A DNA stretch of 64,000 nucleotides from Curvibacter delicatus NBRC 14919 (GTDB taxonomy: Bacteria; Pseudomonadota; Gammaproteobacteria; Burkholderiales; Burkholderiaceae_C). The stretch's first letter is position 1. The number at the start of each line of letters is the position of its first letter. The notes under the pieces are model-generated. The model was not told the origin of the DNA. It saw only the letters and a program-made list of their open reading frames with translations, and made no database searches. A program made the translations under genes and the position numbers. Below, one piece after another: positions 1-64,000 of the stretch. The stretch is taken from contig NZ_BCWP01000003.1 in assembly GCF_001592265.1 (NCBI RefSeq), positions 1-64,000 on the forward strand. Reading direction: 5' to 3'.

Positions 1-34
1 CCCATTTCAGGTCTTGCGCGACCAATTGGCCATC

Positions 35-478
35 ATGAGTTTTTACGAGCGCTTCGAGCAGGTCGTCGCGCTCGTGCTGTCGGCGGTGATTGCCGTCATC
101 ATCGTGGTGTCGCTGTTCCAGCTCATCTCCATCGTCTTCACGCTGCTGGTTCTCGATGCCTTCAATCCCCTGGATCACAAGGTATTCCAGAGTGTGTTCG
201 GCATGATCATGACGCTCTTGATCGCGATGGAGTTCAAGCATTCCATCGTGCGCGTGGCGCTGCGTCGGGACAGCATCATCCAGGTCAAGACCGTGATCCT
301 CATCGGCCTGATCGCGCTGGCGCGCAAGTTCGTGATCCTCGACCCCGAGGCGAGCCCTGGCAAGATCGCCGCGCTTGCAGGCGCCACGCTGGCGCTTGGT
401 GCCACTTACTGGCTGCTGCGCGAGCGCGACGACCGCGCCGCCGAGACATCTGAGCATGACCCGTCATCATCCCAGTGA
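35..478 (+). CDS. psiE: PsiE-family phosphate-starvation-inducible membrane protein (stress-island type)
   Basis: A 147-residue integral membrane protein with about four hydrophobic segments (roughly residues 10-38, 52-70, 85-100 and 110-130) and a charged C-terminal tail. It resembles the PsiE family. The frame stays open to the left edge of the window, so the start is uncertain: ATG at 35 and TTG at 14 are both possible, and an upstream start cannot be excluded. It overlaps the next gene by 23 bases. The order psiE, M48 protease, DegP-like protease is the one I know from the end of the transmissible locus of stress tolerance (locus of heat resistance). A role in envelope stress tolerance is inferred from that context; the molecular function of PsiE is not known to me. 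Confidence 0.8.
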   Translation: MSFYERFEQVVALVLSAVIAVIIVVSLFQLISIVFTLLVLDAFNPLDHKVFQSVFGMIMTLLIAMEFKHSIVRVALRRDSIIQVKTVILIGLIALARKFVILDPEASPGKIAALAGATLALGATYWLLRERDDRAAETSEHDPSSSQ

Positions 479-1421
479 CCCGCGCGCGGCGTTGTTGCAA
501 CACCGCTGGCTCAACCGCCTGCAGACCGGGCTGTTGGTCCTGACCCTGGTCGGGATCGCAGCCGCCGCAGGAAGCCTGCTGTTCGGGGAAAGCGACCTGT
601 GGCTCGCGCTGTTTGCCGTTGCAGGCACGCTGCTGCTGGAACCGGCAGCCGCATCCGCCTTGACCTTGCGCCTATACCGCGCCCGGGCGCTGCACCCACA
701 CGAAGCCCCGGAAATTTGGGCCCTGTTGCACGAGCTGTCCGTCCGTGCCGGTTTGCCCGCAACGCCGGTGCCGCACTACGTGCCCAGTGCCGTCGTCAAC
801 GCCTTCGCCACCGGATCGAAGCAGGAGGCATCGATCGCCCTCACCGATGGCCTGCTGCGCCGCCTGAGCCCACGCGAGCTGGCGGGTGTGCTCGCGCACG
901 AGATCGCGCACATCGCCAGTGAGGATCTGCGCGTCATGGGGCTGGCGGATTCCGTCAGTCGCTTCACGAGCCTACTGGCCCTTATGGGACAGATCGCGAT
1001 CCTGCTGAGCCTGCCCGCGCTGCTGGTTGGCGCGGCGGAGGTCTATTGGCCTGGTTTATTGTTATTGGCCGCATCGCCCCAGCTGGCCCTGCTCGCACAG
1101 CTCGGCTTGTCTCGCGTGCGTGAGTTCGACGCTGACCGCCTCGCTGCGGAACTGACTGGCGACCCGCAGGGGCTTGCGTCCGCGCTGGCGAAAATCGAGC
1201 GGGTCAGCCGCTCCTGGCGCGCCTGGTTGTGGCCGGGATGGGGCAATCCCGAACCCTCCTGGTTGCGCACGCATCCGGCCACGCAAGAACGCATCTCACG
1301 CCTACTGACGTTGGCGCCTGGGCCAGCATCAGCGTTGCCACTCCACGCGCCCCATTTCTTGCCGGAATCCGCTTTGACGCCGCGCCCACCGCGCTGGCGC
1401 CCGAGCGGGCTGTGGCGCTGA
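456..1421 (+). CDS. htpX: M48-family (HtpX-like) membrane zinc metalloprotease
   Basis: A 321-residue protein with two N-terminal hydrophobic segments (about 22-44 and 48-70) and an M48 peptidase domain. The zinc-binding HEIAH motif is at residues 148-152, and the third zinc ligand is probably Glu223 in the REFDADR motif. Further hydrophobic stretches at about 172-215 lie between these two motifs, as in HtpX proteins. The ATG at 456 was chosen because it starts the conserved part; a longer frame opens at 375. The start lies inside psiE and the stop is 24 bases before the DegP-like start, so the three genes look translationally coupled. The family degrades misfolded membrane proteins. The stress-island role is inferred from gene order. 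Confidence 0.87.
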   Translation: MTRHHPSDPRAALLQHRWLNRLQTGLLVLTLVGIAAAAGSLLFGESDLWLALFAVAGTLLLEPAAASALTLRLYRARALHPHEAPEIWALLHELSVRAGLPATPVPHYVPSAVVNAFATGSKQEASIALTDGLLRRLSPRELAGVLAHEIAHIASEDLRVMGLADSVSRFTSLLALMGQIAILLSLPALLVGAAEVYWPGLLLLAASPQLALLAQLGLSRVREFDADRLAAELTGDPQGLASALAKIERVSRSWRAWLWPGWGNPEPSWLRTHPATQERISRLLTLAPGPASALPLHAPHFLPESALTPRPPRWRPSGLWR

Positions 1422-1445
1422 TTGCCTATCAACAGGAGACTTCTC

Positions 1446-2597
1446 ATGGCCTACCCCGACCCGTACCAACGTCCCGCGCCGGACCACTTCGTCCGGCGCT
1501 GGCTCTTCATCACCGCCTGTATTGCCGCGCTCATGCTGCTGTGGCAGTTCCTGCCCGCCATCGAGGCCTGGTTCAGTCCGCGCGAGGCGGCAGAACGCAC
1601 TGTGACGGCGCGTGGCGATCTGGCGGCGGACGAGAAAGCCACCATCGAACTGTTCGAGAAATCGCGCGCCTCGGTGGTCTACATCACTACCGCACAATTG
1701 GTACGCGATGTCTGGACGCGCAACGTCTTCTCCGTGCCGCGCGGCACTGGCTCGGGCTTCATCTGGGACGACGCCGGCCACGTCGTCACTAACTTCCACG
1801 TCATCCAGGGCGCGTCCGAAGCCACCGTCAAACTGGCCGACGGCCGCGACTACCAGGCCGCACTGGTGGGGACGAGCCCCGCGCACGACATCGCTGTGCT
1901 CAAGATCGGCGTCGGTTTCAAGCGCCCGCCGGCCGTGCCGGTCGGCACCAGTGCCGACCTCAAGGTGGGTCAGAAGGTGTTCGCTATCGGCAACCCCTTC
2001 GGCCTGGACTGGACGCTCACCACCGGCATCGTCTCCGCGCTCGACCGCTCGTTACCCGGAGAAGCGGGCGGCCCGGCCATCGATCACCTGATCCAGACCG
2101 ACGCCGCCATCAACCCTGGCAACTCCGGTGGGCCGCTGCTCGATTCGGCAGGAAGGCTCATCGGCATCAACACGGCGATCTATAGCCCCTCCGGCGCCTC
2201 GGCCGGGATTGGTTTCGCCGTGCCGGTGGACACCGTCATGCGCGTAGTCCCGCAACTCATCAAGACCGGTAAGTACATCCGTCCGGCGCTGGGCATTGAG
2301 GTGGACGAACAGCTCAATCAGCGCCTGCTGGCGCTGACTGGAAGCAAGGGCGTGTTCGTGTTGCGTGTTACCCCTGGTTCGGCAGCGCACAAGGCCGGCC
2401 TCGCGGGTGTCGAAGTCACGCCGCAAGGCATCGTGCCGGGCGACCGCATCATCGATGTTGATGGCCAGGCGACGGACGATGTGGCCAAGCTGCTCGCGCG
2501 GCTAGACGACAGGAAGGTCGGCGATGTGGTGGTCTTGTCAGTGGAGCGGGCCGGCAAATCGCGCGAGGTGCGTGTGGAGCTGCAACCCGGGAATTGA
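1446..2597 (+). CDS. degP: DegP/HtrA-type trypsin-like serine protease with PDZ domain
   Basis: A 383-residue membrane-anchored protein. One transmembrane segment lies at about 19-37, with the protease domain outside the cytoplasm. The catalytic triad is visible: His118 (NFHVI), Asp148 (AHDIAVLK) and Ser227 (GNSGGP). One PDZ domain follows at about 285-375, ending near the C terminus. The single PDZ and anchored N terminus are closer to DegS than to two-PDZ DegP, although the stress-island member is usually named degP. The start ATG has AGGAGA just upstream at 1434-1439. It is the last gene of the psiE-htpX-degP group. The family cuts misfolded envelope proteins; the thermotolerance role is inferred from context. 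Confidence 0.9.
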   Translation: MAYPDPYQRPAPDHFVRRWLFITACIAALMLLWQFLPAIEAWFSPREAAERTVTARGDLAADEKATIELFEKSRASVVYITTAQLVRDVWTRNVFSVPRGTGSGFIWDDAGHVVTNFHVIQGASEATVKLADGRDYQAALVGTSPAHDIAVLKIGVGFKRPPAVPVGTSADLKVGQKVFAIGNPFGLDWTLTTGIVSALDRSLPGEAGGPAIDHLIQTDAAINPGNSGGPLLDSAGRLIGINTAIYSPSGASAGIGFAVPVDTVMRVVPQLIKTGKYIRPALGIEVDEQLNQRLLALTGSKGVFVLRVTPGSAAHKAGLAGVEVTPQGIVPGDRIIDVDGQATDDVAKLLARLDDRKVGDVVVLSVERAGKSREVRVELQPGN

Positions 2598-2708
2598 TTG
2601 AACTGAACCTGTGGATCAGGCGGTAGTGCAGCGTCGCGGCGATTGAGGTTCTCAGGTCTTCGGCCAGGTAGCGTTCCGCCTCAACCTCCGTAATTTTCGG
2701 ATGCGATC

Positions 2709-2726
2709 TGCCTATCCGAATAGGCA
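2709..2726. promoter_or_regulatory. Operator-like inverted repeat upstream of the LysR gene
   Basis: TGCCTAT, four bases, ATAGGCA: a perfect 7-base dyad about 105 bases before the LysR start. Its size and spacing fit a LysR-type binding site, which would mean autoregulation. The rest of 2598-2829 shows no convincing gene. On the minus strand a short charged stretch (about 2600-2700) could be the debris of an older gene, but I cannot name it. Confidence 0.4.
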
Positions 2727-2829
2727 AGCATGCAACGCCGGAACCTCTTGCCAATCATCGAAGGAGAAAGCGAGGCGCAATCCGCATGAGGTGGACGCAG
2801 GCCAGGAACGAGGCAAACAGGAGGCCGCA

Positions 2830-3738
2830 TTGGAACTCAGACTACTGCGCTATTTCGTTGCGGTCGCGGAAGAACTGCATTTCGCGCGAGCGGCCGAGCG
2901 CCTTGGCCTAGAACAATCGCCTGTGTCGCGCGCAATGCGAAATCTCGAAGCCACGCTCGGCGTGCAGTTGTTCGACCGCAGCGCGCACCAGACGCGACTG
3001 ACCTGGGCCGGTCAAGTGTTCCTCGGTGAGTGCCGGCGCGTGCTGGCCACCGTGGAGCAGGCGGTGAGTGCCGCAAAGGCGGCGGCGCAGGGCTATCAGG
3101 GTTATCTGCGCATCGCCATCTGCGACAGCTTGGCGCAGCCCCACATTGCCACCTTGCTGGCGCGCAGCCGCGAGGAAGAGCCCGAACTGGAGATTCGCGT
3201 CTTCGAGCTGCCTTTCGCGCAGCAGCTCAAGGGCCTGCACAACGATCTGCTGGACATCGGTTTTGCGCTGTCGGACGCGGTGAGCGAAGGCCTTGTCGCC
3301 GAGCCCGTGTGGACCGATCCTCTGTCGGTGATCGTGCCCGTGCGCCACCCCTTGTTGGCGCACGCGGAAGTGCCATTGGATGAAGCCTTGAAGTTTCCGT
3401 TGGTACTGTGCCATCCGGACGCGGGATCGGGCTGCCACCACCAGATCCAGGCGGTGCTTCAAGGTGCGTCCAAGCCGCTCAAGCTGGTAGATCAGGTGAC
3501 GAGCCTAGGCGTGATGCTGACTCTGGTCGGTGCCGGTTATGGCCTAGGTTTCGCCATTGCCTCGCAGGTGCAGACCCTGAACCGCCCCGACATAACCGTT
3601 CGCCCCTTGGCCGGCACGCCGCCCATGCTGTCCACCTACCTGCTGCGCCGCAGCGCCGAACCCTCTGAGCCCATGAAGCGGTTTCTGCAGCGCGCCCGCG
3701 AGGAGTTCCTGCCAAAGGGAGATGAACCGGCCTCGTGA
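2830..3738 (+). CDS. LysR-family transcriptional regulator
   Basis: A 302-residue LysR-type regulator. The N-terminal winged helix-turn-helix is at about residues 3-62 (FARAAERLGLEQSPVSRAMR), followed by a periplasmic-binding-protein-like effector domain at about 90-295. The open frame extends to 2701, but the TTG at 2830 begins the canonical family N terminus (ELRLLRYFVAVAEELHF) and has a very good ribosome binding site, AGGAGG at 2818-2823. The effector is unknown. I recall close relatives as frequent cargo of integrative and conjugative elements in Pseudomonas and Burkholderiales, which fits its place after the stress-island genes. No divergent target gene is present, so it may regulate only itself or genes elsewhere. 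Confidence 0.88.
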   Translation: MELRLLRYFVAVAEELHFARAAERLGLEQSPVSRAMRNLEATLGVQLFDRSAHQTRLTWAGQVFLGECRRVLATVEQAVSAAKAAAQGYQGYLRIAICDSLAQPHIATLLARSREEEPELEIRVFELPFAQQLKGLHNDLLDIGFALSDAVSEGLVAEPVWTDPLSVIVPVRHPLLAHAEVPLDEALKFPLVLCHPDAGSGCHHQIQAVLQGASKPLKLVDQVTSLGVMLTLVGAGYGLGFAIASQVQTLNRPDITVRPLAGTPPMLSTYLLRRSAEPSEPMKRFLQRAREEFLPKGDEPAS

Positions 3739-3869
3739 CGTTGAGCGCTCGGGTACATTGGCTACTGCTGGCTGTCCATGGCTCGCACTGGACTTGCTCG
3801 GAGCGCGCGTTGACCAAGCGTGGTTTTTCAGTCCATAATTATGTCCATCTCGGTTCGCCGAGTGCGGAA

Positions 3870-3912
3870 AACTCGTTATCAATCAACGAGTTGGGAACAC
3901 GATGATGTTCCC
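3870..3912. other. Two adjacent hairpins downstream of the LysR gene
   Basis: AACTCGT (3870-3876) pairs with ACGAGTT (3886-3892), and immediately after it GGGAACA (3893-3899) pairs with TGTTCCC (3906-3912). A smaller dyad (CTCGG/CCGAG) lies just before, at about 3849-3861, and a CATAATTATG palindrome at about 3834-3843. Together with the terminator at 3924-3964 this makes a 130-base stretch of consecutive palindromes without a gene. It could be the end of a small RNA, a recombination site at the edge of the island, or mRNA-end structure. Confidence 0.4.
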
Positions 3913-3923
3913 ATCACCCGCTC

Positions 3924-3964
3924 CAGAATGAAAAACGGCCCCTCATGGGCCGTTTTTCATTCTG
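3924..3964. terminator. Strong bidirectional terminator between convergent genes
   Basis: A perfect 18-base inverted repeat (arms 3924-3941 and 3947-3964) with the five-base loop CTCAT. The GC-rich inner stem GGCCC is flanked by A5 on one side and T5 on the other, so it can end transcription from both directions. It separates the LysR gene from the convergent histidine kinase gene. Confidence 0.85.
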
Positions 3965-3987
3965 CAACGTGAAGAGACTGGCGCATC

Positions 3988-5772
3988 TCAGCGTCGCGGC
4001 AAGCTCAGCGTGAACCGTGCGCCCTTACCGACTTCGGACGTGACCGTGAGCGTGCCACCCATCCGCTGGGCCAGCGCGCGGGACAATGCCAAGCCCAGAC
4101 CCGTGCCACCGTGCTCATAGCTGACGCGCGCGTTGCCCTGGCGGAATTTCTCGAAGATCGTCTCATGCAGCTCGGCCGGGATGCCGGGGCCGGTATCCAC
4201 CACATGCACGCGCACCTGATCGGCCGTGGCGCCGAGTTCGATCGTGACGCATCCTTCAGAGGTGAATTTCATCGCGTTCGACAGCAGATTGTTCAGTATC
4301 TGCTTGAATCGCAGGCCGTCGCAGACCAAGGTAGGTGGCGCATCCGGCGCAATGCGAACCGACAAGGTCAGCCCCTTTTCCGCCGCGCTGACAGCAAAGA
4401 AGTCGGCCGAGGACTGCAGCAATTCGGCCAGCACCTGCGGCTCGGGATGCAGAGGCATGGCACCGGCCTCGACCTTGCTCAAATCGAGAATCTCGGTCAG
4501 CAAGGTATTCAGGTGCTCGGCGGCCTTGCGGATCATGCCCGCCTGCTCGCGGTACTTCGGTTCTTCCAGCCTGCGCTCCATCAGTTCCGAGAAACCCCGG
4601 ATGCTGGTCAACGGCGTGCGCAGCTCGTGCGAGATGGCTGCCAGGAATTCACTCTTGGCCTGGTTGGCGGCCTGGGCTTGGGCCTCACTGATCTGCAAGG
4701 ACCGGTTTTTCGCTTCCAGCTGCCGCACACCGGCCAGGAAGAGCACGGCGGCCCCGATCACGGCCATGCTGAAAAGCGTGGTCAGCACCAATGCCACTGT
4801 CCGCGTGCTGCGCCATTCGCTCAGGGCCGCCTCGGTCGTGGTGGCCACCAGAACCAGGAGGGGGTAGCTGCCCACCCGACGATGTGCCACGATACGCTCC
4901 ACGCCGTCGACCGCGCTGGCCCGAATGTTGAAGCCCTCGTCAGGCACGGCACTCGTTCCGATGTAGGAGTTGGGCGCCAGCACGACCCCCAGCCCCTTGC
5001 TTTCGCCACCGACAACGCGGGCCCGCACACTGCGATCGTCACCGATCAACGACACCACGCCCTGCTCACCGAGTCGGACCTGGCGGTAGACCTGTTCGAA
5101 ATAGCTGGGATTCAGCGACGCCACGACCACGCCACGGGTCTGGCCGTCAGGCGCTGTGATCTTGCGTGTGAGCTGGATGGTCCACTTGCCGGACACCTTG
5201 CCCAGCACCGGCTTGCCGATGAAAAGCCCATTGGTCGACATTTGCCCGGCCGCAGCCTGTGCGAGTTCCGGCTGCAGGTGGGCGCGAATGTGCTCACGTT
5301 CGGACAGGTCCACATGGCCGGTCTTGTCACCCCCGGGATCGATGTTGCTGCCGATGAAACGCCCGTCCGCACCGACGTAGGACAGTTGAGTCAGGATGTC
5401 GGGTACGAGGCCAGTCTCATTGGCGAAACGGGCATAGTCCTCCGGCCGGAAACTGCCATTGCGCACACTATCACGTAGACGCAGTGTGGCCTGATCCACT
5501 GCGGCCAGCACACGCATGGTCTGCTCCTGCAAGACCAGCGCGAGGTTGGCGTTCTGCCTCACCTCGGCCTTGATCGCGTCCTGCCGTTTGCCGCCCAGCT
5601 CGACGAAGATCACACCCCAGGCCAGCGCCAGCGCCAGCACGCTGGAAATGATCACCACCCAGCGCAGGCGCTCACCCGTCAGCCAGTGTGTCAGCCAAGA
5701 GACCTCATGCCCCGCAACGGCCGGCGCGGGCGGGATCTCAGACGAGGTAGATGGTGTGGGAGCGGAGGACAT
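3988..5772 (-). CDS. Membrane sensor histidine kinase with extracytoplasmic sensor domain
   Basis: About 594 residues from the ATG at 5772 (a GTG at 5793 would add seven). Layout: a transmembrane helix at about 38-60, a large extracytoplasmic domain of dCache/PAS-like character to about 320, a second transmembrane helix at about 325-350, a short coiled coil, a HisKA dimerisation domain with the phospho-acceptor His near residue 382 (AISHELRTPL), and a HATPase domain with the G boxes DTGPGIP and GGTGLGLAL. It has no receiver domain, and no response regulator gene is next to it, so it is an orphan kinase. The ligand is unknown. It is convergent with the LysR gene and shares the terminator at 3924-3964. 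Confidence 0.9.
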   Translation of the reverse strand: MSSAPTPSTSSEIPPAPAVAGHEVSWLTHWLTGERLRWVVIISSVLALALAWGVIFVELGGKRQDAIKAEVRQNANLALVLQEQTMRVLAAVDQATLRLRDSVRNGSFRPEDYARFANETGLVPDILTQLSYVGADGRFIGSNIDPGGDKTGHVDLSEREHIRAHLQPELAQAAAGQMSTNGLFIGKPVLGKVSGKWTIQLTRKITAPDGQTRGVVVASLNPSYFEQVYRQVRLGEQGVVSLIGDDRSVRARVVGGESKGLGVVLAPNSYIGTSAVPDEGFNIRASAVDGVERIVAHRRVGSYPLLVLVATTTEAALSEWRSTRTVALVLTTLFSMAVIGAAVLFLAGVRQLEAKNRSLQISEAQAQAANQAKSEFLAAISHELRTPLTSIRGFSELMERRLEEPKYREQAGMIRKAAEHLNTLLTEILDLSKVEAGAMPLHPEPQVLAELLQSSADFFAVSAAEKGLTLSVRIAPDAPPTLVCDGLRFKQILNNLLSNAMKFTSEGCVTIELGATADQVRVHVVDTGPGIPAELHETIFEKFRQGNARVSYEHGGTGLGLALSRALAQRMGGTLTVTSEVGKGARFTLSLPRR

Positions 5773-5838
5773 GGGGTCAGCGCGCAAGTGCACTGAACCT
5801 TAGCACAGCAACGACCCTCCAATCCCCCTCAGGCCACC

Positions 5839-6477
5839 TCAAAGAAGCGGCACACCCGTCTTGGCCTGGATCTGCTCGCGCGTCACCTCCGGGGCCAGCT
5901 CCACCAGTTTCAGCCCCTGCGGCGTGACGTCCATCACCCCCAGGTCGGTGATGATGCGGTCCACCACGCCCTTGCCGGTCAGCGGCAGCGTGCACTGCGG
6001 CAGGATCTTCAGGTCTTCGGTGCCGTCCTTCTTCTTCGCCACGTGTTCCATCAGCACGATGACACGCGGCACGCCGGCCACCAGGTCCATGGCGCCGCCC
6101 ATGCCCTTGACCATCTTGCCCGGGATCATCCAGTTGGCCAAGTCGCCCTGCTCGCTCACCTGCATGGCGCCGAGGATGGACAGGTTGATCTTGCCGCCGC
6201 GGATCATGGCAAAACTCTCGTGGCTGCCGAAGATGGCCGAGCCCTTGATGGTGGTGACGGTCTGCTTGCCGGCGTTGATCAGATCGGGATCGACCTCGTC
6301 TTCATACGGGAAGGGGCCGATGCCCAGCATGCCGTTCTCGCTCTGCAGCCAGACCTCGATGTGGTCGGGCACGAAGTTGGCCACCAGCGTCGGGATGCCG
6401 ATGCCGAGGTTCACATAGAAACCGTCCTGCAGTTCCTGCGCCGCGCGTGCGGCCATTTGGTCTTGGGTCCAAGCCAT
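5839..6477 (-). CDS. scoB: 3-oxoacid CoA-transferase subunit B
   Basis: A 212-residue beta subunit of a two-subunit CoA transferase, probably succinyl-CoA:3-ketoacid type. The catalytic glutamate is Glu47 in the SENGMLGIG motif, where the CoA thioester forms. The Gly-rich motif [12 protein letters not shown] near residue 24-35 and the C-terminal region match the family. The ATG at 6477 was preferred to an upstream start at 6492. It follows scoA by 11 bases and surely is co-transcribed with it. The enzyme activates acetoacetate or a related 3-oxoacid for ketone or aromatic catabolism. The exact substrate (acetoacetate or 3-oxoadipate) cannot be settled from sequence alone. Confidence 0.92.
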
Positions 6478-6488
6478 GGTCTTGCTCC

Positions 6489-7193
6489 TCAAACTTTGCG
6501 GTCGCGGGTGGTGCGCTTCTCGATGCGCTTCTCGGGCGTCGGGTTGTGCACGATGCGGTGCACGTAGATGCCCGGCAGGTGGATGTCGTCGGGCGCCAGT
6601 TCGCCGGTGGCGACGATGCGCTCCACTTCCACGATGCAGATCTTGCCGGCCATGGCGGCGGCCGGGTTGAAGTTGCGCGCCGTCAGGTTGAAGCGCAGGT
6701 TGCCCGAACGATCGGCGATGTCAGCCTTCACCAGCGCCACATCGGGCAGCAGGGAACGTTCCATCACATAGGTCTCGCCGTCAAACTCGCGCAGCTCCTT
6801 GCCCTCGGCCACGATGGTGCCGACGCCGGTCTTGGTGAAAAAGGCCGGGATGCCAGCACCGCCAGCACGCAGCTTCTCGGCCAGCGTGCCCTGCGGCGTG
6901 AATTCCAGCTCCAGTTCGCCCGCCAGGTACTGGCGCTCGAACTCCTTGTTCTCGCCCACATAGCTGGAGATCATTTTCCTGATCTGGCGGGTCTGCAACA
7001 GCTTGCCCAGGCCGAAATCATCGACGCCGGCATTGTTGGAAATGGCGGTCAGGTTCTTGACGCCGCTGTCGCGCACGGCGTCGATCAGGGCCTCGGGAAT
7101 GCCGCACAGGCCGAAGCCGCCGACGGCGATGAGCTGGCCGTCCTGGATGACGCCTTCGAGCGCCTTGGCCGCACTCGGATAAATCTTGTTCAC
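6489..7193 (-). CDS. scoA: 3-oxoacid CoA-transferase subunit A
   Basis: A 234-residue alpha subunit of the same CoA transferase. The N-terminal CoA-binding motif [13 protein letters not shown] (about residues 25-37) and the motif GxGxxxAEGKE (around 120) are clear. The length is the usual one for ScoA. It is the first gene of the scoAB operon. The start ATG at 7193 lies 48 bases from an operator-like palindrome (7241-7262), on the other side of which a PAS-LuxR regulator is divergently encoded. Control of scoAB by that regulator is likely but is inference. Confidence 0.93.
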
Positions 7194-7240
7194 GCTGTTC
7201 TCCTCGGAAGAAACGATTGAAGCGACAATGCGCGTACGAT

Positions 7241-7262
7241 ACTACCTACTGAGCTACGTAGT
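7241..7262. promoter_or_regulatory. Operator-like palindrome between scoA and a divergent LuxR-type regulator
   Basis: A 22-base imperfect palindrome: ACTACCTA (7241-7248) and TACGTAGT (7255-7262) pair with one mismatch. It sits midway in the 112-base divergent intergenic region, 48 bases from scoA and 44 bases from the regulator start. The size fits a LuxR/FixJ-type DNA-binding dimer. Confidence 0.5.
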
Positions 7263-7305
7263 TCCGCGTAAATTGCAACCCTGATACCCCTTGATCTGCG
7301 CGCCC

Positions 7306-7860
7306 ATGGAAATCGATTACCGCCTGGCCTTCGAACTGGCCCCCATTGGCTTGGTGCTATCGCGCAACCGTGTGATTGTGGACTGCAACCGCCACGTCTG
7401 CGAAATGTTCGGCACCACTCGTGACGACCTGGTGGGCCAATCCTTTCTGGTGCTCTACCCCAGTGCCGACGAGTTCGAACGCATTGGCGCGCGCATCGTC
7501 CCCATCATGAGTCGCCAAGGCACCTACGCCGACGACCGCATCATGAAGCGGATGGACGGCCGTTTCAAGGGGGAAACCTTCTGGTGTCACGTCACCGGCC
7601 GCGCTTTCGACCCGGCCGAGCCGCACGGCGCCGGCATCTGGACCTTCCAGGACCTGAGTTCGCACCGCCCGGTGAAGGCCGAGCTGACGGCACGCGAGCG
7701 CGAGGTGGCGGCCCACCTGCTGGACGGCCTGACCTCCAAGGAAATCGGCAAGGCCCTGACCATCAGCCACCGCACGGTGGAGATCTACCGCGCCCGCCTG
7801 ATGCGCAAGTACAAGGCCAGCACCACGGCCGACCTGGTGCACAAGCTCGTGGGCGGTTAG
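7306..7860 (+). CDS. PAS-domain LuxR-family transcriptional regulator
   Basis: A 184-residue protein: a PAS sensor domain at about 5-115 and a LuxR-type helix-turn-helix at about 125-182 (LTAREREVAAHLLDG, then SKEIGKALTISHRTVEIYRARLMRK). There is no receiver domain, so ligand or redox sensing by the PAS domain probably controls DNA binding directly. The ATG at 7306 fits the family better than the TTG at 7291. It is divergent from scoAB, a common arrangement for a local regulator of CoA-transferase genes. The signal is unknown. Confidence 0.88.
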   Translation: MEIDYRLAFELAPIGLVLSRNRVIVDCNRHVCEMFGTTRDDLVGQSFLVLYPSADEFERIGARIVPIMSRQGTYADDRIMKRMDGRFKGETFWCHVTGRAFDPAEPHGAGIWTFQDLSSHRPVKAELTAREREVAAHLLDGLTSKEIGKALTISHRTVEIYRARLMRKYKASTTADLVHKLVGG

Positions 7861-8008
7861 GTCGCAGCAGCACGATGGCCCCAACGGCAGCCGATGAACC
7901 AACGTCACGCATGCTGCTTGGCGACCTCTTGAATCCCATGGTGCGCTCCTGCAAGCGCCGGCATCCTCGACAATCCGTCCATCCATCTTCTTCTACGCAT
8001 TCGCTCCC

Positions 8009-9271
8009 ATGAACACACGAACGAAGGTTGGCATTGACCAGCTTTGCATCGGCATGCACGTCAAGCTCGACGGTTGGGTCGGGCACCCTTTCCTCTTCAG
8101 CAGTTTCAAGATCAAGGACCAAAAGCAGCTCGACACCCTGCGCTCCCTGGGGCTGAAGGAGATCGAATACCTGCCCCAAAAGAGCGATGCCAAGCCGCTC
8201 CCGATACCGGTCCAGCCCGCTGCGCCGGCCGCGCCCGCCGTCGAGGCCACCGCGATGGACGAGCTGATGAAGCAGAAGAAGGAACGCATCGAGTCCTTGC
8301 GCCAGGAGATGGCACAAATCCAGGCTGCCGAGCGCAAATATGTCAAGACTGCCAATGCCGTCAAGAACGTCATGCGCCTGGCCAACAACAACCCGGCCCA
8401 GGCCGCCGAGCAGGCCAACGAAATTGCGGCCCAGCTGAGCGAGATTTTTCTTGCCCGACAGAACCCCTTCATCCACCTGATGGGCGACAACGCGTCCGAC
8501 AGCAGCTCACACTTCCACAGCCTCAACGTGACGATGCTGGCGCTGATCCTGGCCCATGCCGTCGGCATCGAGGATGCGCAGACCCTGCGCGACATCGCGC
8601 AAGGCGCCATGCTGCACGACATCGGCAAGGTCATGGTCCCCAGCCAGGTCCTGCTCAAGGACGAGGAGCTGACCCCATCCGAAACCAAGCTGCTGGAAAT
8701 GCACCCGGGCTACGGTATCAAGCTCATGCAACCGGTGGAGGCACTGCCACGCCGGGTCAGGGAAATCATCCTGTTCCATCACGAGATGGCCGATGGCAGC
8801 GGCTATCCCAAAGGCCTGAAGGGTGACGAAATCGACCAGGCCGTGCGCATCGTCACCATCGCCAACACCTACGACAACCTGTGCAACCAGCGTGTCAGTG
8901 CACGCTGCAAGACGCCGTCGGAAGCCCTGTCCTTCATGTACAAGACGGAGGGCGCCAAATACGACAAGACCCTGCTGTCGGCCTTCATCAAGTCCATGGG
9001 CATCTACCCGCCTGGCACCATCGTCATGCTCAAGAGCGGCAAGGTCGGCATCGTGATGTCGATCGACTCCTCCGACCTGCTGCATCCCAATCTGATGCTG
9101 TACGACGCGGCCATCCCCAAGAACCAGGCGGCCATCGTCAACCTGCGCCGCGACCTGGACGACTCCGTGGACCGCACCCTGCGTCCCGCGGCACTGCCCA
9201 AGCCGGTGTTCGACTACCTGAGCCCGCGCAAGCACATCAGCTACTTTGTGGAAAACGCCGGATCAGCCTAG
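8009..9271 (+). CDS. HD-GYP domain cyclic-di-GMP phosphodiesterase with DUF3391 N terminus
   Basis: A 420-residue cytoplasmic protein. The N-terminal 75 or so residues match DUF3391 (IDQLCIGMHVKLDGWVGHPFLFSSFKI). A charged linker or coiled coil follows at about 90-125. The HD-GYP domain covers about 165-345, with the metal-binding HD at 203-204 (MLHDIGK) and the motif HHEMADGSGYPKGL at 257-270. The canonical Arg after HHE is Met here, but the GSGYP core is intact, so hydrolysis of c-di-GMP is expected. It sits among chemoreceptors and a GGDEF gene, which suggests a motility and biofilm role. The start ATG at 8009 is the only one before the DUF3391 motif. Confidence 0.92.
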   Translation: MNTRTKVGIDQLCIGMHVKLDGWVGHPFLFSSFKIKDQKQLDTLRSLGLKEIEYLPQKSDAKPLPIPVQPAAPAAPAVEATAMDELMKQKKERIESLRQEMAQIQAAERKYVKTANAVKNVMRLANNNPAQAAEQANEIAAQLSEIFLARQNPFIHLMGDNASDSSSHFHSLNVTMLALILAHAVGIEDAQTLRDIAQGAMLHDIGKVMVPSQVLLKDEELTPSETKLLEMHPGYGIKLMQPVEALPRRVREIILFHHEMADGSGYPKGLKGDEIDQAVRIVTIANTYDNLCNQRVSARCKTPSEALSFMYKTEGAKYDKTLLSAFIKSMGIYPPGTIVMLKSGKVGIVMSIDSSDLLHPNLMLYDAAIPKNQAAIVNLRRDLDDSVDRTLRPAALPKPVFDYLSPRKHISYFVENAGSA

Positions 9272-9551
9272 GCTGCATCTGGCTGCCGACGCCAGCGACG
9301 TGCGAAGTCACCAAAACGACACACAGCGCCAAGGCGGGCAAACCTATAATTCCGGCACTGGTTCGGACCCGCCAAGCCATCACGCATGGCCGTTCGTTGC
9401 CAGTCGTCCGACATCTAAAGCGCAAACTGCCGCAGAAAGCAGTCTCGAATCAGCGCACTGAACTTCGCCTCATCTGTCACAGTTGCAAGATATCCGTCCA
9501 AAGACCTCTTTCTTCCGCGGTATCTGAACATCCTCTTCAAAAAGCACGACC

Positions 9552-11132
9552 ATGTTTCTGAACAACCTCTCGATCAGCAAGCGCCTGGCGCTGGTACTGG
9601 GCGCCATTCTGGCCCTGTTCATGGCCAGCAGCATCTTCACCATCCTGAAGCTGAGCCAGCTTGGCCATGAAATCGACACCATGGTGCAGGACAACGTCAA
9701 GGCCGAGCGTGCCGGCGCCGACTGGCTGCGCCACACCACGGCCGGTGTGCAGCGCGCCGCCGCCATCGCCAAGAGCAGCGACCCCAGTCTGATCGCCTAC
9801 TTCGCACCGGCGACGGCCGAGTCGATCAAGCAGACCAATGTGTTGCAGAAGTTCATCGAAGAAAAAATGGACACGCCCGAGGAGCGCCAGCTGTTCGACA
9901 AGGCCGGCGAGCTGCGCAAAGGCTACCTGGCTGCACGCGAAGAAGTGAACAAACTCAAGCAGGCCGGCGACCTGGAAGGTGCCAACAAGGTCTTCAACGA
10001 ACGCTTCGAGCCGACGTCACGCGACTATCTGGCCAGCGTGCAGAAGATGGTGGATGCCCAGCGTGCCCAGCTTGACGAAGCCGCCAAGCGGGCTGAGGGC
10101 CTGCGCTCGCAAAGCAGCACGCTGCTGCTGGTCAGCAGCGTGCTCAGCCTGGTGCTGGGCATTGTGCTGGCTGTGCTGCTGGCACGCAGCATCATCCAGC
10201 CGCTGCGCCATGCGGAAACCATGGCCCAGGCGATTGCCGACATGGACCTGACCGGCGCCCCGCAAAGCAGCTATGCCAACGACGAGACCGGCCATCTGTT
10301 ACGCGCCCTGGACCGGATGCGTGCAGCACTGCAGAACTCGCTGAGCCAGGTGCGCCGTGTGGTGGACAACGTCTCCACCGCCAGCGTGCAGATCGCCACC
10401 GGCAACAAGGACCTCAGCGCCCGCACCGAGCAGACCGCCAGCAACCTGGAAGAAACCGCCAGCTCGATGGAAGAACTCACCAGCACCGTGCGCCAGAGCG
10501 CCGACTCGGCACGGCAGGCCAACCAGCTCGCCTCCTCCGCGGCCGAAGTGGCCCAGCGCGGCGGCCAGGTGGTCTCGCAAGTGGTGTCCACCATGGACGA
10601 GATCAACGCCAGCTCGCGGAAGATTGCCGACATCATCAGCGTGATCGACGGCATCGCCTTCCAAACCAACATCCTGGCCCTGAACGCGGCCGTGGAAGCC
10701 GCCCGCGCCGGTGAACAGGGTCGCGGTTTTGCCGTGGTGGCCAGCGAGGTGCGCAGTCTGGCCGGCCGCAGCGCCGAGGCTGCCAAGGAAATCAAGTCGC
10801 TGATCGACGCCAGCGTCAGCAGCGTGGCATCGGGCTCCCAGCAAGTGCAGGAAGCCGGCAGCACGATGAACGAGATCGTGGCCAGCGTCAGCCGCGTGAC
10901 CGACATCATCGGCGAGATCAGCGCCGCCGCCTCCGAGCAGAGCCAGGGCATCAGCCAGGTCAATGTCGCCGTCAACCAGCTCGACCAGATGACACAGCAG
11001 AATGCCGCCTTGGTGGAAGAATCCACCGCTGCCGCTGAAAGCCTGCAGGAGCAGGCCCGCCTGCTGGCTGAGGCCGTGAGCGCCTTCAAGCTCAATGTGG
11101 CCGGCAACAGCAGCCTGCTGCAGCTGCGCTGA
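9552..11132 (+). CDS. Methyl-accepting chemotaxis protein
   Basis: A 526-residue chemoreceptor. Transmembrane helix 1 is at about 11-31, a four-helix-bundle type periplasmic sensor at about 32-190, transmembrane helix 2 at about 191-213, HAMP to about 265, and a long signalling domain. The conserved tip ([19 protein letters not shown]) starts near residue 365. The C terminus has no CheR-binding pentapeptide. In the 280-base region upstream a TATAAT stands at 9345-9350 with no good -35, and no sigma-28 or sigma-54 promoter was found. The ligand is unknown. Confidence 0.94.
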
Positions 11133-11143
11133 GTCAGGCTTGG

Positions 11144-11172
11144 AATGCTACTGAATCAGTAGCATTGCGCGC
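11144..11172. repeat. Diverged copy of a short dispersed palindromic repeat
   Basis: AATGCTACTGA and TCAGTAGCATT form a near-perfect dyad, followed by GCGCGC. Aligned without gaps to 33191-33219 it agrees at 19 of 29 positions, including ATGCTACT, TAGC and CGCGC. It stands directly after the chemoreceptor stop and could also act as a transcript-end hairpin. Membership in the same repeat family as 33194-33219 and 60270-60295 is probable rather than certain. Confidence 0.45.
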
Positions 11173-11205
11173 TGATTCGATGAGGACCGGATGTCAATCC
11201 GGCCC

Positions 11206-11577
11206 TTATTTTTTGGCGTCGATCACTTCCGCTGCCGAGCGGAAGGCATCCACGGCGGTGGGTACGCCGCAGTAGATGCTGGCGTGCAGCAGCACTTCCT
11301 GAATCTCGGTGACCGTGGCGCCGTTGTTGAGTGCGCCGCGCACATGGCCCTTGAGTTCGTGTTGCTTGCCCAGGGCGGTCAGCATGGCCACGGTAATGAG
11401 GCTGCGCGTCTTGCGGTCCAGCCCCTCGCGCTGCCACACATCACCCCAGGCGTTGCGGGTGATGTAGTGCTGCATCGGCAGCGTGAACTCGGTGGCGTTG
11501 GCAAAGGCATTGGCCACAAAGTCCTCACCCATCACCTGTTTGCGCGTGGCCAGGCCTTTTTCGTACTCGGCGTCCAT
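11206..11577 (-). CDS. Carboxymuconolactone decarboxylase family protein (PcaC-like)
   Basis: A 123-residue protein covering the whole carboxymuconolactone decarboxylase fold, with the family segment REGLDRKTRSLITVAML, then ALG, HVRGALNNGATVTEIQEV and the end segment YCGVPTAVDAFR. The length and motifs match PcaC, which converts 4-carboxymuconolactone to 3-oxoadipate enol-lactone in the protocatechuate branch. No other pca genes are nearby, so the assignment to that exact reaction is uncertain. The start ATG at 11577 follows AGGAGA. It is divergent from another protein of the same superfamily, 80 bases away. Confidence 0.83.
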   Translation of the reverse strand: MDAEYEKGLATRKQVMGEDFVANAFANATEFTLPMQHYITRNAWGDVWQREGLDRKTRSLITVAMLTALGKQHELKGHVRGALNNGATVTEIQEVLLHASIYCGVPTAVDAFRSAAEVIDAKK

Positions 11578-11657
11578 GAATGGTTCTCCTGAGATGAGCT
11601 GCAAGTTGCGTGTAAAGCGCCAAGCATAATCTGCGGCAGAACAACGAGGAGACACCC

Positions 11658-12230
11658 ATGAGCCGCTACCCCCACCCCGAGATCAAAGACCTGCCCGAAG
11701 ACATCCGCACCAAGATACTGGAAGTGCAGGAGAAGGCCGGTTTCGTGCCCAACGTCTTCCTGGCATTGGCACGCCGCCCAGCCGAGTGGCGCGCCTTCTT
11801 CGCCTACCACGATGCCCTCATGCTCAAAGAGGACTCGGGCCTGACCAAGGGCGACCGCGAGATGATCGTCACTACCACCAGCGCGGCCAATCAATGCCTG
11901 TACTGCGTGGTGGCGCACGGCGCCATCCTGCGCATCTACGAGAAAAAGCCGCTGGTGGCCGATCAGGTGGCGGTGAACTACCGCAAGGCCGACATCACGC
12001 CGCGCCAGCGCGCCATGCTCGACTTCGCCATGAAGGTCTGCCTGCGCTCGCATGAAGTCGAAGAGGCCGACTTCACCGCCCTGCATGCCCATGGTTTCAG
12101 CGATGAAGACATCTGGGACATTGCGGCCATCACCGCCTTCTTCGGCCTGTCCAACCGCATGGCCTCTTTCAGCAACATGATGCCGAACCCCGAGTTCTAT
12201 CTGATGGGGCGGGTACCGAAGCAGAAGTAG
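11658..12230 (+). CDS. AhpD-like peroxidase-related protein (CMD superfamily)
   Basis: A 190-residue protein of the peroxidase-related branch of the carboxymuconolactone decarboxylase/AhpD superfamily. The redox motif is Cys80-Leu-Tyr-Cys83 followed by His87 (QCLYCVVAHG), as in AhpD-type proteins, and a conserved Phe-Asn/Ser-Arg-Met segment (FFGLSNRMASF) is near the C terminus. It may act as an alkylhydroperoxidase or thiol-redox enzyme. The start has GAGGAGACACCC upstream. It is divergent from the PcaC-like gene. The true substrate is unknown. Confidence 0.85.
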   Translation: MSRYPHPEIKDLPEDIRTKILEVQEKAGFVPNVFLALARRPAEWRAFFAYHDALMLKEDSGLTKGDREMIVTTTSAANQCLYCVVAHGAILRIYEKKPLVADQVAVNYRKADITPRQRAMLDFAMKVCLRSHEVEEADFTALHAHGFSDEDIWDIAAITAFFGLSNRMASFSNMMPNPEFYLMGRVPKQK

Positions 12231-12260
12231 TCCGGGCGCCGCCGCCCACAGGAAACCGAC

Positions 12261-13088
12261 ATGAACATACCGCATCGCCGACCTGCCCTGGCATGGGCCC
12301 TCAGCCTACTGCTGGCTGCACTGGCGGCTGGTCCTGTCACAGCACAGACGCCCACACCACACGAGGGCGGCATCGGTGTTGTTGTCATGCACGGCAAGGG
12401 AGGGGACCCCAACAAATTTGTCCCCCCGCTGGCCTCCGCGCTCAAGGAGCAGGGCTGGCAGGTCGCCAATCTGGAAATGCCCTGGTCCGGGCGGCGCAAC
12501 TACGATGTCCCCGTCCGCCAAGCCGTGGCCGAGGTGGATGCGGCACTGCAGGCAATGCGTGCGCAGGGTGCGCGCAAGCTGTTCATCGCCGGCCACAGCC
12601 TGGGTGGCCTGTTCACCTTCTACCTCGGCAGCCAGCTCAAGGAGGACGGACTCATCGCCATCGCGCCAGGCGGCAGCCCGGCCAGCATGGTGTACGGGGA
12701 CAAGCTCGGAGACACCCTGCAGGAGGCCCGCCGCCTGGTCACAGAAGGCAAGGGCACCGACAAGGTTCGGCTACTGGACTATGAAGGCTCCCGTGGCACC
12801 TACCCGATCGTCACGCCGCCGGCCGCCTACGTGGACTGGTTCGACCCGGCGGGCGCCCTGAACCAGACGGCGGCGCTGGAACACCTCGATCCGGCGACCC
12901 CCATCCTGCTCGTTGTACCCACGCGGGACTATCCGGCCCTGCTGCGGCTCAAGCAGGCGACGGCCGCCGCCCTGCCCCGCCATCCGCAGACCCGGCTGTA
13001 TGAGCCGGACGCTTCCCACCTGGAAGCCCCTGCGGTCGCCGCACCCGAAATCATCCGCTGGATCCAGGCCGTCGCCGGCACCCACTAG
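12261..13088 (+). CDS. Secreted alpha/beta hydrolase of unknown substrate
   Basis: A 275-residue protein with a clear Sec signal peptide (about 1-29, cut after VTAQ), so it acts in the periplasm. The alpha/beta-hydrolase fold shows an oxyanion-region motif HGKGGDP near residue 44, the nucleophile Ser113 in GHSLGG, a probable Asp in PTRDYPALL, and His in DASHLEAP near the C terminus. It may be an esterase or lipase-like enzyme. It starts 30 bases after the AhpD-like gene, so the two may share a transcript, but there is no clear functional link. Confidence 0.82.
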   Translation: MNIPHRRPALAWALSLLLAALAAGPVTAQTPTPHEGGIGVVVMHGKGGDPNKFVPPLASALKEQGWQVANLEMPWSGRRNYDVPVRQAVAEVDAALQAMRAQGARKLFIAGHSLGGLFTFYLGSQLKEDGLIAIAPGGSPASMVYGDKLGDTLQEARRLVTEGKGTDKVRLLDYEGSRGTYPIVTPPAAYVDWFDPAGALNQTAALEHLDPATPILLVVPTRDYPALLRLKQATAAALPRHPQTRLYEPDASHLEAPAVAAPEIIRWIQAVAGTH

Positions 13089-13213
13089 GCGCTGACCGGC
13101 TCCGGGCCAGCACTGGCCAGACGGCCACGCTTGTCATGCCGGCCTGTGGCCACTATGCTTCGCTCCCCGGCCCTGTCACGCGGCACTCCCGCCGCCGCCG
13201 GGCAGGAGCATCC

Positions 13214-13672
13214 ATGAGTCGATTCAAGTTTCTCACCTCCCTGTTCCTCATCCTGTGCAGCCAGGCCACCTGGGCCGCTGACACCACGCCCAGCACACCG
13301 CCGCCGCCCAGCGAACTGAAGCAGGCGCGTGCGCTGATCGAGAAAAAGGACTGGGCCGGCGCTGCCGACGTACTGGGCAGTTTCACCCGCAGCAACCCGT
13401 CCAATGCCGACGGCTTCAACCTGCTGGGTTACAGCTTGCGCCACCTCAAGCGCTATGACGATGCGCTGGCCGCCTACAAGAAAGCCCTGACGCTGGACCC
13501 CAAGCACCGCGGCGCCCATGAGTACATCGGCGAGGCCTACATCGAGCTGGGCCAGCTCGACAAGGCCAAGCAGCACCTCGATGCACTGGACAAGATCTGC
13601 ACCTTCTCCTGCGAGGAATACCGCGACCTGAAGAAGGCTTATGAGATGGCCAGCAAGGCCAAAAACAACTGA
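13214..13672 (+). CDS. Periplasmic tetratricopeptide-repeat protein
   Basis: A 152-residue protein with a signal peptide (about 1-21, ending TWA) and two to three TPR units at about 37-140 (ADGFNLLGYSLRHLKRYDDAL, then HRGAHEYIGEAYIELGQLDKA). Two cysteines lie close together near the C terminus (CTFSC), possibly a disulphide. The open frame begins at 13136, but the ATG at 13214 follows GGCAGGAGC and starts the signal peptide. TPRs bind other proteins; no partner is evident. The stop is 15 bases from the convergent Lon-like gene. Confidence 0.83.
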   Translation: MSRFKFLTSLFLILCSQATWAADTTPSTPPPPSELKQARALIEKKDWAGAADVLGSFTRSNPSNADGFNLLGYSLRHLKRYDDALAAYKKALTLDPKHRGAHEYIGEAYIELGQLDKAKQHLDALDKICTFSCEEYRDLKKAYEMASKAKNN

Positions 13673-13687
13673 AGCAACTGAGACCGG

Positions 13688-16114
13688 CTACTTGAGCGTG
13701 CGCGGCCGGCGCTCCGGCTTGGCACCCGACGCCTGACAGGCCTTGCGGTAGTCTTGCAGCGTTTTTTGCGCCCGACCCAGCACCGTATCCGGCGGGTAAC
13801 CGCCCGCGCCCAACTCACCGAAAGGTAAGCCGGTGAGCAGTTCCATGCCTTCGCTGGCCAGCTCGGCGGTGTAGATGTGAAAGCGCCCCTGTGCCACCGC
13901 CTCTACCACCCGGCGGTCCAGCATCAGGTGGCGGCGGTTACGGCGCGGGATCAACACCCCCTGCTGGCCCGTCAGTCCCATCAGCTCGCAGCTGCGGAAA
14001 TAACCTTCGATCTTCTCGTTGATGCCGCCCACCGGCAGCATCTCGCCGCGCTGGTTCACCGCGCCCGTCACGGCAATGCCCTGCTGGAGCGGCGTATTGG
14101 CCAGCGCTGACAGCAGCGCATAGAACTCGGCACACGAGGCCGAATCGCCCTCCACCCCGCTGTACTCCTGCTCGAACACCACCGCTGCATTGAGCGCCAG
14201 CGGCGCGATATGGGCAAACAGCGAAGCCAGGTAGCTGTGCAGGATCAGCACGCCCTTGTCGTGGATGGGGCCGGACAGCTCCACCTCACGCTCGATGTTC
14301 AGCAGCCCTTCGTCGCCGGCATGGGTGCGCGCCGTCACCCGTACCGGGAAACCGAAGCGGTAGTCACCCAGGTCCACCACCGTCAGGCCATTGACCTGCG
14401 CCACCTTCTCGCCCTGCAAGTCCAACAGACGCTCGCCATCGAGGATGGTTTCCTGCAGGCGCTGCTCCGGATAGTCGTGGCGGTGGATCCGTGCCAGACG
14501 CGCGGCCTCGACGTCCTGCGCCTCCACCAGGGCGCCGCCGCGGGCGCGCGCCATGGCGGCGGCTTCCATCACCAGCGCCTCGGTATGGGCAAAGATGGCG
14601 CTCTGGCGCGTCTGGTCTTCGGCCTCGCGGTGTGCCTCCTCCAACATGGCCGCCACGGCGCCGGCGCTGAAGTGCGGCAGGCCCATCTTGCGGCAGGTGT
14701 GCGCCACGAAGATCGCTGTGGCCAGGCGTGATTCGTTGTTGGCAGTAAAACTCTCGGCAAAGTCCACCTTACAGCGGAAGCGGCGCGCGAATTCGGGGTC
14801 GCCCTCCTGCACCGCGTAGTACTCCTCTACCGAGGCAATCAGGATCAGCTTCACGTCCACGTCCACCGGCTCGGGCTGCAGCGAGACGGCTGCAATCGGC
14901 GCGTACATCATGCCCGGCTCCTCGATCTGCAGCCGGCCGCTGCGCAGGAAACGGCGCAGCTTCTCCCACACCGGCTCGTCGGCCAGCAGGTCTCGCAGGT
15001 GCAGCAACAGGAAACCGCCGTTCGCCTTGAGCAGACTGCCAGCGCGGATGCGCGAGAAGTCTGTCACCAGCACGTCGTTCTCGGTCTGGTACTCCACGCT
15101 GCCGAACAGCGTGCGGTACAGCGGGTTGTCTTCCACGATCACCGGCGCGCCTTCTCGGCCCTGGTTGTCCACCACCAGGTTCACGTGGTAGCGCGCCAGC
15201 ACCTCGGCCAGCGCCTGCAAGCGGATCTCCTCGCTCTCGGCCTCATCGCCGGACTGGAACAGTTCCAGGTTTTCCAGCACGTCGTGCTGCACCTGCTCCA
15301 GGTAGTGGCCGAGCTTGACCGTGTCCTTAATCTGCTTGCGCAGTTCGTTGCGGATCTCCTGCAGCTCATGCTCCAGCAGCGGCTTGATCATCTGCCGGCG
15401 CAGGGCTGCCAGCCCCTCGTTCATCACACGTTCCATGGCGCGGGTCTTGTCCAGGAAACGCGTGATCTCACCACGCAACTCCTCCTCCATGCGGTCGATC
15501 TCCACGCGCCGTTCTTTCGGCAATGACAGCGCCTTGCCCTCGGTCAGCGGCTCGCCCTTGTCGTCGCGCAGGGTGAAGACCATGTGGCCCGACTCGCGGA
15601 TCAGCGCGAAGTTACGCGCCTCGGCATAGGCGTCCAACTCAGCGTAAGCGTGGTCTTCCTCTGCCTTGTAGGTCTTGGCAAGACGGTCGCGCTCGTCCTT
15701 GAAGTCGGGGCCGGCCAGGCGTTTGGGAATCTCGCTTTGCAGCGTCTTGATGAACTGCGTCATGAGCTGGCGCAGCTGCCGCCCTTGCCCGGCAGGCATG
15801 CGCAGCGCGCGCGGGTGCTCCGGCACATCGAAGTTGTGCAGGTAGCACAGGTCGGGCGGCACCGGCCGGCTGGCCGCCACCGCCCGCATCATCTCGCACA
15901 GCAGCGTGGTGCGCCCGCTCCCCACCTCGCCCAGCACAAAGAGGTTGTAATCCGGCTGGTCCATCTGCAGGCCGAAGCGCGCCGCCTGCTCGGCGCGCTC
16001 CTGCCCGATCCAGGGCAGCGGGTGGTGCAGCAGCTCGGACGTGTCGGCAAAACCCAGCGTCTGGGGCTCGATGGCCAGACGCAGCTCGGCAGGAGGGACT
16101 TGGATGATGGACAT
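13688..16114 (-). CDS. Lon-like ATP-dependent protease (AAA_32/LonH-type)
   Basis: An 808-residue protein. An N-terminal AAA-like module starts with a Walker-A-type motif GEVGSGRT (62-69) in which the usual Lys is Arg, as I recall for this Lon-like branch. A long helical insertion follows (about 110-270), then the second part of the AAA module and the Lon protease domain at about 575-770. The catalytic dyad is Ser658 (EGDSASCAE) and Lys701 (GGINEKIEGYF), spaced as in Lon. It lacks the Lon N-terminal substrate domain. The protein is probably a cytoplasmic quality-control protease. It seems monocistronic, 48 bases from the thioesterase gene. Confidence 0.9.
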   Translation of the reverse strand: MSIIQVPPAELRLAIEPQTLGFADTSELLHHPLPWIGQERAEQAARFGLQMDQPDYNLFVLGEVGSGRTTLLCEMMRAVAASRPVPPDLCYLHNFDVPEHPRALRMPAGQGRQLRQLMTQFIKTLQSEIPKRLAGPDFKDERDRLAKTYKAEEDHAYAELDAYAEARNFALIRESGHMVFTLRDDKGEPLTEGKALSLPKERRVEIDRMEEELRGEITRFLDKTRAMERVMNEGLAALRRQMIKPLLEHELQEIRNELRKQIKDTVKLGHYLEQVQHDVLENLELFQSGDEAESEEIRLQALAEVLARYHVNLVVDNQGREGAPVIVEDNPLYRTLFGSVEYQTENDVLVTDFSRIRAGSLLKANGGFLLLHLRDLLADEPVWEKLRRFLRSGRLQIEEPGMMYAPIAAVSLQPEPVDVDVKLILIASVEEYYAVQEGDPEFARRFRCKVDFAESFTANNESRLATAIFVAHTCRKMGLPHFSAGAVAAMLEEAHREAEDQTRQSAIFAHTEALVMEAAAMARARGGALVEAQDVEAARLARIHRHDYPEQRLQETILDGERLLDLQGEKVAQVNGLTVVDLGDYRFGFPVRVTARTHAGDEGLLNIEREVELSGPIHDKGVLILHSYLASLFAHIAPLALNAAVVFEQEYSGVEGDSASCAEFYALLSALANTPLQQGIAVTGAVNQRGEMLPVGGINEKIEGYFRSCELMGLTGQQGVLIPRRNRRHLMLDRRVVEAVAQGRFHIYTAELASEGMELLTGLPFGELGAGGYPPDTVLGRAQKTLQDYRKACQASGAKPERRPRTLK

Positions 16115-16162
16115 GGCAACAGACTGGATGAACCGCCTATTTTGCGCCCGCCCCAGGCTCGG

Positions 16163-16582
16163 TCAACTGACGAGCTGGCGCATCCGGTCCGGCAGCGTCA
16201 CCGCCTTCTGCTGCGGGAAATCCACCCAGATCACGGTGGCACCGCCGGCGGCGCTGATCAGACCCGGCTGGTCCACCCGCTCGATGGTGTGCCAGCTCTC
16301 GAAAGTGGTGCGCCCGGGGTCGCTGACATAGGTTTTCACCAGCACGTCACCCGGATATTCGAGCTGCTTGTAGAAATTGCAGAAGGCGTTGACGATCACC
16401 GGCCCCTGCCCCTGCGGGTCGGGTTCACAGTGGATGGTTCGGAACCACTCGATGCGCGCCGTCTCCAGGTAGCGGAAATAGACCGTGTTGTTGACGTGCC
16501 CCATGGCGTCCATGTCGCCCCAGCGGATGGGCATCGTCATCTCGGCCACCAGCTTCTTGTTGTCAGGCAATTCAATTTTCAT
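16163..16582 (-). CDS. Acyl-CoA thioesterase (4HBT hot-dog fold)
   Basis: A 139-residue hot-dog-fold protein with the 4-hydroxybenzoyl-CoA thioesterase signature WGDMDAMGHVNNTVYFRYLE near residues 20-39, including the catalytic Asp region. Its ATG overlaps the stop of the upstream SDR gene by four bases (ATGA), so the two are translated together. It probably hydrolyses an acyl-CoA. The pairing with an SDR and the nearby ETF-ubiquinone oxidoreductase suggests fatty-acid or short-chain acyl-CoA metabolism, which is inference. Confidence 0.9.
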   Translation of the reverse strand: MKIELPDNKKLVAEMTMPIRWGDMDAMGHVNNTVYFRYLETARIEWFRTIHCEPDPQGQGPVIVNAFCNFYKQLEYPGDVLVKTYVSDPGRTTFESWHTIERVDQPGLISAAGGATVIWVDFPQQKAVTLPDRMRQLVS

Positions 16583-17361
16583 GTGCCGAACCCGTCGTCA
16601 GCGGCAATCACCGCACCGTTGATGAAATGGCTTTCGTTGGAGCAGAGCATCACCAGCACGGCATCCAGGTCCTGCGGCTGGCCCACGCGCTTGCGCGGCA
16701 GCATGTTGATGAGCTTCTGCCCCTGCTCGGTCTGCCAGTGGTGGTGGTTGATCTCGGTGTCGATGTAACCCGGGCAGATGGCATTGACATTGATGCCGAA
16801 CTTGCCCCACTCCACCGCCATCGCTTTCGTCATGTGCACCACGGCCGCCTTGCTCATGCAATAGATGCCAATCTGCGGCAGCACCTTGAGCCCGGCCATG
16901 GAGGCAATGTTGACGATGCGCCCGCCGGTGAAGGTGCCGGGCGCCGCGCCTTTGGCGCGCGCCAGCATGCGCTTGCCCACCTCCTGCGCCACAAAAAAGG
17001 CGCCCTTGGTGTTGGTGTCCAGCACGTAGTTGTAGTCAGCCTCGGTCACGTCCACAATCCGCTGTGTGGTGCTCACCCCCGAGTTGTTGATCAGGATGTC
17101 GATCGAGCCGACTTCGGTCTCGGCCCGCGCCACGGCGGCCCGGATGGAGTCCACGTCGGTCACGTCGAGTTCCACCACGTGGGCGTCGCCACCCGCGCCT
17201 TCGATCTCGGCGCGCAGGTCCTTGAGCTTTTCCACCCGGCGGCTGGCCAGCACCACGGCGGCACCGGCCTGGGACAGGGTGCGGGCAAACTGCGCCCCCA
17301 GGCCGCCCGAGGCGCCGGTGATGAAGGCCACGCGGCCGGAGAGGTCGATGCTGTAAGCCAT
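16579..17361 (-). CDS. SDR-family NAD(P)-dependent oxidoreductase
   Basis: A 260-residue classical short-chain dehydrogenase. The cofactor motif TGASGGLG is at about residues 15-22, the catalytic Ser in NIASMAGL, and YxxxK in YCMSKAA. The motif NNSG (about 90) is also present. The substrate may be a 3-hydroxyacyl-CoA or a similar alcohol, judging from the coupled thioesterase. The start region faces the ETF-ubiquinone oxidoreductase gene across 152 bases, which contain the TetR-type palindrome at 17389-17400. Confidence 0.9.
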   Translation of the reverse strand: MAYSIDLSGRVAFITGASGGLGAQFARTLSQAGAAVVLASRRVEKLKDLRAEIEGAGGDAHVVELDVTDVDSIRAAVARAETEVGSIDILINNSGVSTTQRIVDVTEADYNYVLDTNTKGAFFVAQEVGKRMLARAKGAAPGTFTGGRIVNIASMAGLKVLPQIGIYCMSKAAVVHMTKAMAVEWGKFGINVNAICPGYIDTEINHHHWQTEQGQKLINMLPRKRVGQPQDLDAVLVMLCSNESHFINGAVIAADDGFGT

Positions 17362-17388
17362 GAAACTCGCCTTTCAAAAACAAAAATA

Positions 17389-17400
17389 GAACGACCGTTC
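17389..17400. promoter_or_regulatory. GAACG-N2-CGTTC palindrome, probable TetR-type operator
   Basis: A perfect dyad GAACG-AC-CGTTC 28 bases upstream of the SDR start and 114 bases upstream of the ETF-ubiquinone oxidoreductase start. Sites of this shape are bound by TetR-family regulators of fatty-acid degradation in betaproteobacteria. It could control both divergent units. The regulator gene is not in the window. Confidence 0.5.
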
Positions 17401-17513
17401 GATTTTGCTGCCGAACCGAATTAAAATCAGTCACGCATTCGACAGGCCGGGGGCGCGTTTACCCCTAACATCCCGGCCTCATTATCAAGCGACTTCAGAA
17501 GAAAGAAGCCACC

Positions 17514-19205
17514 ATGACGAACGAAGAAATCCTGGCCCAGTACGGCCCCCGCGAATCGATGGAATACGACGTGGTGGTGGTCGGCGGCGGCCCCGGCGGC
17601 TTGGCCACGGCCATCCGCCTCAAGCAACTGGCTGCAGAAAAAGGCCAGGACGTCTCGGTGGTGGTGCTGGAAAAAGGCGGCGAACCCGGCGCGCACATTC
17701 TCTCGGGCGCCATCATGGACCCGAAGGCCCTGACCGAACTGTTCCCGAACTGGAAAGAACTCGGCGCCCCGCTCAACCAACCCGTGACCGACGACGCATG
17801 GAGCTTCCTGAGCGAAACCGGTGCCACCCGCACCCCCAACATGTTCCTGCCCGAGTGCGCACAGAACCACGGCAACTACATCATCAGCCTGGGCAACCTC
17901 ACGCGCTGGCTGGGCACCCAGGCCGAAGCGCTGGGCGTGGAGATCTTCCCCGGCTTCACTGCCGCCGAAGTGCTCTACAACGAAGACGGCTCCGTCAAAG
18001 GTGTGGCCACCGGCAACATGGGCGTGGGCAAGGACGGTGAGCCGACCGAGAACTTCCAGCTCGGCATGGAACTGCACGCCAAGTACACCGTGTTCGCCGA
18101 AGGCGCGCGTGGCCACTTGGGCAAGCAACTGATCGCCAAGTACAAACTTGACGAAGGCCGCGACCCGCAGACCTACGGCATCGGCATCAAGGAGCTGTGG
18201 GAGATCGATCCCTCGCGACACACTCCCGGTTTCGTGATGCACACCGCCGGCTGGCCGATGGACAACAACACCTACGGCGGCGCCTTCATGTACCACCTGG
18301 AAGACAACAAGGTCGCCATCGGCTACGTGGTCGGTCTGGACTACAGCAACCCCTACCTCAGCCCGTTCGAAGAGTTCCAGCGCTGGAAGACCCACCCCAA
18401 CATCCGCTGGTACTTTGAGAACGACAAAGGCGAAGTCAACGCCAAACGCCTGGCCTACGGCGCACGCGCCATCACCGCCGGCGGCCTGATGAGCCTGCCC
18501 AAGACCGTGTTCCCGGGCGGCGCCCTGGTGGGTTGCGACGCCGGCTACCTGAACGTGAGCCGCATCAAAGGCAGCCACGCCGCCATCAAGACCGGCATGC
18601 TGGCTGCCGAAGCCGCGTATGACGCCGTGGTGGCCGGCCGCCAACACGACGAACTGAGCGCCTACCCGGAAGCCTTCGAAAAGAGCTGGCTCTACACCGA
18701 ACTCAACAAATCGCGCAACTTCAAGAGCTGGTTCAAGAAGGGCCTGACCGTGGCCACGCTGATGAACGGCTTCGAGCAGTTCGTGCTGCGCGGCCACATC
18801 CCGTGGACGCTGCGCCGCGACAAACCCGACCACGTCTATCTCAAGCCGGCGGTCGAGTGCAAACCCATCGTCTATCCGAAGCCGGACGGCAAGCTCACCT
18901 TCGACCGCTTGAGCAGCGTGTTCATCAGCAACACCAACCACGAGGAAAACCAGCCGGCCCACCTGACGCTGAAAGACGCCTCGGTGCCGGTCAACGTGAA
19001 CCTGGCCAAGTACGCCGGCCCCGAGGCCCGCTACTGTCCGGCCGGCGTGTACGAGTTCGTGAAGAACGACGACAACACCGACCGTCTGCAGATCAACGCC
19101 CAGAACTGCGTGCACTGCAAGACCTGCGACATCAAGGACCCGACGCAGAACATCGTCTGGGTCACGCCGGAAGGCGGCGGCGGGCCAAACTACACCAGCA
19201 TGTAA
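17514..19205 (+). CDS. Electron transfer flavoprotein-ubiquinone oxidoreductase
   Basis: A 563-residue membrane-associated flavoprotein that passes electrons from ETF, reduced by acyl-CoA and other dehydrogenases, to ubiquinone. The FAD-binding motif VVVVGGGPGGLATAIRL is at about 20-36. The C-terminal 4Fe-4S ferredoxin-like segment includes CVHCKTCDIKDPTQ (about 537-550) and an earlier Cys in RYCPAGVYEF. The length is the usual one for the family. The ATG at 17514 has AGAAAGAAG upstream. The etfAB genes are not in the window. Confidence 0.96.
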   Translation: MTNEEILAQYGPRESMEYDVVVVGGGPGGLATAIRLKQLAAEKGQDVSVVVLEKGGEPGAHILSGAIMDPKALTELFPNWKELGAPLNQPVTDDAWSFLSETGATRTPNMFLPECAQNHGNYIISLGNLTRWLGTQAEALGVEIFPGFTAAEVLYNEDGSVKGVATGNMGVGKDGEPTENFQLGMELHAKYTVFAEGARGHLGKQLIAKYKLDEGRDPQTYGIGIKELWEIDPSRHTPGFVMHTAGWPMDNNTYGGAFMYHLEDNKVAIGYVVGLDYSNPYLSPFEEFQRWKTHPNIRWYFENDKGEVNAKRLAYGARAITAGGLMSLPKTVFPGGALVGCDAGYLNVSRIKGSHAAIKTGMLAAEAAYDAVVAGRQHDELSAYPEAFEKSWLYTELNKSRNFKSWFKKGLTVATLMNGFEQFVLRGHIPWTLRRDKPDHVYLKPAVECKPIVYPKPDGKLTFDRLSSVFISNTNHEENQPAHLTLKDASVPVNVNLAKYAGPEARYCPAGVYEFVKNDDNTDRLQINAQNCVHCKTCDIKDPTQNIVWVTPEGGGGPNYTSM

Positions 19206-19224
19206 GCAAGAGATGCACGGATCA

Positions 19225-19248
19225 CAACGGGGCCTTCAGGCCCCGTTG
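19225..19248. terminator. Hairpin terminator between ETF-QO and the precursor array
   Basis: CAACGGGGCC, loop TTCA, GGCCCCGTTG: a perfect 10-base stem 19 bases after the ETF-QO stop. There is no strong T-run. It could end both the plus-strand gene and the minus-strand precursor operon. The remainder of 19249-19370 shows nothing recognisable. Confidence 0.65.
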
Positions 19249-19370
19249 TCCATGTGCAAGCGCGACAGCGTGATCGTTCCACATCGCATCACAGCAGGCA
19301 AAACCCGCCGCGCCAACCTTCGCTGAACAGCCCCGACCGGCGAGCGATCACCGCAACGCCGCTACCGGCT

Positions 19371-19706
19371 TCATAACCATGGGAGCAGCCGCGGAGCCGG
19401 CGTGCGTGCAATGGATGCGGCAATGGGCTGCGCCTTCTTGAGAAACTCATAGAAACCGCCAGCGCCGGCCGCCACGTCCTCCAGCTCGTCATCGGACAAC
19501 TGACTGGGCCGCACGGGAATGACCCAATGCGCCTGTGACGGGCTGTCTTCCAGCACCACCAGCTGCAGCCCCGTGGGTACGTTCAACCCCTCGGCCTTCA
19601 GCACCTTGGCAGGATCCGCGAGCAGTTGGGCCTTGTAGTTGGCATCCATCCAGCACTTGGCAATGATCTGGGACAAGACGGACTCCAGTGTCATCTCGCT
19701 CATCAT
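19371..19706 (-). CDS. NHLP-type RiPP precursor peptide 1 (last of eight)
   Basis: A 111-residue precursor. Residues 1 to about 82 are a nitrile-hydratase-alpha-like leader: the helix SQIIAKCWMDANYKAQLLADP, then GLNVPTGLQLVVLED and HWVIPVRPSQLSDDELEDVAAG. The leader ends AAGAGG instead of the plain AGG of its neighbours. The core is about 27 residues, FYEFLKKAQPIAAS and ending PRLLPWL. It carries the Cys-Trp found in all eight leaders. Tandem ATGs at 19706 and 19703 follow AAAGGA. It is 97 bases after precursor 2 and is the final gene of the array. The family is a leader for modified peptides (TIGR03793-type); the product is unknown. Confidence 0.9.
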   Translation of the reverse strand: MMSEMTLESVLSQIIAKCWMDANYKAQLLADPAKVLKAEGLNVPTGLQLVVLEDSPSQAHWVIPVRPSQLSDDELEDVAAGAGGFYEFLKKAQPIAASIARTPAPRLLPWL

Positions 19707-19803
19707 GTTCCTTTCGTCGTTGTCTATCCATACGAGCCAGTGTCATGTGAACGCCGCCTATCGAATGTCAGACAGCGCAACACATCAGCAGATCACAGCT
19801 GCT

Positions 19804-20145
19804 TTAGCGGAGGAAAAAGGGAAAACCAGGGACCGGGAAAGGGAAAGGTTGCTGCTGCGGCGGCAAAGCCCCCCGAAGCAACTGGTCGAATATTCCGCCT
19901 CCAGCCAGACCGTCCAGCATCTCGTCCGACAGCTCAGCCGGGCGCGCTGGAATGACCAGGTGCACGGTTTGCGCCGTGTCTTCTACGGCACGCAGCGCAA
20001 CACCCTGCGGCACGGGCAGCCCCTCGGCCTGGAGCACAGCAACTGGATCGGCCAGCAGGCGGGTCTTGAAAGCGGCATCCGTCCAGCAGCGGGCGATGAT
20101 ACGGCCCAGTGCCTGCTCATGTGCATTCTGATTTTTGGTCATCAT
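19804..20145 (-). CDS. NHLP-type RiPP precursor peptide 2
   Basis: A 113-residue precursor. The leader has LGRIIARCWTDAAFKTRLL, LPVPQGVALRAVEDTAQTVH and ends LDGLAGGG. The core, about 29 residues, is strikingly rich in Pro and Phe (PPQQQPFPFPVPGFPFF) and has no Cys, Ser or Thr, so lanthionine or azoline chemistry on it is not possible. The open frame runs to 20229, but AGAAGGAGAA stands before the double ATG at 20145/20142. It is 158 bases after precursor 3, the largest gap in the array, and that gap contains a 12-base element also found before precursor 8. Confidence 0.88.
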   Translation of the reverse strand: MMTKNQNAHEQALGRIIARCWTDAAFKTRLLADPVAVLQAEGLPVPQGVALRAVEDTAQTVHLVIPARPAELSDEMLDGLAGGGIFDQLLRGALPPQQQPFPFPVPGFPFFLR

Positions 20146-20242
20146 TTCTCCTTCTAAGTTGAGGTTGTCAGGTGGCAGCGGCTGGTCTTGCAACCTGCCA
20201 TCTGGGTCCAAGTCGCGCCCCCAGACCACCGGGTTTTCATTT

Positions 20243-20254
20243 CATGAGTAACCG
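20243..20254 (-). repeat. 12-base element shared with the region upstream of precursor 8 (copy 2)
   Basis: CGGTTACTCATG on the minus strand, 98 bases before the start of precursor 2, in the longest gap of the array. The same 12 bases stand at 22706-22717 before precursor 8. It could be a binding site or promoter part for a second transcript covering precursors 2 and 1. Confidence 0.35.
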
Positions 20255-20303
20255 CATGGCGCAGAAAGTTCTGCCCCTGCTGGCGCAACACCGGCGTACC
20301 GGC

Positions 20304-20642
20304 TCAGGCCTTCGGATGTGGGAAGTACTTGGCCATCCAGATGGCGGCCAGGTGATCTTTCATGACATCCCGGCCCGTGCCGGGTGCCGATGGCGCTGTG
20401 CCGGCGCCCACGACCTTATCCAGCATCTGGTCCGACAGGCCGGCTGGCCGTGCCGGGATCACCAGATGCATCACTTGGGTCGTGTTCTCCAACACGCGTA
20501 GCTGCACGCCCTCTGGCACCGACACGCCTGCAGCATGCAAGACGGTCACGGGGTCGGTCAGCAGCTTGGCCTTGTAGCTTGCATCAGACCAGCACCGGGC
20601 CATGATCTGGTCCATGGGCTGCGGCTGTTCATGTGAGGGCAT
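20304..20642 (-). CDS. NHLP-type RiPP precursor peptide 3
   Basis: A 112-residue precursor. The leader has MDQIMARCWSDASYKAKLLTDP, VPEGVQLRVLENTTQVMH and LSDQMLDKVVGAG. It lacks a plain Gly-Gly: the junction reads VVGAG. The core, about 31 residues, starts TAPSAPGTGRD and ends AKYFPHPKA. The start ATG follows GAGGAAACCTGA. It lies 56 bases after precursor 4. Confidence 0.88.
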   Translation of the reverse strand: MPSHEQPQPMDQIMARCWSDASYKAKLLTDPVTVLHAAGVSVPEGVQLRVLENTTQVMHLVIPARPAGLSDQMLDKVVGAGTAPSAPGTGRDVMKDHLAAIWMAKYFPHPKA

Positions 20643-20698
20643 TCAGGTTTCCTCAGACTTTCCAATGGACAAGGCCTGCCAAGAACTCGCGAAGCAGG

Positions 20699-21091
20699 CT
20701 ACGAAATGCGGCGCAGACTGGACAGCAACTGTGCATTCTGCTTTCGAACCTCTGCAGCCACCAGGTTTTCCAAGCGATCACGGATGGGAGGAAGGCCGGG
20801 AACACCGGGCGACGTCAAACTGGGCATGGCAGGGATGAGCCCCTCGAACTGCCCACCCGCGACGGCATCCAACGCTGCATCCGACAGCTCGCTCGGCCGG
20901 GTCGGGATGACCCAATGCATCAGTTCAGGACTGTCTTCAAGCACTCTGATTTGCAGACCTTCGGGCAAGTCAAACCCCTGCGCCGTGAGCACTGCCACCG
21001 GGTCGGCCAGCAACTGGGCTTTGAAGGCAGCATCGGTCCAGCACCGAGCCAAAATCTGATGCATTTTTTGATTCATGTTGTCCTGATCCAT
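20699..21091 (-). CDS. NHLP-type RiPP precursor peptide 4
   Basis: A 130-residue precursor. The leader has MHQILARCWTDAAFKAQLLADP, LPEGLQIRVLEDSPELMH and LSDAALDAVAGG. The core, about 50 residues, is one of the two longest: a Pro/Gly-rich front (QFEGLIPAMPSLTSPGVPG) and a helical amphipathic end (LENLVAAEVRKQNAQLLSSL). The open frame starts at 21178, but AAAGGACGCTTC precedes the ATG at 21091. It lies 26 bases after precursor 5. Confidence 0.88.
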   Translation of the reverse strand: MDQDNMNQKMHQILARCWTDAAFKAQLLADPVAVLTAQGFDLPEGLQIRVLEDSPELMHWVIPTRPSELSDAALDAVAGGQFEGLIPAMPSLTSPGVPGLPPIRDRLENLVAAEVRKQNAQLLSSLRRIS

Positions 21092-21117
21092 GAAGCGTCC
21101 TTTTAATGCAATGGGTG

Positions 21118-21471
21118 TTACAGATTCACCACCGGTTTGACCGGCTTCGCGATGTAGCGCTCCAGGAAACCGAGCCATCCGCTGGAGAGTTGCGGCGCCG
21201 TCACATCGGGCAGCAAGCTACCCAGACGCCCACCACCGGCCACCGCTTCCAAGGCATCATCTGACACCTCATTCGGACGGGCCGGGATGACCCAGTGCAC
21301 GACCTGATCAGTGTCTTCCACCACACGCACCTGCACACCGGCGGGCACTTCCAACCCTTGTGCGTTGAGAACGGCCACCGGGTCGGCCAGCAGTTGGACT
21401 TTGAAAGCTGCATCGGCCCAGCAGCGGGTCAGGATCTGGCTCATTTTTTGGTTTTGTGTCTCGATATTCAT
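21118..21471 (-). CDS. NHLP-type RiPP precursor peptide 5
   Basis: A 117-residue precursor. The leader has MSQILTRCWADAAFKVQLLADP, VPAGVQVRVVEDTDQVVH and VSDDALEAVAGGG. The core is about 36 residues, beginning RLGSLLPDVTAPQ and ending AKPVKPVVNL. The ATG at 21471 follows GCAGGAACC; a start at 21486 is less likely. The leader is nearly the same as that of precursor 4, while the cores differ, which suggests recent duplication followed by core change. Confidence 0.88.
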   Translation of the reverse strand: MNIETQNQKMSQILTRCWADAAFKVQLLADPVAVLNAQGLEVPAGVQVRVVEDTDQVVHWVIPARPNEVSDDALEAVAGGGRLGSLLPDVTAPQLSSGWLGFLERYIAKPVKPVVNL

Positions 21472-21526
21472 GGTTCCTGCCTTCAAAAGAATGCCTGTGC
21501 CTCACCCGACGCACCGGGCTACAGGG

Positions 21527-21820
21527 TCAGAGGCGCGGTTTGTGTTTGGTCGACGCCAGCAACTGATCACGCAAGCTTGCGCCACCGGCAGCGGCATCCA
21601 GCGCTTCGTCAGTCAACTCGGCCGGGCGGGCAGGGATGACCAGGTACGACAGCGCGGCGGAGTTTTCCAGTACACAGAGTTCCACGCCCTGCGGCATCGA
21701 CAGGCCCTCGGCCTTGAACACCTCGACCGGATCGGCCAACAGCTTGGTCTTGAACGCCGTGTCCGACCAGCACTTGGCAATGATCTGGTTCAACTTCTGA
21801 ATTTGTATTTCCTGCTTCAT
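21527..21820 (-). CDS. NHLP-type RiPP precursor peptide 6 (short core)
   Basis: A 97-residue precursor, the shortest of the eight. The leader has LNQIIAKCWSDTAFKTKLLADP, MPQGVELCVLENSAALSY and LTDEALDAAAGG. The conserved His before VIP is replaced by Tyr. The core is only about 17 residues (ASLRDQLLASTKHKPRL). There is a second leader Cys in VELCVLE. The start context (AAAAGAAAAGACG) is weaker than in its neighbours. It lies 46 bases after precursor 7. Confidence 0.87.
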   Translation of the reverse strand: MKQEIQIQKLNQIIAKCWSDTAFKTKLLADPVEVFKAEGLSMPQGVELCVLENSAALSYLVIPARPAELTDEALDAAAGGASLRDQLLASTKHKPRL

Positions 21821-21866
21821 CGTCTTTTCTTTTCAAAGGTTTTCAGGGTTCCCGGGATGCCGCGGT

Positions 21867-22226
21867 TCACCGCTGCCATGGGTATGGCATCCGATAGATG
21901 GGGTTCGCCAATTGCGCAGCCGAATCCCCCGTCTGTTTCACGTTGGTCTGTGCCACGCTGTCAACAATCTGCGCGTTCAGACGCTGCCCACCGGCCAACG
22001 CGTCCAGTTGCACATCAGACAAACCAGCAGGCGATATGGGAATCACCAAGTGCCGCACCTGCTCGGTGTCGGCCAGGACCTGCAACTGCAGCCCGCCCGG
22101 CACCTCGACGCCCAACGATTGCAGTGCCGCCACCGGGTCCGACATCAAACGCGCCTTGAATGAGGCATCGGACCAGCACTTGGCAATGATCTGGCCCAGT
22201 GTCTGTTCATGTGTGTCTTGCTGCAT
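21867..22226 (-). CDS. NHLP-type RiPP precursor peptide 7
   Basis: A 119-residue precursor. The leader has LGQIIAKCWSDASFKARLMSDP, VPGGLQLQVLADTEQVRH and LSDVQLDALAGG. The core, about 39 residues, is polar at first (QRLNAQIVDSVAQTNVKQT) and ends in an aromatic/Pro segment, PIYRMPYPWQR. The ATG at 22226 follows CAGGAAAACC; the open frame upstream to 22274 overlaps the previous gene and is not used. It lies 44 bases after precursor 8. Confidence 0.88.
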   Translation of the reverse strand: MQQDTHEQTLGQIIAKCWSDASFKARLMSDPVAALQSLGVEVPGGLQLQVLADTEQVRHLVIPISPAGLSDVQLDALAGGQRLNAQIVDSVAQTNVKQTGDSAAQLANPIYRMPYPWQR

Positions 22227-22270
22227 GGTTTTCCTGGTCTGGTTTCGGTATTGCGGGAAACGGATCTGCC

Positions 22271-22678
22271 TCAACGGGCATACACCTCATACGTCTCGGT
22301 CCAGTCGATCGCCGTCCGGTTAAAAGGATTGAAGGAGGTCCATACCACTGACGCCTGGTTGCGGGTCCCGACAGGCTTGGACGCAACCAGGAAATAAGAA
22401 CCCGACACGACTGGATGGGGGGAAACGGAAATCGTCATGCCACCAGCGACTTGATCGAGCTCGTCATCGGACAGATCCATCGGCCGGGCGGGAAGCACCC
22501 AGTGCACACACTGCGGCGTGTCTTCCACCACCTCGAGCCGCAGGCCGGCCGGCACCGCCAGGCCTTCGGCCTGCAGCACGGCCGCCGGGTCGGCCCGCAA
22601 TTTGGCCTTGAAAGCGGAATCAGACCAGCATTTGGCAATGATCTGGGCCATCTTCTGACTCTGGGCTTCCTGGTTCAT
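22271..22678 (-). CDS. NHLP-type RiPP precursor peptide 8 (first gene of the array)
   Basis: A 135-residue precursor. The leader has MAQIIAKCWSDSAFKAKLRADP, VPAGLRLEVVEDTPQCVH and LSDDELDQVAGG. The core is the longest, about 55 residues, rich in Ser, Thr, Val and aromatics (MTISVSPHPVVSGSYFLVA at its start, TYEVYAR at its end), unlike the helical or Pro-rich cores of the others. The ATG follows AAGGATGCTCT. As the first gene it should be nearest the operon promoter, which lies in 22679-22900; I could not fix its -35/-10. Confidence 0.9.
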   Translation of the reverse strand: MNQEAQSQKMAQIIAKCWSDSAFKAKLRADPAAVLQAEGLAVPAGLRLEVVEDTPQCVHWVLPARPMDLSDDELDQVAGGMTISVSPHPVVSGSYFLVASKPVGTRNQASVVWTSFNPFNRTAIDWTETYEVYAR

Positions 22679-22705
22679 AGAGCATCCTTCGCTTGACTGT
22701 TACCG

Positions 22706-22717
22706 CATGAGTAACCG
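22706..22717 (-). repeat. 12-base element upstream of precursor 8 (copy 1)
   Basis: CGGTTACTCATG on the minus strand, 28 bases before the precursor 8 start. It overlaps a small dyad GTTAC (22699-22703)/GTAAC (22711-22715). The identical 12-mer recurs at 20243-20254 before precursor 2. Confidence 0.35.
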
Positions 22718-22898
22718 ATCCGCGGGAAAAGTTCGCGCAGAGAAGCCTTGGGCCAGGACCGCCCCCAGACGCGCAATTGATATGCACACATTTGAACCAT
22801 TCGCCCAGACCCATGTTGCACACAGGTGCATCCAACGCCAGATGGCACCGCCGCAGTGCAGCAGGACCGCCCAAGTCGATGCGCGCCTGCACCAAAGG

Positions 22899-22914
22899 TG
22901 GCACGACGCTTGCA
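22899..22914 (+). promoter_or_regulatory. Sigma-54 promoter of the downstream chemoreceptor gene
   Basis: TGGCAC-GACGC-TTGCA: an exact match to the -24/-12 consensus TGGCAC-N5-TTGCW, about 92 bases before the chemoreceptor ATG at 23006. Transcription would start near 22926 and would need an activator ATPase of the NtrC/FleQ class. The rest of 22679-23005 holds the 5' side of the precursor array and no gene of its own. Confidence 0.8.
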
Positions 22915-23005
22915 TTTATCCAGACACAACAAACCGTCGTCAGCTGGCCCATGCACCGCATGTCGCGGCGCCTGCGGTCAGGCTACCAACCTGCTGGAAC
23001 CCTCC

Positions 23006-24982
23006 ATGTCACACATACAGCGCCTTCACCTTTCGCACAAGTTCCTGATCCTGGGTCTCCTGGCCCTGTTCATGGCGGCTATACCCACCACGCTGTACGT
23101 TCATGGCGTACTGGATGACATCGCCAAGACCCGGCGGGAAATCGATGGAACGGCACCGGTCATCGCTCTGCAGAAAGTGGTTCAGCTCATGCAACAGCAC
23201 CGAGGACTGTCGGCCGGCATGCTCAGCGGCAACGAAGCCCTGGCCGCACGCCGCCCCGGTTTGGCGGCTGCGCTGGCCAAAGCCATGCAGGCGGTGGACG
23301 CGCGCCTGACATCGCGCGGTGCCTCCGCGTCCACGACTGCGGCTTGGGGCGATCTCAAGAAGCGCTGGGCTGATCTGGAGCAGCTCGTTGCCAACCGGCA
23401 ACTTAAGACGGCAGAAAGCACCCAGCAGCACACCCGGCTGATTGCATCGTTGATGCTGCTCAGCGAAACCCTGCTGGACGACTACAACCTGGCCCAAGAC
23501 GCGGGGGAAGACACCAGTGCCTTGATCCAGGGCACGCTGGTGCATGTGCCCCACCTGGCCGAGAAACTGGGCGTCATGCGTGCGCAAGGCGCAGGCGTGC
23601 TGACTCAGGGCAACCTGTCCCCGGAAGGCCGTGCCACGCTGGTGGCGCTGCAGCAGCGCATCCACGAGCTGTATGGCGACACCACCCGCGCCCTGGACAA
23701 GGCCACCCGCATCAATTCTGGCCTGAAAACCGCCCTGGGTTCGCGTGTCGATGACATGAAGGCGCGCGTCGGCAAGACAATGGCACTCGCCGACAAGGAA
23801 CTCATTTCGGCCAGCCAACTGACGTTGCCCGCCCCGGCGTATTTCGACGAATTCACCCACACCATCGACAGTCTTTTCGAATTCAACGCGGTCGCCATGC
23901 AACAACTGGTGGATCAGTTGGAAACGCGCGCCGCTGCGGAACGTCAGGACATGGCTCTGACACTGGGCCTGCTGCTGTTCGGCATGGCCGCGGCCATTGC
24001 CCTGGCCACGGCGTTTGTACGCAGCATCACCCGGCCCATCGACGAAGCCATTGCCGTGGCCCGTTCCGTGGCGGAAGGCGACCTCGGCATGCCGGTGCAG
24101 GTGGTCGGCAACAACGAAATCGCGCAGCTGATGGCGGCGCTGCACAGCATGCAGCAAAGCCTGGTGCAAGTGGTCGCCACCGTCCGGCAAGGCTCGGAGT
24201 CGGTGGCCACCGCCAGCGCGGAAATCGCCCAGGGCAACCAGGACCTGAGCGCACGCACTGAAAGCCAGGCCAGCGCCCTGCAGCAAACCGCCGCCTCGAT
24301 GGAACAACTCAGCGCCACCGTGAAACACAACGCCGATAGCGCCCAACAGGCCAATCAGCTGGCACATGCGGCCAGCACCGTGGCCATGAAAGGCGGCGAG
24401 GTCGTGGCCCAGGTGGTCGGCACCATGAAAGGCATCAATGACTCGAGCCATCAGATCGCGGACATCATCAACGTGATCGACGGCATCGCTTTCCAGACCA
24501 ACATCCTGGCGCTGAATGCTGCGGTGGAAGCCGCCCGCGCCGGGGAGCAAGGCCGTGGTTTTGCCGTGGTGGCCAGCGAAGTCCGCTCATTGGCCAGCCG
24601 CAGCGCCGAGGCGGCCAAAGAGATCAAGAACCTCATCACCGCCAGCGTCAACCGGGTGGAGCAAGGCAGCACCCTGGTCGACCAGGCCGGCAACACCATG
24701 ACCGAGGTGGTCACCAGCATCCGCCGTGTGGCCGACATCATGGGAGAGATCAGTGCGGCCAGCGCCGAGCAAAGCGCCGGCATGGCGCAGGTGGACCAGG
24801 CCGTGTCGCAGATGGATCAGGCCACGCAGCAGAACGCCGCCCTGGTGGAAGAAAGCTCTGCCGCTGCGGCCAGCCTCAGGTCTCAGACCCAGGACCTGAT
24901 GCACGCAGTGAGTGTTTTCAAGTTCAATACCGGCGCCGTGCGCCTGCCCTCTCCCGCAAGGCATGCGGCACTCGCGCTTTGA
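23006..24982 (+). CDS. Methyl-accepting chemotaxis protein with NIT-like sensor domain
   Basis: A 658-residue chemoreceptor. Transmembrane helix 1 is at about 12-32. The periplasmic helical sensor (about 33-310) contains [15 protein letters not shown], like the QxxRGLSA signature of nitrate/nitrite-sensing (NIT) domains. Transmembrane helix 2 is at about 315-337, HAMP to about 390, and the signalling domain has the conserved tip [19 protein letters not shown]. No CheR-binding pentapeptide is seen at the C terminus. The frame is open from 22826, but the ATG at 23006 starts the transmembrane helix and lies downstream of the sigma-54 promoter. The ligand is unknown; nitrate or nitrite is only suggested by the motif. 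Confidence 0.92.
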
Positions 24983-25183
24983 AAGTACAAAAGCCACCAT
25001 CCGTCGGTTGCCAGCCCAAGTCCCCATCGGTGCCAAGCGCAAAACACGCGGCCGGTGGCGATGGAGGCTGGCGGATCGGATGATTCTGGAAGGAGATTCA
25101 ACAGGAACCATATTGCTTGATGTCATCAACAGACCGCCACGGACCAAGTCTCCCCGAGGTAAATGAGCGCCTTTTGTACCCCC

Positions 25184-25210
25184 TAAAATAGGCCCACCAA
25201 CGGCCCATAG
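25184..25210 (+). promoter_or_regulatory. Sigma-28 (FliA)-like promoter
   Basis: TAAA, 15 bases, GCCCATAG: matches the flagellar consensus TAAA-N15-GCCGATAA at all four -35 bases and six of eight -10 bases, with exact spacing. It lies 47 bases before the GGDEF receptor gene. The rest of 24983-25256 shows no gene. Confidence 0.5.
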
Positions 25211-25256
25211 CTTCAGCTCCGGCCCATCTGAACAAAAGCAAAAGCAAGAGGTACTG

Positions 25257-27025
25257 ATGACACGGAGCACGACAGGTACGCGAACCACGCGTGCAAAAGG
25301 CTGGGCGCAAGCCCTGTCTGCACCGATCTTTTTTCGGTACCTCATCCTGGCCTTGTGGCTGGGGCTGACCGCCCCAGCCCAGGCGGCGGATGTACCCGGT
25401 GCAGTGGATGCACTGGCGCCGCCGTCGCGCCCCCTGGGGCAGCACATGCGTCTGCTGACCGAAACCGACACCCCCTGGACCTGGCGGCCGCCCGACAGGC
25501 CTTCGCCGCGGCACAAGACCCGCCCATCCACTCGCCGGTCCTCGGCTTGGGCATCGGGCATCGCCCGGTGTGGGCGCATCTGGTGGTTGACAACCCCACT
25601 GACCAGCCTCTGAAGCGGCAGCTTGCCGTGAGCCCGAGCTGGACCGACACACTCGATGTGCACGTGGTCCACCCGACGGGCGACACCACCCATTGGCACA
25701 CGGGCGATGCCTTGGCCAATGCGCCGTATCTGGACGATGCACTGGGTTATCTTTTTGAGCACAGTTTCCCGCCCGGGCGCAGCGAAGTGCTGCTGCGTTT
25801 TGCCACGCCGGACCCGATGATCGTGAACGTGCAGCTGCTCACGCCCCTCACCCTGGCGCAGCAGGCCAAGTTTGAGCACTCCAGCTACGGCGTCCTGTAC
25901 GGTTTTCTGGCCGCGCTGTCGGTCCTGAACCTGATCATGTACTTTGGCCTGGGTCGGAGCAACAGCCTGTATTACGCCCTGTACCTGCTGAGTTTCGTCG
26001 CCATGAACCTGTCCTACACCGGCCGTGGCATGGCCTGGCTGTGGCCCGAGGCCCCCTACTTCCAGCGTTATGTCATCCTGGTCCTCATGGTGCTCTCGGC
26101 AACCGCGGGCCTGAAATTCGCCCGCGAGTTTCTGGCGTTGGACCAGTCAGTCCCGGCACTCGGGCGCGGCATCCAATGGGCATGCCGCGGCATCATCGCG
26201 TGGATACTGGTGACGGTCCTCTTCAACTGGCACGCCACCGCCGTCTACACGGCGTTTCTGGCGAGCGGCATTTTTTCGGTGGCCTTGGTCCCGATCGGCA
26301 TCCTGGCTCAGCGGCGCGGTCAGGCCGCCGCCGGGTATTTCCTGGCCTCGGGCATCGCCTCAGCCATCGGGCTGTGTGCCACCACCTTTTCCGTCTGGGG
26401 CCTCTTGCCCTTCACCCCCTGGACCTACCGCGGCGTGGAGATGGGCACCATGGCCGAAGCCCTGTTGCTGCAGCTGGCACTGGTGCAGTTCATTCGGGCG
26501 CAGATGCTCAAACGCCTCGATGCCGAGCGCGATGCACGCGTGGACGCCTTGACCCAACTGGCCAACCGGCGCGGTTTTCTGGAACAGGCCGAAACGGCCT
26601 ATGGCCTGGCCGTGCGACACCAGCGGCCCCTGGCTGCGGTCATTCTGGACATTGATCTCTTCAAGGCCATCAACGACGGGCATGGCCACGCCATCGGCGA
26701 CGCGGTGCTGGTCAAAGTCGGCCAGACCCTGACCCGCCTGACGCGCAACGGTGACTGCGTGGCGCGCTGGGGTGGCGAAGAATTCATCATGCTGCTGCCA
26801 GAAACCGACCTGACAACCGCCACCCAGTTTGCAGAGCGGATTCGCTGTGCACTGGAGGAGATGGTGGTCATTGCCAAGGATGAAGTGCGCGTGCAGATCA
26901 CGGCCAGTTTCGGTGTCGCCCAGCTGAAGCCGGATCAGTCCCTGGAGAAACTGATCACCGCCGCGGACGATGCGCTGTACAGCGTGAAGCAATCGGGCCG
27001 CAATCGGGTGGCGCACGCCGACTGA
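25257..27025 (+). pseudogene. 7TMR-DISM membrane receptor with GGDEF domain, frameshifted
   Basis: Two overlapping frames make one protein. The first (25257 to about 25475) gives a signal peptide (LALWLGLTAPAQAA) and the start of a DISM extracellular domain, RLLTETDTPWT. The second continues with LDLAAARQAFAAAQDPP, the rest of the extracellular domain, seven transmembrane segments (about 25890-26510) and a GGDEF domain with intact RWGGEEF near 26770, predicting diguanylate cyclase activity. The switch is at a run of five C at 25471-25475: one more C would restore a single frame of about 590 residues reading TETDTPLDLAAARQ. This may be a sequencing error, a real mutation or slippage. The GTG at 25355 has no signal peptide and is an unlikely start. 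Confidence 0.85.
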
Positions 27026-27067
27026 TGCCCCGGGGCCGTGCCGGCCAGCCCGGTGGCGCTTGGTTTC

Positions 27068-28540
27068 TCAGTGGGCGATTTCGAAGTCGATGAAACCGCG
27101 CTCCACAGAAGTGGAAACCAGCTTCACGCGCAAGGGCTGCCCCACATGGAGTTCCGGCAGATCGCCCCGGAGCCGGCCCTCGGCTGGCGGCTCGAAAATG
27201 CGCACCCAGGTGCCGCTGGGGTTGATGCCCGTCACCAGCGCCTCGAAGCGCTGGCCGATATGCGAGTGCAGCAGCAGCGCCGCTTCCGACTTGCGCAACT
27301 GCCGCTCCACCTTCTGTGCCGCGTCTTCCTGTGCGGTGCAGTGGGCCGCCAGTTCAATCAACTCGGCGTTGGTGTACGGCGGCTTCTCACCGGCCAGTGC
27401 GGCCTTGATCAGGCGCTGCGTGATGAGGTCGGGGTAGCGGCGGTTCGGCGCCGTGGAATGCATGTAGTCCTGCACCGCCAGACCGAAGTGGCCGATCGGT
27501 TCCCCCTGCGGCCGCTCCACCACATACTCGCCCGAGCCCATGAGCTTGACGATGACCAGCGACAGGTCAGGAAAGCGCAGCGGGTCGCGCTTGTGCTGCT
27601 TGGCCAGAAAGTCTTCCAACGCCTTGGCATCGGGTTCGGTCGGCAGCGTTGCGCCGTAGTTCTTGGCCACCTCCACGATGCGCAGCCAACGCTCGGGTGA
27701 ACGCACCACGCGCCGCAGCGAGACCTGGCCCTGCGCCACCAGAAAACGCGCCGTGCAGCCGTTGGTGGCAATCATCAGTTCCTCGATCAGCTGGCGCGCG
27801 CGGTTCTGCGGCTGCAGCCGGATGTCGGTGATGCGCTCGCCGTCGAACTGGGCGCGTGGCTGGAAGGTCTCGAACTCCAGCGAGCCTTCGGCGCGCCGCA
27901 GCACGCGCAGCTTCTGCGCCAGGTCGTCCTGCAGGCGCAGCTGCATGTCCATGCCCTTGATGCGGTGTGCCGCAGCGGGCAGCTCGCCCTTGGCTTCAAT
28001 CCAGTCCGATACCGCGTCGTAGGCCAGTTGTGCCTTGTTGCGCACCCGGGCTCGGTAGATGCTGAAACTGGTCAGCAGACCGTCGTTGCTGAACTCCATC
28101 TCACACACCACGGCCAGGCGGTCCTGGTCAGGGTTGAGCGAGGTCAGGTCGGTACACAGGCGCTCGGGCAGCATGGGGAAAATGCGCGCCGAGGTGTAGA
28201 CCGTGGTGGTGTTGATGTGCGCGTGCTGGTCAATCGGCGAACCTTTCTTCACGAGGGCATCCACATCGGCCACGGCCACGAAGATGCGTGCCCGACCATG
28301 GGGCAGCGCTTCGCCCACGGTGAGCTGGTCGAGATCACGCGAGTCGTCGTTGTCGATGGAGCACCAGGGCAGCGCGCTCAGGTCGCGGATACGGCTGTCT
28401 TCTTCATGGGCCGGGCCTTTGATCTGCGCCAGCTGCTGCTGCACCGCGGGCGGAAACTCGGGCTGCAGGCCGCGACTGAACATGGCCCAGGTGGCAAGGG
28501 TGGTCAGGTCGGTGCGGTGATGAATCAAGGCTCGGCTCAT
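27068..28540 (-). CDS. RNase II/RNase R-family exoribonuclease (RNB domain)
   Basis: A 490-residue protein dominated by the RNB catalytic domain. The metal-binding aspartates are in IDNDDSRDLDQ near residue 70-80, followed by ARIFVAVADVDALVKKGS. Further signatures are HSTAPNRRYPDLITQR (about 375-390) and a C-terminal S1-like region. It is shorter than RNase R (about 800) or RNase II (about 640) and lacks the N-terminal cold-shock domains, a form known in betaproteobacteria. The ATG at 28540 starts MSRALIHHRTDL; the frame extends to 28762 without a good start. It degrades single-stranded RNA 3' to 5'. Confidence 0.9.
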   Translation of the reverse strand: MSRALIHHRTDLTTLATWAMFSRGLQPEFPPAVQQQLAQIKGPAHEEDSRIRDLSALPWCSIDNDDSRDLDQLTVGEALPHGRARIFVAVADVDALVKKGSPIDQHAHINTTTVYTSARIFPMLPERLCTDLTSLNPDQDRLAVVCEMEFSNDGLLTSFSIYRARVRNKAQLAYDAVSDWIEAKGELPAAAHRIKGMDMQLRLQDDLAQKLRVLRRAEGSLEFETFQPRAQFDGERITDIRLQPQNRARQLIEELMIATNGCTARFLVAQGQVSLRRVVRSPERWLRIVEVAKNYGATLPTEPDAKALEDFLAKQHKRDPLRFPDLSLVIVKLMGSGEYVVERPQGEPIGHFGLAVQDYMHSTAPNRRYPDLITQRLIKAALAGEKPPYTNAELIELAAHCTAQEDAAQKVERQLRKSEAALLLHSHIGQRFEALVTGINPSGTWVRIFEPPAEGRLRGDLPELHVGQPLRVKLVSTSVERGFIDFEIAH

Positions 28541-28935
28541 GGGTTCCCTGTTGGTTGCAACCTGGCTGGATTGTGCACCGGCGAAACACGGCCTGTGCCG
28601 GTTCACATCACACCGCCCACACAACGTCCATGCCGACCCTGCATAAAAATAATCGGCACGACATGCAAAACCAGCGTACACTCTGTCCGTTGCTGCGATT
28701 TGCTTACCTTTGCAGCACTGTTGTCTGACACACGGTCCACGGCCCTTCCCAAAGCCGCACACCGCACCCCTTCTGGCCGATACATCCGGCCCTCACGGCG
28801 TCAAACTCCCCCCAGCGGCGAGCTCATCCCCGGTCTCCATTTCCCTTTTCGACCGGACACCCCGGCAGCGGCTTTGTACCGCGACGTCCACCACCAGAAA
28901 ACCAAACCAGTGGACGGTTTCCTGAATTTACCGAC
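28541..28935. other. 395-base intergenic region between divergent RNase and small-protein genes
   Basis: No convincing gene in either strand. It must hold the promoter of the RNB gene and that of the small-protein/IF-1 group. The last 150 bases before 28936 could be a long 5' leader, as is usual for cold-shock transcripts, but I see no clear cold-box or strong hairpin. Confidence 0.5.
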
Positions 28936-29208
28936 ATGCGCCAACAGGGCCCATGCAAGCAATTGATTACGACCACATTAGAAAAAGCATTTTCGGTAGG
29001 CAAGTACCTTGTCTCCCCCCTGACCCGACGCACCGAATCGGGCCACTACGCAGCATCCGTCTCCATTCGCAGCGGCCGCGGCAGCGGCACGCATGACCGC
29101 GTGTTCCGCTTCGTGCCGCACTTCCCCACCGAGGAAGGCGCACTGCAATACGCCATCGCCGAAGGCCACAGCTGGCTGCAGCAGCGCCACGGCGGCGCCA
29201 TTGCCTGA
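28936..29208 (+). CDS. Small conserved basic protein upstream of an IF-1 gene
   Basis: A 90-residue, Arg/His-rich protein. The conserved-looking core is VGKYLVSPLTRRTESGHYAA, VSIRSGRGSGTHDRVFRF and FPTEEGALQYAIAEGHSWL. I recall similar small proteins in Burkholderiales next to cold-shock or translation genes, without known function. The start at 28936 is the first ATG, though the core begins about residue 17 and a later start is possible. It is 36 bases before infA, so the two are likely co-transcribed. Confidence 0.7.
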   Translation: MRQQGPCKQLITTTLEKAFSVGKYLVSPLTRRTESGHYAASVSIRSGRGSGTHDRVFRFVPHFPTEEGALQYAIAEGHSWLQQRHGGAIA

Positions 29209-29244
29209 GCCCCATTCACTTTCATACATCACAAGGAGCCCGCC

Positions 29245-29511
29245 ATGGCCAAGGAAGAACTGATTGAAATGCAAGGCAAGGTCGATGAGGTGCTGCCCGA
29301 TTCGCGCTTTCGTGTCACGCTGGACAACGGGCACAGCCTGATTGCCTATACCGGCGGCAAGATGCGCAAGCACCACATCCGTATCCTGGCGGGCGACAAG
29401 GTGTCGCTGGAGCTTTCGCCCTACGACCTGGGCAAAGGCCGCATTACCTTCCGCCACCTGGAGCCCCGCTCCGGCGGTGCACCATCGCAAGCGCGACGCA
29501 CCTTCCGCTGA
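29245..29511 (+). CDS. infA: Translation initiation factor IF-1 (accessory copy type)
   Basis: An 88-residue S1/OB-fold protein: [20 protein letters not shown], then [41 protein letters not shown] and GRITFR. IF-1 binds the ribosomal A site during initiation. It is longer than the usual 72 residues, with a basic C-terminal tail ([13 protein letters not shown]). It is not near ribosomal protein genes, so it is probably the second IF-1 that many Burkholderiales carry. The start follows AAGGAGCCCGCC. Confidence 0.93.
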
Positions 29512-29608
29512 ACCTGATTCTTTGATGGTTTTTTAAACCAAGACCGTCATTCCCCCGCGTTGCGAGTTTCCTTGAAACCGTGAACGCTTTACTTGAAAGG
29601 TCCCAAAA

Positions 29609-29932
29609 ATGGGCAACAAACTTTACGTCGGCAACCTCTCCTATTCGGTGCGCGACAACGACCTGCAACAACACTTCGGTGCCTACGGCGACGTGCAGTC
29701 GGCCAAGGTGATGATGGACCGCGACAGCGGCCGCTCCAAGGGCTTCGGCTTCGTGGAGATGTCTTCCGACGCAGAAGCCAAGGCAGCCATCACCGGCATG
29801 CACGGCCAGAACGTTGACGGCCGCGACATGGTGGTCAATGAAGCCCGTCCGATGGAGCCGCGCACTGGCGGCTTCGGCGGTGGCCGTCGCGAAGGCGGCG
29901 GTGGCGGCTATGGTGGTGGCAACCGTTACTGA
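29609..29932 (+). CDS. RRM-type glycine-rich RNA-binding protein
   Basis: A 107-residue protein with one RNA recognition motif at about 3-80: RNP2 is KLYVGNL and RNP1 is SKGFGFVEM. A Gly/Arg-rich tail follows (GGFGGGRREGGGGGYGGG). This domain plan is that of the cyanobacterial and proteobacterial Rbp proteins, often cold-induced RNA chaperones. The ATG has GAAAGGTCCCAAAA upstream. It lies 97 bases after infA and ends before a good terminator. With the RNB exoribonuclease and IF-1 it forms an RNA/translation group. Confidence 0.93.
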   Translation: MGNKLYVGNLSYSVRDNDLQQHFGAYGDVQSAKVMMDRDSGRSKGFGFVEMSSDAEAKAAITGMHGQNVDGRDMVVNEARPMEPRTGGFGGGRREGGGGGYGGGNRY

Positions 29933-29950
29933 AGTCTGAACTTCAGCTGA

Positions 29951-29977
29951 AAACCGGCCTTCGGGTCGGTTTTTTTA
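29951..29977 (+). terminator. Rho-independent terminator of the RRM gene
   Basis: AAACCGGCC, loop TTCG, GGTCGGTTT followed by T-rich sequence. The stem includes one G-T pair. It stands about 18 bases after the stop. Confidence 0.85.
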
Positions 29978-30054
29978 TGCCCAAAACATGGCAACGGGTT
30001 GCATGAGCCCAACGTCGCCATGGCATTGCATAGGCTGGCGTACAATCCCGCCCC

Positions 30055-30290
30055 GTCAGGAGAGAGTTTTCACATCGAGAACCGCCGAAGGCGCAGGATG
30101 GCTGATTGCAGCGGTCTGAACGCTCAGGCAAAAGGACTGACGAACGCCCACTGGCAGCGATGCCGACCGGCGTCTCCCCACTGGAGAGAGGCTGCATGCA
30201 ATGCAGTCCACCGAAGGAGCAAACCGCAGCACGTGCCACCCCTGACGCGGCCCGGTGAATCTCTCAGGTAAAGCGGACAGCGGGGGCAGC
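30055..30290 (+). promoter_or_regulatory. Tandem glycine riboswitch upstream of gcvT
   Basis: Two successive glycine aptamers. The first covers about 30055-30142 (GGAGAGAG start, GCCGAAGGCGCAGG core, ending CAGGCAAAAGGACTG). The second covers about 30175-30290 (TGGAGAGAGGC, CACCGAAGGAGCAAACCGC core, CTCAGGTAAAGCGGACAG end). A short linker joins them. A TACAAT at 30041-30046 is a possible -10 hexamer. The element lies before gcvT and should turn on the glycine cleavage operon when glycine is high. The 5' part of this intergenic stretch (29978-30040) holds nothing else I can name. Confidence 0.92.
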
Positions 30291-30345
30291 CCATGGCCCG
30301 GACATTGGTTCTGGTCGTGGTTTCCAATGCCCCTGGAGTTTTGCT

Positions 30346-31488
30346 TTGTCGAGCCCTGACCAGAACCTGCTTCACACCCCGCTGTACGACCTGCACCTGT
30401 CCTTGGGCGCCCGCATGGTGCCCTTTGCCGGCTACGCCATGCCGGTGCAGTACCCGGCCGGACTGATGGCCGAGCACCACCACACCCGCACCGCTGCCAG
30501 CCTGTTCGACGTCTCGCATATGGGCCAGTTGCGCCTGGTGGGGCCTGATTCAGCGGCCGCCTTTGAAACCCTGATCCCGGTCGACGTGCAAGGCCTGGCC
30601 GTGGGCAAGCAACGCTACGGCATGCTGCTGAATGAGACTGGCGGCATCCTCGACGACCTGATGTTCGTCAACCGGGGTGCTGACATCTTCGTCATCGTCA
30701 ATGGCGCCTGCAAAGTGGGTGACATCACCCACATCCAGGCCCGCATCGGCCAACGCTGCCAGGTCATTCCCATGCCGGAGCGTGCCCTGCTGGCGCTGCA
30801 GGGGCCGCAGGCGGTGGCCGCGCTGCAGCGCCTGTGCCCTGGTGTGGAAAAGCTGGTCTTCATGAGCGGCGGGCACTTTCACGTCAGGCACTCGGCGCAG
30901 GACATCGAGTGTTTCATCACCCGCAGCGGCTACACCGGCGAAGATGGCTTCGAGATTTCCGTGCACGAGATGCAGGCCGAGGCGCTGGCCCACCTGCTGC
31001 TGGCGCAGCCGGAGGTAAAACCTGCGGGACTCGGCGCGCGCAACTCCCTGCGTCTGGAAGCTGGCCTGTGCCTCTATGGCAACGACATCGACACCAGCAC
31101 CACGCCCATCGAAGCCGGCCTGAACTGGGCCATCCAGAAAGTGCGCCGCAGCGGTGGCGCCCGTGCTGGCGGCTTCCCCGGCGCCGACAAGGTGCTCGCG
31201 CAGCTGGATACCCCGGCCTCTCTCACACGCCAGCGTGTCGGCCTGATCGGGCTGGAGCGTGTGCCGGTGCGTGAACACGTGGAACTGCAAGACCTGGCTG
31301 GCCAGCGCGTGGGAGAAGTCAGCAGTGGCCTGCTGTCGCCCACCCTGGACAAGCCGGTGGCCATGGCCTATGTGACGGCACAATGTGCGGCGGTGGGCAC
31401 CCGGCTGAACGCCATCGTGCGCGGCAAGCCGGTGGCGATGGAAGTGTCGGTCATGCCCTTTGTACCGAACCGCTATTACCGTGGCTGA
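30346..31488 (+). CDS. gcvT: Glycine cleavage system T protein (aminomethyltransferase)
   Basis: A 380-residue protein that transfers the aminomethyl carbon from lipoyl-GcvH to tetrahydrofolate and releases ammonia. Family segments include SLGARMVPFAGYAMPVQY, HTRTAASLFDVSHMGQ and the C-terminal VGLIGLERVPVREH. The start is a TTG (reading SSPDQNLLHTPLYDLHLS) preceded by TGGAG; a GTG/TTG start is typical when translation is adjusted by a riboswitch leader. First gene of gcvT-gcvH-gcvP, with 43 bases to gcvH. Confidence 0.96.
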   Translation: MSSPDQNLLHTPLYDLHLSLGARMVPFAGYAMPVQYPAGLMAEHHHTRTAASLFDVSHMGQLRLVGPDSAAAFETLIPVDVQGLAVGKQRYGMLLNETGGILDDLMFVNRGADIFVIVNGACKVGDITHIQARIGQRCQVIPMPERALLALQGPQAVAALQRLCPGVEKLVFMSGGHFHVRHSAQDIECFITRSGYTGEDGFEISVHEMQAEALAHLLLAQPEVKPAGLGARNSLRLEAGLCLYGNDIDTSTTPIEAGLNWAIQKVRRSGGARAGGFPGADKVLAQLDTPASLTRQRVGLIGLERVPVREHVELQDLAGQRVGEVSSGLLSPTLDKPVAMAYVTAQCAAVGTRLNAIVRGKPVAMEVSVMPFVPNRYYRG

Positions 31489-31531
31489 GCACCTTTACTC
31501 ACGCGCCAACTGATTTTTTGGAGATGACAGC

Positions 31532-31900
31532 ATGATCAAGTACACCGAAGACCACGAGTGGCTCAAGGTCGAGGGCAACACCGCCGTGGTGGGCATCACG
31601 GTCCATGCGCAGGACGCACTGGGCGACGTGGTGTTCGTCGACCTGCCCGAAGTGGGCAAGACGCTGGCGCAGAAAGACGTGGCCGGCGTGGTGGAGTCCG
31701 TCAAGGCCGCGGCCGACGTGTACATGCCGGTCTCGGGTGAAGTGACTGAGGTGAACGAAGCCCTGCGCGCTGACCCGTCGCTGGCCAACAGCGACCCGCT
31801 GGGCGCCGGCTGGTTCTTCAAGGTCAAGCTGTCCGACGCCTCGCAACTTGATGCGCTGCTGGATGAGACGGCCTACACCGAGCTCACCAAGAACGCCTGA
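31532..31900 (+). CDS. gcvH: Glycine cleavage system H protein
   Basis: A 122-residue lipoyl carrier that shuttles the aminomethyl group between the P, T and L proteins. The lipoylated residue is Lys58 in [10 protein letters not shown]. The N terminus [13 protein letters not shown] and length are typical. Its start follows TTTGGAGATGACAGC. Middle gene of the operon. Confidence 0.97.
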
Positions 31901-31999
31901 CCGCTGATGCGCGGCTGTGACGCAACGCCCAGCAGCCCGCTCACAACGCCTCTTTGTTTTTTGAAACCAGATCGTCTCTGACGAGGAAGAACCACGACC

Positions 32000-34888
<2,889 letters not shown>

Positions 34889-34904
34889 GTTTCAGACCAC
34901 GCCC

Positions 34905-34932
34905 GCCCGGTCCGGCAACGCTGCGGCCGGGC
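34905..34932. terminator. Possible terminator between convergent gcvP and a hydratase-like gene
   Basis: GCCCGG (34905-34910) can pair with CCGGGC (34927-34932) in the 49-base gap between the two convergent genes. There is no T-run, so the call is weak. Confidence 0.35.
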
Positions 34933-34937
34933 TGGCC

Positions 34938-35960
34938 TCAGGCAGATAGCGGTATGCCGTGGTCGTGGCGGTCCGTCAGGATCTCGAACGCGGCGCGGTG
35001 CTGCGTGGCCAGCGTCAGCGTGGGGCAGCCGCGCTCCGAGAGGTGCACGGTGCAAGACGCCAGTTTGGAGTTGAGGCAGGTCTTCTGCCCGCCGGGCGGA
35101 TCGTCGTAGGCCAGCCCGACGAAACGCTCTGCCGGAGCCTCCATGTGTACCGACAGCTGCAACGGCCCCAGCTCGCCTTCGATGGCCCAGTGGAAATCAC
35201 AGTAACGGCCGCGGTTGCGCAGTGACTGCCAGACACCGTTCAGCCGGATGTCCCGCTCGCCCAGCCGCAAGACCACGCTGGTCAGCGGCGGCGTCCACAG
35301 CGGGCCGAACTTCAGGCGCGCGGTGGAACACTCCAGAAAGGCCAGCGGGTCGGTGTCGAAGCCGGCCACCTGGCCCCAGGCGTAGCGGTCGGTGTGTTTC
35401 AGGCCCCAGTTGTGGTTCTGGCTGCCGCGCCAGCCATCGATCTCGATGCGGCGGCCGTTCACCTGCAGGGTGCCGGCAAAGTCCGCCAGCGGCACCCCGC
35501 TCAAGGCCTTGGCCTTGGGCAAACCGCGGTGGTACAGCGACAGCGGCAGCAGGAAGGCCGGCTTGCGCTGCCCGTCGTAGCGCAGGTCCCAGGCGATCTG
35601 ACGGTCCGTGCTGTGCGCCGCACCGCGCAGTGTGGTTTCGTCCAGCACCGCATCGCCCAGACGCACCGCCAGCCCGGCGCCCGAGAAGGCACACTGCGCC
35701 AGAGGCACGCACTGCTTGATCGCCGTGATTTCTGACGTCTCACCGTCGAAAAAGATCGACCACAACTGCCCCTCGGTCGCAGCCGGGTTCCCCTTCGGAC
35801 TGAACAGCGTGTAACGGATCCAGAATGCCAGCGGCCTGCTCGGGTGGTTGGCCCGCAGGAAATAACTCTCGTAAAAACCGCGGTCGGACCCGCGGTCGAA
35901 CTGCGAGGCGTTGATGACCTGTTGCAGCTGCTGCGTGGTGAGTCGGGTGAGGTCTTGCAT
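34938..35960 (-). CDS. Lipocalin-like CrtC/tocopherol-cyclase-fold protein, function unknown
   Basis: A 340-residue protein without signal peptide. The segments SQNHNWGLKHTDRYAWGQV (about 190-208) and FDGETSEITAIKQ recall the AttH/CrtC (carotenoid hydratase) and tocopherol-cyclase-like superfamily, which has two lipocalin-like halves. The ATG at 35960 begins MQDLTRLTTQQLQQV. It stands alone, convergent with gcvP. No carotenoid or quinone genes are close, so the substrate is unknown. Upstream, 35961-36150 holds no recognisable gene. Confidence 0.65.
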   Translation of the reverse strand: MQDLTRLTTQQLQQVINASQFDRGSDRGFYESYFLRANHPSRPLAFWIRYTLFSPKGNPAATEGQLWSIFFDGETSEITAIKQCVPLAQCAFSGAGLAVRLGDAVLDETTLRGAAHSTDRQIAWDLRYDGQRKPAFLLPLSLYHRGLPKAKALSGVPLADFAGTLQVNGRRIEIDGWRGSQNHNWGLKHTDRYAWGQVAGFDTDPLAFLECSTARLKFGPLWTPPLTSVVLRLGERDIRLNGVWQSLRNRGRYCDFHWAIEGELGPLQLSVHMEAPAERFVGLAYDDPPGGQKTCLNSKLASCTVHLSERGCPTLTLATQHRAAFEILTDRHDHGIPLSA

Positions 35961-36150
35961 GGGGTGGGCATGGGGCTTGAAGCGCCATGCTACTCGCCTT
36001 GCCCGCCGGTGGGCGACACAAGCGGATCAGGATCGAGGGCTTAGTTGCGCCTTGCCGGGCAATGCTGCAAGCCCGCGAGCAATGATGGAGAACGACCCCA
36101 AACGGTCTTCAAGGGCCCCATCGATCTAATTTATTCGAACCATGCGGATA

Positions 36151-36187
36151 TATACGAAACTTATATAATTCGTATTCGTTTCATATA
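36151..36187. promoter_or_regulatory. AT-rich operator with inverted repeat before the ParD-like gene
   Basis: TATACGAAAC (36151-36160) and GTTTCATATA (36178-36187) are inverted with one mismatch and a 17-base spacer containing TTATATAATTCG. The right arm ends ten bases before the ParD-like start. The AT-rich character is unlike the surroundings. An autoregulatory site of a toxin-antitoxin-like operon is the natural reading. Confidence 0.55.
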
Positions 36188-36197
36188 GAGACTACTG

Positions 36198-36452
36198 ATG
36201 GGTATTGTCAAAATTTCGGACCAGATGCACGAGAACCTACGCGTGGCGGCGAACGCCCTCAGTAGGTCTATCAATGCGCAGGCAGAGCACTGGATGCGGG
36301 TCGGCATGTTGACCGAGATGCATCCAGAGTTGGACCACCGAGAAATCAGCCAACAGTTGATCCGGGCTGAACTTGCGGGAGGACTGGATATCGCTGGAGT
36401 TGTCGCTGCCCCGCTTGGCAAGCCCCGTGCATCCTCGCCCGGAAAACACTAA
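36198..36452 (+). CDS. ParD-like antitoxin-family protein
   Basis: An 84-residue protein with an N-terminal ribbon-helix-helix-like part (MGIVKISDQMHENLRVAANA, then SINAQAEHWMRVGML), as in the ParD-like antitoxin family. The C-terminal half is flexible and Pro/Gly-rich at the end. It should bind the palindrome just upstream and repress its own operon. Its TAA overlaps the ATG of a methionine aminopeptidase gene by one base (TAATG), so the two are translationally coupled. The partner would normally be a ParE toxin, which is absent. Confidence 0.75.
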   Translation: MGIVKISDQMHENLRVAANALSRSINAQAEHWMRVGMLTEMHPELDHREISQQLIRAELAGGLDIAGVVAAPLGKPRASSPGKH

Positions 36453-37243
36453 TGGCTCACGGCATACCTATTCACTCCGCCGAGGAACTTAAGATGGCAC
36501 GGCGGGCCGCCAGGCTTGCTGCAGAGGTTCTCAGCATTGTTGAGCCCCACGTGGTGCCAGGTGTGAGCACGGAGACACTCGATCGGATCTGCCACGACCA
36601 CATCGTGAACGTCCAAGGCGCCATTCCAGCCAACGTGGGATATCAGGGCTATCCCAAAACCATCCTCACTTCCGTCAACCAGGTGGTTTGTCACGGCATC
36701 CCCTCGGCCGACAAGATCCTGAAGAAAGGCGACATCATCAATATCGATGTTGCCGTCATCAAGGATGGCTGGTTCGGCGACACCAGCCGCATGTTTCTCG
36801 TCGGAGCCACCAGTGTGTTGGCTCGGCGGCTGGTAGAGACGACGTATGAGGCATTGCTGGCCGGAATCCGGCAAGTCAGGCCTGGGGCGACCCTTGGCGA
36901 TATTGGTCATGCCATCCAGTCAGTCGCTCAGCGAGAGCAATTCAGCGTGGTGCGCGAATACTGTGGGCATGGTATCGGACAGGTTTACCACGATGAACCG
37001 CAAGTGCTGCACTATGGGCGGCGCGGGGAAGGCATCAAGCTGGAACCGGGGATGGTCTTCACCATCGAGCCGATGCTCAACGCAGGCAAACGCGAAACTA
37101 GGCAGCTGCCAGACGGGTGGACTGTTGTGACAAAGGACCGGTCTTTGTCCGCCCAGTGGGAGCACATGGTGGCTGTAACGCCAGAGGGATATGAGGTGCT
37201 CACGGCTTGGCCTGGAGGCACAGGTGCCTACGCGCCGGTTTGA
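36452..37243 (+). CDS. map: Type I methionine aminopeptidase coupled to a ParD-like gene
   Basis: A 263-residue enzyme that removes the N-terminal Met from new proteins. The metal ligands are visible: Asp in NIDVAVIKDGWFGDTSRMF, His in CGHGIGQVYHDEP, Glu in FTIEPM and Glu in QWEHM. The complete set suggests an active enzyme. It is not beside rpsB, where the housekeeping map often lies, so it is probably a second copy. It is coupled to the ParD-like gene and seems to take the toxin position. Codon use looks less GC-rich than in flanking genes, which suggests transfer. The 142 bases after it hold no gene I can name. Confidence 0.9.
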   Translation: MAHGIPIHSAEELKMARRAARLAAEVLSIVEPHVVPGVSTETLDRICHDHIVNVQGAIPANVGYQGYPKTILTSVNQVVCHGIPSADKILKKGDIINIDVAVIKDGWFGDTSRMFLVGATSVLARRLVETTYEALLAGIRQVRPGATLGDIGHAIQSVAQREQFSVVREYCGHGIGQVYHDEPQVLHYGRRGEGIKLEPGMVFTIEPMLNAGKRETRQLPDGWTVVTKDRSLSAQWEHMVAVTPEGYEVLTAWPGGTGAYAPV

Positions 37244-37385
37244 CATTCAGGTTGGGTGAGGTTTGGCTGTAGGCGATGGACCAATGCGGACAGGTCGCTT
37301 GTGGTTTCAGATTACTGCAGTGGTCATGTGGGATTGTCTGTCGAAGGTCTGCACCTGGCCGATCTCGGTCACCGGCCCCACGAGG

Positions 37386-38120
37386 CTACTTCTGCCAATA
37401 CCCCGGATCCGGCAACTCGTTGAACACCTTGCGCAACTGCTCACCCCAGCGCTCGCGCAGCGAGGTGAAGTACGGGTCCTTGGCGTCGATGAGGGTGTGG
37501 TGGCGCACGTGCAGGCTGTCGCGCTCGTAGCACAGCAAGTCCAGCGGCAGGCCCACCGAGAGGTTGGACTTCATGGTGGAGTCCATGGAGATCAGGCAGC
37601 ACTTGGCCACTTCGTCGAGGCTGAGCTTGCTGCCGATCACGCGGTCCAGGATGGGTTTGCCGTATTTCGATTCGCCGACCTGGAAGTAGGGCGTCTCGTG
37701 CGTGGCTTCGACAAAGTTGCCAGCCGAGTAGATGTTGAAGAGGCGCGGCACCTCACCCTTGATCTGGCCGCCGAAGATCAGGCTGACGTTGAACTCGATG
37801 CCGAATTCCTTCAGCGCTTCAGCGTCGCGCTCGTGCACCTTGCGCACCGCGTCGCCCACCAGCTTGGCGGCAGAAAACATGTTGGGCGCACTGGCCAGGC
37901 TTTTCTCGCCCTGCTGTTCCATGGCCACGCGCAGCCCGCTGGCCACCGACTGGCTGATGGACAGGTTGCCCGCGGTCAGCAGTACCATGACGCGTTCGCC
38001 CGGCACCTCGTACACGTGCATCTTGCGGAAGGTGTTGATCTGGTCCACCCCGGCATTGGTGCGGGAATCGGACAGGAATACCAGCCCGGCATCGCTGCGG
38101 ACGGCAACGCAATAGGTCAC
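37386..38120 (-). CDS. Anbu-type proteasome-like peptidase
   Basis: A 244-residue protein of the Anbu (ancestral beta-subunit) family. It starts with TYCVAVRSDAGLVFLSDSRTNAG, where Thr2 becomes the N-terminal nucleophile after Met removal and the Asp-Ser-Arg segment matches 20S proteasome beta subunits. The true start is the GTG at 38120, with AAGGAG upstream; the frame to 38441 is not part of the gene. It is the last gene of a four-gene minus-strand group with ATP-grasp, alpha-E and transglutaminase genes. That group is known in many proteobacteria, but its substrate is not settled. Confidence 0.92.
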   Translation of the reverse strand: MTYCVAVRSDAGLVFLSDSRTNAGVDQINTFRKMHVYEVPGERVMVLLTAGNLSISQSVASGLRVAMEQQGEKSLASAPNMFSAAKLVGDAVRKVHERDAEALKEFGIEFNVSLIFGGQIKGEVPRLFNIYSAGNFVEATHETPYFQVGESKYGKPILDRVIGSKLSLDEVAKCCLISMDSTMKSNLSVGLPLDLLCYERDSLHVRHHTLIDAKDPYFTSLRERWGEQLRKVFNELPDPGYWQK

Positions 38121-38214
38121 TTCGGAGTCTCCTTCAATCTTCTGCGGGGCCGGTGTTCGGCGCCGGTCGCATCTTACGCCGCGGCTGCTGCCGTATGCGG
38201 GCTTCATTCCGGGC

Positions 38215-39039
38215 TTACTGGTCTGCCCCCTGCACCGCCACGTGCACAGCCAGTGCTTCGCCACCGCCGCCGACATGGATGCCGCGCAGGGGGCTGGCGT
38301 CCGCATAGTCACGCCCCACGGCCAGGCGGCACAGCTCGGGCCCAGCCATGCGCTGGTGCGTGACATCAAAACCGATCCAGGCACCGGCGCCCCCCCTCGC
38401 CTTGGGCAACCAGGCTTCGGCCCAGGCATGGGAAGCGGCATGCGTTGCGTCGGTCAGCAGGTAACCGCTGACGTAACGCGCCGGAATGCCACGCGCACGA
38501 CAGCAGGCCAGGAACACGTGCGCCATGTCCTGGCACACACCCTGCCCCTGTTGCAGCACCTCGGCCGCGGTGTGAAAGACATCCGTCACCCCTTGCACAT
38601 AGGCCACACGCTTGAAGATGGCGTCGGTCAGGGTTTGCAGGGGCGCTGGCCCATCCAGCTCGCTGCACGGCGTGCTGCCCAGGGCTTCAGCTGCCAGTGC
38701 GTGGATGGCGGCGTCGGCCTCGGTCAGCGGCGTGGCCAGGGCAAAGGCCTGCGGCGGCACGGCCGAGTCGTGCGGCAGCAGCAGACCGCGCTCGTCCGAC
38801 GTCTCCACCTGGCCCTGCGCCACCACACGGATTTCGTGGTGCTGTTCGGTCAGCGAGGTGACGAAGACGGCATTGCCGTAGGCGTCGGTCTGACCCCAGC
38901 GCCGGCCCGGCGCGTCGATGCGCCAGTTGAGCACGCGCTGGCCACCATCGGCGCGCGGCCACAGCCGCATGTACTGCAGGCTGTAGCTGGCCGGCACGGC
39001 ATAGCGGTACAGGGTTTCGTGGCGGATGTCGAGCAGCAT
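38215..39039 (-). CDS. Transglutaminase-like cysteine peptidase (Anbu cluster)
   Basis: A 274-residue transglutaminase-superfamily protein. The N-terminal bacterial transglutaminase-like domain (LLDIRHETLYRYAVPASYS) is followed by the catalytic core: Cys in QGQGVCQDMAHVFLACCR, His in HAASHAWAEAWLP and Asp in WIGFDVTH. The ATG at 39039 follows CCAGGAGAACACC. It is 14 bases after the alpha-E gene and 94 before the Anbu gene. It may process a peptide tag made by the neighbouring ATP-grasp protein, an inference from cluster composition. Confidence 0.92.
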   Translation of the reverse strand: MLLDIRHETLYRYAVPASYSLQYMRLWPRADGGQRVLNWRIDAPGRRWGQTDAYGNAVFVTSLTEQHHEIRVVAQGQVETSDERGLLLPHDSAVPPQAFALATPLTEADAAIHALAAEALGSTPCSELDGPAPLQTLTDAIFKRVAYVQGVTDVFHTAAEVLQQGQGVCQDMAHVFLACCRARGIPARYVSGYLLTDATHAASHAWAEAWLPKARGGAGAWIGFDVTHQRMAGPELCRLAVGRDYADASPLRGIHVGGGGEALAVHVAVQGADQ

Positions 39040-39053
39040 GGTGTTCTCCTGGA

Positions 39054-39995
39054 TCAGCCTATCGGTAAGAGGAAGTCCTGCGCGATCCGGTTGCCCAGGT
39101 CGGCCGTGCCGTCGAGAAAATCGGTCAGCACTTCGTGCAGGCCGCGCGCAGCAATGTCCTCGATGCGGCTGTAGCGCAGGCGCGAGTACAAGGCGCCGGC
39201 ACGGCGCATGGTTTCCTGCGAACGGGTGTTGGCCACCTGGCCGAGGATCTGGTGCACCTCCTTCATGCAGGCGTGCAGCGAACGCGGCATGTCCTCGCGC
39301 AGGATCAGCAGCTCGGCCACACGCTGCGGCGTGATCATGTCGCGGTAGACCTTGCGGTAGATCTCGAAGGCCGAAACCGAACGCAAGAGCGCACTCCATT
39401 CGTAGTACTCGCCGCTGGCCGAACTTTGCGGCGCCAGCTCGTCGAACTTCACGTCCAGCAGGCGCGCGGTGTTGTCGGCCCGCTCCAGGAAGGTGCCCAG
39501 GCGGGTGAAGTGGAAGGCCTCGTCCTGCAGCATGGTGCCCACCGTCACGCCGCGCGAGAGATGCGAGCGGAACTTGACCCACTCGAAGTACTTGGTCAGT
39601 TCGCTGCCCTGGATGCTGCCCTGCGGCAGCCCCTGCACCGAATCACGCGCCTCCAGCCAGGTGGTGTTGAGCGTTTCCCACACCTCGGAGGTCACGGTGC
39701 CCCGCACAGCATGGCAGTTCTCCCGCGCGGCGCGCAGGCAGGACAGGATGGACGAGGGATTGTCCTGGTCTACGCTCATGAAGCGCAGCACGTTGCTGGG
39801 GGTAATGGCGCCGTACTTGCTGCGGTAGGCCTCTTCCAGGCCGTTGATGCCCAGCGCCGCCCCCCAGTAACCGCCCTGGGCTGCGGGCGTCTGCAGCGAC
39901 ATGCGGTAGCTCACCTCCAGCATGCGGGCGATGTTTTCGGCCCGCTCGGTGTAGCGGGACATCCAGTAGAGATGGTCAGCGGTACGAGACAACAT
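39054..39995 (-). CDS. Alpha-E domain protein (Anbu cluster)
   Basis: A 313-residue, mostly helical protein of the alpha-E family, starting MLSRTADHLYWMSRYTERAEN, the family hallmark. It always seems to travel with circularly permuted ATP-grasp and transglutaminase genes. It starts two bases after the ATP-grasp stop. The function is unknown; a scaffold or amide-forming partner is plausible. Confidence 0.93.
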   Translation of the reverse strand: MLSRTADHLYWMSRYTERAENIARMLEVSYRMSLQTPAAQGGYWGAALGINGLEEAYRSKYGAITPSNVLRFMSVDQDNPSSILSCLRAARENCHAVRGTVTSEVWETLNTTWLEARDSVQGLPQGSIQGSELTKYFEWVKFRSHLSRGVTVGTMLQDEAFHFTRLGTFLERADNTARLLDVKFDELAPQSSASGEYYEWSALLRSVSAFEIYRKVYRDMITPQRVAELLILREDMPRSLHACMKEVHQILGQVANTRSQETMRRAGALYSRLRYSRIEDIAARGLHEVLTDFLDGTADLGNRIAQDFLLPIG

Positions 39996-39997
39996 GA

Positions 39998-41422
39998 TCA
40001 GTCCTCCAGCACCCAGGTGTCCTTGGTGCCGCCGCCTTGGGATGAGTTCACCACCAGCGAGCCGGCCTTGAGCGCCACGCGCGTCAGGCCGCCGGGTGCC
40101 ATGCGCACCTCGCGCCCGGACAGCACAAAGGGCCGCAAGTCGATGTGGCGCGGCGCGATGCCAGCCTCGACAAAGGTCGGGCAGGCCGACAGCGCCAGCG
40201 TGGGCTGGGCGATGTACTTGTCAGGCGCGGCCTTGACGCGAGCGCGGAAGGCTTCGACTTCGGCTTTTGTCGAAGCGGGGCCCACCAGCATGCCGTAGCC
40301 GCCGGCACCGTGGGTTTCCTTCACCACCAGCTGCTCCATGTTGGCCAGCACGTAGCTCAGCTCGTCCGGCTTGCGACACTGGTAAGTGGGCACGTTGGCG
40401 ATGATGGGTTCTTCCGACAGGTAGAAGCGGATCATGTCGGGCACGTAGGGGTAGATCGACTTGTCGTCCGCCACGCCGGTGCCGATGGCATTGGCCAGCG
40501 TGACACGGCCGGCACGGTAGACCGACAGCAAGCCAGCCACGCCCAGGCCTGAGTCGGCGCGGAAGGCCAGCGGGTCAAGGAAGTCGTCGTCGATGCGGCG
40601 GTAGATCACGTCTACCCGGCGCGGGCCCTGGGTGGTGCGCATGAACAGGGTTTCATCGTGCACGAACAGGTCCTTGCCCTCCACCAGCTCCACGCCCATC
40701 TGCTGCGCCAGGAAGGCGTGCTCAAAGTAGGCGCTGTTGAAGGCGCCGGGCGTGAGCACCACCACCGTGGGGTCGTCCACGCCGGCCGGGGCGGCCTGGC
40801 GCAAGGTGTCGAGCAGCAGATCGGGGTAATGGTCGACCGGGCGCAGTTTGTAGCGACCGAACAGTTCGGGAAACAGGCGCATCATCATGCGCCGGTTTTC
40901 CAGCATGTACGAGACGCCCGAGGGTACGCGCAGGTTGTCTTCCAGTACGTAGTAGGCGGCGTCATCACCCGGCAGCGAGGCGCGCACGATGTCGATGCCG
41001 GCAATGTGGGCGTAGATGTCGTTGCGCACCGCCACGTCCTGCATCTCGGGCCGGTACTGGGCATTGCAGAACACCTGTTCGGCCGGGATCAGCCCCGCCT
41101 TGACGATGCGCTGGTCGTGGTAGATGTCATGGAGGAAGGTGTTGAGCGCGTTGACGCGCTGGCGCAGGCCGCGCTCCAGCAGCTCCCATTCGGCCGCCGG
41201 GATGATGCGCGGAATGATGTCGAAGGGAATCAGCCGCTCCTTGCCCGTGTCTTCACCATAAACGGCGAAAGTGATGCCGGAGCGGTGAAAGGCCGAATCG
41301 GCCTCGGCACGCTTTTGGGCGATGTGGGCGGCTGGCATCAGCGACAGCCAGTCCTGGTATGGGGCGTAATGCAGGCGCGTGCCCCCGCTTGGGGCATGCA
41401 TTTCGTCAAAGATGTTCTTCAT
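39998..41422 (-). CDS. Circularly permuted ATP-grasp type 2 protein (Anbu cluster)
   Basis: A 474-residue protein of the circularly permuted ATP-grasp family, which probably forms an amide or peptide bond with ATP. Family segments include YNPYL-like AVYGEDTGKERLIPFDIIPR, VVLTPGAFNSAYFEHAFLA, FVHDETLFMRTTQGPRRVD and, near the C terminus, KETHGAGGYGMLVGP. The ATG at 41422 begins MKNIFDEM; the upstream frame start at 41458 is not needed. First gene of the Anbu operon. The region 41423-41520 has no gene. Confidence 0.93.
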   Translation of the reverse strand: MKNIFDEMHAPSGGTRLHYAPYQDWLSLMPAAHIAQKRAEADSAFHRSGITFAVYGEDTGKERLIPFDIIPRIIPAAEWELLERGLRQRVNALNTFLHDIYHDQRIVKAGLIPAEQVFCNAQYRPEMQDVAVRNDIYAHIAGIDIVRASLPGDDAAYYVLEDNLRVPSGVSYMLENRRMMMRLFPELFGRYKLRPVDHYPDLLLDTLRQAAPAGVDDPTVVVLTPGAFNSAYFEHAFLAQQMGVELVEGKDLFVHDETLFMRTTQGPRRVDVIYRRIDDDFLDPLAFRADSGLGVAGLLSVYRAGRVTLANAIGTGVADDKSIYPYVPDMIRFYLSEEPIIANVPTYQCRKPDELSYVLANMEQLVVKETHGAGGYGMLVGPASTKAEVEAFRARVKAAPDKYIAQPTLALSACPTFVEAGIAPRHIDLRPFVLSGREVRMAPGGLTRVALKAGSLVVNSSQGGGTKDTWVLED

Positions 41423-41520
41423 GGTGCATGGGCCTGTCTTGTGCAGAGACAAGAGCAAGGGCCATGCCCAGAAATGAAGAAATTGAAATTGGTGACTGCG
41501 GCACGGTGCCGCGTCAAGGC

Positions 41521-42477
41521 TCAGTTCGTCGCTGGCTGCGGATTCCAGCGTCGCGGCTCGAAGCGGAACACCTTGGGGTCGGCCGCATCGACCGTGCCCT
41601 TGACCCAGCCCAGGAAGGGTGAGCCATAGGTTTCGACGCGGGTGAAATTCGGCACCACCTCGCGCGCCGCGGCATCGAGCAATGGCTGGTTGATCTGCTG
41701 GTGGTGCGAATCGCCGTGCACCAACACCACCTGGCCGGCAAAGGCCTGCGTTTCTTCCCGCAGCTGGGTGAGGAAGTCGCGGTAGCCGGGTTTGGGGTGG
41801 CCGGCGCTGGCGGCTTCGAATTCGGGATTGGCCTGGATCACGATCAGCACGCCGGCCAGCTTGCGGGTACGCGCCACCTCGAACGCCTGCGCCAGCCAGG
41901 CCCGGTTGGCGGCGCTGCGTTCGATGAATTCGGGCACCGGGCCGCCGCTGCGGTGCAGACCGTGGTAGTTGTTGTCGCTGCCGGTGACGTTCAGGCCGAC
42001 GAACAGCGCGCCGCCCGCTTCCCAGCGCACGTTCTCACGGTAGGCGGCAAAGGCCGGATCGCTGCTCTGGCGCGTCAACTTCAGGGGACGCTGCCCCAGT
42101 GCCAGGTCGCCGGCGAAGAACAGCTCGCGCAATTTGGCCAGGCGCTCCAGCGGGTCGTAGCTGCCGTTGTTCTTGCGGTGGCAGTCGGTCCACTCGTTGT
42201 CGCCGGGCACAAAGACCAGCGGATGCAACGAGCTCTGGAACACACCGAGCATGTCGGCAAACACCTCGTCACTGCAGACCGAACCCCCACTCTTGAAATC
42301 GCCATCGTGCACCACAAAGGCCAGCGGCTCGCGGTTCATTTCATTCATCAGGCCGGGCAGTTGCTCGCGTTCCCAGCGGCTGTAGGGCAGATCACCAAAC
42401 AGGCCAAACGACACCGGCTGCGCAGCCAACGCACCGGTCAATACGCTCAGGACACAGAAAGACAGCCAACGTTTCAT
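41521..42477 (-). CDS. Secreted calcineurin-like metallophosphoesterase
   Basis: A 318-residue protein with a signal peptide (about 1-19, ending ALAAQ). Metallophosphoesterase motifs are GLFGDLPY near the start, VVHDGDFKSGG, VPGDNEWTDC and VLVHGDSHHQQIN near the C terminus, so a metal-dependent phosphoesterase is likely, in the periplasm. The ATG at 42477 starts the signal peptide. It stands 98 bases before the Anbu operon, so shared transcription is possible but not shown. Confidence 0.85.
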   Translation of the reverse strand: MKRWLSFCVLSVLTGALAAQPVSFGLFGDLPYSRWEREQLPGLMNEMNREPLAFVVHDGDFKSGGSVCSDEVFADMLGVFQSSLHPLVFVPGDNEWTDCHRKNNGSYDPLERLAKLRELFFAGDLALGQRPLKLTRQSSDPAFAAYRENVRWEAGGALFVGLNVTGSDNNYHGLHRSGGPVPEFIERSAANRAWLAQAFEVARTRKLAGVLIVIQANPEFEAASAGHPKPGYRDFLTQLREETQAFAGQVVLVHGDSHHQQINQPLLDAAAREVVPNFTRVETYGSPFLGWVKGTVDAADPKVFRFEPRRWNPQPATN

Positions 42478-42512
42478 GCGATCAGAAGCAAACAGTACAA
42501 CCGTCAAGCAGC

Positions 42513-43178
42513 TCAGGCTTGGCCTGCAGCGTCCGCCGCAATCTTGCGCAGAGCTTCCTCGAAAACAGCCGCCGGCTGGCCGCCGGAGATCAGGTATTGG
42601 CGATTGATGACGATAGCTGGCACCGAGCGAATACCGGCCTGCTGCCATTGCATTTCGTTGGAACGCACGGCGTCGGCGTAGTCGTCACCGGCCAGGATGG
42701 CGCGCGCCTGCGCAGCGTCCAGCCCCACGCTGGCACAGGCCTGGGCCAGCACCTCAGCGTCCGACACATTCTCGGCCCGGCCATGGTAGGCATTGAGCAG
42801 TTCCTTCTTCAGCGCATGCTGCTTGTCAGCGCCCTGCAGCCCAGCCCAGTGCAACAGGCGATGCGCGTCAAAGGTGTTCCAGATGCGGCCGCGACCTTCA
42901 GGCTTGAAGGTGAAACCAACCTCGGCGCCGCGCTGGCGAATGGTCTCGCGGATCTGCGCCTGCTGTTCGGGGGTGGAGCCGTATTTCTCGCTCAGGTGTT
43001 CGCCGACGTCCTGCCCCTCGGGGCCCATGTGCGGGTTGAGTTCGAAGGGCTGGAAGTGCAGCTCGGCACTGATGTCGCCCTGCACATTGGTCAGCGCCTG
43101 TTCCAGCGCCCCCAGGCCGACGGCACACCAAGGGCAGGCCACGTCGGAGACGAAATCGATTTGAAGAGAGGTAGTCAT
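42513..43178 (-). CDS. FrnE-like DsbA-family oxidoreductase
   Basis: A 221-residue thioredoxin-fold protein of the FrnE/2-hydroxychromene-2-carboxylate isomerase group. The active motif Cys15-Pro-Trp-Cys18 (VACPWCAVG) is intact. The cis-Pro segment is SVPAIVINRQYLISGGQP. There is no signal peptide, so it acts in the cytoplasm. FrnE-like proteins are disulphide isomerases or oxidoreductases tied to oxidative stress. The ATG follows TAGGATTGCC. Confidence 0.9.
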   Translation of the reverse strand: MTTSLQIDFVSDVACPWCAVGLGALEQALTNVQGDISAELHFQPFELNPHMGPEGQDVGEHLSEKYGSTPEQQAQIRETIRQRGAEVGFTFKPEGRGRIWNTFDAHRLLHWAGLQGADKQHALKKELLNAYHGRAENVSDAEVLAQACASVGLDAAQARAILAGDDYADAVRSNEMQWQQAGIRSVPAIVINRQYLISGGQPAAVFEEALRKIAADAAGQA

Positions 43179-43224
43179 GCGGCAATCCTAGGTCATCTTG
43201 AGCAACCTTGCAGGCGTCGCATCT

Positions 43225-43650
43225 TCAGTGCGCGTCGGCACCGTTTCTGACGCGGCCGCGCAAGGCCTTGGTCTGGGCACGCTGGCTCTTGCCTTCCAGG
43301 CGTCGCTGACGCGAGCCGTAGGTGGGCTGGGTGGCGCGGCGTGTCTTGGGTGGCCGCGCCACGCTGTTGACCAGTTCGTGCAGACGGGAAAATGCATCGA
43401 GCCGGTTCAGGTCCTGGCTGCGGTGCTGCTGCGCCTTGAGCACCAGCACGCCATCCTGCGTGATGCGGCTATCGCGCAGGGCCAGCAGGCGTTCCTTCAC
43501 GCCCTCCGGCAGTGACGAGGCCCGGATGTCGAAGCGCAGGTGCACTGCGCTCGAGACCTTGTTGACGTTCTGGCCACCGGCACCCTGCGCGCGGATGGCG
43601 CTGATCTCGACTTCGGACTCGTCGATTTCGAGCAGCGCAGGCAGGGTCAT
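43225..43650 (-). CDS. arfB: Alternative ribosome-rescue factor ArfB (peptidyl-tRNA hydrolase)
   Basis: A 141-residue protein with the catalytic GGQ at residues 25-27 (RAQGAGGQNVNKVSSAVHL) and a long basic C-terminal tail (RQRRLEGKSQRAQTKALRG) that inserts in the mRNA channel of stalled ribosomes. It lacks the codon-recognition domains of RF1 and RF2. It rescues non-stop ribosomes. Located 18 bases after the trhP gene, so it may be the last gene of aroQ-trhP-arfB. Confidence 0.94.
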   Translation of the reverse strand: MTLPALLEIDESEVEISAIRAQGAGGQNVNKVSSAVHLRFDIRASSLPEGVKERLLALRDSRITQDGVLVLKAQQHRSQDLNRLDAFSRLHELVNSVARPPKTRRATQPTYGSRQRRLEGKSQRAQTKALRGRVRNGADAH

Positions 43651-43668
43651 GAGCGCACGACTGCCGGG

Positions 43669-45045
43669 TCAACCGGCCACCGGCTCCGGTGTCGTGACGG
43701 CGAGATTCACATAACGTGCCACGAAGGCACCCACGCTACTGGCCGGCAAGGGCAGCCAGACGGTGTGGCCCGAGCCAGGCGCCACCTCGATGGCCTGCCC
43801 TTCGGCGTTTTCCATGCGGGTGATGTCGTAGTCCACATTGCCACCGGGCTGGATCAGTTCCAGCCGGTCGCCGACCGAGAACTTGTTCTTGACGCTCACC
43901 TGGGCCAGGCCGCGCGTCGCGTCAAACGCCACCACGTCGCCCACATACTGGCTGCGGCCCGACTCGGAATAACCACGCAGGTAGTTCTGCGTCTCCTGCG
44001 GCGTGTGGCGCTGGTAGAAGCCCGAGGTGTAGCCGCGGTTGGCCAGGCCTTCGAGCTGGCCGATCAGCGCCGGGTCCAGGCTGCGGCCGGCCACGGCATC
44101 GTCGATCGCCTGGCGGTAGCTCTGCACCGTGCGCGCCACGTAGTAGGCGCTCTTGGTGCGGCCTTCGATCTTGAGCGAGTCGACACCGATCTCCACCAGG
44201 CGCTGCACGTGTTCGATGGCGCGCAGGTCCTTGGAGTTCATGACATAGGTGCCGTGCTCGTCTTCCTCGATCGGCATGAACTCGCCGGGGCGGTTGCTTT
44301 CTTCCAGCAGGTAGGAGATCGAATCGCGCGCCTCCTTCGGCAGCGTCTGCCCGCCGCCGCCACAGCCGTGGCCTTCAGCCCGCTCGGGTGACAGCACATC
44401 ACCACTGGCGTCGACCTGCGCGGTGTGGGTCTTGTAGTCCCAGCGGCAGGCATTGGTACAGGTACCCTGGTTGGCGTCACGGTGGTTGAAGTAACCCGAC
44501 AGCAGGCAGCGGCCCGAGTAGGCAATGCACAACGCGCCGTGCACGAACACCTCGATCTCGCTGTCCGGGCAGTCCTGGCGGATCTGCTCCACCTGGTCGA
44601 GCGACAACTCGCGCGACAGGATGACGCGCTTGACGCCGGCCTTGTTCCAGAAACGCACGGCAGCGGCATTGACGGTGTTGGCCTGCACCGAGAGATGGAT
44701 CTCCATCTCGGGCCAGGTTTCGCGCACCATCATGATCAGCCCGGGGTCGGACATGATCATGGCGTCCGGCTTCAAGGCGATGACCGGCGCCATGTTGGGC
44801 ACGTAGTTCTTGATCTTGTTGCCGTGCGGAAAGATGTTGGAGACGAGAAAGAACTTGCGGCCGAGTTCGTGCGCGCGGTCGATGCCGCGCTTGAGCACCG
44901 CCAGGTCGCCGAAGTCGTTGTTGCGCACACGCAGCGAATAACGCGGCTGGCCAGCGTAGATGGCGTCCGCCCCGAAGGCAAAGGCCGTCTCCAGCATGGC
45001 CAGCGAGCCGGCCGGGGCCAGCAGTTCGGGCGCCTTGCGCTTCAT
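43669..45045 (-). CDS. trhP: Peptidase U32-family tRNA hydroxylation protein TrhP (YegQ)
   Basis: A 458-residue U32-family protein, starting KRKAPELLAPAGSLAMLETA with the U32 signature EVFVHGALCIAYSGRCLLSG near residue 165-184. Four Cys in the middle (CLLSG, CTNAC) suggest an iron-sulphur cluster. The C-terminal barrel has the YVGDVVAF and GDRLELIQPGG segments. TrhP makes 5-hydroxyuridine at the tRNA wobble position. Its ATG overlaps the aroQ stop by four bases. The longer frame to 45396 is antisense and out-of-frame to aroQ and not real. Confidence 0.92.
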   Translation of the reverse strand: MKRKAPELLAPAGSLAMLETAFAFGADAIYAGQPRYSLRVRNNDFGDLAVLKRGIDRAHELGRKFFLVSNIFPHGNKIKNYVPNMAPVIALKPDAMIMSDPGLIMMVRETWPEMEIHLSVQANTVNAAAVRFWNKAGVKRVILSRELSLDQVEQIRQDCPDSEIEVFVHGALCIAYSGRCLLSGYFNHRDANQGTCTNACRWDYKTHTAQVDASGDVLSPERAEGHGCGGGGQTLPKEARDSISYLLEESNRPGEFMPIEEDEHGTYVMNSKDLRAIEHVQRLVEIGVDSLKIEGRTKSAYYVARTVQSYRQAIDDAVAGRSLDPALIGQLEGLANRGYTSGFYQRHTPQETQNYLRGYSESGRSQYVGDVVAFDATRGLAQVSVKNKFSVGDRLELIQPGGNVDYDITRMENAEGQAIEVAPGSGHTVWLPLPASSVGAFVARYVNLAVTTPEPVAG

Positions 45046-45497
45046 TTCGTTTCCGCCAATTGGGCCAGGCCGGCAATCGCCAGCGCATAACCGTTGACGC
45101 CGAAACCGGCCATCACGGCCTTGGCAACCGGCGAGATGAAGGAGTGGTGGCGGAATTCCTCGCGCGCATGCACGTTGCTGATGTGCAGTTCGATCAGCGT
45201 CACGCCGGTGCCCTTGATGGCGTCGTGCAACGCAATGCTGGTGTGCGTGAAAGCGCCGGCGTTCAGGATGACGCCCGCCAACTGGCCCGCGGCCTGCAGA
45301 CGACCGGCCTCGTGGAGCCAGTCCACCAGTTCGCCCTCGTGGTTGCTCTGGCGGAAGTCGAGCGCCAGGCCGTTGGCGGCGCAGGTGCGCTCGCACAGCG
45401 CCTGCACATCGGCCAGTGTTTGCGAGCCATAAACCGCCGGCTCACGCGTACCGAGCAGGTTGAGGTTGGGGCCATTGAGGACGAGAACGGTTTTCAT
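45042..45497 (-). CDS. aroQ: Type II 3-dehydroquinate dehydratase
   Basis: A 151-residue enzyme of the shikimate pathway, turning 3-dehydroquinate into 3-dehydroshikimate. It begins VLVLNGPNLNLLGTREPAVYG and has the active-site Tyr in the same segment, NAGAFTHTSIALHDA, and HISNVHAREEFRHHS with the catalytic His. The ATG at 45497 follows GGAATTCCCC. Its stop overlaps trhP. Confidence 0.96.
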   Translation of the reverse strand: MKTVLVLNGPNLNLLGTREPAVYGSQTLADVQALCERTCAANGLALDFRQSNHEGELVDWLHEAGRLQAAGQLAGVILNAGAFTHTSIALHDAIKGTGVTLIELHISNVHAREEFRHHSFISPVAKAVMAGFGVNGYALAIAGLAQLAETK

Positions 45498-45592
45498 GGG
45501 GAATTCCCTAGCCAAAGGGGTGCAGATCAGCAGATGGCCAATTGTGCCACTGGGCTACCATCGGCCCATCACGAGGGATAAGGAAGACACGT

Positions 45593-46879
45593 ATGACGAC
45601 GCCCCGACTCAATGAACTCGACGCCTCCGAGCTGGCGGTGCGACTGGCACGGCGCGAGATCAAGGCCGAAGACCTGGCCATTGCCTGCCTGGAGCGCGTG
45701 GCCGAGCGCGAGGACGACGTCCACGCCTTTGCCCACCTCGACGCCGTCAATGCCCTGGCGCAGGCCCGGGCGCTTGACGCCGGGCCGGTACGCGGCCTGC
45801 TGCACGGCCTGCCCCTCGGCGTGAAAGACCTGTTCGACACCACCGACCTGCCCACCGGCTACGGCTCGGCGCTCTACGCCCACCACCGCCCGGTGGCCGA
45901 TGCTGCCACCGTGGCCCTGTGCCGCGAGGCCGGCGCCGTGGTGCTGGGCAAGACCGTCACCACCGAGTTCGCCTACTTCCAGCCCGGCCCCACCTGCAAC
46001 CCGCACAACACGCAGTTCACCCCGGGCGGTTCGTCCAGCGGCTCGGCTGCGGCCGTGGCCGACCGCATGGTGCCGCTGGCACTGGGCACGCAGACAGCGG
46101 GCTCCATCATCCGCCCGGCCGCCTTCTGTGGTGTGGTGGGCTACAAACCCAGCCATGGCCGCGTGGTCGGGGCCGGCGTGAAAAGCCTGTCACCCACGCT
46201 GGACGTGATCGGTGGCTTCGGCCGCAGCGTGCGCGACGTCGCCCTGCTGGGTGCCGTGCTCACCGGTGACCGGCGCCTGTTTGAATGGGGTGAGCACGGC
46301 GCACCGCGCATCGGCCTGTTCCAGACGCCAGCCTGGCCGCAGGCCGACGTCGACACGCAAAACGTCTGGTCGCTGGCCACGCAGGCGCTGGCCACCCACA
46401 CCGATGCCTGCCAGGACGTGGCCATGCCGCAGAACTTCGGCGACCTGATCCAGCTGCAGAAAGATGTGATGACCTTCGAGATGGCCCGCTCGCTCAGCCA
46501 CGAGCGGCTGCGCCACCGTGAAGCCCTGAGCGCCCAACTGGTGGCGCTGTTGGATGCCGGCATGGCCATCGATGGCGCCACCCACGACGCCAACCTGCAG
46601 CGCACTGCCGACTGGCGCCTGCGCATCGACTCGCTGTTCGAACGGCATGACGTGCTGCTGACCCCCAGTGCCATCGGTGAAGCGCCCAAAGGCCTGGAAG
46701 CCACCGGCGACCCGCTGTTCTGCCGCAGCTGGTCGCTGCTGGGCCTGCCCTGCGTGCACCTGCCCTTTGCCACCGGCGCCATGGACCTGCCGGTTGGCCT
46801 GCAGCTGGTGGGCCGCTTTGGGGAAGACCACAAGCTGCTGGCCGCCGCGCATTGGGTGCACGAGAGGCTGACACGCTGA
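45593..46879 (+). CDS. Amidase-signature family hydrolase
   Basis: A 428-residue protein with the amidase-signature catalytic triad: Lys78 (GVKDLFDT), the cis-Ser in GGSSSGSAAAVA (147-158) and the nucleophile Ser171 (GTQTAGSIIRPA). The substrate could be an aliphatic or aryl amide; it is not GatA, since no gatB or gatC is near. The ATG at 45593 follows AAGGAAGACACGT. It is ten bases before the nitroreductase gene, so the two probably form an operon. Confidence 0.9.
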   Translation: MTTPRLNELDASELAVRLARREIKAEDLAIACLERVAEREDDVHAFAHLDAVNALAQARALDAGPVRGLLHGLPLGVKDLFDTTDLPTGYGSALYAHHRPVADAATVALCREAGAVVLGKTVTTEFAYFQPGPTCNPHNTQFTPGGSSSGSAAAVADRMVPLALGTQTAGSIIRPAAFCGVVGYKPSHGRVVGAGVKSLSPTLDVIGGFGRSVRDVALLGAVLTGDRRLFEWGEHGAPRIGLFQTPAWPQADVDTQNVWSLATQALATHTDACQDVAMPQNFGDLIQLQKDVMTFEMARSLSHERLRHREALSAQLVALLDAGMAIDGATHDANLQRTADWRLRIDSLFERHDVLLTPSAIGEAPKGLEATGDPLFCRSWSLLGLPCVHLPFATGAMDLPVGLQLVGRFGEDHKLLAAAHWVHERLTR

Positions 46880-46888
46880 AGACACAAC

Positions 46889-47488
46889 ATGACTGAGCAA
46901 CAGAACACAGAAAACGCCGCACCAGACACTGCCCTGACTGCCCTGCTCGGCCGCCACTCGATCGGCCCGCGCTGGATGGTGGCCCCTGGCCCGAATGACG
47001 CGCAACTAACCCAGGCGGTGCAAGCCGCCTTGCGGGCCCCCAACCATGGGCGCATGAAGCCCTGGCGGGTGGTCACGGTGAGCGAGGCGCAGCGCCCTGC
47101 CTTGGCCGATCTGTTCGAGCAGTTCGCCCGCGACTCCGGCAAGAGTGCAGAGGACGTGGCGATCGAACGTGAGCGCGCCTACAACGGGCCGGTGCTGGTG
47201 GCCTGGGTGGCGCGCATTGACAGTGGCGTGGCCAAGGTGCCGCCGCACGAACAGTGGATCTGCGTCGGTGGCGCCTTGAGCAATTTCATGAGCGCGCTGC
47301 ACTTCATGGGCTTTGGCGCCAAGATCCTGAGCGGCCGCAAATGCCAGCACCCGGCGCTGGTGCAGGCCTTCTGCCAAGCCGGCGAGCAGCTGGTGGGCTT
47401 TGTCTGCATCGGCAGCCCCACACGCGAACTGGAACCCCGGGAGCCGGACGACCCGCGCCCGCTGCTATCGGCCTGGTCCGTGCGCTAA
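46889..47488 (+). CDS. Nitroreductase-family (YdjA-like) FMN oxidoreductase
   Basis: A 199-residue nitroreductase-fold protein. The segments ALRAPNHGRMKPWRVVTV (FMN binding, about 47-64), CVGGALSNFMSALHFMGFGA and VGFVCIGSP fit the family, and the short length resembles YdjA. It probably reduces a quinone or nitro compound with NAD(P)H. The stop overlaps the convergent MFS gene by four bases. Confidence 0.88.
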   Translation: MTEQQNTENAAPDTALTALLGRHSIGPRWMVAPGPNDAQLTQAVQAALRAPNHGRMKPWRVVTVSEAQRPALADLFEQFARDSGKSAEDVAIERERAYNGPVLVAWVARIDSGVAKVPPHEQWICVGGALSNFMSALHFMGFGAKILSGRKCQHPALVQAFCQAGEQLVGFVCIGSPTRELEPREPDDPRPLLSAWSVR

Positions 47489-48657
47489 ACCGGCCGGTGA
47501 CGCAGGCGCCAGACCTGCCAGGCACACAGCGTGGCCAGCACACTGCTGGCCAGCGCTGCCCAGAACACACTGACCAGCCCAAAGCGCGCACTCAAGACGC
47601 CACCCGCCAACCCGGTCAGCACCCCTGGCAGCCCATAACCCAGCACGGCGTACAAGGCCTGGCCACGGCCGCGCAAGGTACCGGGGAAATGATGCGACAG
47701 CAGCGCGATGCACACCGAATGGTGCGCGGCAAAGGTCAGCCCATGCAGCGCCTGTGCCAGCAGCAGCAAGGGCCAGATGGCGGCACTGGAAGCGGTGACC
47801 CCCATGCGCAGCACTGCGACTGCGGCACACACCACCAGCCAGGCCGTGAGGCTGAAGCGCGGCAACCAGCGGCTTTGCGTGAAGAACCAGGCAATTTCCA
47901 CGATGACTGAAACCGCCCACAGCAGGCCGATCACGGTCTTGCTGTAGCCCAGGGCGTCGAGGTAGAGCGAGAAAAAGATGTAGATCCCCATGTGTGACAG
48001 TACATGGAAAAACGCCGTGGCAAAAAACCACTGCACGGAACGCTTCTTCAGAATGGGCAGCACCGGCTGCTTTTTCTCGTGTGCCGGCACCGCCTCCTTC
48101 AGGTCGGGCAGCCACCAGACACTGGCCACCACCGCCAGCAGTGAGAGCACGGTCCAGGCCGGAAAATGCCCCATGCCGAAATGCTCGAACCAGGCACCGG
48201 CAGCAAACACCGTGACCAGAAAACCAAGCGAGCCCCACAGACGCACGCGACCATAACGTTTGGCGTCGAATGCACCGCCACTGCTGACCAGATGGGCCAT
48301 GGCGGCCTCGCTCATCGGCATCATGGCGCTGGTGTGCAGGAACATCAACCCCAGCACCGCAGCCAGCCACCAGAAGCCGCCTTGGACCCACAAGCCGCAC
48401 GACACCAGCAGCGCCACCGTGGCACCCAGACGCAGCAGCTTGACGCGCTCACCCGTGTGGTCGCTCAGCCAGCCCCAGGCATAGGGCGCCACCAGGCGCG
48501 TGGCCGACTGCACGGCGGTCAGCAGGCTGATCGCAACAATGCCCAGCCCCAGATCCTTGAGCCAGAGCGGCAGGTAGGGGTTGAAAAAACCGATGTGCGC
48601 GAAGTAGGTGGCCGACAGGGCCGCAAACGGCGCGAGATGGCGCGGGGTGTTGGGCAC
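47485..48657 (-). CDS. MFS transporter (HcaT/PPP-like family)
   Basis: A 390-residue integral membrane protein with about 12 transmembrane segments. The start ATYFAHIGFFNPYLPLWLKDLGLG and the motif DHTGERVKLLRLG match the phenylpropionate permease (HcaT-like) family of the major facilitator superfamily. The substrate is unknown. It follows the tautomerase-like gene by 11 bases, in a group aroC-tautomerase-MFS. Confidence 0.88.
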   Translation of the reverse strand: MPNTPRHLAPFAALSATYFAHIGFFNPYLPLWLKDLGLGIVAISLLTAVQSATRLVAPYAWGWLSDHTGERVKLLRLGATVALLVSCGLWVQGGFWWLAAVLGLMFLHTSAMMPMSEAAMAHLVSSGGAFDAKRYGRVRLWGSLGFLVTVFAAGAWFEHFGMGHFPAWTVLSLLAVVASVWWLPDLKEAVPAHEKKQPVLPILKKRSVQWFFATAFFHVLSHMGIYIFFSLYLDALGYSKTVIGLLWAVSVIVEIAWFFTQSRWLPRFSLTAWLVVCAAVAVLRMGVTASSAAIWPLLLLAQALHGLTFAAHHSVCIALLSHHFPGTLRGRGQALYAVLGYGLPGVLTGLAGGVLSARFGLVSVFWAALASSVLATLCAWQVWRLRHRPV

Positions 48658-48668
48658 TATCGCCCCGG

Positions 48669-48857
48669 CTATTTCTTCTCGCTCCAGAGCACGCCGGCGC
48701 TGGCCCAGTCGGACTTCTTGATGTCGAACAGGATCACGTCCACCGCCTCGGGCGAGGTGCCCAGGGTCTTGACGGCGGCCTCGGTGACGGCCTTGACGAA
48801 TTCCCTCTTCTGCTCGGGCGTGCGGCCCTCGAACATTTCAACGCGGATGGTAGGCAT
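48669..48857 (-). CDS. 4-Oxalocrotonate tautomerase-family small protein
   Basis: A 62-residue protein. After Met removal the catalytic Pro is the N terminus (PTIRVEMFEGRTPEQKREFV), as in 4-oxalocrotonate tautomerase. It likely forms hexamers. The segment GTSPEAVDVILFDIKKSDW matches the C-terminal beta-hairpin. It could tautomerise a 2-oxo acid, but no catechol-cleavage genes are nearby. The ATG at 48857 was chosen for the Pro; it is 40 bases after aroC. Confidence 0.88.
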   Translation of the reverse strand: MPTIRVEMFEGRTPEQKREFVKAVTEAAVKTLGTSPEAVDVILFDIKKSDWASAGVLWSEKK

Positions 48858-48897
48858 GGTGAGATTCCCGAAATCGAAAGTGAACGTGATGCCCGGC

Positions 48898-49992
48898 TCA
48901 GACCGAACCTGGGATGGGGCCGACCGCCAGCTTGACATCGCCGCACTGGGCGCGCTGGCGCAGTGCATGCTCCATCACCACCAAGGCCAGCATGGCCTCG
49001 GCGATCGGGGTGGCGCGGATGCCGACGCAGGGGTCGTGCCGGCCCTTGGTCACCACCTCGGTGCTGTGGCCTTCGACGTCGATCGACTCGCGCGGCGTCA
49101 GGATGGAACTGGTCGGCTTGATGGCGATCGACACCTCCAGGTCCTGCCCGGTGCTGATGCCCCCCAGCACGCCACCGGCCTTGTTGGCCTTGAAGCCTTG
49201 CGGACTGAGCGCATCGCCGTGGGTGCTGCCCTTGTCGGCCACGGCCGCAAAACCGGCACCAATCTCCACGCCCTTGACGGCATTGATGCCCATCATGGCA
49301 AAGGCAATGTCGGCGTCGAGCTTGTCGAACAGCGGCTCACCCAGGCCGACCGGCATCTTGCTGGCCGTGACGCGCAGGCGTGCGCCGCAGGAATCGCCGG
49401 CCTTGCGCAGGGCTTCCATGTAGGTCTCCAGTGCCGACACATCGGCCACCGGGGCGAAGAAGGGGTTGGCGGACACGTGGTCCCAGGACTCGAAGGGAAT
49501 GGCGATCTCGCCGATCTGCGTCATGCAGCCGCGGAACTCGGTACCGTAGTGTTCCTTGAGCCATTTCTTGGCCACGGCGCCGGCCGCCACCATGGGCGCG
49601 GTCAGACGGGCCGAAGAGCGGCCACCGCCGCGCGGGTCACGGACGCCGTACTTGTGCCAGTAGGTGTAGTCGGCATGACCGGGACGGAAGGTCTGCAGGA
49701 TGTTGCCGTAGTCCTTGCTGCGCTGGTCGGTGTTCCTGACGAGCAGGCAGATCGGCGTGCCGGTGGTCTTGCCTTCATAGACGCCGGAGAGGATTTCCAC
49801 CGCATCGGGTTCGTTGCGCTGGGTGACGAACTTGGAGGTGCCGGGGCGACGGCGGTCCAGGTCGGGCTGGATGTCGGCCTCGCTCAGGTCCAAACCCGGC
49901 GGACAGCCGTCGATCACGCAGCCGATGGCCGGGCCGTGGGATTCACCGAAGTTGGTGACCGCGAAGAGGTTTCCGAAGGTATTGCCGCTCAT
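48898..49992 (-). CDS. aroC: Chorismate synthase
   Basis: A 364-residue enzyme for the last shikimate-pathway step, 5-enolpyruvylshikimate-3-phosphate to chorismate, using reduced FMN. It begins [20 protein letters not shown] and has the three family signatures, including [13 protein letters not shown] and [17 protein letters not shown]. The length is normal. First gene of a group with the tautomerase and MFS genes. Confidence 0.97.
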
Positions 49993-50111
49993 GGGAGGGA
50001 TTATCCCAGAGAGTATTCACTCCTCTGCGCTGCCACGCTTCGACTGCAGCGCGCAGCTTCTGGCCGCGGGCTGTGGTCGCCCTGGCCTTGGGCCGGCCAG
50101 GGTGCTCGTGC

Positions 50112-50576
50112 TCAGGCGTCTTTGGCTGCCGGCTGCCCTTCTTCTTCCGGCCAGTCGCGGATGTAGGCCTTGAGCATCTTGTTCTCGAAGTTCTGGGCGT
50201 CCACCACGGCCTTGGCCACGTCGTAGAAGCTGATCACGCCCATGAGCATCTTCTTGTCCATCACCGGCATGTAGCGGGCATGGCGGTCCAGCATCATGCG
50301 GCGCACCTCGTCCATGTCGGTTTCCATGGTGCAGGTCAGCGGCGCGTCGTCCATGGCAGTGCGCACCAGCGTCGTGCCGATGCTGCCGCCGTTCTTCACG
50401 GCCTGTTTGATGACCTCACGGAAGGTCAGCATGCCCACCAGGTCGCCATGGTCCATGACCACCAGCGAGCCGATGTCTTTTTCCGCCATGACCTCGGTCG
50501 CGCGGGCCAGCGGCTCGTCGGGGGTGACGGTGTACAGGGTGTTGCCCTTGACGCGCAGGATGTCGCTGACTTTCAT
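50112..50576 (-). CDS. CBS-domain pair protein
   Basis: A 154-residue protein made of two CBS domains (about 8-60 and 75-135), with the typical AxxxMxxxxIGSLVVMD, then HARYMPVMD and LMGVISFYDVAKAV. It binds an adenosine nucleotide in its family. The ATG at 50576 follows GAGGAGCACACC. It stands alone between aroC and metY; the target is unknown. Confidence 0.92.
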   Translation of the reverse strand: MKVSDILRVKGNTLYTVTPDEPLARATEVMAEKDIGSLVVMDHGDLVGMLTFREVIKQAVKNGGSIGTTLVRTAMDDAPLTCTMETDMDEVRRMMLDRHARYMPVMDKKMLMGVISFYDVAKAVVDAQNFENKMLKAYIRDWPEEEGQPAAKDA

Positions 50577-50704
50577 GGTGTGCTCCTCGTGACTCTCAAG
50601 GGCATGAAATATAGCCCATGGCATGATTGGAACCATAACGAGGCTGCTGGTCAAGCCACCCCGCGACACCGGCAGCACCCATCGAAACATCTGCGGAGTT
50701 ATTC

Positions 50705-52006
50705 ATGCCCGGTTATTCCGATCCCGGCTTCGACACCCTGGCGTTGCACGCCGGTGCCGCCCCCGACCCAGCCACCGGCGCGCGCGCCGTGCCAATCCAC
50801 CTGACCACCTCCTTCGTCTTCGAATCGAGCGACCACGCCGCCGCCCTGTTCAACCTGGAACGTGCCGGCCACGTCTACAGCCGCATCAGCAACCCGACCA
50901 ATGCGGTGTTCGAGCAGCGCATGGCAGCGCTGGAAGGCGGCATCGGCGCCATTGCCGTCGCCAGCGGCCAGGCGGCACTGCACCTGAGCATTGCCACGCT
51001 GATGGGCACCGGCGCGCACATCGTGGCCAGCACCGCGCTCTATGGCGGCTCGCAGAACCTGCTGCACTACACCCTGCGCCGCTTCGGCATCGAGACCACC
51101 TTCGTCAAACCGGGCGACATCGACGGCTGGCGCGCCGCGGTGCGGCCCAACACCAAGCTTTTCTTCGGCGAAACCGTGGGCAACCCCGGGCTGGACGTGC
51201 TGGACATTCCGACGGTGAGCGCGATCGCCCACGAAGCCGGCGTGCCGCTGCTGGTGGACTCCACCCTCACCTCGCCCTGGCTGATCAAGCCTTTCGAGCA
51301 CGGTGCCGACCTGGTCTACCACTCGGCCACCAAGTTCCTGAGCGGCCACGGCACCGTGATTGGCGGTGTGGTGGTGGATGGCGGCAGCTTCGACTGGGAT
51401 GCCTCGGGCAAGTTTGCCGAACTGAGCCAGGCCTACGACGGCTTCCACAACATGGTGTTCACCGAAGAATCGACCGTGGGCGCCTTCCTGCTGCGCGCGC
51501 GGCGCGAAGGCCTGCGCGATTTCGGCGCCTGCATGAGCCCGCACACCGCCTGGCTGATCCTGCAGGGCATCGAAACATTGCCGCTGCGCATGGCGCGCCA
51601 CATGAGCAACACCGAGCGCGTGGTGCAGTTCCTGGCCAGCCAGCCTTTTGTCTCGCGCGTCGGCCACCCGCTGCTGGAGAGCCACCCCAGTCACGCGTTG
51701 GCAAAAAAACTGTTGCCACGTGGCGCCGGCTCGGTGTTCAGCTTCGACATCAAGGGCAACCGCGAGCAGGGCAAGGCCTTTATCGAGACGCTCAAGGTTT
51801 TCAGCCATCTGGCCAACGTGGGCGACTGCCGCAGCTTGGTGATCCACCCGGCCAGCACCACCCACTTCCGCATGAGCGACGAGGCGCTGGCCGGTGCCGG
51901 CATCAGCCAGGGCACCATCCGCCTGTCGATCGGGCTGGAAGATCCGGATGACCTGATCGACGACCTGAAACGTGCATTAAAAGCAGCAGAAAAGGCAGGT
52001 GCGTGA
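50705..52006 (+). CDS. metY: O-acetylhomoserine sulfhydrylase (PLP-dependent Cys/Met-metabolism enzyme)
   Basis: A 433-residue enzyme of the Cys/Met metabolism PLP family. The PLP lysine is Lys210 in YHSATKFLSGHG. The start DTLALHAGAAPDPATGARAVPI and PIHLTTSFVF region match O-acetyl- or O-succinylhomoserine sulfhydrylases, which make homocysteine from sulphide. The length of over 425 favours MetY over MetZ. Its stop overlaps the ATG of the next gene by one base (TGATG). Confidence 0.9.
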   Translation: MPGYSDPGFDTLALHAGAAPDPATGARAVPIHLTTSFVFESSDHAAALFNLERAGHVYSRISNPTNAVFEQRMAALEGGIGAIAVASGQAALHLSIATLMGTGAHIVASTALYGGSQNLLHYTLRRFGIETTFVKPGDIDGWRAAVRPNTKLFFGETVGNPGLDVLDIPTVSAIAHEAGVPLLVDSTLTSPWLIKPFEHGADLVYHSATKFLSGHGTVIGGVVVDGGSFDWDASGKFAELSQAYDGFHNMVFTEESTVGAFLLRARREGLRDFGACMSPHTAWLILQGIETLPLRMARHMSNTERVVQFLASQPFVSRVGHPLLESHPSHALAKKLLPRGAGSVFSFDIKGNREQGKAFIETLKVFSHLANVGDCRSLVIHPASTTHFRMSDEALAGAGISQGTIRLSIGLEDPDDLIDDLKRALKAAEKAGA

Positions 52007-52824
52007 TGGAACTCATCGTCAACGGCGCCAACACCTATTGCTACACCGGCGGCAAAGCCTTCGACCCGGCCAAACCCACCGTCGTTTTCATCCACGGCGT
52101 GCTCAACGACCACAGCGTCTGGATCCTGCAAAGCCGCTACCTGGCCAACCATGGCTGGAACGTGCTGGCGGTGGACCTGCCGGGCCACTGCCGCAGCGCC
52201 GGCGAGGCGCCGGAAACGGTGGAGCAGGCCGCGGACTTCATCGCCGCCCTGCTCGATGCCGCCAAGGTGCCACGCGCCGCGCTGGTGGGCCACAGCTGGG
52301 GTTCGCTGATTGCGCTGGAGGCAGCTTCCAAGCTGAAGGACCGCATCAGCCACCTGGTGCTGGTGGGCACGGCCTTCCCGATGAAAGTGTCGCCGGCCCT
52401 GCTCGACACCTCACTGAACGAGCCGATGAAGGCGCTGACCATGATCAACGTGTTCTCGCGCAGCACGCTGGCTGCGCCGCCCTCGGTGCTGGGCCCCGGC
52501 ACCTGGGTCTATGGTGCCGGCATGGCGCTGGGCCGGCGCGTGCTGGCCAGCAACCCCAAGGTCAACGTGTTCCACCGCGGCTTCAAGGCCTGCGACAGCT
52601 ATGCCAATGGCGAGAACGCGGTGGTCCAGATCAGCTGCCCGGTGCTGTTCCTGCTCGGCGCGCAAGACCAGATGACCATGCCCAAAGCCGCGCAAGGACT
52701 GATTGCCAAGGCGCGCGAAGCAGGCAAATCTGTGCAAGTGGTCAATCTGCCGGTGGGCCACCACCAGATGAGCGAGACGCCGGAGGAGACGCTGTTCGCG
52801 ATCCGCGATTTCCTGGCCCGTTGA
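52006..52824 (+). CDS. Alpha/beta-hydrolase coupled to metY
   Basis: A 272-residue cytoplasmic alpha/beta-hydrolase. FIHGVLNDHSVW gives the oxyanion segment, GHSWGSLIALEA the nucleophile Ser near residue 100, DQMTMP the acid and VGHHQMSE the His. It could be an esterase, lactonase or a homoserine-related acyl hydrolase. The one-base overlap with metY shows strong translational coupling. The substrate is unknown. Confidence 0.87.
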   Translation: MELIVNGANTYCYTGGKAFDPAKPTVVFIHGVLNDHSVWILQSRYLANHGWNVLAVDLPGHCRSAGEAPETVEQAADFIAALLDAAKVPRAALVGHSWGSLIALEAASKLKDRISHLVLVGTAFPMKVSPALLDTSLNEPMKALTMINVFSRSTLAAPPSVLGPGTWVYGAGMALGRRVLASNPKVNVFHRGFKACDSYANGENAVVQISCPVLFLLGAQDQMTMPKAAQGLIAKAREAGKSVQVVNLPVGHHQMSETPEETLFAIRDFLAR

Positions 52825-52827
52825 CGC

Positions 52828-53487
52828 TCAGGCCGGCACCAAAGGGCGACGGTGCCGGTCCACCCAGTAGCCCCACAGTACCAGCAGCCATTGCAGTTGC
52901 CCGACCCAGGCAAGGGCCTGTGTGCTCGGCGGCGGAGCACCCAGCACATTGGCGGCGTAAATCACAAACAGGAAGAACACCAGGCCCAGCAGGCCCCAGC
53001 GGCCGGCTCCGTCCAGGGCCACGGTGTTGCGTACGTAGATCCAGACGCCAAGAGCAAACATCGGAACCTCCAGCGCCAAGGTCAGCGGCAAGGAGGACCA
53101 GAGATGCAGGCCGGCCACGGTATCACCCCAAGGCGACAGCGGCAGATCCGGCCGATGCACCATGAGGTCCAGCAGCCAGTGGCTCAGCACCAGTGCGCCC
53201 AACACCACGGAACCGATGCGATCGCGCCGACGCAGTCCGTAGACCACCCCCAGCACCACCGCCCAGCACAGCACCGCCAACAGGCTGTGGGAATAGGGGT
53301 AATGCTCGAACACCAGAGGTGTCACCGCCGTGGCACCCGGCTCGATGCGCACGCGCTCGATGCCGAACAGCAGGAAAGTCGGCCACAACAGGTCAATGAA
53401 CTGGGCCGCGAGAAACAGCGCGCCGAGTGACACACGCGGGGCAACCACTTTGGCGCCAAAACCAAGGGCGAAGTGACCGATGAACAT
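52828..53487 (-). CDS. Membrane-bound metal-dependent hydrolase-like protein
   Basis: A 219-residue protein with about six hydrophobic segments. FIGHFALGFGAKVVAPRVSLGALFLAAQFIDLLWP and HYPYSHSLLAV, then LSHWLLDLMVHRPDLPL, are similar to the YdjM/DUF457-type predicted metal-dependent membrane hydrolases, with several His and Asp that could hold a metal. The ATG at 53487 follows AGGGAG. The function is unknown. Confidence 0.78.
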   Translation of the reverse strand: MFIGHFALGFGAKVVAPRVSLGALFLAAQFIDLLWPTFLLFGIERVRIEPGATAVTPLVFEHYPYSHSLLAVLCWAVVLGVVYGLRRRDRIGSVVLGALVLSHWLLDLMVHRPDLPLSPWGDTVAGLHLWSSLPLTLALEVPMFALGVWIYVRNTVALDGAGRWGLLGLVFFLFVIYAANVLGAPPPSTQALAWVGQLQWLLVLWGYWVDRHRRPLVPA

Positions 53488-53553
53488 GAAAACTCCCTTT
53501 TGCGAAAAAGCGCACCCCGTTGTTGCCATCCCGCAGACGGGGGCCGCAGGGCA

Positions 53554-53937
53554 TCACCCGCAGGCGATATCCACCATACGGCTGGCGATGGTATGGGGTG
53601 TGGCGAAATTCCAGCTCATCGGGCCGTGCTCATAGTGCACCAGCTTGCCGGCACCCATGGCTTGCGGATGGTCCGAAGAATACATCCGGCGAATCCGTCG
53701 GCCGGCGCAGTCGACCTCGATCTGGTCGTTGGACGACAGGTAGGGCCCGGCAGGGCCATGGCGCAACTCGGTATGGTCGCGCAGGATCCAGATCATCACA
53801 TTGCTGCCAGCTTTTTTCTGGATCGGCGTGTTGATGTAGAAGACTGATTGTTCGTTGCGGGAGATCTTCACCCACTCAGCCATCACCTGACTGCTTCCCG
53901 CCATCAGGAGCACGGACATCAAGATTGTTTTCAGCAT
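53554..53937 (-). CDS. Secreted surface-adhesin-E-like protein
   Basis: A 127-residue protein with a signal peptide (about 1-20, ending SSQVMA). The mature part begins EWVKISRNEQSVFYINTPIQ and contains MIWILRDH, like the surface-adhesin protein E family. Two Cys (VDCAG, IACG) may form a disulphide. The ATG at 53937 was chosen at the signal peptide. The function is unclear; the adhesin name is inherited from the family. Confidence 0.68.
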   Translation of the reverse strand: MLKTILMSVLLMAGSSQVMAEWVKISRNEQSVFYINTPIQKKAGSNVMIWILRDHTELRHGPAGPYLSSNDQIEVDCAGRRIRRMYSSDHPQAMGAGKLVHYEHGPMSWNFATPHTIASRMVDIACG

Positions 53938-54157
53938 AACTTTGAGAGGTGTGTGGCGCGTCAAACCATGCCTGCGGGCCCAGGCCGGTGAGGCTGCGGT
54001 AACCGGCCCGTCAGCCTGCTGGCTGTCATGGCCAGTCTGTTGCCAGTTTGCCGGGCACTATAACCTTGACCGCAGAAGGCTGGCGTTTTGCAGCGGCAGG
54101 TTGCGCACAACCGGGGCCAGCGCCTACACTGCGGCCATAAAACCAAGGAGACCCGCC

Positions 54158-54487
54158 ATGAACACCACCACCGCATCCACCGACCCCAAGGCCTTCAGCA
54201 GCTTTGCCGAGTTCTACCCCTTCTACCTGGGCGAGCACAGCAACCGTACCTGCCGCCGTCTGCACTTTGTCGGCAGCTCGCTGGCCCTCGCCTGCCTGGC
54301 CATGCTGATCGTCACCGGCAAGCCGCAGTACTTTCTGTACGGCCTGCTGTGTGGTTATGGTTTTGCCTGGCTGGGCCACTTCGGTTTCGAGAAAAACAAG
54401 CCGGCCAGCTTCAAGCGCCCGCTCTACAGCTTCATGGGTGACTGGGTGATGTACAAGGACATCTGGACCGGCAAGATCAAGCTCTGA
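54158..54487 (+). CDS. DUF962/Mpo1-like small membrane protein
   Basis: A 109-residue protein with two hydrophobic segments (about 38-55 and 58-75) and the family pattern FYPFYLGEHSNRTCRRLHFVGS, then GYGFAWLGHFGFEKNKPASF and PLYSFMGDW. It belongs to the DUF962/Mpo1-like family; yeast Mpo1 is a dioxygenase acting on 2-hydroxy fatty acids, with His ligands like those seen here. The bacterial role is unknown. The ATG at 54158 follows AAGGAGACCCGCC. Confidence 0.88.
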   Translation: MNTTTASTDPKAFSSFAEFYPFYLGEHSNRTCRRLHFVGSSLALACLAMLIVTGKPQYFLYGLLCGYGFAWLGHFGFEKNKPASFKRPLYSFMGDWVMYKDIWTGKIKL

Positions 54488-54532
54488 CCGGGGTGCCGGG
54501 TCATCGCCAGCACCGCGGAAACGCTATTGTTT

Positions 54533-55735
54533 TCATAGCGCGTCGCGCAACAGGGATGAGGACTTCATGCCATTGATGGTCATGAACGCCGTGCGCGGCG
54601 ACGGTGCCAGCAGCAGCCTGTCGACCAACGGTCCGATGGAGGTGGATTCGGGATCCACCAGCAAGACGTAGCGGCCACCGTCTTCGTCGAGCCGCCCCAC
54701 CCAGTCCAGCGCCACCAGGGTGCCCAGCACCGCTTCGAGCAGCACCGGATCAACGCGCAGCGCCTCAGCCAGACGCCCGGCATCCAGCCCGCGATGCCCG
54801 GCCTGCCCACTCTCCAGCAGCCGCGCCACGGTGTCCAGCGCCAGCGTGAATTCCCAGCCCGGCGTGCCGCCGCGGCGAGCCACGCCCATCAGCAGGCTGG
54901 GCAGGTAGGCAGTGATGACGGCGCCCAGCAGCACGATGACCCAGACCACGTAGATCCAGACCAGCAGGATCGGCACTGTGGCAAAGGCGCCATAGACCGC
55001 CGAATAGGTAGGCACCGCCTTCACATACAGTGCCAGCAGCTTCTTGGCCACCTCGATACCGGCCGCAGCAAAGATGCCGCCGGCCCAGGCGTGGCCCCAC
55101 TTCACCGGGGTGTTCGGGACGTAGTAGTAGGTGGCCGCCATGCCACCGGCCACCATGAAAAACTCCAGCAGATCCAGCAGGAAACGCACCCCCCCCGGCA
55201 TCTCCCCCACCAGACCGCGCGATGCCGAGAGCAGGTAGGACGTGATGGTCAGGCTGCCCGCCAGCAGCACAGGGCCGAGCGTGAGGGCCGCCCAGTAGAT
55301 CAGCAGACGCTGCCCCAGCGGGCGTGGCCGGCGCACGCGCCAGATGCTGTTGAGCGTGCGGTCGATGGTGAACACCAGACTCAGTGCGGTGGCGAACAGC
55401 GCCGCCAGACCGACCGCCCCGAGCCGGCTGGCCTTGCCGGCGAACTGCGTCAGGTAACCCAGCACCTGGCGGGCGATGTTGTCGGGAATCAGGCTTTCAA
55501 CGAGCCACTTCTGCAGCACCTCCTGCAGCTTGCCGAACATGGGGAAGGCGGTGAACACCGCCAGCGCCACCGTGACCAGCGGCACCAGGGCGATGATGGT
55601 GGTGAAGGTCAGGCTGCTGGCGGTCAGGCCCAGGCGGTCTTCGCGAAAGCGCTCCCGCAAGGTCAGCATCGTGTTCCGCCAAGGGAAGTGCGACAGGTTT
55701 TGGAGAAAGACGTGCAGTCGGAAGGGCTCGCTCAT
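54533..55735 (-). CDS. YihY-family inner membrane protein
   Basis: A 400-residue protein. About six transmembrane segments (30-300) carry family signatures: DRLGLTASSLTFTTIIALVP, SIWRVRRPRPLGQRLLIYW, VPNTPVKWGHAWAGG and LVWIYVVWVIVLLGA. A C-terminal soluble winged-helix-like part (about 305-390) follows. The family was once called ribonuclease BN, a name now given to a different protein. The function is unknown. It is divergent from the DUF2069 gene by only 20 bases. Confidence 0.9.
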   Translation of the reverse strand: MSEPFRLHVFLQNLSHFPWRNTMLTLRERFREDRLGLTASSLTFTTIIALVPLVTVALAVFTAFPMFGKLQEVLQKWLVESLIPDNIARQVLGYLTQFAGKASRLGAVGLAALFATALSLVFTIDRTLNSIWRVRRPRPLGQRLLIYWAALTLGPVLLAGSLTITSYLLSASRGLVGEMPGGVRFLLDLLEFFMVAGGMAATYYYVPNTPVKWGHAWAGGIFAAAGIEVAKKLLALYVKAVPTYSAVYGAFATVPILLVWIYVVWVIVLLGAVITAYLPSLLMGVARRGGTPGWEFTLALDTVARLLESGQAGHRGLDAGRLAEALRVDPVLLEAVLGTLVALDWVGRLDEDGGRYVLLVDPESTSIGPLVDRLLLAPSPRTAFMTINGMKSSSLLRDAL

Positions 55736-55755
55736 CCCGCTATGATGCCACCTCC

Positions 55756-56160
55756 ATGAATGCAATCGACCACCCTGTGCCCCCCAGCGTCCGCCTGAGT
55801 CGCCTGCTGGCCGTCGGCAGCCTGCTCGGCCTGATCCTGCTGGGCCTGGCCTGGGAGTTGTGGCTGGCGCCGCTGCGTCCCGGCGGCTCCTGGCTGGCGC
55901 TGAAAGTGCTGCCCTTGTGCATGCCGCTGGTCGGCCTGCTGAAGAACCGCATGTACACCTACCGCTGGGTCAGCCTGGTGGTCTGGCTATATTTCATCGA
56001 AGGCGTGGTGCGCGCCACCAGTGAACCGGCCCCCGGCGCCTGGCTGGCCGCACTCGAGGTGCTGCTGTGCCTCACACTGTTCACGGGCTGCACCCTGCAT
56101 GTGCGCCTGCGCCTGAAGGCCGCCAAGGCCCATCCAATGACCGAAGCTCAAACACCATGA
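55756..56160 (+). CDS. DUF2069 membrane protein
   Basis: A 134-residue protein with about four hydrophobic segments (17-37, 45-60, 73-86, 93-115), of the DUF2069 family. LVGLLKNRMYTYRWVSLVVWLYFIEG is the family signature part. The stop overlaps the ATG of the following FAD-linked dehydrogenase by four bases (ATGA). The function is unknown. Confidence 0.85.
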   Translation: MNAIDHPVPPSVRLSRLLAVGSLLGLILLGLAWELWLAPLRPGGSWLALKVLPLCMPLVGLLKNRMYTYRWVSLVVWLYFIEGVVRATSEPAPGAWLAALEVLLCLTLFTGCTLHVRLRLKAAKAHPMTEAQTP

Positions 56161-57578
56161 CATCCCCTGCCCAACTGCTTGATCAACTGCGCCAGATCGT
56201 CGGCGCTGCCAATGTATTGACCGACGGCGACCTCACCGCCTGGGAACTGGACTGGCGCCGCCGCGAACGCGGCCGTGCCCTGGCCGTGGTGCGCCCCGGC
56301 ACCACCGAGGAGGTGGCCGCCGTGGTGAAAGCCTGTGCGGCGGCCGGCGTGAGCATGGTGCCGCAAGGCGGCAACACCGGCATGGTGGTGGGCTCCACAC
56401 CCGATGCCAGCGGCACCCAGGTGGTGCTGAGCCTCACCCGCATGAACAGGGTGCGCGCGCTCGATGCCGGCAACCTGACCATCACAGTGGACGCCGGTTG
56501 CGTGCTGCAAAGCCTGCAGGATGAATGCGAGAAGGCAGGTTTCCTGTTCCCGCTCAGCCTGGCCTCAGAAGGCAGCTGTACCATCGGCGGCAATCTCGGG
56601 ACGAACGCCGGTGGTACCCAGGTGGTGCGCTATGGCAACACACGCGAGCTGTGCCTGGGGCTGGAAGTGGTGACGGCACAAGGCGAAATCTGGAACGGCC
56701 TGACCGGGCTGCGCAAGGACAACACCGGCTACGACCTGCGCCACCTCTTCATCGGCTCCGAAGGCACGCTGGGCGTGATCACCGGCGCCACCATGAAGCT
56801 GTACCCGATGCCCAAAGCGCAGCTGACCGCCTTTGCCGCCGTGCCTTCGCTGGAAGATGCCGTGAAACTGCTGGGCCTGGCGCACCAGCACCTGAGCTCA
56901 GGCCTGACCGGCTTCGAGGTCATGGGCCAGTTCGCGCTCAGCCTGGTGGCCAAACACTTCCCACAGCAGCGCGTGCCCTTCTGGCAGGAGTCGCCCTGGT
57001 GCGTGGTGCTGGAGAACTCCGACAACGAATCGGAAGCCCATGCGCGCGACTGCTTCGAGCGTCTGCTGGAAGCTGCCATGGAAGCCGGCCACGTGACGGA
57101 CGCCGTGGTGGCCGAGAGCATGGCCCAGGCCCATGCGCTGTGGCACATCCGCGAGAGCATTCCGCTGGCGCAGGCCGAAGAGGGCCTGAACATCAAGCAC
57201 GACATCTCGATCAACGTCTCGCGCATCCCCGAATTCGTGAACGAAACCAATGCCCTGCTGCTGGAACGCTTCCCCGGCGCACGCCTGGTGACCTACGGCC
57301 ACCTGGGTGACGGCAACCTGCACTACAACGTGCAGGCGCCGGAGGGTGACGACCAGGCCCGCTTTCTGAACGAGGAAGAAGCGCCGATGAACGAACTGGT
57401 GTACGAGGTAGTGGATCGCTACAACGGTTCGATCTCGGCCGAGCACGGCATCGGCAGCCTGAAGGCTGACAAGCTGGCGCACCACAAGTCGCCAGTGGCC
57501 TTGGGGCTCATGCGTTCGATCAAGCAGGCGCTGGACCCGCAGAACCTGATGAACCCGAACCGGGTCATCAAGGCCTGA
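56157..57578 (+). CDS. FAD-linked D-2-hydroxyacid dehydrogenase (GlcD/D2HGDH-like)
   Basis: A 473-residue flavoenzyme: an N-terminal PCMH-type FAD domain at about 35-220 (VVRPGTTEEVAAVVKACA, PQGGNTGMVVGSTP, NLGTNAGGTQVVRYGNTREL) and a C-terminal FAD-oxidase domain with HLGDGNLHYNV and SAEHGIGSLKADKL. It oxidises a D-2-hydroxy acid, such as D-2-hydroxyglutarate or D-lactate. The ATG at 56157 overlaps the upstream stop; the ORF opening at 56067 is not needed. Confidence 0.93.
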   Translation: MTSPAQLLDQLRQIVGAANVLTDGDLTAWELDWRRRERGRALAVVRPGTTEEVAAVVKACAAAGVSMVPQGGNTGMVVGSTPDASGTQVVLSLTRMNRVRALDAGNLTITVDAGCVLQSLQDECEKAGFLFPLSLASEGSCTIGGNLGTNAGGTQVVRYGNTRELCLGLEVVTAQGEIWNGLTGLRKDNTGYDLRHLFIGSEGTLGVITGATMKLYPMPKAQLTAFAAVPSLEDAVKLLGLAHQHLSSGLTGFEVMGQFALSLVAKHFPQQRVPFWQESPWCVVLENSDNESEAHARDCFERLLEAAMEAGHVTDAVVAESMAQAHALWHIRESIPLAQAEEGLNIKHDISINVSRIPEFVNETNALLLERFPGARLVTYGHLGDGNLHYNVQAPEGDDQARFLNEEEAPMNELVYEVVDRYNGSISAEHGIGSLKADKLAHHKSPVALGLMRSIKQALDPQNLMNPNRVIKA

Positions 57579-57594
57579 GCCCCTGTCGAGCCCT

Positions 57595-57954
57595 TCAGCC
57601 TTTCATGTAGCGCTGCAGCAGTGCCTTCAGCTCCTCTGAAGCGCCTTTGAACTGCAGCCCGATGACGAACCCACTGCGTTGGCCACTGTAGGTGCAGTGG
57701 GCGACGGTGGCTGCAACCTGGACCTTGTGCATGCTGCCGTCCGGCAGCAGCAGCGTGAAAGACAGGTTGCACGGGGTGGCCGGCGCCAGATTCACGTCGA
57801 CGACAAGGCTCATGCCGCCGGTACTGACATCGACGGAGCGGACCTCCATCTCCGGCTTGCCGGCCAGCGCCACGCGGACGCGCACCCTCAAAGGTTTGCG
57901 CTCAACCTGCCGGCGTTCATCGCCTGACGAGGCGGACGTAAGAATCGATGACAT
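57595..57954 (-). CDS. PilZ-domain protein (putative c-di-GMP receptor)
   Basis: A 119-residue single-PilZ-domain protein. The c-di-GMP-binding motifs are RRQVERKPLRVRV near residue 14-26 and DVSTGGMSL near 44-52. A frame extends upstream to 58356, but the ATG at 57954 follows GTGAGGAATTC and starts just before the PilZ motif. It probably links c-di-GMP levels to motility, attachment or other outputs. It is convergent with the FAD-linked gene. Confidence 0.88.
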   Translation of the reverse strand: MSSILTSASSGDERRQVERKPLRVRVRVALAGKPEMEVRSVDVSTGGMSLVVDVNLAPATPCNLSFTLLLPDGSMHKVQVAATVAHCTYSGQRSGFVIGLQFKGASEELKALLQRYMKG

Positions 57955-58084
57955 GAATTCCTCACCTGATACGTTGCAGTTCACATCACTGCTTTTTTGT
58001 TTGATACCACTATAAAGCAGCATCATGACGGTCTTCGCCAGGGCCGTGCAGAGGCGGTCCGACTTGTAGGAAAATGCCTTTCTT

Positions 58085-58918
58085 ATGACCACCCGCCCCA
58101 TCCGCTCCCAGTACGAAGACTTCATGCGCCACGTGTACACCACGGGCGTCACCAAGACCGACCGCACCGGCACCGGCACGCGCAGCGTGTTCGGCCACCA
58201 GATGCGCTTCGACCTGAATGAAGGCTTTCCGCTGGTGACCACCAAGAAGGTGCACCTCAAGTCCATCATCCAGGAGCTGCTGTGGTTCCTCACCGGTTCC
58301 AGCAACAACAACTGGCTGAAGGAGCGAGGCGTCACCATCTGGGACGAGTGGGCCAAACCCGATGGCGATCTGGGACCGGTCTACGGCGTGCAGTGGCGCA
58401 GCTGGCCAACGCCGGACGGCGGCCACATCGACCAGATCGCCGACGTGATCAAGACCCTCAAGTCCAACCCGGACTCGCGCCGCATCATCGTCAGCGCCTG
58501 GAACGTGGCCGAGCTGAACAAGATGGCGCTCATGCCCTGCCATGCCTTTTTCCAGTTCTACGTCGCGCCCTCGCAGGTGGCCGGCGAGCCCGGCAAGCTG
58601 AGCTGCCAGCTCTACCAGCGCAGCGCCGACATCTTCCTCGGTGTGCCCTTCAACATCGCCAGCTACGCCCTGCTGACCCACATGGTGGCGCAACAGTGCG
58701 ACCTGGCTGTGGGCGACTTCATCTGGACTGGCGGCGACTGCCACATCTACAGCAACCACCACGAGCAGGTGGAACTCCAGTTGAGCCGCACGCCCTTTGC
58801 CTACCCGACACTCAACATCAAGCGCCGGCCGGCCTCGATCTTCGAGTACGACTACGAGGACTTCGAGGTGCTGGACTACCAGTGCCATCCGGCCATCAAG
58901 GCGCCGGTGGCCGTGTGA
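58085..58918 (+). CDS. thyA: Thymidylate synthase
   Basis: A 277-residue enzyme that makes dTMP from dUMP and methylene-tetrahydrofolate. The start ([20 protein letters not shown]) and the active-site Cys152 in [11 protein letters not shown] are clear, along with [15 protein letters not shown]. The stop overlaps the GTG of the next reading frame by four bases. The dihydrofolate it makes is recycled by folA, 277 bases downstream. Confidence 0.97.
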
Positions 58919-59199
58919 TCAGCAAAAAACAGTTGCTGGCCCTGGTGGCCCTCACGCTGATGTGGGGCATCAACTGGCCGATGATGAAACTCTCGCTGCG
59001 AGAGCTGTCGCCCATGTACTTCCGTGCCTGCACCATGAGCGTGATGGCCATTCCCCTGGTAGGCACCCTGAGCGCCTCCGTCATCGTGGGCGAATGGCCG
59101 CACTGGCAGGATTTCGTGGCCATTGCGTTCGTCATGGCCGCCATTGCCGCCGTCTTGCTGCCCCCGCGTGCGCCACGTCTCCAAGGAAAACCCGCATGA
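58915..59199 (+). pseudogene. Internally deleted EamA/DMT-family transporter remnant
   Basis: A 94-residue frame starting GTG at 58915, overlapping the thyA stop (GTGA) and ending on the folA start (ATGA). The N part (LLALVALTLMWGINWPMMKL, SPMYFRA) is the first helix of an EamA transporter; the C part (MSVMAIPLVGTLSASVIVGE, FVAIAFVMAAIAAVLLPP) is its last two helices. A normal member has about 300 residues and ten helices, so some 200 residues are missing between about residues 38 and 42, in frame. It looks like an in-frame deletion kept because of coupling between thyA and folA. Function as a three-helix protein is unlikely but not excluded. Confidence 0.72.
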
Positions 59200-59690
59200 A
59201 AATTCACATCATCTTCGCCCGCGCCGCCAATGGTGTGATCGGCAAGGACGGCACCATGCCCTGGCACCTGCCAGAGGATCTGGCCCACTTCAAGCGCACC
59301 ACGCTGGGCTGTCCGGTGATCATGGGGCGCAAGACCTGGGAATCGCTCCCCGCCCGCTTCCGCCCCCTGCCCGGCCGCGTCAATGTGGTGGTGACCCGCC
59401 AGCACGACTGGCAGGACACGGGCGCCAGCGTGGCCCATTCGCTGCCGGAAGCGCTAGCCCTGTGCGGTAAAGCACCGGATGCCTGGATCATCGGCGGCGC
59501 CGAGATCTACGCCCAGTCGCTGCCCTTGGCCAGCACGGCCGTCATCACCGAGATCGAGGCCGACTTCGATGGGGACGCCTTTGCGCCACAATTCGGCCCC
59601 GAGTGGAAGGAAGTGGCACGCGAGCGCCACACGGCCACCAACGGTTTGCACTTCAGTTTTGTCACCTACCAGCGCACAGAAGGAAATTGA
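59196..59690 (+). CDS. folA: Dihydrofolate reductase
   Basis: A 164-residue enzyme: IHIIFARAANGVIGKDGTMPWHLPEDL with the catalytic acid in the PEDLAHFK region, PVIMGRKTWESLP and WIIGGAEIYAQSLP. It reduces dihydrofolate with NADPH, restoring the cofactor used up by thyA. The ATG at 59196 follows CCAAGGAAAACCC inside the remnant gene. It shares the thyA transcript. Confidence 0.96.
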   Translation: MKIHIIFARAANGVIGKDGTMPWHLPEDLAHFKRTTLGCPVIMGRKTWESLPARFRPLPGRVNVVVTRQHDWQDTGASVAHSLPEALALCGKAPDAWIIGGAEIYAQSLPLASTAVITEIEADFDGDAFAPQFGPEWKEVARERHTATNGLHFSFVTYQRTEGN

Positions 59691-59691
59691 T

Positions 59692-60282
59692 ATGTCCGGA
59701 CACGGTTTTCACGTCCACGGCCCGCACGACCACGAACTGGAACACGCCCAGCAGGGTGGCCACGGCGATCATGGCAGCGGCATGACCAACCAGATCGCGA
59801 TGTTCACCGCCATCATCGCCACCGTGGGCGCCATCTTCGCCTACATGGGCGGTGCCACCCAGGCCAATGCCGGCCTGTACAAGAACAACGCCGCCATCAA
59901 GAAGACGGAAGCCTCCAACCAGTGGAACTACTTCCAGTCCAAGAGCACCAAGCAGTCGTTGGCCGAGGTCTCGCGCGACCTGACTTCGCGCGAGGGCGAG
60001 AAGGACAAATACCAGGCCAAGATCGACCGCTACGAGAAAGAAAAGAACGAGATCAAGGCCGTGGCCGAGAAGCTCGAAGCCGACGCCACCGAGTGGGACA
60101 AGAAGAGTGACGAGCAGATGCACCAGCACCACCGCTGGGCCCAGGCCACCACCGTGCTGCAGGTCTGCATCGCCCTGGCCGCCATTGCCCTGCTGACGCG
60201 CAAGAAGTGGCTGGAGTACGCCATGTTCGGCACCGGCGGGCTCGGCATCGTTGTCGGCGCCTTGGCGGCGCTACACATTTGA
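59692..60282 (+). CDS. DUF4337-family membrane protein with His-rich N terminus
   Basis: A 196-residue protein. The first 30 residues hold nine His (GHGFHVHGPHDHELEH and more), possibly metal-binding. A transmembrane segment is at about 36-55, a long coiled coil at about 75-140 (KSTKQSLAEVSRDLTSREGE, KIDRYEKEKNEIKAVAEKL), then two hydrophobic segments at about 150-195. This plan fits DUF4337. It starts one base after the folA stop, so co-transcription is likely. The last three codons and the stop come from the repeat at 60270-60295. The function is unknown. Confidence 0.85.
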   Translation: MSGHGFHVHGPHDHELEHAQQGGHGDHGSGMTNQIAMFTAIIATVGAIFAYMGGATQANAGLYKNNAAIKKTEASNQWNYFQSKSTKQSLAEVSRDLTSREGEKDKYQAKIDRYEKEKNEIKAVAEKLEADATEWDKKSDEQMHQHHRWAQATTVLQVCIALAAIALLTRKKWLEYAMFGTGGLGIVVGALAALHI

Positions 60283-60295
60283 TAGCTGTCCGCGC
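60270..60295 (+). repeat. Short dispersed repeat at the end of the DUF4337 gene
   Basis: GCTACACATTTGATAGCTG followed by TCCGCGC. Ungapped, it agrees at 23 of 26 positions with 33194-33219. It supplies the last residues and TGA of the upstream gene, and an AAGCGCT follows nearby at about 60306, another part often seen with this repeat type. Confidence 0.7.
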
Positions 60296-60335
60296 ATACC
60301 CGACAAGCGCTGAGACCTGAAAACATACAGAACCC

Positions 60336-61106
60336 ATGAAGCTCGCCACCTGGAACATCAACTCGCTCAACGTGCGGCTGCCGCAGGTGCTGGACTGGCT
60401 GGCCGCCAACCCGGTGGACGTGCTGGCGCTGCAGGAACTCAAGCTCACCGACGACAAGTTCCCGTTCGACGCCTTCACGCAAGCCGGCTATTCAGCGCAG
60501 TGTTTCGGCCAGAAGACCTACAACGGCGTGGCCCTGCTGACGCGCACGCCCGCCACCCACGTGGTGCGCAACATCCCGGGGTTTGACGACGACATGGCGC
60601 GCGTCATCAGCGCTGACGTGGGTGAACTGCGGGTGGTGGGGGCCTATTTCCCCAATGGGCAGGAACCGGGCTCGGACAAGTTTGAGTACAAGATGGCCTG
60701 GCTCAAGGGCTTGCGCGACTGGCTGCGCCAGGAACTGGTTGCGCACCCGAAGCTGGTGCTGATGGGTGACTACAACATCACCTTCGACGACGCCGATGTC
60801 TGGGACCCGGTGGGCCTGAAGGACACCATCCACTGCACCGAAGAGGAGCGCTACCAGCTGCGCGCCTTGATCGCGCTGGGCCTGCATGACGCGTTCCGGC
60901 TGTTCGGGCAGCCCGAGAAAAGCTATTCGTGGTGGGACTACCGCGACTTCGCCTTCCGCCGCAACCGCGGCCTGCGCATCGACCACATCCTGGTCAGCGA
61001 TGTGCTGAAGCCGCTGGTAACGGCCTGCACCATCGACAAGGCACCGCGCAAGAACGAACGGCCGAGCGACCACGCGCCGGTCATTGTCGAGCTTCAAGCC
61101 GCCTAG
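60336..61106 (+). CDS. xthA: Exodeoxyribonuclease III (ExoIII/AP endonuclease)
   Basis: A 256-residue DNA-repair nuclease that cuts at abasic sites and degrades 3' ends. Signatures: LATWNINSLNVRLPQVLDWL (metal-binding Asn), LALQELKLTDDKFP (Glu), GAYFPNGQEPGSDKFEYKMAWL, LMGDYNITFDDADVWDP, and the C-terminal RIDHILVSD and SDHAPVIVEL. The length is normal. It is 53 bases after the DUF4337 gene. Confidence 0.96.
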   Translation: MKLATWNINSLNVRLPQVLDWLAANPVDVLALQELKLTDDKFPFDAFTQAGYSAQCFGQKTYNGVALLTRTPATHVVRNIPGFDDDMARVISADVGELRVVGAYFPNGQEPGSDKFEYKMAWLKGLRDWLRQELVAHPKLVLMGDYNITFDDADVWDPVGLKDTIHCTEEERYQLRALIALGLHDAFRLFGQPEKSYSWWDYRDFAFRRNRGLRIDHILVSDVLKPLVTACTIDKAPRKNERPSDHAPVIVELQAA

Positions 61107-61126
61107 TCCCCTGCGGCAGACGGCGC

Positions 61127-62524
61127 TCAGGCCGGCTGCGCTGACGCCGGAGCCCGCAGTGGCACCCGCAGGGTAAAGATGGTGCCGGCACCGGGCTGGC
61201 TGCTCACGTCGACCTGCCCGCCGAGCACCTCGGTCACGATGTTGTGCACGATGTGCAGCCCCAGGCCGGAGCCGCCCTGGCCAAGCCGGGTGGTGAAAAA
61301 GGGATCGAACACCCGCTTCAGGTTGTCGGCGGGAATGCCCACACCGTTGTCGCGCACCTCGATCTGCACCTCGTCGGCGTTGATGTCATGGGCATGCACC
61401 TCGATGCGGCCACGCTTTCCATCCACAAAGGCATGGGTCATCGCGTTGTTGATCAGGTTGTCCAGAACCTGCCCGAGCGGGCCCGGATAGCTGTCCAGTT
61501 CCAGCCCGCTGGCGATGTCCGCCTGTACCTCGCAGCCGGAGCGGCTGATCACCGGGCTGAGGGTGATGACGATTTCCGAGACGATGTCCTGCAGGTTGAA
61601 TTGCCGGCGCTGTGAACTGGCCCGATCCACCGCCACCTGCTTGAAGCTGCGCACCAGATCGCCGGCTCGCATCAGGTTGCGCACCAGCACCTCGGTGGCA
61701 AACCGGGCATCAGCCATGCATTGATCCAGTTCCGAGCGGCGCAGGCCCGCCTTGATCTGTCCTTCAAACGCCTGCAAGCGGTGCTCCAGCGTGGTGGCCA
61801 CAGTCAGGCTGTTGCCGATCGGCGTATTGAGCTCATGGGCAACGCCGGCCACCAGCGATCCCAGGGCCGCCATTTTTTCCGACCGGACCAGTTCATCCTG
61901 GGCCCGGTGCAAGTTGTCCAAAGCCTGGGCCAGCTCGGCGTTGGCCTGCTCCAACTTGAGTGTGCGCTGCCGCACCCGCTCTTCCAGTTGCTGGTTGATG
62001 TCGCGAATGGCCTGCTCTGCCGTGCGCTGGGCTGTGATGTCCTTCACAGCCAGCATCAGGTACTTTTCCCCGTCGGACTCAAAGGTGCTGGCGGATACCT
62101 TGGTATAGAACTGCTGCCCCTGCTTGCGCTTGAAAGTCACATCGAAGTCGCGCACCTCGCCTTCGCGCTGCAGGATGCCAATCAGCTGGGTACGTTGCTC
62201 AAGGACCGCCCAGATGTCCAACTCGGCCGAGGTATGGCCAATGGCCTCTTCCCGCGTGAAGCCACTCAAGGCTTCCCAGTTGTGATTGACTTCAATATAC
62301 CGGCCATCCGCCATGCGCGTGATGGTCAGGGTGTCGGGCACCAGGTTGAACACCTTGGCAAAAATGGCGTCGCGTTTGCGCAGCGATTCTTCCGCTTCGA
62401 CACTGAACACGGCCTCCATCGGCACCTCCGGCACCACGGTGGACACACCACGGCGCCGGCCCAGGAAAAAACCCAGCCCCAGCCCTGCGGCCAGCAAGGC
62501 CAGTGCAATGCCTAACGTCCCCAT
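61127..62524 (-). CDS. PAS-domain sensor histidine kinase
   Basis: A 465-residue kinase. A membrane helix lies at about 4-24, a PAS domain at about 45-165, a coiled coil of about 170-220, then a HisKA-like domain with the phospho-acceptor His in VAGVAHELNTPIGNSL (about 238) and a HATPase domain with DNGVGIP and GQGGSGLGLHIVHN. The His box, HELNTPIGN, is that of another kinase branch than the usual HELRTPL. The ATG at 62524 starts MGTLGIALALL. It lies 72 bases downstream of the ntrC-like gene on the same strand. No cognate regulator is in view except perhaps that one, which is weakly supported. Confidence 0.9.
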   Translation of the reverse strand: MGTLGIALALLAAGLGLGFFLGRRRGVSTVVPEVPMEAVFSVEAEESLRKRDAIFAKVFNLVPDTLTITRMADGRYIEVNHNWEALSGFTREEAIGHTSAELDIWAVLEQRTQLIGILQREGEVRDFDVTFKRKQGQQFYTKVSASTFESDGEKYLMLAVKDITAQRTAEQAIRDINQQLEERVRQRTLKLEQANAELAQALDNLHRAQDELVRSEKMAALGSLVAGVAHELNTPIGNSLTVATTLEHRLQAFEGQIKAGLRRSELDQCMADARFATEVLVRNLMRAGDLVRSFKQVAVDRASSQRRQFNLQDIVSEIVITLSPVISRSGCEVQADIASGLELDSYPGPLGQVLDNLINNAMTHAFVDGKRGRIEVHAHDINADEVQIEVRDNGVGIPADNLKRVFDPFFTTRLGQGGSGLGLHIVHNIVTEVLGGQVDVSSQPGAGTIFTLRVPLRAPASAQPA

Positions 62525-62596
62525 TGAATTGACTCCATCGATGCCATGCGTCCTGCACGGCATTATGGATGGACCTCATGACACTCGCCAGCGAGC

Positions 62597-64000
62597 CTAT
62601 TCGAGCCCCAATTCCTGGATCTTGCGTGTGATGGTGTTGCGGCCGATGCCGAGCTTGTGCGCCGCTTCGATGCGACGCCCCTTGGTATTGAACAGGGCCG
62701 TCAGGATGAGCTTGCGCTCGAAGCGGCGGCTCAGTTCATCCCACACATTTTCCCGGCCGCTGCTCAGCAAGGCCAGCGCCTCCGCCTCCAGCCCCTCCTC
62801 CCAGCCGTCGCCCGTCAGCGCAACGGTCGGCACAGGCGCGGCAGTGTTGCCCGCTGTGGCTGGAGCGGCCGTCGGGAGCGCTGCGGCCACGGCCGGCTGC
62901 ACCGGCGCAGCCACTGCGGCATGGCCGCTCTCGTCCACCATGACCTCGGGTGGCAGGTCCTTGGGCTCGATCACTTGCGCAGGCGCCATGACGGTGAGCC
63001 AGTGGCAGATGTTTTCCAGCTGGCGCACATTGCCGGGAAAACCGAAGCGGCTTAGCCGTTCCAGCGCTGCATCGGAAATGCGCTTGGGCTCCACACCGAG
63101 CTGGCGCGCACTCTGCTGCAGGAAGTGGCGTGCCAGCATCGGCACATCCTCGCGCCGCTCGCGCAAGGCCGGCAGGCGCAGACGGATGACGTTGAGGCGG
63201 TGGAACAGGTCCTCCCGGAACACGCCTTCCTTGACGCGCTGCTCCAGGTCCTGGTGCGTGGCAGCAATGACGCGCACATTGGCCTTGACCGCACTGTGGC
63301 CGCCCACGCGGTAGAAATGACCGTCGGACAGCACCCGCAACAAGCGGGTCTGCAGGTCGAAGGGCATGTCGCCGATTTCGTCAAGGAACAGCGTGCCACC
63401 CTCGGCCTGCTCGAAGCGGCCGCGGCGCATGGTCTGCGCGCCGGTGAAGGCGCCACGCTCGTGGCCGAACAGTTCGCTTTCCAGCAGATCCTTCGGGATG
63501 GCGGCGGTGTTGATGGCCACAAACGGGCCGTCAGCGCGCGGCGAATGCTTGTGCAGTGCGCGCGCCACCAGTTCCTTGCCGGAACCGGACTCGCCGGTGA
63601 TCAGCACCGTCACATTGCTCTGGCTCAGGCGGCCGATGGCGCGAAACACATCCTGCATGGCCGGTGCCTGGCCCAGCATCTCGGGGGCGGCACTGATGCT
63701 TTCCTGTGCCACTTCCTCACGCTGACTCTCTTCCACCGCGCGGTGAATCAGCTCGACCGCCTTGGGCAGGTCAAACGGTTTGGGCAGGTATTCGAAGGCG
63801 CCACCCTGGAAGGCCGAGACGGCGCTGTCCAGGTCGGAGAAGGCGGTCATGATGATGACCGGCAGGCCGGGGTAACGCGCCTTGACCTTCTCCAGCAGTT
63901 CGAGGCCGGAGCCGCCCGGCATGCGAATGTCGCTCACCAGGACCTGGGGGCCATCTTCGTCATCGAGCGCAGCCAGCACATCGCGGGGGTTGGTGAAACT
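62597..64000 (-). CDS. ntrC: NtrC-type sigma-54 response regulator, 5' end outside the window
   Basis: The last 467 residues of an NtrC-type regulator; the first residues of the receiver domain lie beyond the right edge (the frame is open to 64000). The phospho-acceptor Asp is in VLVSDIRMPGGSGLE. The AAA+ domain has the Walker A motif GESGSGKE, the sigma-54-contacting GAFTGA loop and GTLFLDEIGDM (Walker B). A Pro/Ala-rich linker precedes the Fis-type DNA-binding end, AAHKLGIGRNTITRKIQELG, which is diagnostic of NtrC itself. It controls nitrogen-assimilation promoters with sigma-54. NtrB would be expected to the right of the window. Confidence 0.92.
   Translation of the reverse strand, partial: SFTNPRDVLAALDDEDGPQVLVSDIRMPGGSGLELLEKVKARYPGLPVIIMTAFSDLDSAVSAFQGGAFEYLPKPFDLPKAVELIHRAVEESQREEVAQESISAAPEMLGQAPAMQDVFRAIGRLSQSNVTVLITGESGSGKELVARALHKHSPRADGPFVAINTAAIPKDLLESELFGHERGAFTGAQTMRRGRFEQAEGGTLFLDEIGDMPFDLQTRLLRVLSDGHFYRVGGHSAVKANVRVIAATHQDLEQRVKEGVFREDLFHRLNVIRLRLPALRERREDVPMLARHFLQQSARQLGVEPKRISDAALERLSRFGFPGNVRQLENICHWLTVMAPAQVIEPKDLPPEVMVDESGHAAVAAPVQPAVAAALPTAAPATAGNTAAPVPTVALTGDGWEEGLEAEALALLSSGRENVWDELSRRFERKLILTALFNTKGRRIEAAHKLGIGRNTITRKIQELGLE

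Follow-up and report, generated by a model that had tools for sequence, protein, structure and literature searches.

The closest described systems are the NHLP and Nif11 precursor families with their NHLM exporters. The cited parts of that account describe a shared leader family, arrays of 8 to 12 precursors with hypervariable cores (such as the 12 of Pelotomaculum and the 8 of Azospirillum B510), the exporter trio TIGR03794/TIGR03796/TIGR03797, TOMM or LanM enzymes, and cores with Cys, Ser, and Thr (Haft et al. 2010, PMC2887384). The locus analyzed here lies in a window of 64,000 nucleotides (the whole stretch of DNA under analysis) from Curvibacter delicatus NBRC 14919. It differs from the Haft systems in that no YcaO or LanC was found, the cores are Cys-free, the exporter is unlinked, and an ECF-type promoter-like element is present. 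The original prediction called an eight-member orphan library unusual; large NHLP arrays are known, and what stands out is a dispersed system with Cys-free cores in which no ring-forming enzymes were found. We consider it probable that a single NHLP/Nif11-leader peptide-export system draws its substrates from three scattered loci, of which the array is the largest, and that its Cys-free peptides are cleaved, exported, and either acylated or left unmodified under the control of one ECF sigma factor.

The array consists of eight intact ORFs on the minus strand, at positions 19371 to 22678 of the window. All were identified as NHLP-leader precursors by the search that the original prediction had proposed, scoring 76.5 to 84 bits with TIGR03793, the NHLP leader model, against a curated cutoff of 50.9 bits. 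The ORFs, with their core lengths and TIGR03793 scores, are precursor 1 (P0001; 22271 to 22678; 55 residues, Cys-free; 84 bits), precursor 2 (P0002; 21867 to 22226; 39 residues; 77.5 bits), precursor 3 (P0003; 21527 to 21820; 17 residues; 82.1 bits), precursor 4 (P0004; 21118 to 21471; 37 residues; 82.6 bits), precursor 5 (P0005; 20699 to 21091; 50 residues; 80.1 bits), precursor 6 (P0006; 20304 to 20642; about 32 residues; 76.5 bits), precursor 7 (P0007; 19804 to 20145; 30 residues, Pro/Phe-rich; 77.1 bits), and precursor 8 (P0008; 19371 to 19706; about 31 residues; 76.6 bits). The intergenic gaps from precursor 1 to precursor 8 are 44, 46, 55, 26, 56, 158, and 97 bases, in agreement with the predicted range of 26 to 158, and purine-rich stretches resembling Shine-Dalgarno sequences are visible by eye upstream of the ATGs. 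The aligned leaders share 17 invariant columns whereas the cores, of 17 to 55 residues, fail to align, as predicted for hypervariable cores. The leader ends in GG in six of the eight precursors, the exceptions being precursor 6 (VVGA) and precursor 8 (VAAG). Two further NHLP leaders, on contig C6, bring the total in the 3.76-Mb genome to 10. Among these ten leaders the median dN/dS was 0.345 (42 of 45 pairs, the other 3 being saturated), so the likeness of the leaders goes beyond chance. An AlphaFold model of P0001 (mean pLDDT, 56.3) places helices in the leader only, with the core below 50.

The same ORFs also pass the Pfam model PF02979 (8/8), and in the PDB their profile also hits chains of nitrile hydratase, as would be expected of small nitrile-hydratase-alpha-like whole proteins acting inside the cell. 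We regard this reading as extremely unlikely: the matches span roughly the leader part only, at 28 to 54 bits versus 249.85 for the nitrile hydratase equivalog, the same profile is best on solved NHLP leaders (8tb1, 6e-28), the C-terminal parts are hypervariable, and the genes co-occur with an exporter.

No Cys was found in the 291 core residues of the array or in either core on C6. Among relatives, 52 of 65 counted cores contain Cys; these cores were delimited by an automatic motif rule, with some cuts a few residues off, and 33 of the 65 come from the near-identical Nitrospirillum arrays L044, L045, and L047, while L049, L052, and L055 resemble one another. The count leaves aside loci with an absent motif or a weak match (L015, by E value; L016; L058 to L060; L068; one weak ORF of L067), miscut cores (L062, L063), and redundant loci (L005, L010, L013, L014, L046, L051, L053, L064). 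Arrays free of Cys are not unique to this genome, since six of seven cores at a Saprospiraceae locus also lack it. The P0002 core contains a RebB-like stretch that falls below threshold (PF11747, 17.8 bits versus a cutoff of 24), and tblastn with this core returned three plasmid records at E values of 0.7 or worse. As to a viral origin of the array, none of 19 pattern stretches in viral contigs was a relative.

YcaO, LanC-like, and radical SAM enzymes were sought in the whole genome. No match to PF02624 (YcaO) was found there, although 5 of 14 controls matched, nor was any match to PF05147 (LanC-like); neither the YcaO cyclodehydratase that defines a TOMM system nor the LanC-like domain and core Cys that define a lanthipeptide system were found. 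The Cys-free cores, together with the ring-forming enzymes not being found, exclude Cys-based rings, and azolines on Ser/Thr are excluded because YcaO was not found. Of the 15 radical SAM proteins, 14 score above the cutoffs of models outside RiPP biosynthesis (MoaA, HemW, LipA, RimO, MiaB, HemN, BioB, RlmN, PRK14464, YgiQ, QueE, PA0069, AmmeMemo, and NrdG2). The other, the B12-type protein L081, clears none of the models; with one for RiPP C-methyltransferases (cutoff, 281.85) it reaches 64.6 bits. In the polytheonamide sense of products epimerized or methylated by a radical SAM enzyme, the term proteusin from the original prediction is putative here. Contig C3, to which the window belongs, has none of the genome's matches to C39, YcaO, LanC, or radical SAM models, which agrees with the absence of processing genes from the window that the original prediction described.

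The search for maturases elsewhere in the genome, also proposed at the outset and covering these families, returned neither ring-forming enzymes nor a recognized RiPP radical SAM enzyme; it did return one candidate. On contig C6, two NHLP precursors with the cores FPIWGFRMEPKKPR and FFPGMFRNFGPPGSKK adjoin a GNAT acyltransferase of RiPP-associated type, the only maturase candidate found in the genome. The pair is a recent duplication with new cores. Models for AAC(6') scored this GNAT far under their cutoffs (at best 36.4 versus 320), and we therefore claim no resistance function for it. Selidamides offer a precedent: phaeornamide combines an NHLP-type precursor with a GNAT and peptidase-ABC export and, in the cited part of its description, also has LanM, a peptide arginase, and a hydroxylase (PMC9505594), whereas here a GNAT occurs in the C6 cassette only and acylation is putative. 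All ten precursors could then be true RiPPs, with the C6 GNAT or an unrecognized enzyme modifying the array in trans, and if the GNAT did so, the array products would be selidamide-like lipopeptides. This we judge rather unlikely. Besides the phaeornamide parallel, it would be consistent with the presence of Lys in 9 of the 10 cores, with the similarity by eye of the C6 cores to an A. oryzae core, and with the neighborhoods of GNAT homologs in five of nine plasmid records, where they adjoin annotated Nif11 or NHLP precursors (Shinella, Ensifer p2, Mesorhizobium) or double-glycine ORFs and C39 transporters (A. oryzae, Ensifer p1). However, the GNAT is linked to the C6 pair and not to the array, which has none of its own, the core of precursor 7 lacks Lys, and in three of the nine records (two Nostoc, Gloeothece) the homolog is fused to a TIGR03032 protein with no such precursors annotated nearby.

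The exporter lies on contig C28, unlinked to the array. There the NHLM trio exceeds its cutoffs, with 369 bits for TIGR03794 (cutoff, 156), 1103 for TIGR03796 (853), and 912 for TIGR03797 (709), and is accompanied by a TolC-like protein whose ORF is alignable only from residue 121 of its counterpart in G121, a genome of another genus. Of the parts that the original prediction proposed to seek in the whole genome, an NHLP-type C39 ABC exporter was found, on another contig, while YcaO and LanM/LanC were found nowhere in the genome. Leader and TIGR03796 both exceed their cutoffs in one of 26 genomes of the genus, namely this one. A second C39 match, on C45, was rejected as an exporter because it is a 320-residue ORF with no ABC part by eye.

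The array, C6, and C28 have in common a bipartite ECF-sigma-type element, GAACYTT-N12-GTTACYCATG; neither this promoter-like element nor the ECF sigma gene was part of the original prediction. In the array it occurs on the minus strand at 22706 to 22734, 27 bases 5' of the ATG of precursor 1 (35.3 bits), and at 20243 to 20271, 97 bases 5' of that of precursor 7 (33.2 bits), both being training sites; the latter, promoter-like copy would mark the start of a second transcript. One copy precedes each C6 gene, and C28 has three more (two imperfect) next to an ECF sigma gene. The string GGTTACYCATG has five matches genome-wide, all on the peptide system, versus one for the reversed control. Across 250 genomes of the family, AACYTT-N12-GTTACYCA has six matches in this genome and three in G121, all on the system, one in each of 11 other genomes, and none in 237; the reversed control gave 12 matches in 11 genomes, equal in number to the single-match genomes. 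A matrix trained on four sites scored seven held-out sites on C28 and in G121 at 21.7 to 30.7, whereas no score above 20.4 arose in 2 Mb of Markov sequence. In 806,013 bases of other loci the best score was 33.2, presumably that of the copy from the window itself, which L089 contains, and the next 20.3. The element ahead of the exporter operon (16.8, outside the top seven of its locus) and that ahead of the NHLP gene of G121 (17.9) are within the null, and G083, an 85% complete MAG with NHLP genes and YcaO, has no match. The C6 and array elements may have been inherited together with their genes. With a sigma gene and a shared promoter-like element at unlinked loci, these genes form a putative ECF sigma regulon. 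The microbisporicin regulator MibX, also an ECF sigma factor, acts on GAACC-N15-GCTAC promoters (here, GAAC-N15-GTTAC) of one linked actinomycete lantibiotic cluster, as far as the cited part of that work describes it (PMC4973701), whereas here the precursor loci are unlinked and in a betaproteobacterium.

The array and a chemotaxis gene form a 5.9-kb block (19254 to 25181) missing from the sister genomes G255 and G258; by BLASTN, its flanks lie 125 bases apart in the former and are separated by 1661 bases of other DNA in the latter. The chemotaxis gene (22913 to 24982, plus strand), which encodes a methyl-accepting chemotaxis protein with NIT, HAMP, and MCPsignal domains by Pfam, shows no sign of belonging to the peptide system. 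This island-like distribution, and ring-forming enzymes not being found, might suggest that the array was acquired as an island, lost those enzymes, and is now a silent or decaying remnant with precursors no longer made or used. That is very unlikely given that all eight ORFs are intact, leader dN/dS is below 1, the exporter and element have been kept, and the C6 pair was recently duplicated with new cores.

Built on the observed genes, element copies, enzyme searches, and co-occurrence, the dispersed export system would operate as follows. The C28 sigma factor probably reads the shared element and would switch on the array (as transcripts 1 to 6 and 7 to 8), both precursors on C6, and, on C28 itself, small double-glycine ORFs. 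The leader would bring each precursor, in trans for the array, to the C39-peptidase ABC exporter (TIGR03796, with TIGR03797, the TIGR03794 HlyD, and the TolC-like protein). The C39 domain LahT150 cleaves NHLP and Nif11 leaders, for which the last 13 leader residues suffice according to the cited part of that study (PMC6363468). By homology, the exporter would cut after the G/A-G/A motif and release a Cys-free, net-positive peptide of 14 to 55 residues. As in selidamides, the GNAT may attach acyl groups to Lys side chains, either of the C6 cores or, in trans, of the array; without its action, the peptides would leave unmodified. Their likely use would be as a secreted cocktail for competition or signaling.

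In G121 the element recurs in the surroundings of the same exporter, where YcaO and LanM are also present. The ECF sigma gene adjoins the exporter in both genomes, and the two sigma factors are 42% identical. The sigma partner of G121 is an anti-sigma protein with a zinc finger and a fused Nif11-type leader (32.6 bits versus a cutoff of 32.3); in this genome the partner position holds a 66-residue ORF ending in LNDADLEWLAAAG plus a short tail. Both have AA where the precursors mostly have GG. In the FlgM/FliA system of flagella, an anti-sigma factor is itself tagged for export through the apparatus whose genes it regulates. Export there is of type III, whereas the G121 fusion, known from sequence alone, carries a Nif11-type leader on a zinc-finger protein. 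A tentative, and on balance unlikely, extension is that expression is gated by export: the sigma factor would activate unlinked NHLP and Nif11 precursors, and its partner, through the cargo-type leader motif, would sense whether the exporter is free and withhold sigma until peptides can be exported. Ring-forming enzymes and cysteines would have been lost here, so that the NHLP leader would stand for co-regulated secretion and not for modification.

The usual view of NHLP arrays is that they supply one promiscuous modifying enzyme with a library of substrates. Because this library persists with conserved leaders and hypervariable cores while ring-forming enzymes were not found, export and co-regulation may be what has preserved the leader. 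Cluster-based genome mining would class these loci as orphans; the element joins them and offers a means of finding further precursors in genomes with the same exporter, and export-coupled gene control can be tested directly on the anti-sigma/leader fusion of G121.

Eight consecutive ORFs on the minus strand of the window (19371-22678) encode products of 97 to 135 residues, and all eight exceeded the NHLP leader model TIGR03793 in a profile search, which bears out their predicted membership in this leader family. The pattern of divergent cores behind a common leader was also recovered: approximately 80 N-terminal residues are alignable among the array proteins, and the final 17 to 55 are not. 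In total, the 3.76-Mb genome encodes 10 leaders over the cut-off, 8 in the array and 2 on contig C6. The median leader dN/dS among these 10 was 0.345 (42 of 45 pairs; 3 were saturated), and the two leaders on C6 arose by recent duplication (pN 0.09, pS 0.15), but their cores differ. The core of precursor 2 (IVDSVAQTNVKQTGDSAAQL; window 21867-22226) shows a below-cut-off resemblance to the beginning of RebB (the "killing trait" of R-bodies). In a Planctomycetia MAG (locus L061), four NHLP-type proteins carry two tandem leader-like halves ahead of the core.

The sequences flanking the array block are separated by 125 bases in G255 and by 1661 bases in G258, sister species genomes that are the closest two of ten compared (98 to 99% identity, neighboring ETF-QO gene). 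The array and a chemotaxis gene were gained or lost as one. Gain is more likely than loss because the 25 other genomes of the genus lack a leader over the cut-off; the exporter model TIGR03796 was likewise exceeded in 1 of the 26 genomes, that of the window (15/26 are ≥90% complete and ≤5% contaminated). Among 250 family genomes, leaders over the cut-off were found in three: the window's genome, G083, and G121, the last from another genus. On C6, positions 45452-47667 are a clean 2.2-kb insertion relative to G258, flanked by a TpsB-type gene and a dihydrolipoamide-dehydrogenase-like ORF and filled by the two leader genes and a GNAT-domain protein (344 residues, PF00583). Homologs of the latter occur in nine plasmid records (26 to 31% identity). 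They adjoin annotated Nif11 or NHLP precursors in Shinella, Ensifer p2, and Mesorhizobium; the A. oryzae record has a double-glycine ORF (TIGR03793, 26.5 bits, below the cut-off) and an annotated C39 protein, Ensifer p1 has a C39-ABC protein and a double-glycine ORF, and the unannotated Microcoleus record has a C39-ABC ORF behind the homolog. In two Nostoc records and Gloeothece, this GNAT type lies within TIGR03032 proteins, with no Nif11/NHLP-type precursors annotated; a cadherin-like or Ig-like protein adjoins in 2/3 of these records (L145, L146, and L151).

The NHLP leader, exporter, and arrays have been described (Haft 2010, PMC2887384), and the word "sigma" does not occur in that paper. 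On contig C28, exporter genes encoding a TolC-like ORF (L065:6486-7790, whose alignment with the G121 protein starts only at residue 121 of the latter), HlyD (TIGR03794), C39-ABC (TIGR03796), and a second ABC protein (TIGR03797), the three models all exceeded, are followed by a Nif11-type ORF (18.1 bits, below the cut-off of 32.3), a double-glycine ORF of 76 residues that matched no family, and an ECF sigma gene. A 1262-residue BTAD/AAA regulator (L117:2783-6571, C28:26282-30070) is divergent from the sigma gene. The G121 exporter exceeds TIGR03796 (1116 bits) and TIGR03797 (931 bits); its C39-ABC protein is 71% identical to that of C28, and between the two clusters the ECF sigma proteins share 42% identity across 170 residues. 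In G083, a C39-like ORF fragment at a contig end adjoins a YcaO gene.

These loci share a promoter-like element. GAACTTT-N12-GTTACYCATG precedes precursors 1 and 7 and each C6 gene, 27 to 97 bases from the start codon, a layout resembling the microbisporicin ECF consensus GAACC-N15-GCTAC (PMC4973701). All five genome matches to GGTTACYCATG fall on the NHLP system (reversed control, 1). Across the 250 family genomes, AACYTT-N12-GTTACYCA occurs six times in the window's genome, all on the system, three times in G121, all in the exporter cluster, and once in each of 11 others; 237 genomes, including G083, have none (control, 12 matches in 11 genomes). The four sites of the array and C6 served to build a matrix, with the C28 and G121 sites held out. 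The held-out C28 sites, ahead of a 66-residue ORF adjoining sigma, the 76-residue ORF (spacer one base longer), and the Nif11-type ORF, scored 30.7, 22.8, and 22.5; those of G121, at the start of an anti-sigma ORF and at a Nif11-type, a 579-aa, and a 70-residue double-glycine ORF, scored 26.3, 23.2, 22.5, and 21.7. Under the null, the highest score was 20.4 for 2 Mb of Markov sequence; 806 kb of other loci gave at most 20.3, after one score of 33.2, taken as the window's own copy, was set aside. The site at the G121 NHLP gene (17.9) lies inside the null.

The G121 anti-sigma gene (L124:3316-3900, G121 C1:440216-440800), directly behind the ECF sigma gene, encodes a fusion between a zinc-finger protein (zf-HC2, 24.5 bits; cut-off, 22.2) and a Nif11-type leader (32.6 bits against TIGR03798; cut-off, 32.3). 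Its C28 counterpart, the 66-residue ORF, has a leader-like tail and matches an anti-sigma model only weakly (16 bits; cut-off, 225). Over 20 residues, the two tails align at 45% (E of 0.001, two-sequence comparison), and both have AA instead of GG. Against the idea of a leader-tailed anti-sigma protein, two anti-sigma proteins encoded near NHLP genes in Shinella lack such a tail on visual inspection, and the G121 protein is unmatched in plasmid records. The search covered open-access literature, in which no account of an NHLP regulon under ECF control was found and the papers listed on Nif11/NHLP RiPP topics did not mention "sigma factor"; "ECF sigma" and "Nif11" are co-named, in unrelated contexts, in one methanobactin paper.

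The original prediction allowed for enzymes acting on the array from another locus. An exporter was located elsewhere, on C28; neither YcaO nor a LanC-like domain was found in the window's genome, and 14 of its 15 radical SAM proteins pass named non-RiPP models over the cut-off. The other, L081 (B12-type), passes none of the models tried. Cysteine is absent from the array cores (0 of 291 residues) and from both C6 cores, and 52/65 cores of relatives contain it. A Saprospiraceae MAG (locus L057) holds another Cys-poor NHLP array, with seven NHLP proteins, 6/7 cores without cysteine, and several cores hydrophobic or amphipathic by eye. The G121 cluster encodes YcaO, a ThcOx/nitroreductase protein, and LanM (DUF4135 and LANC_like), and its NHLP core contains cysteine. 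In this comparison of two clusters, that of G121 and the C. delicatus system, missing enzymes and missing cysteine go together.
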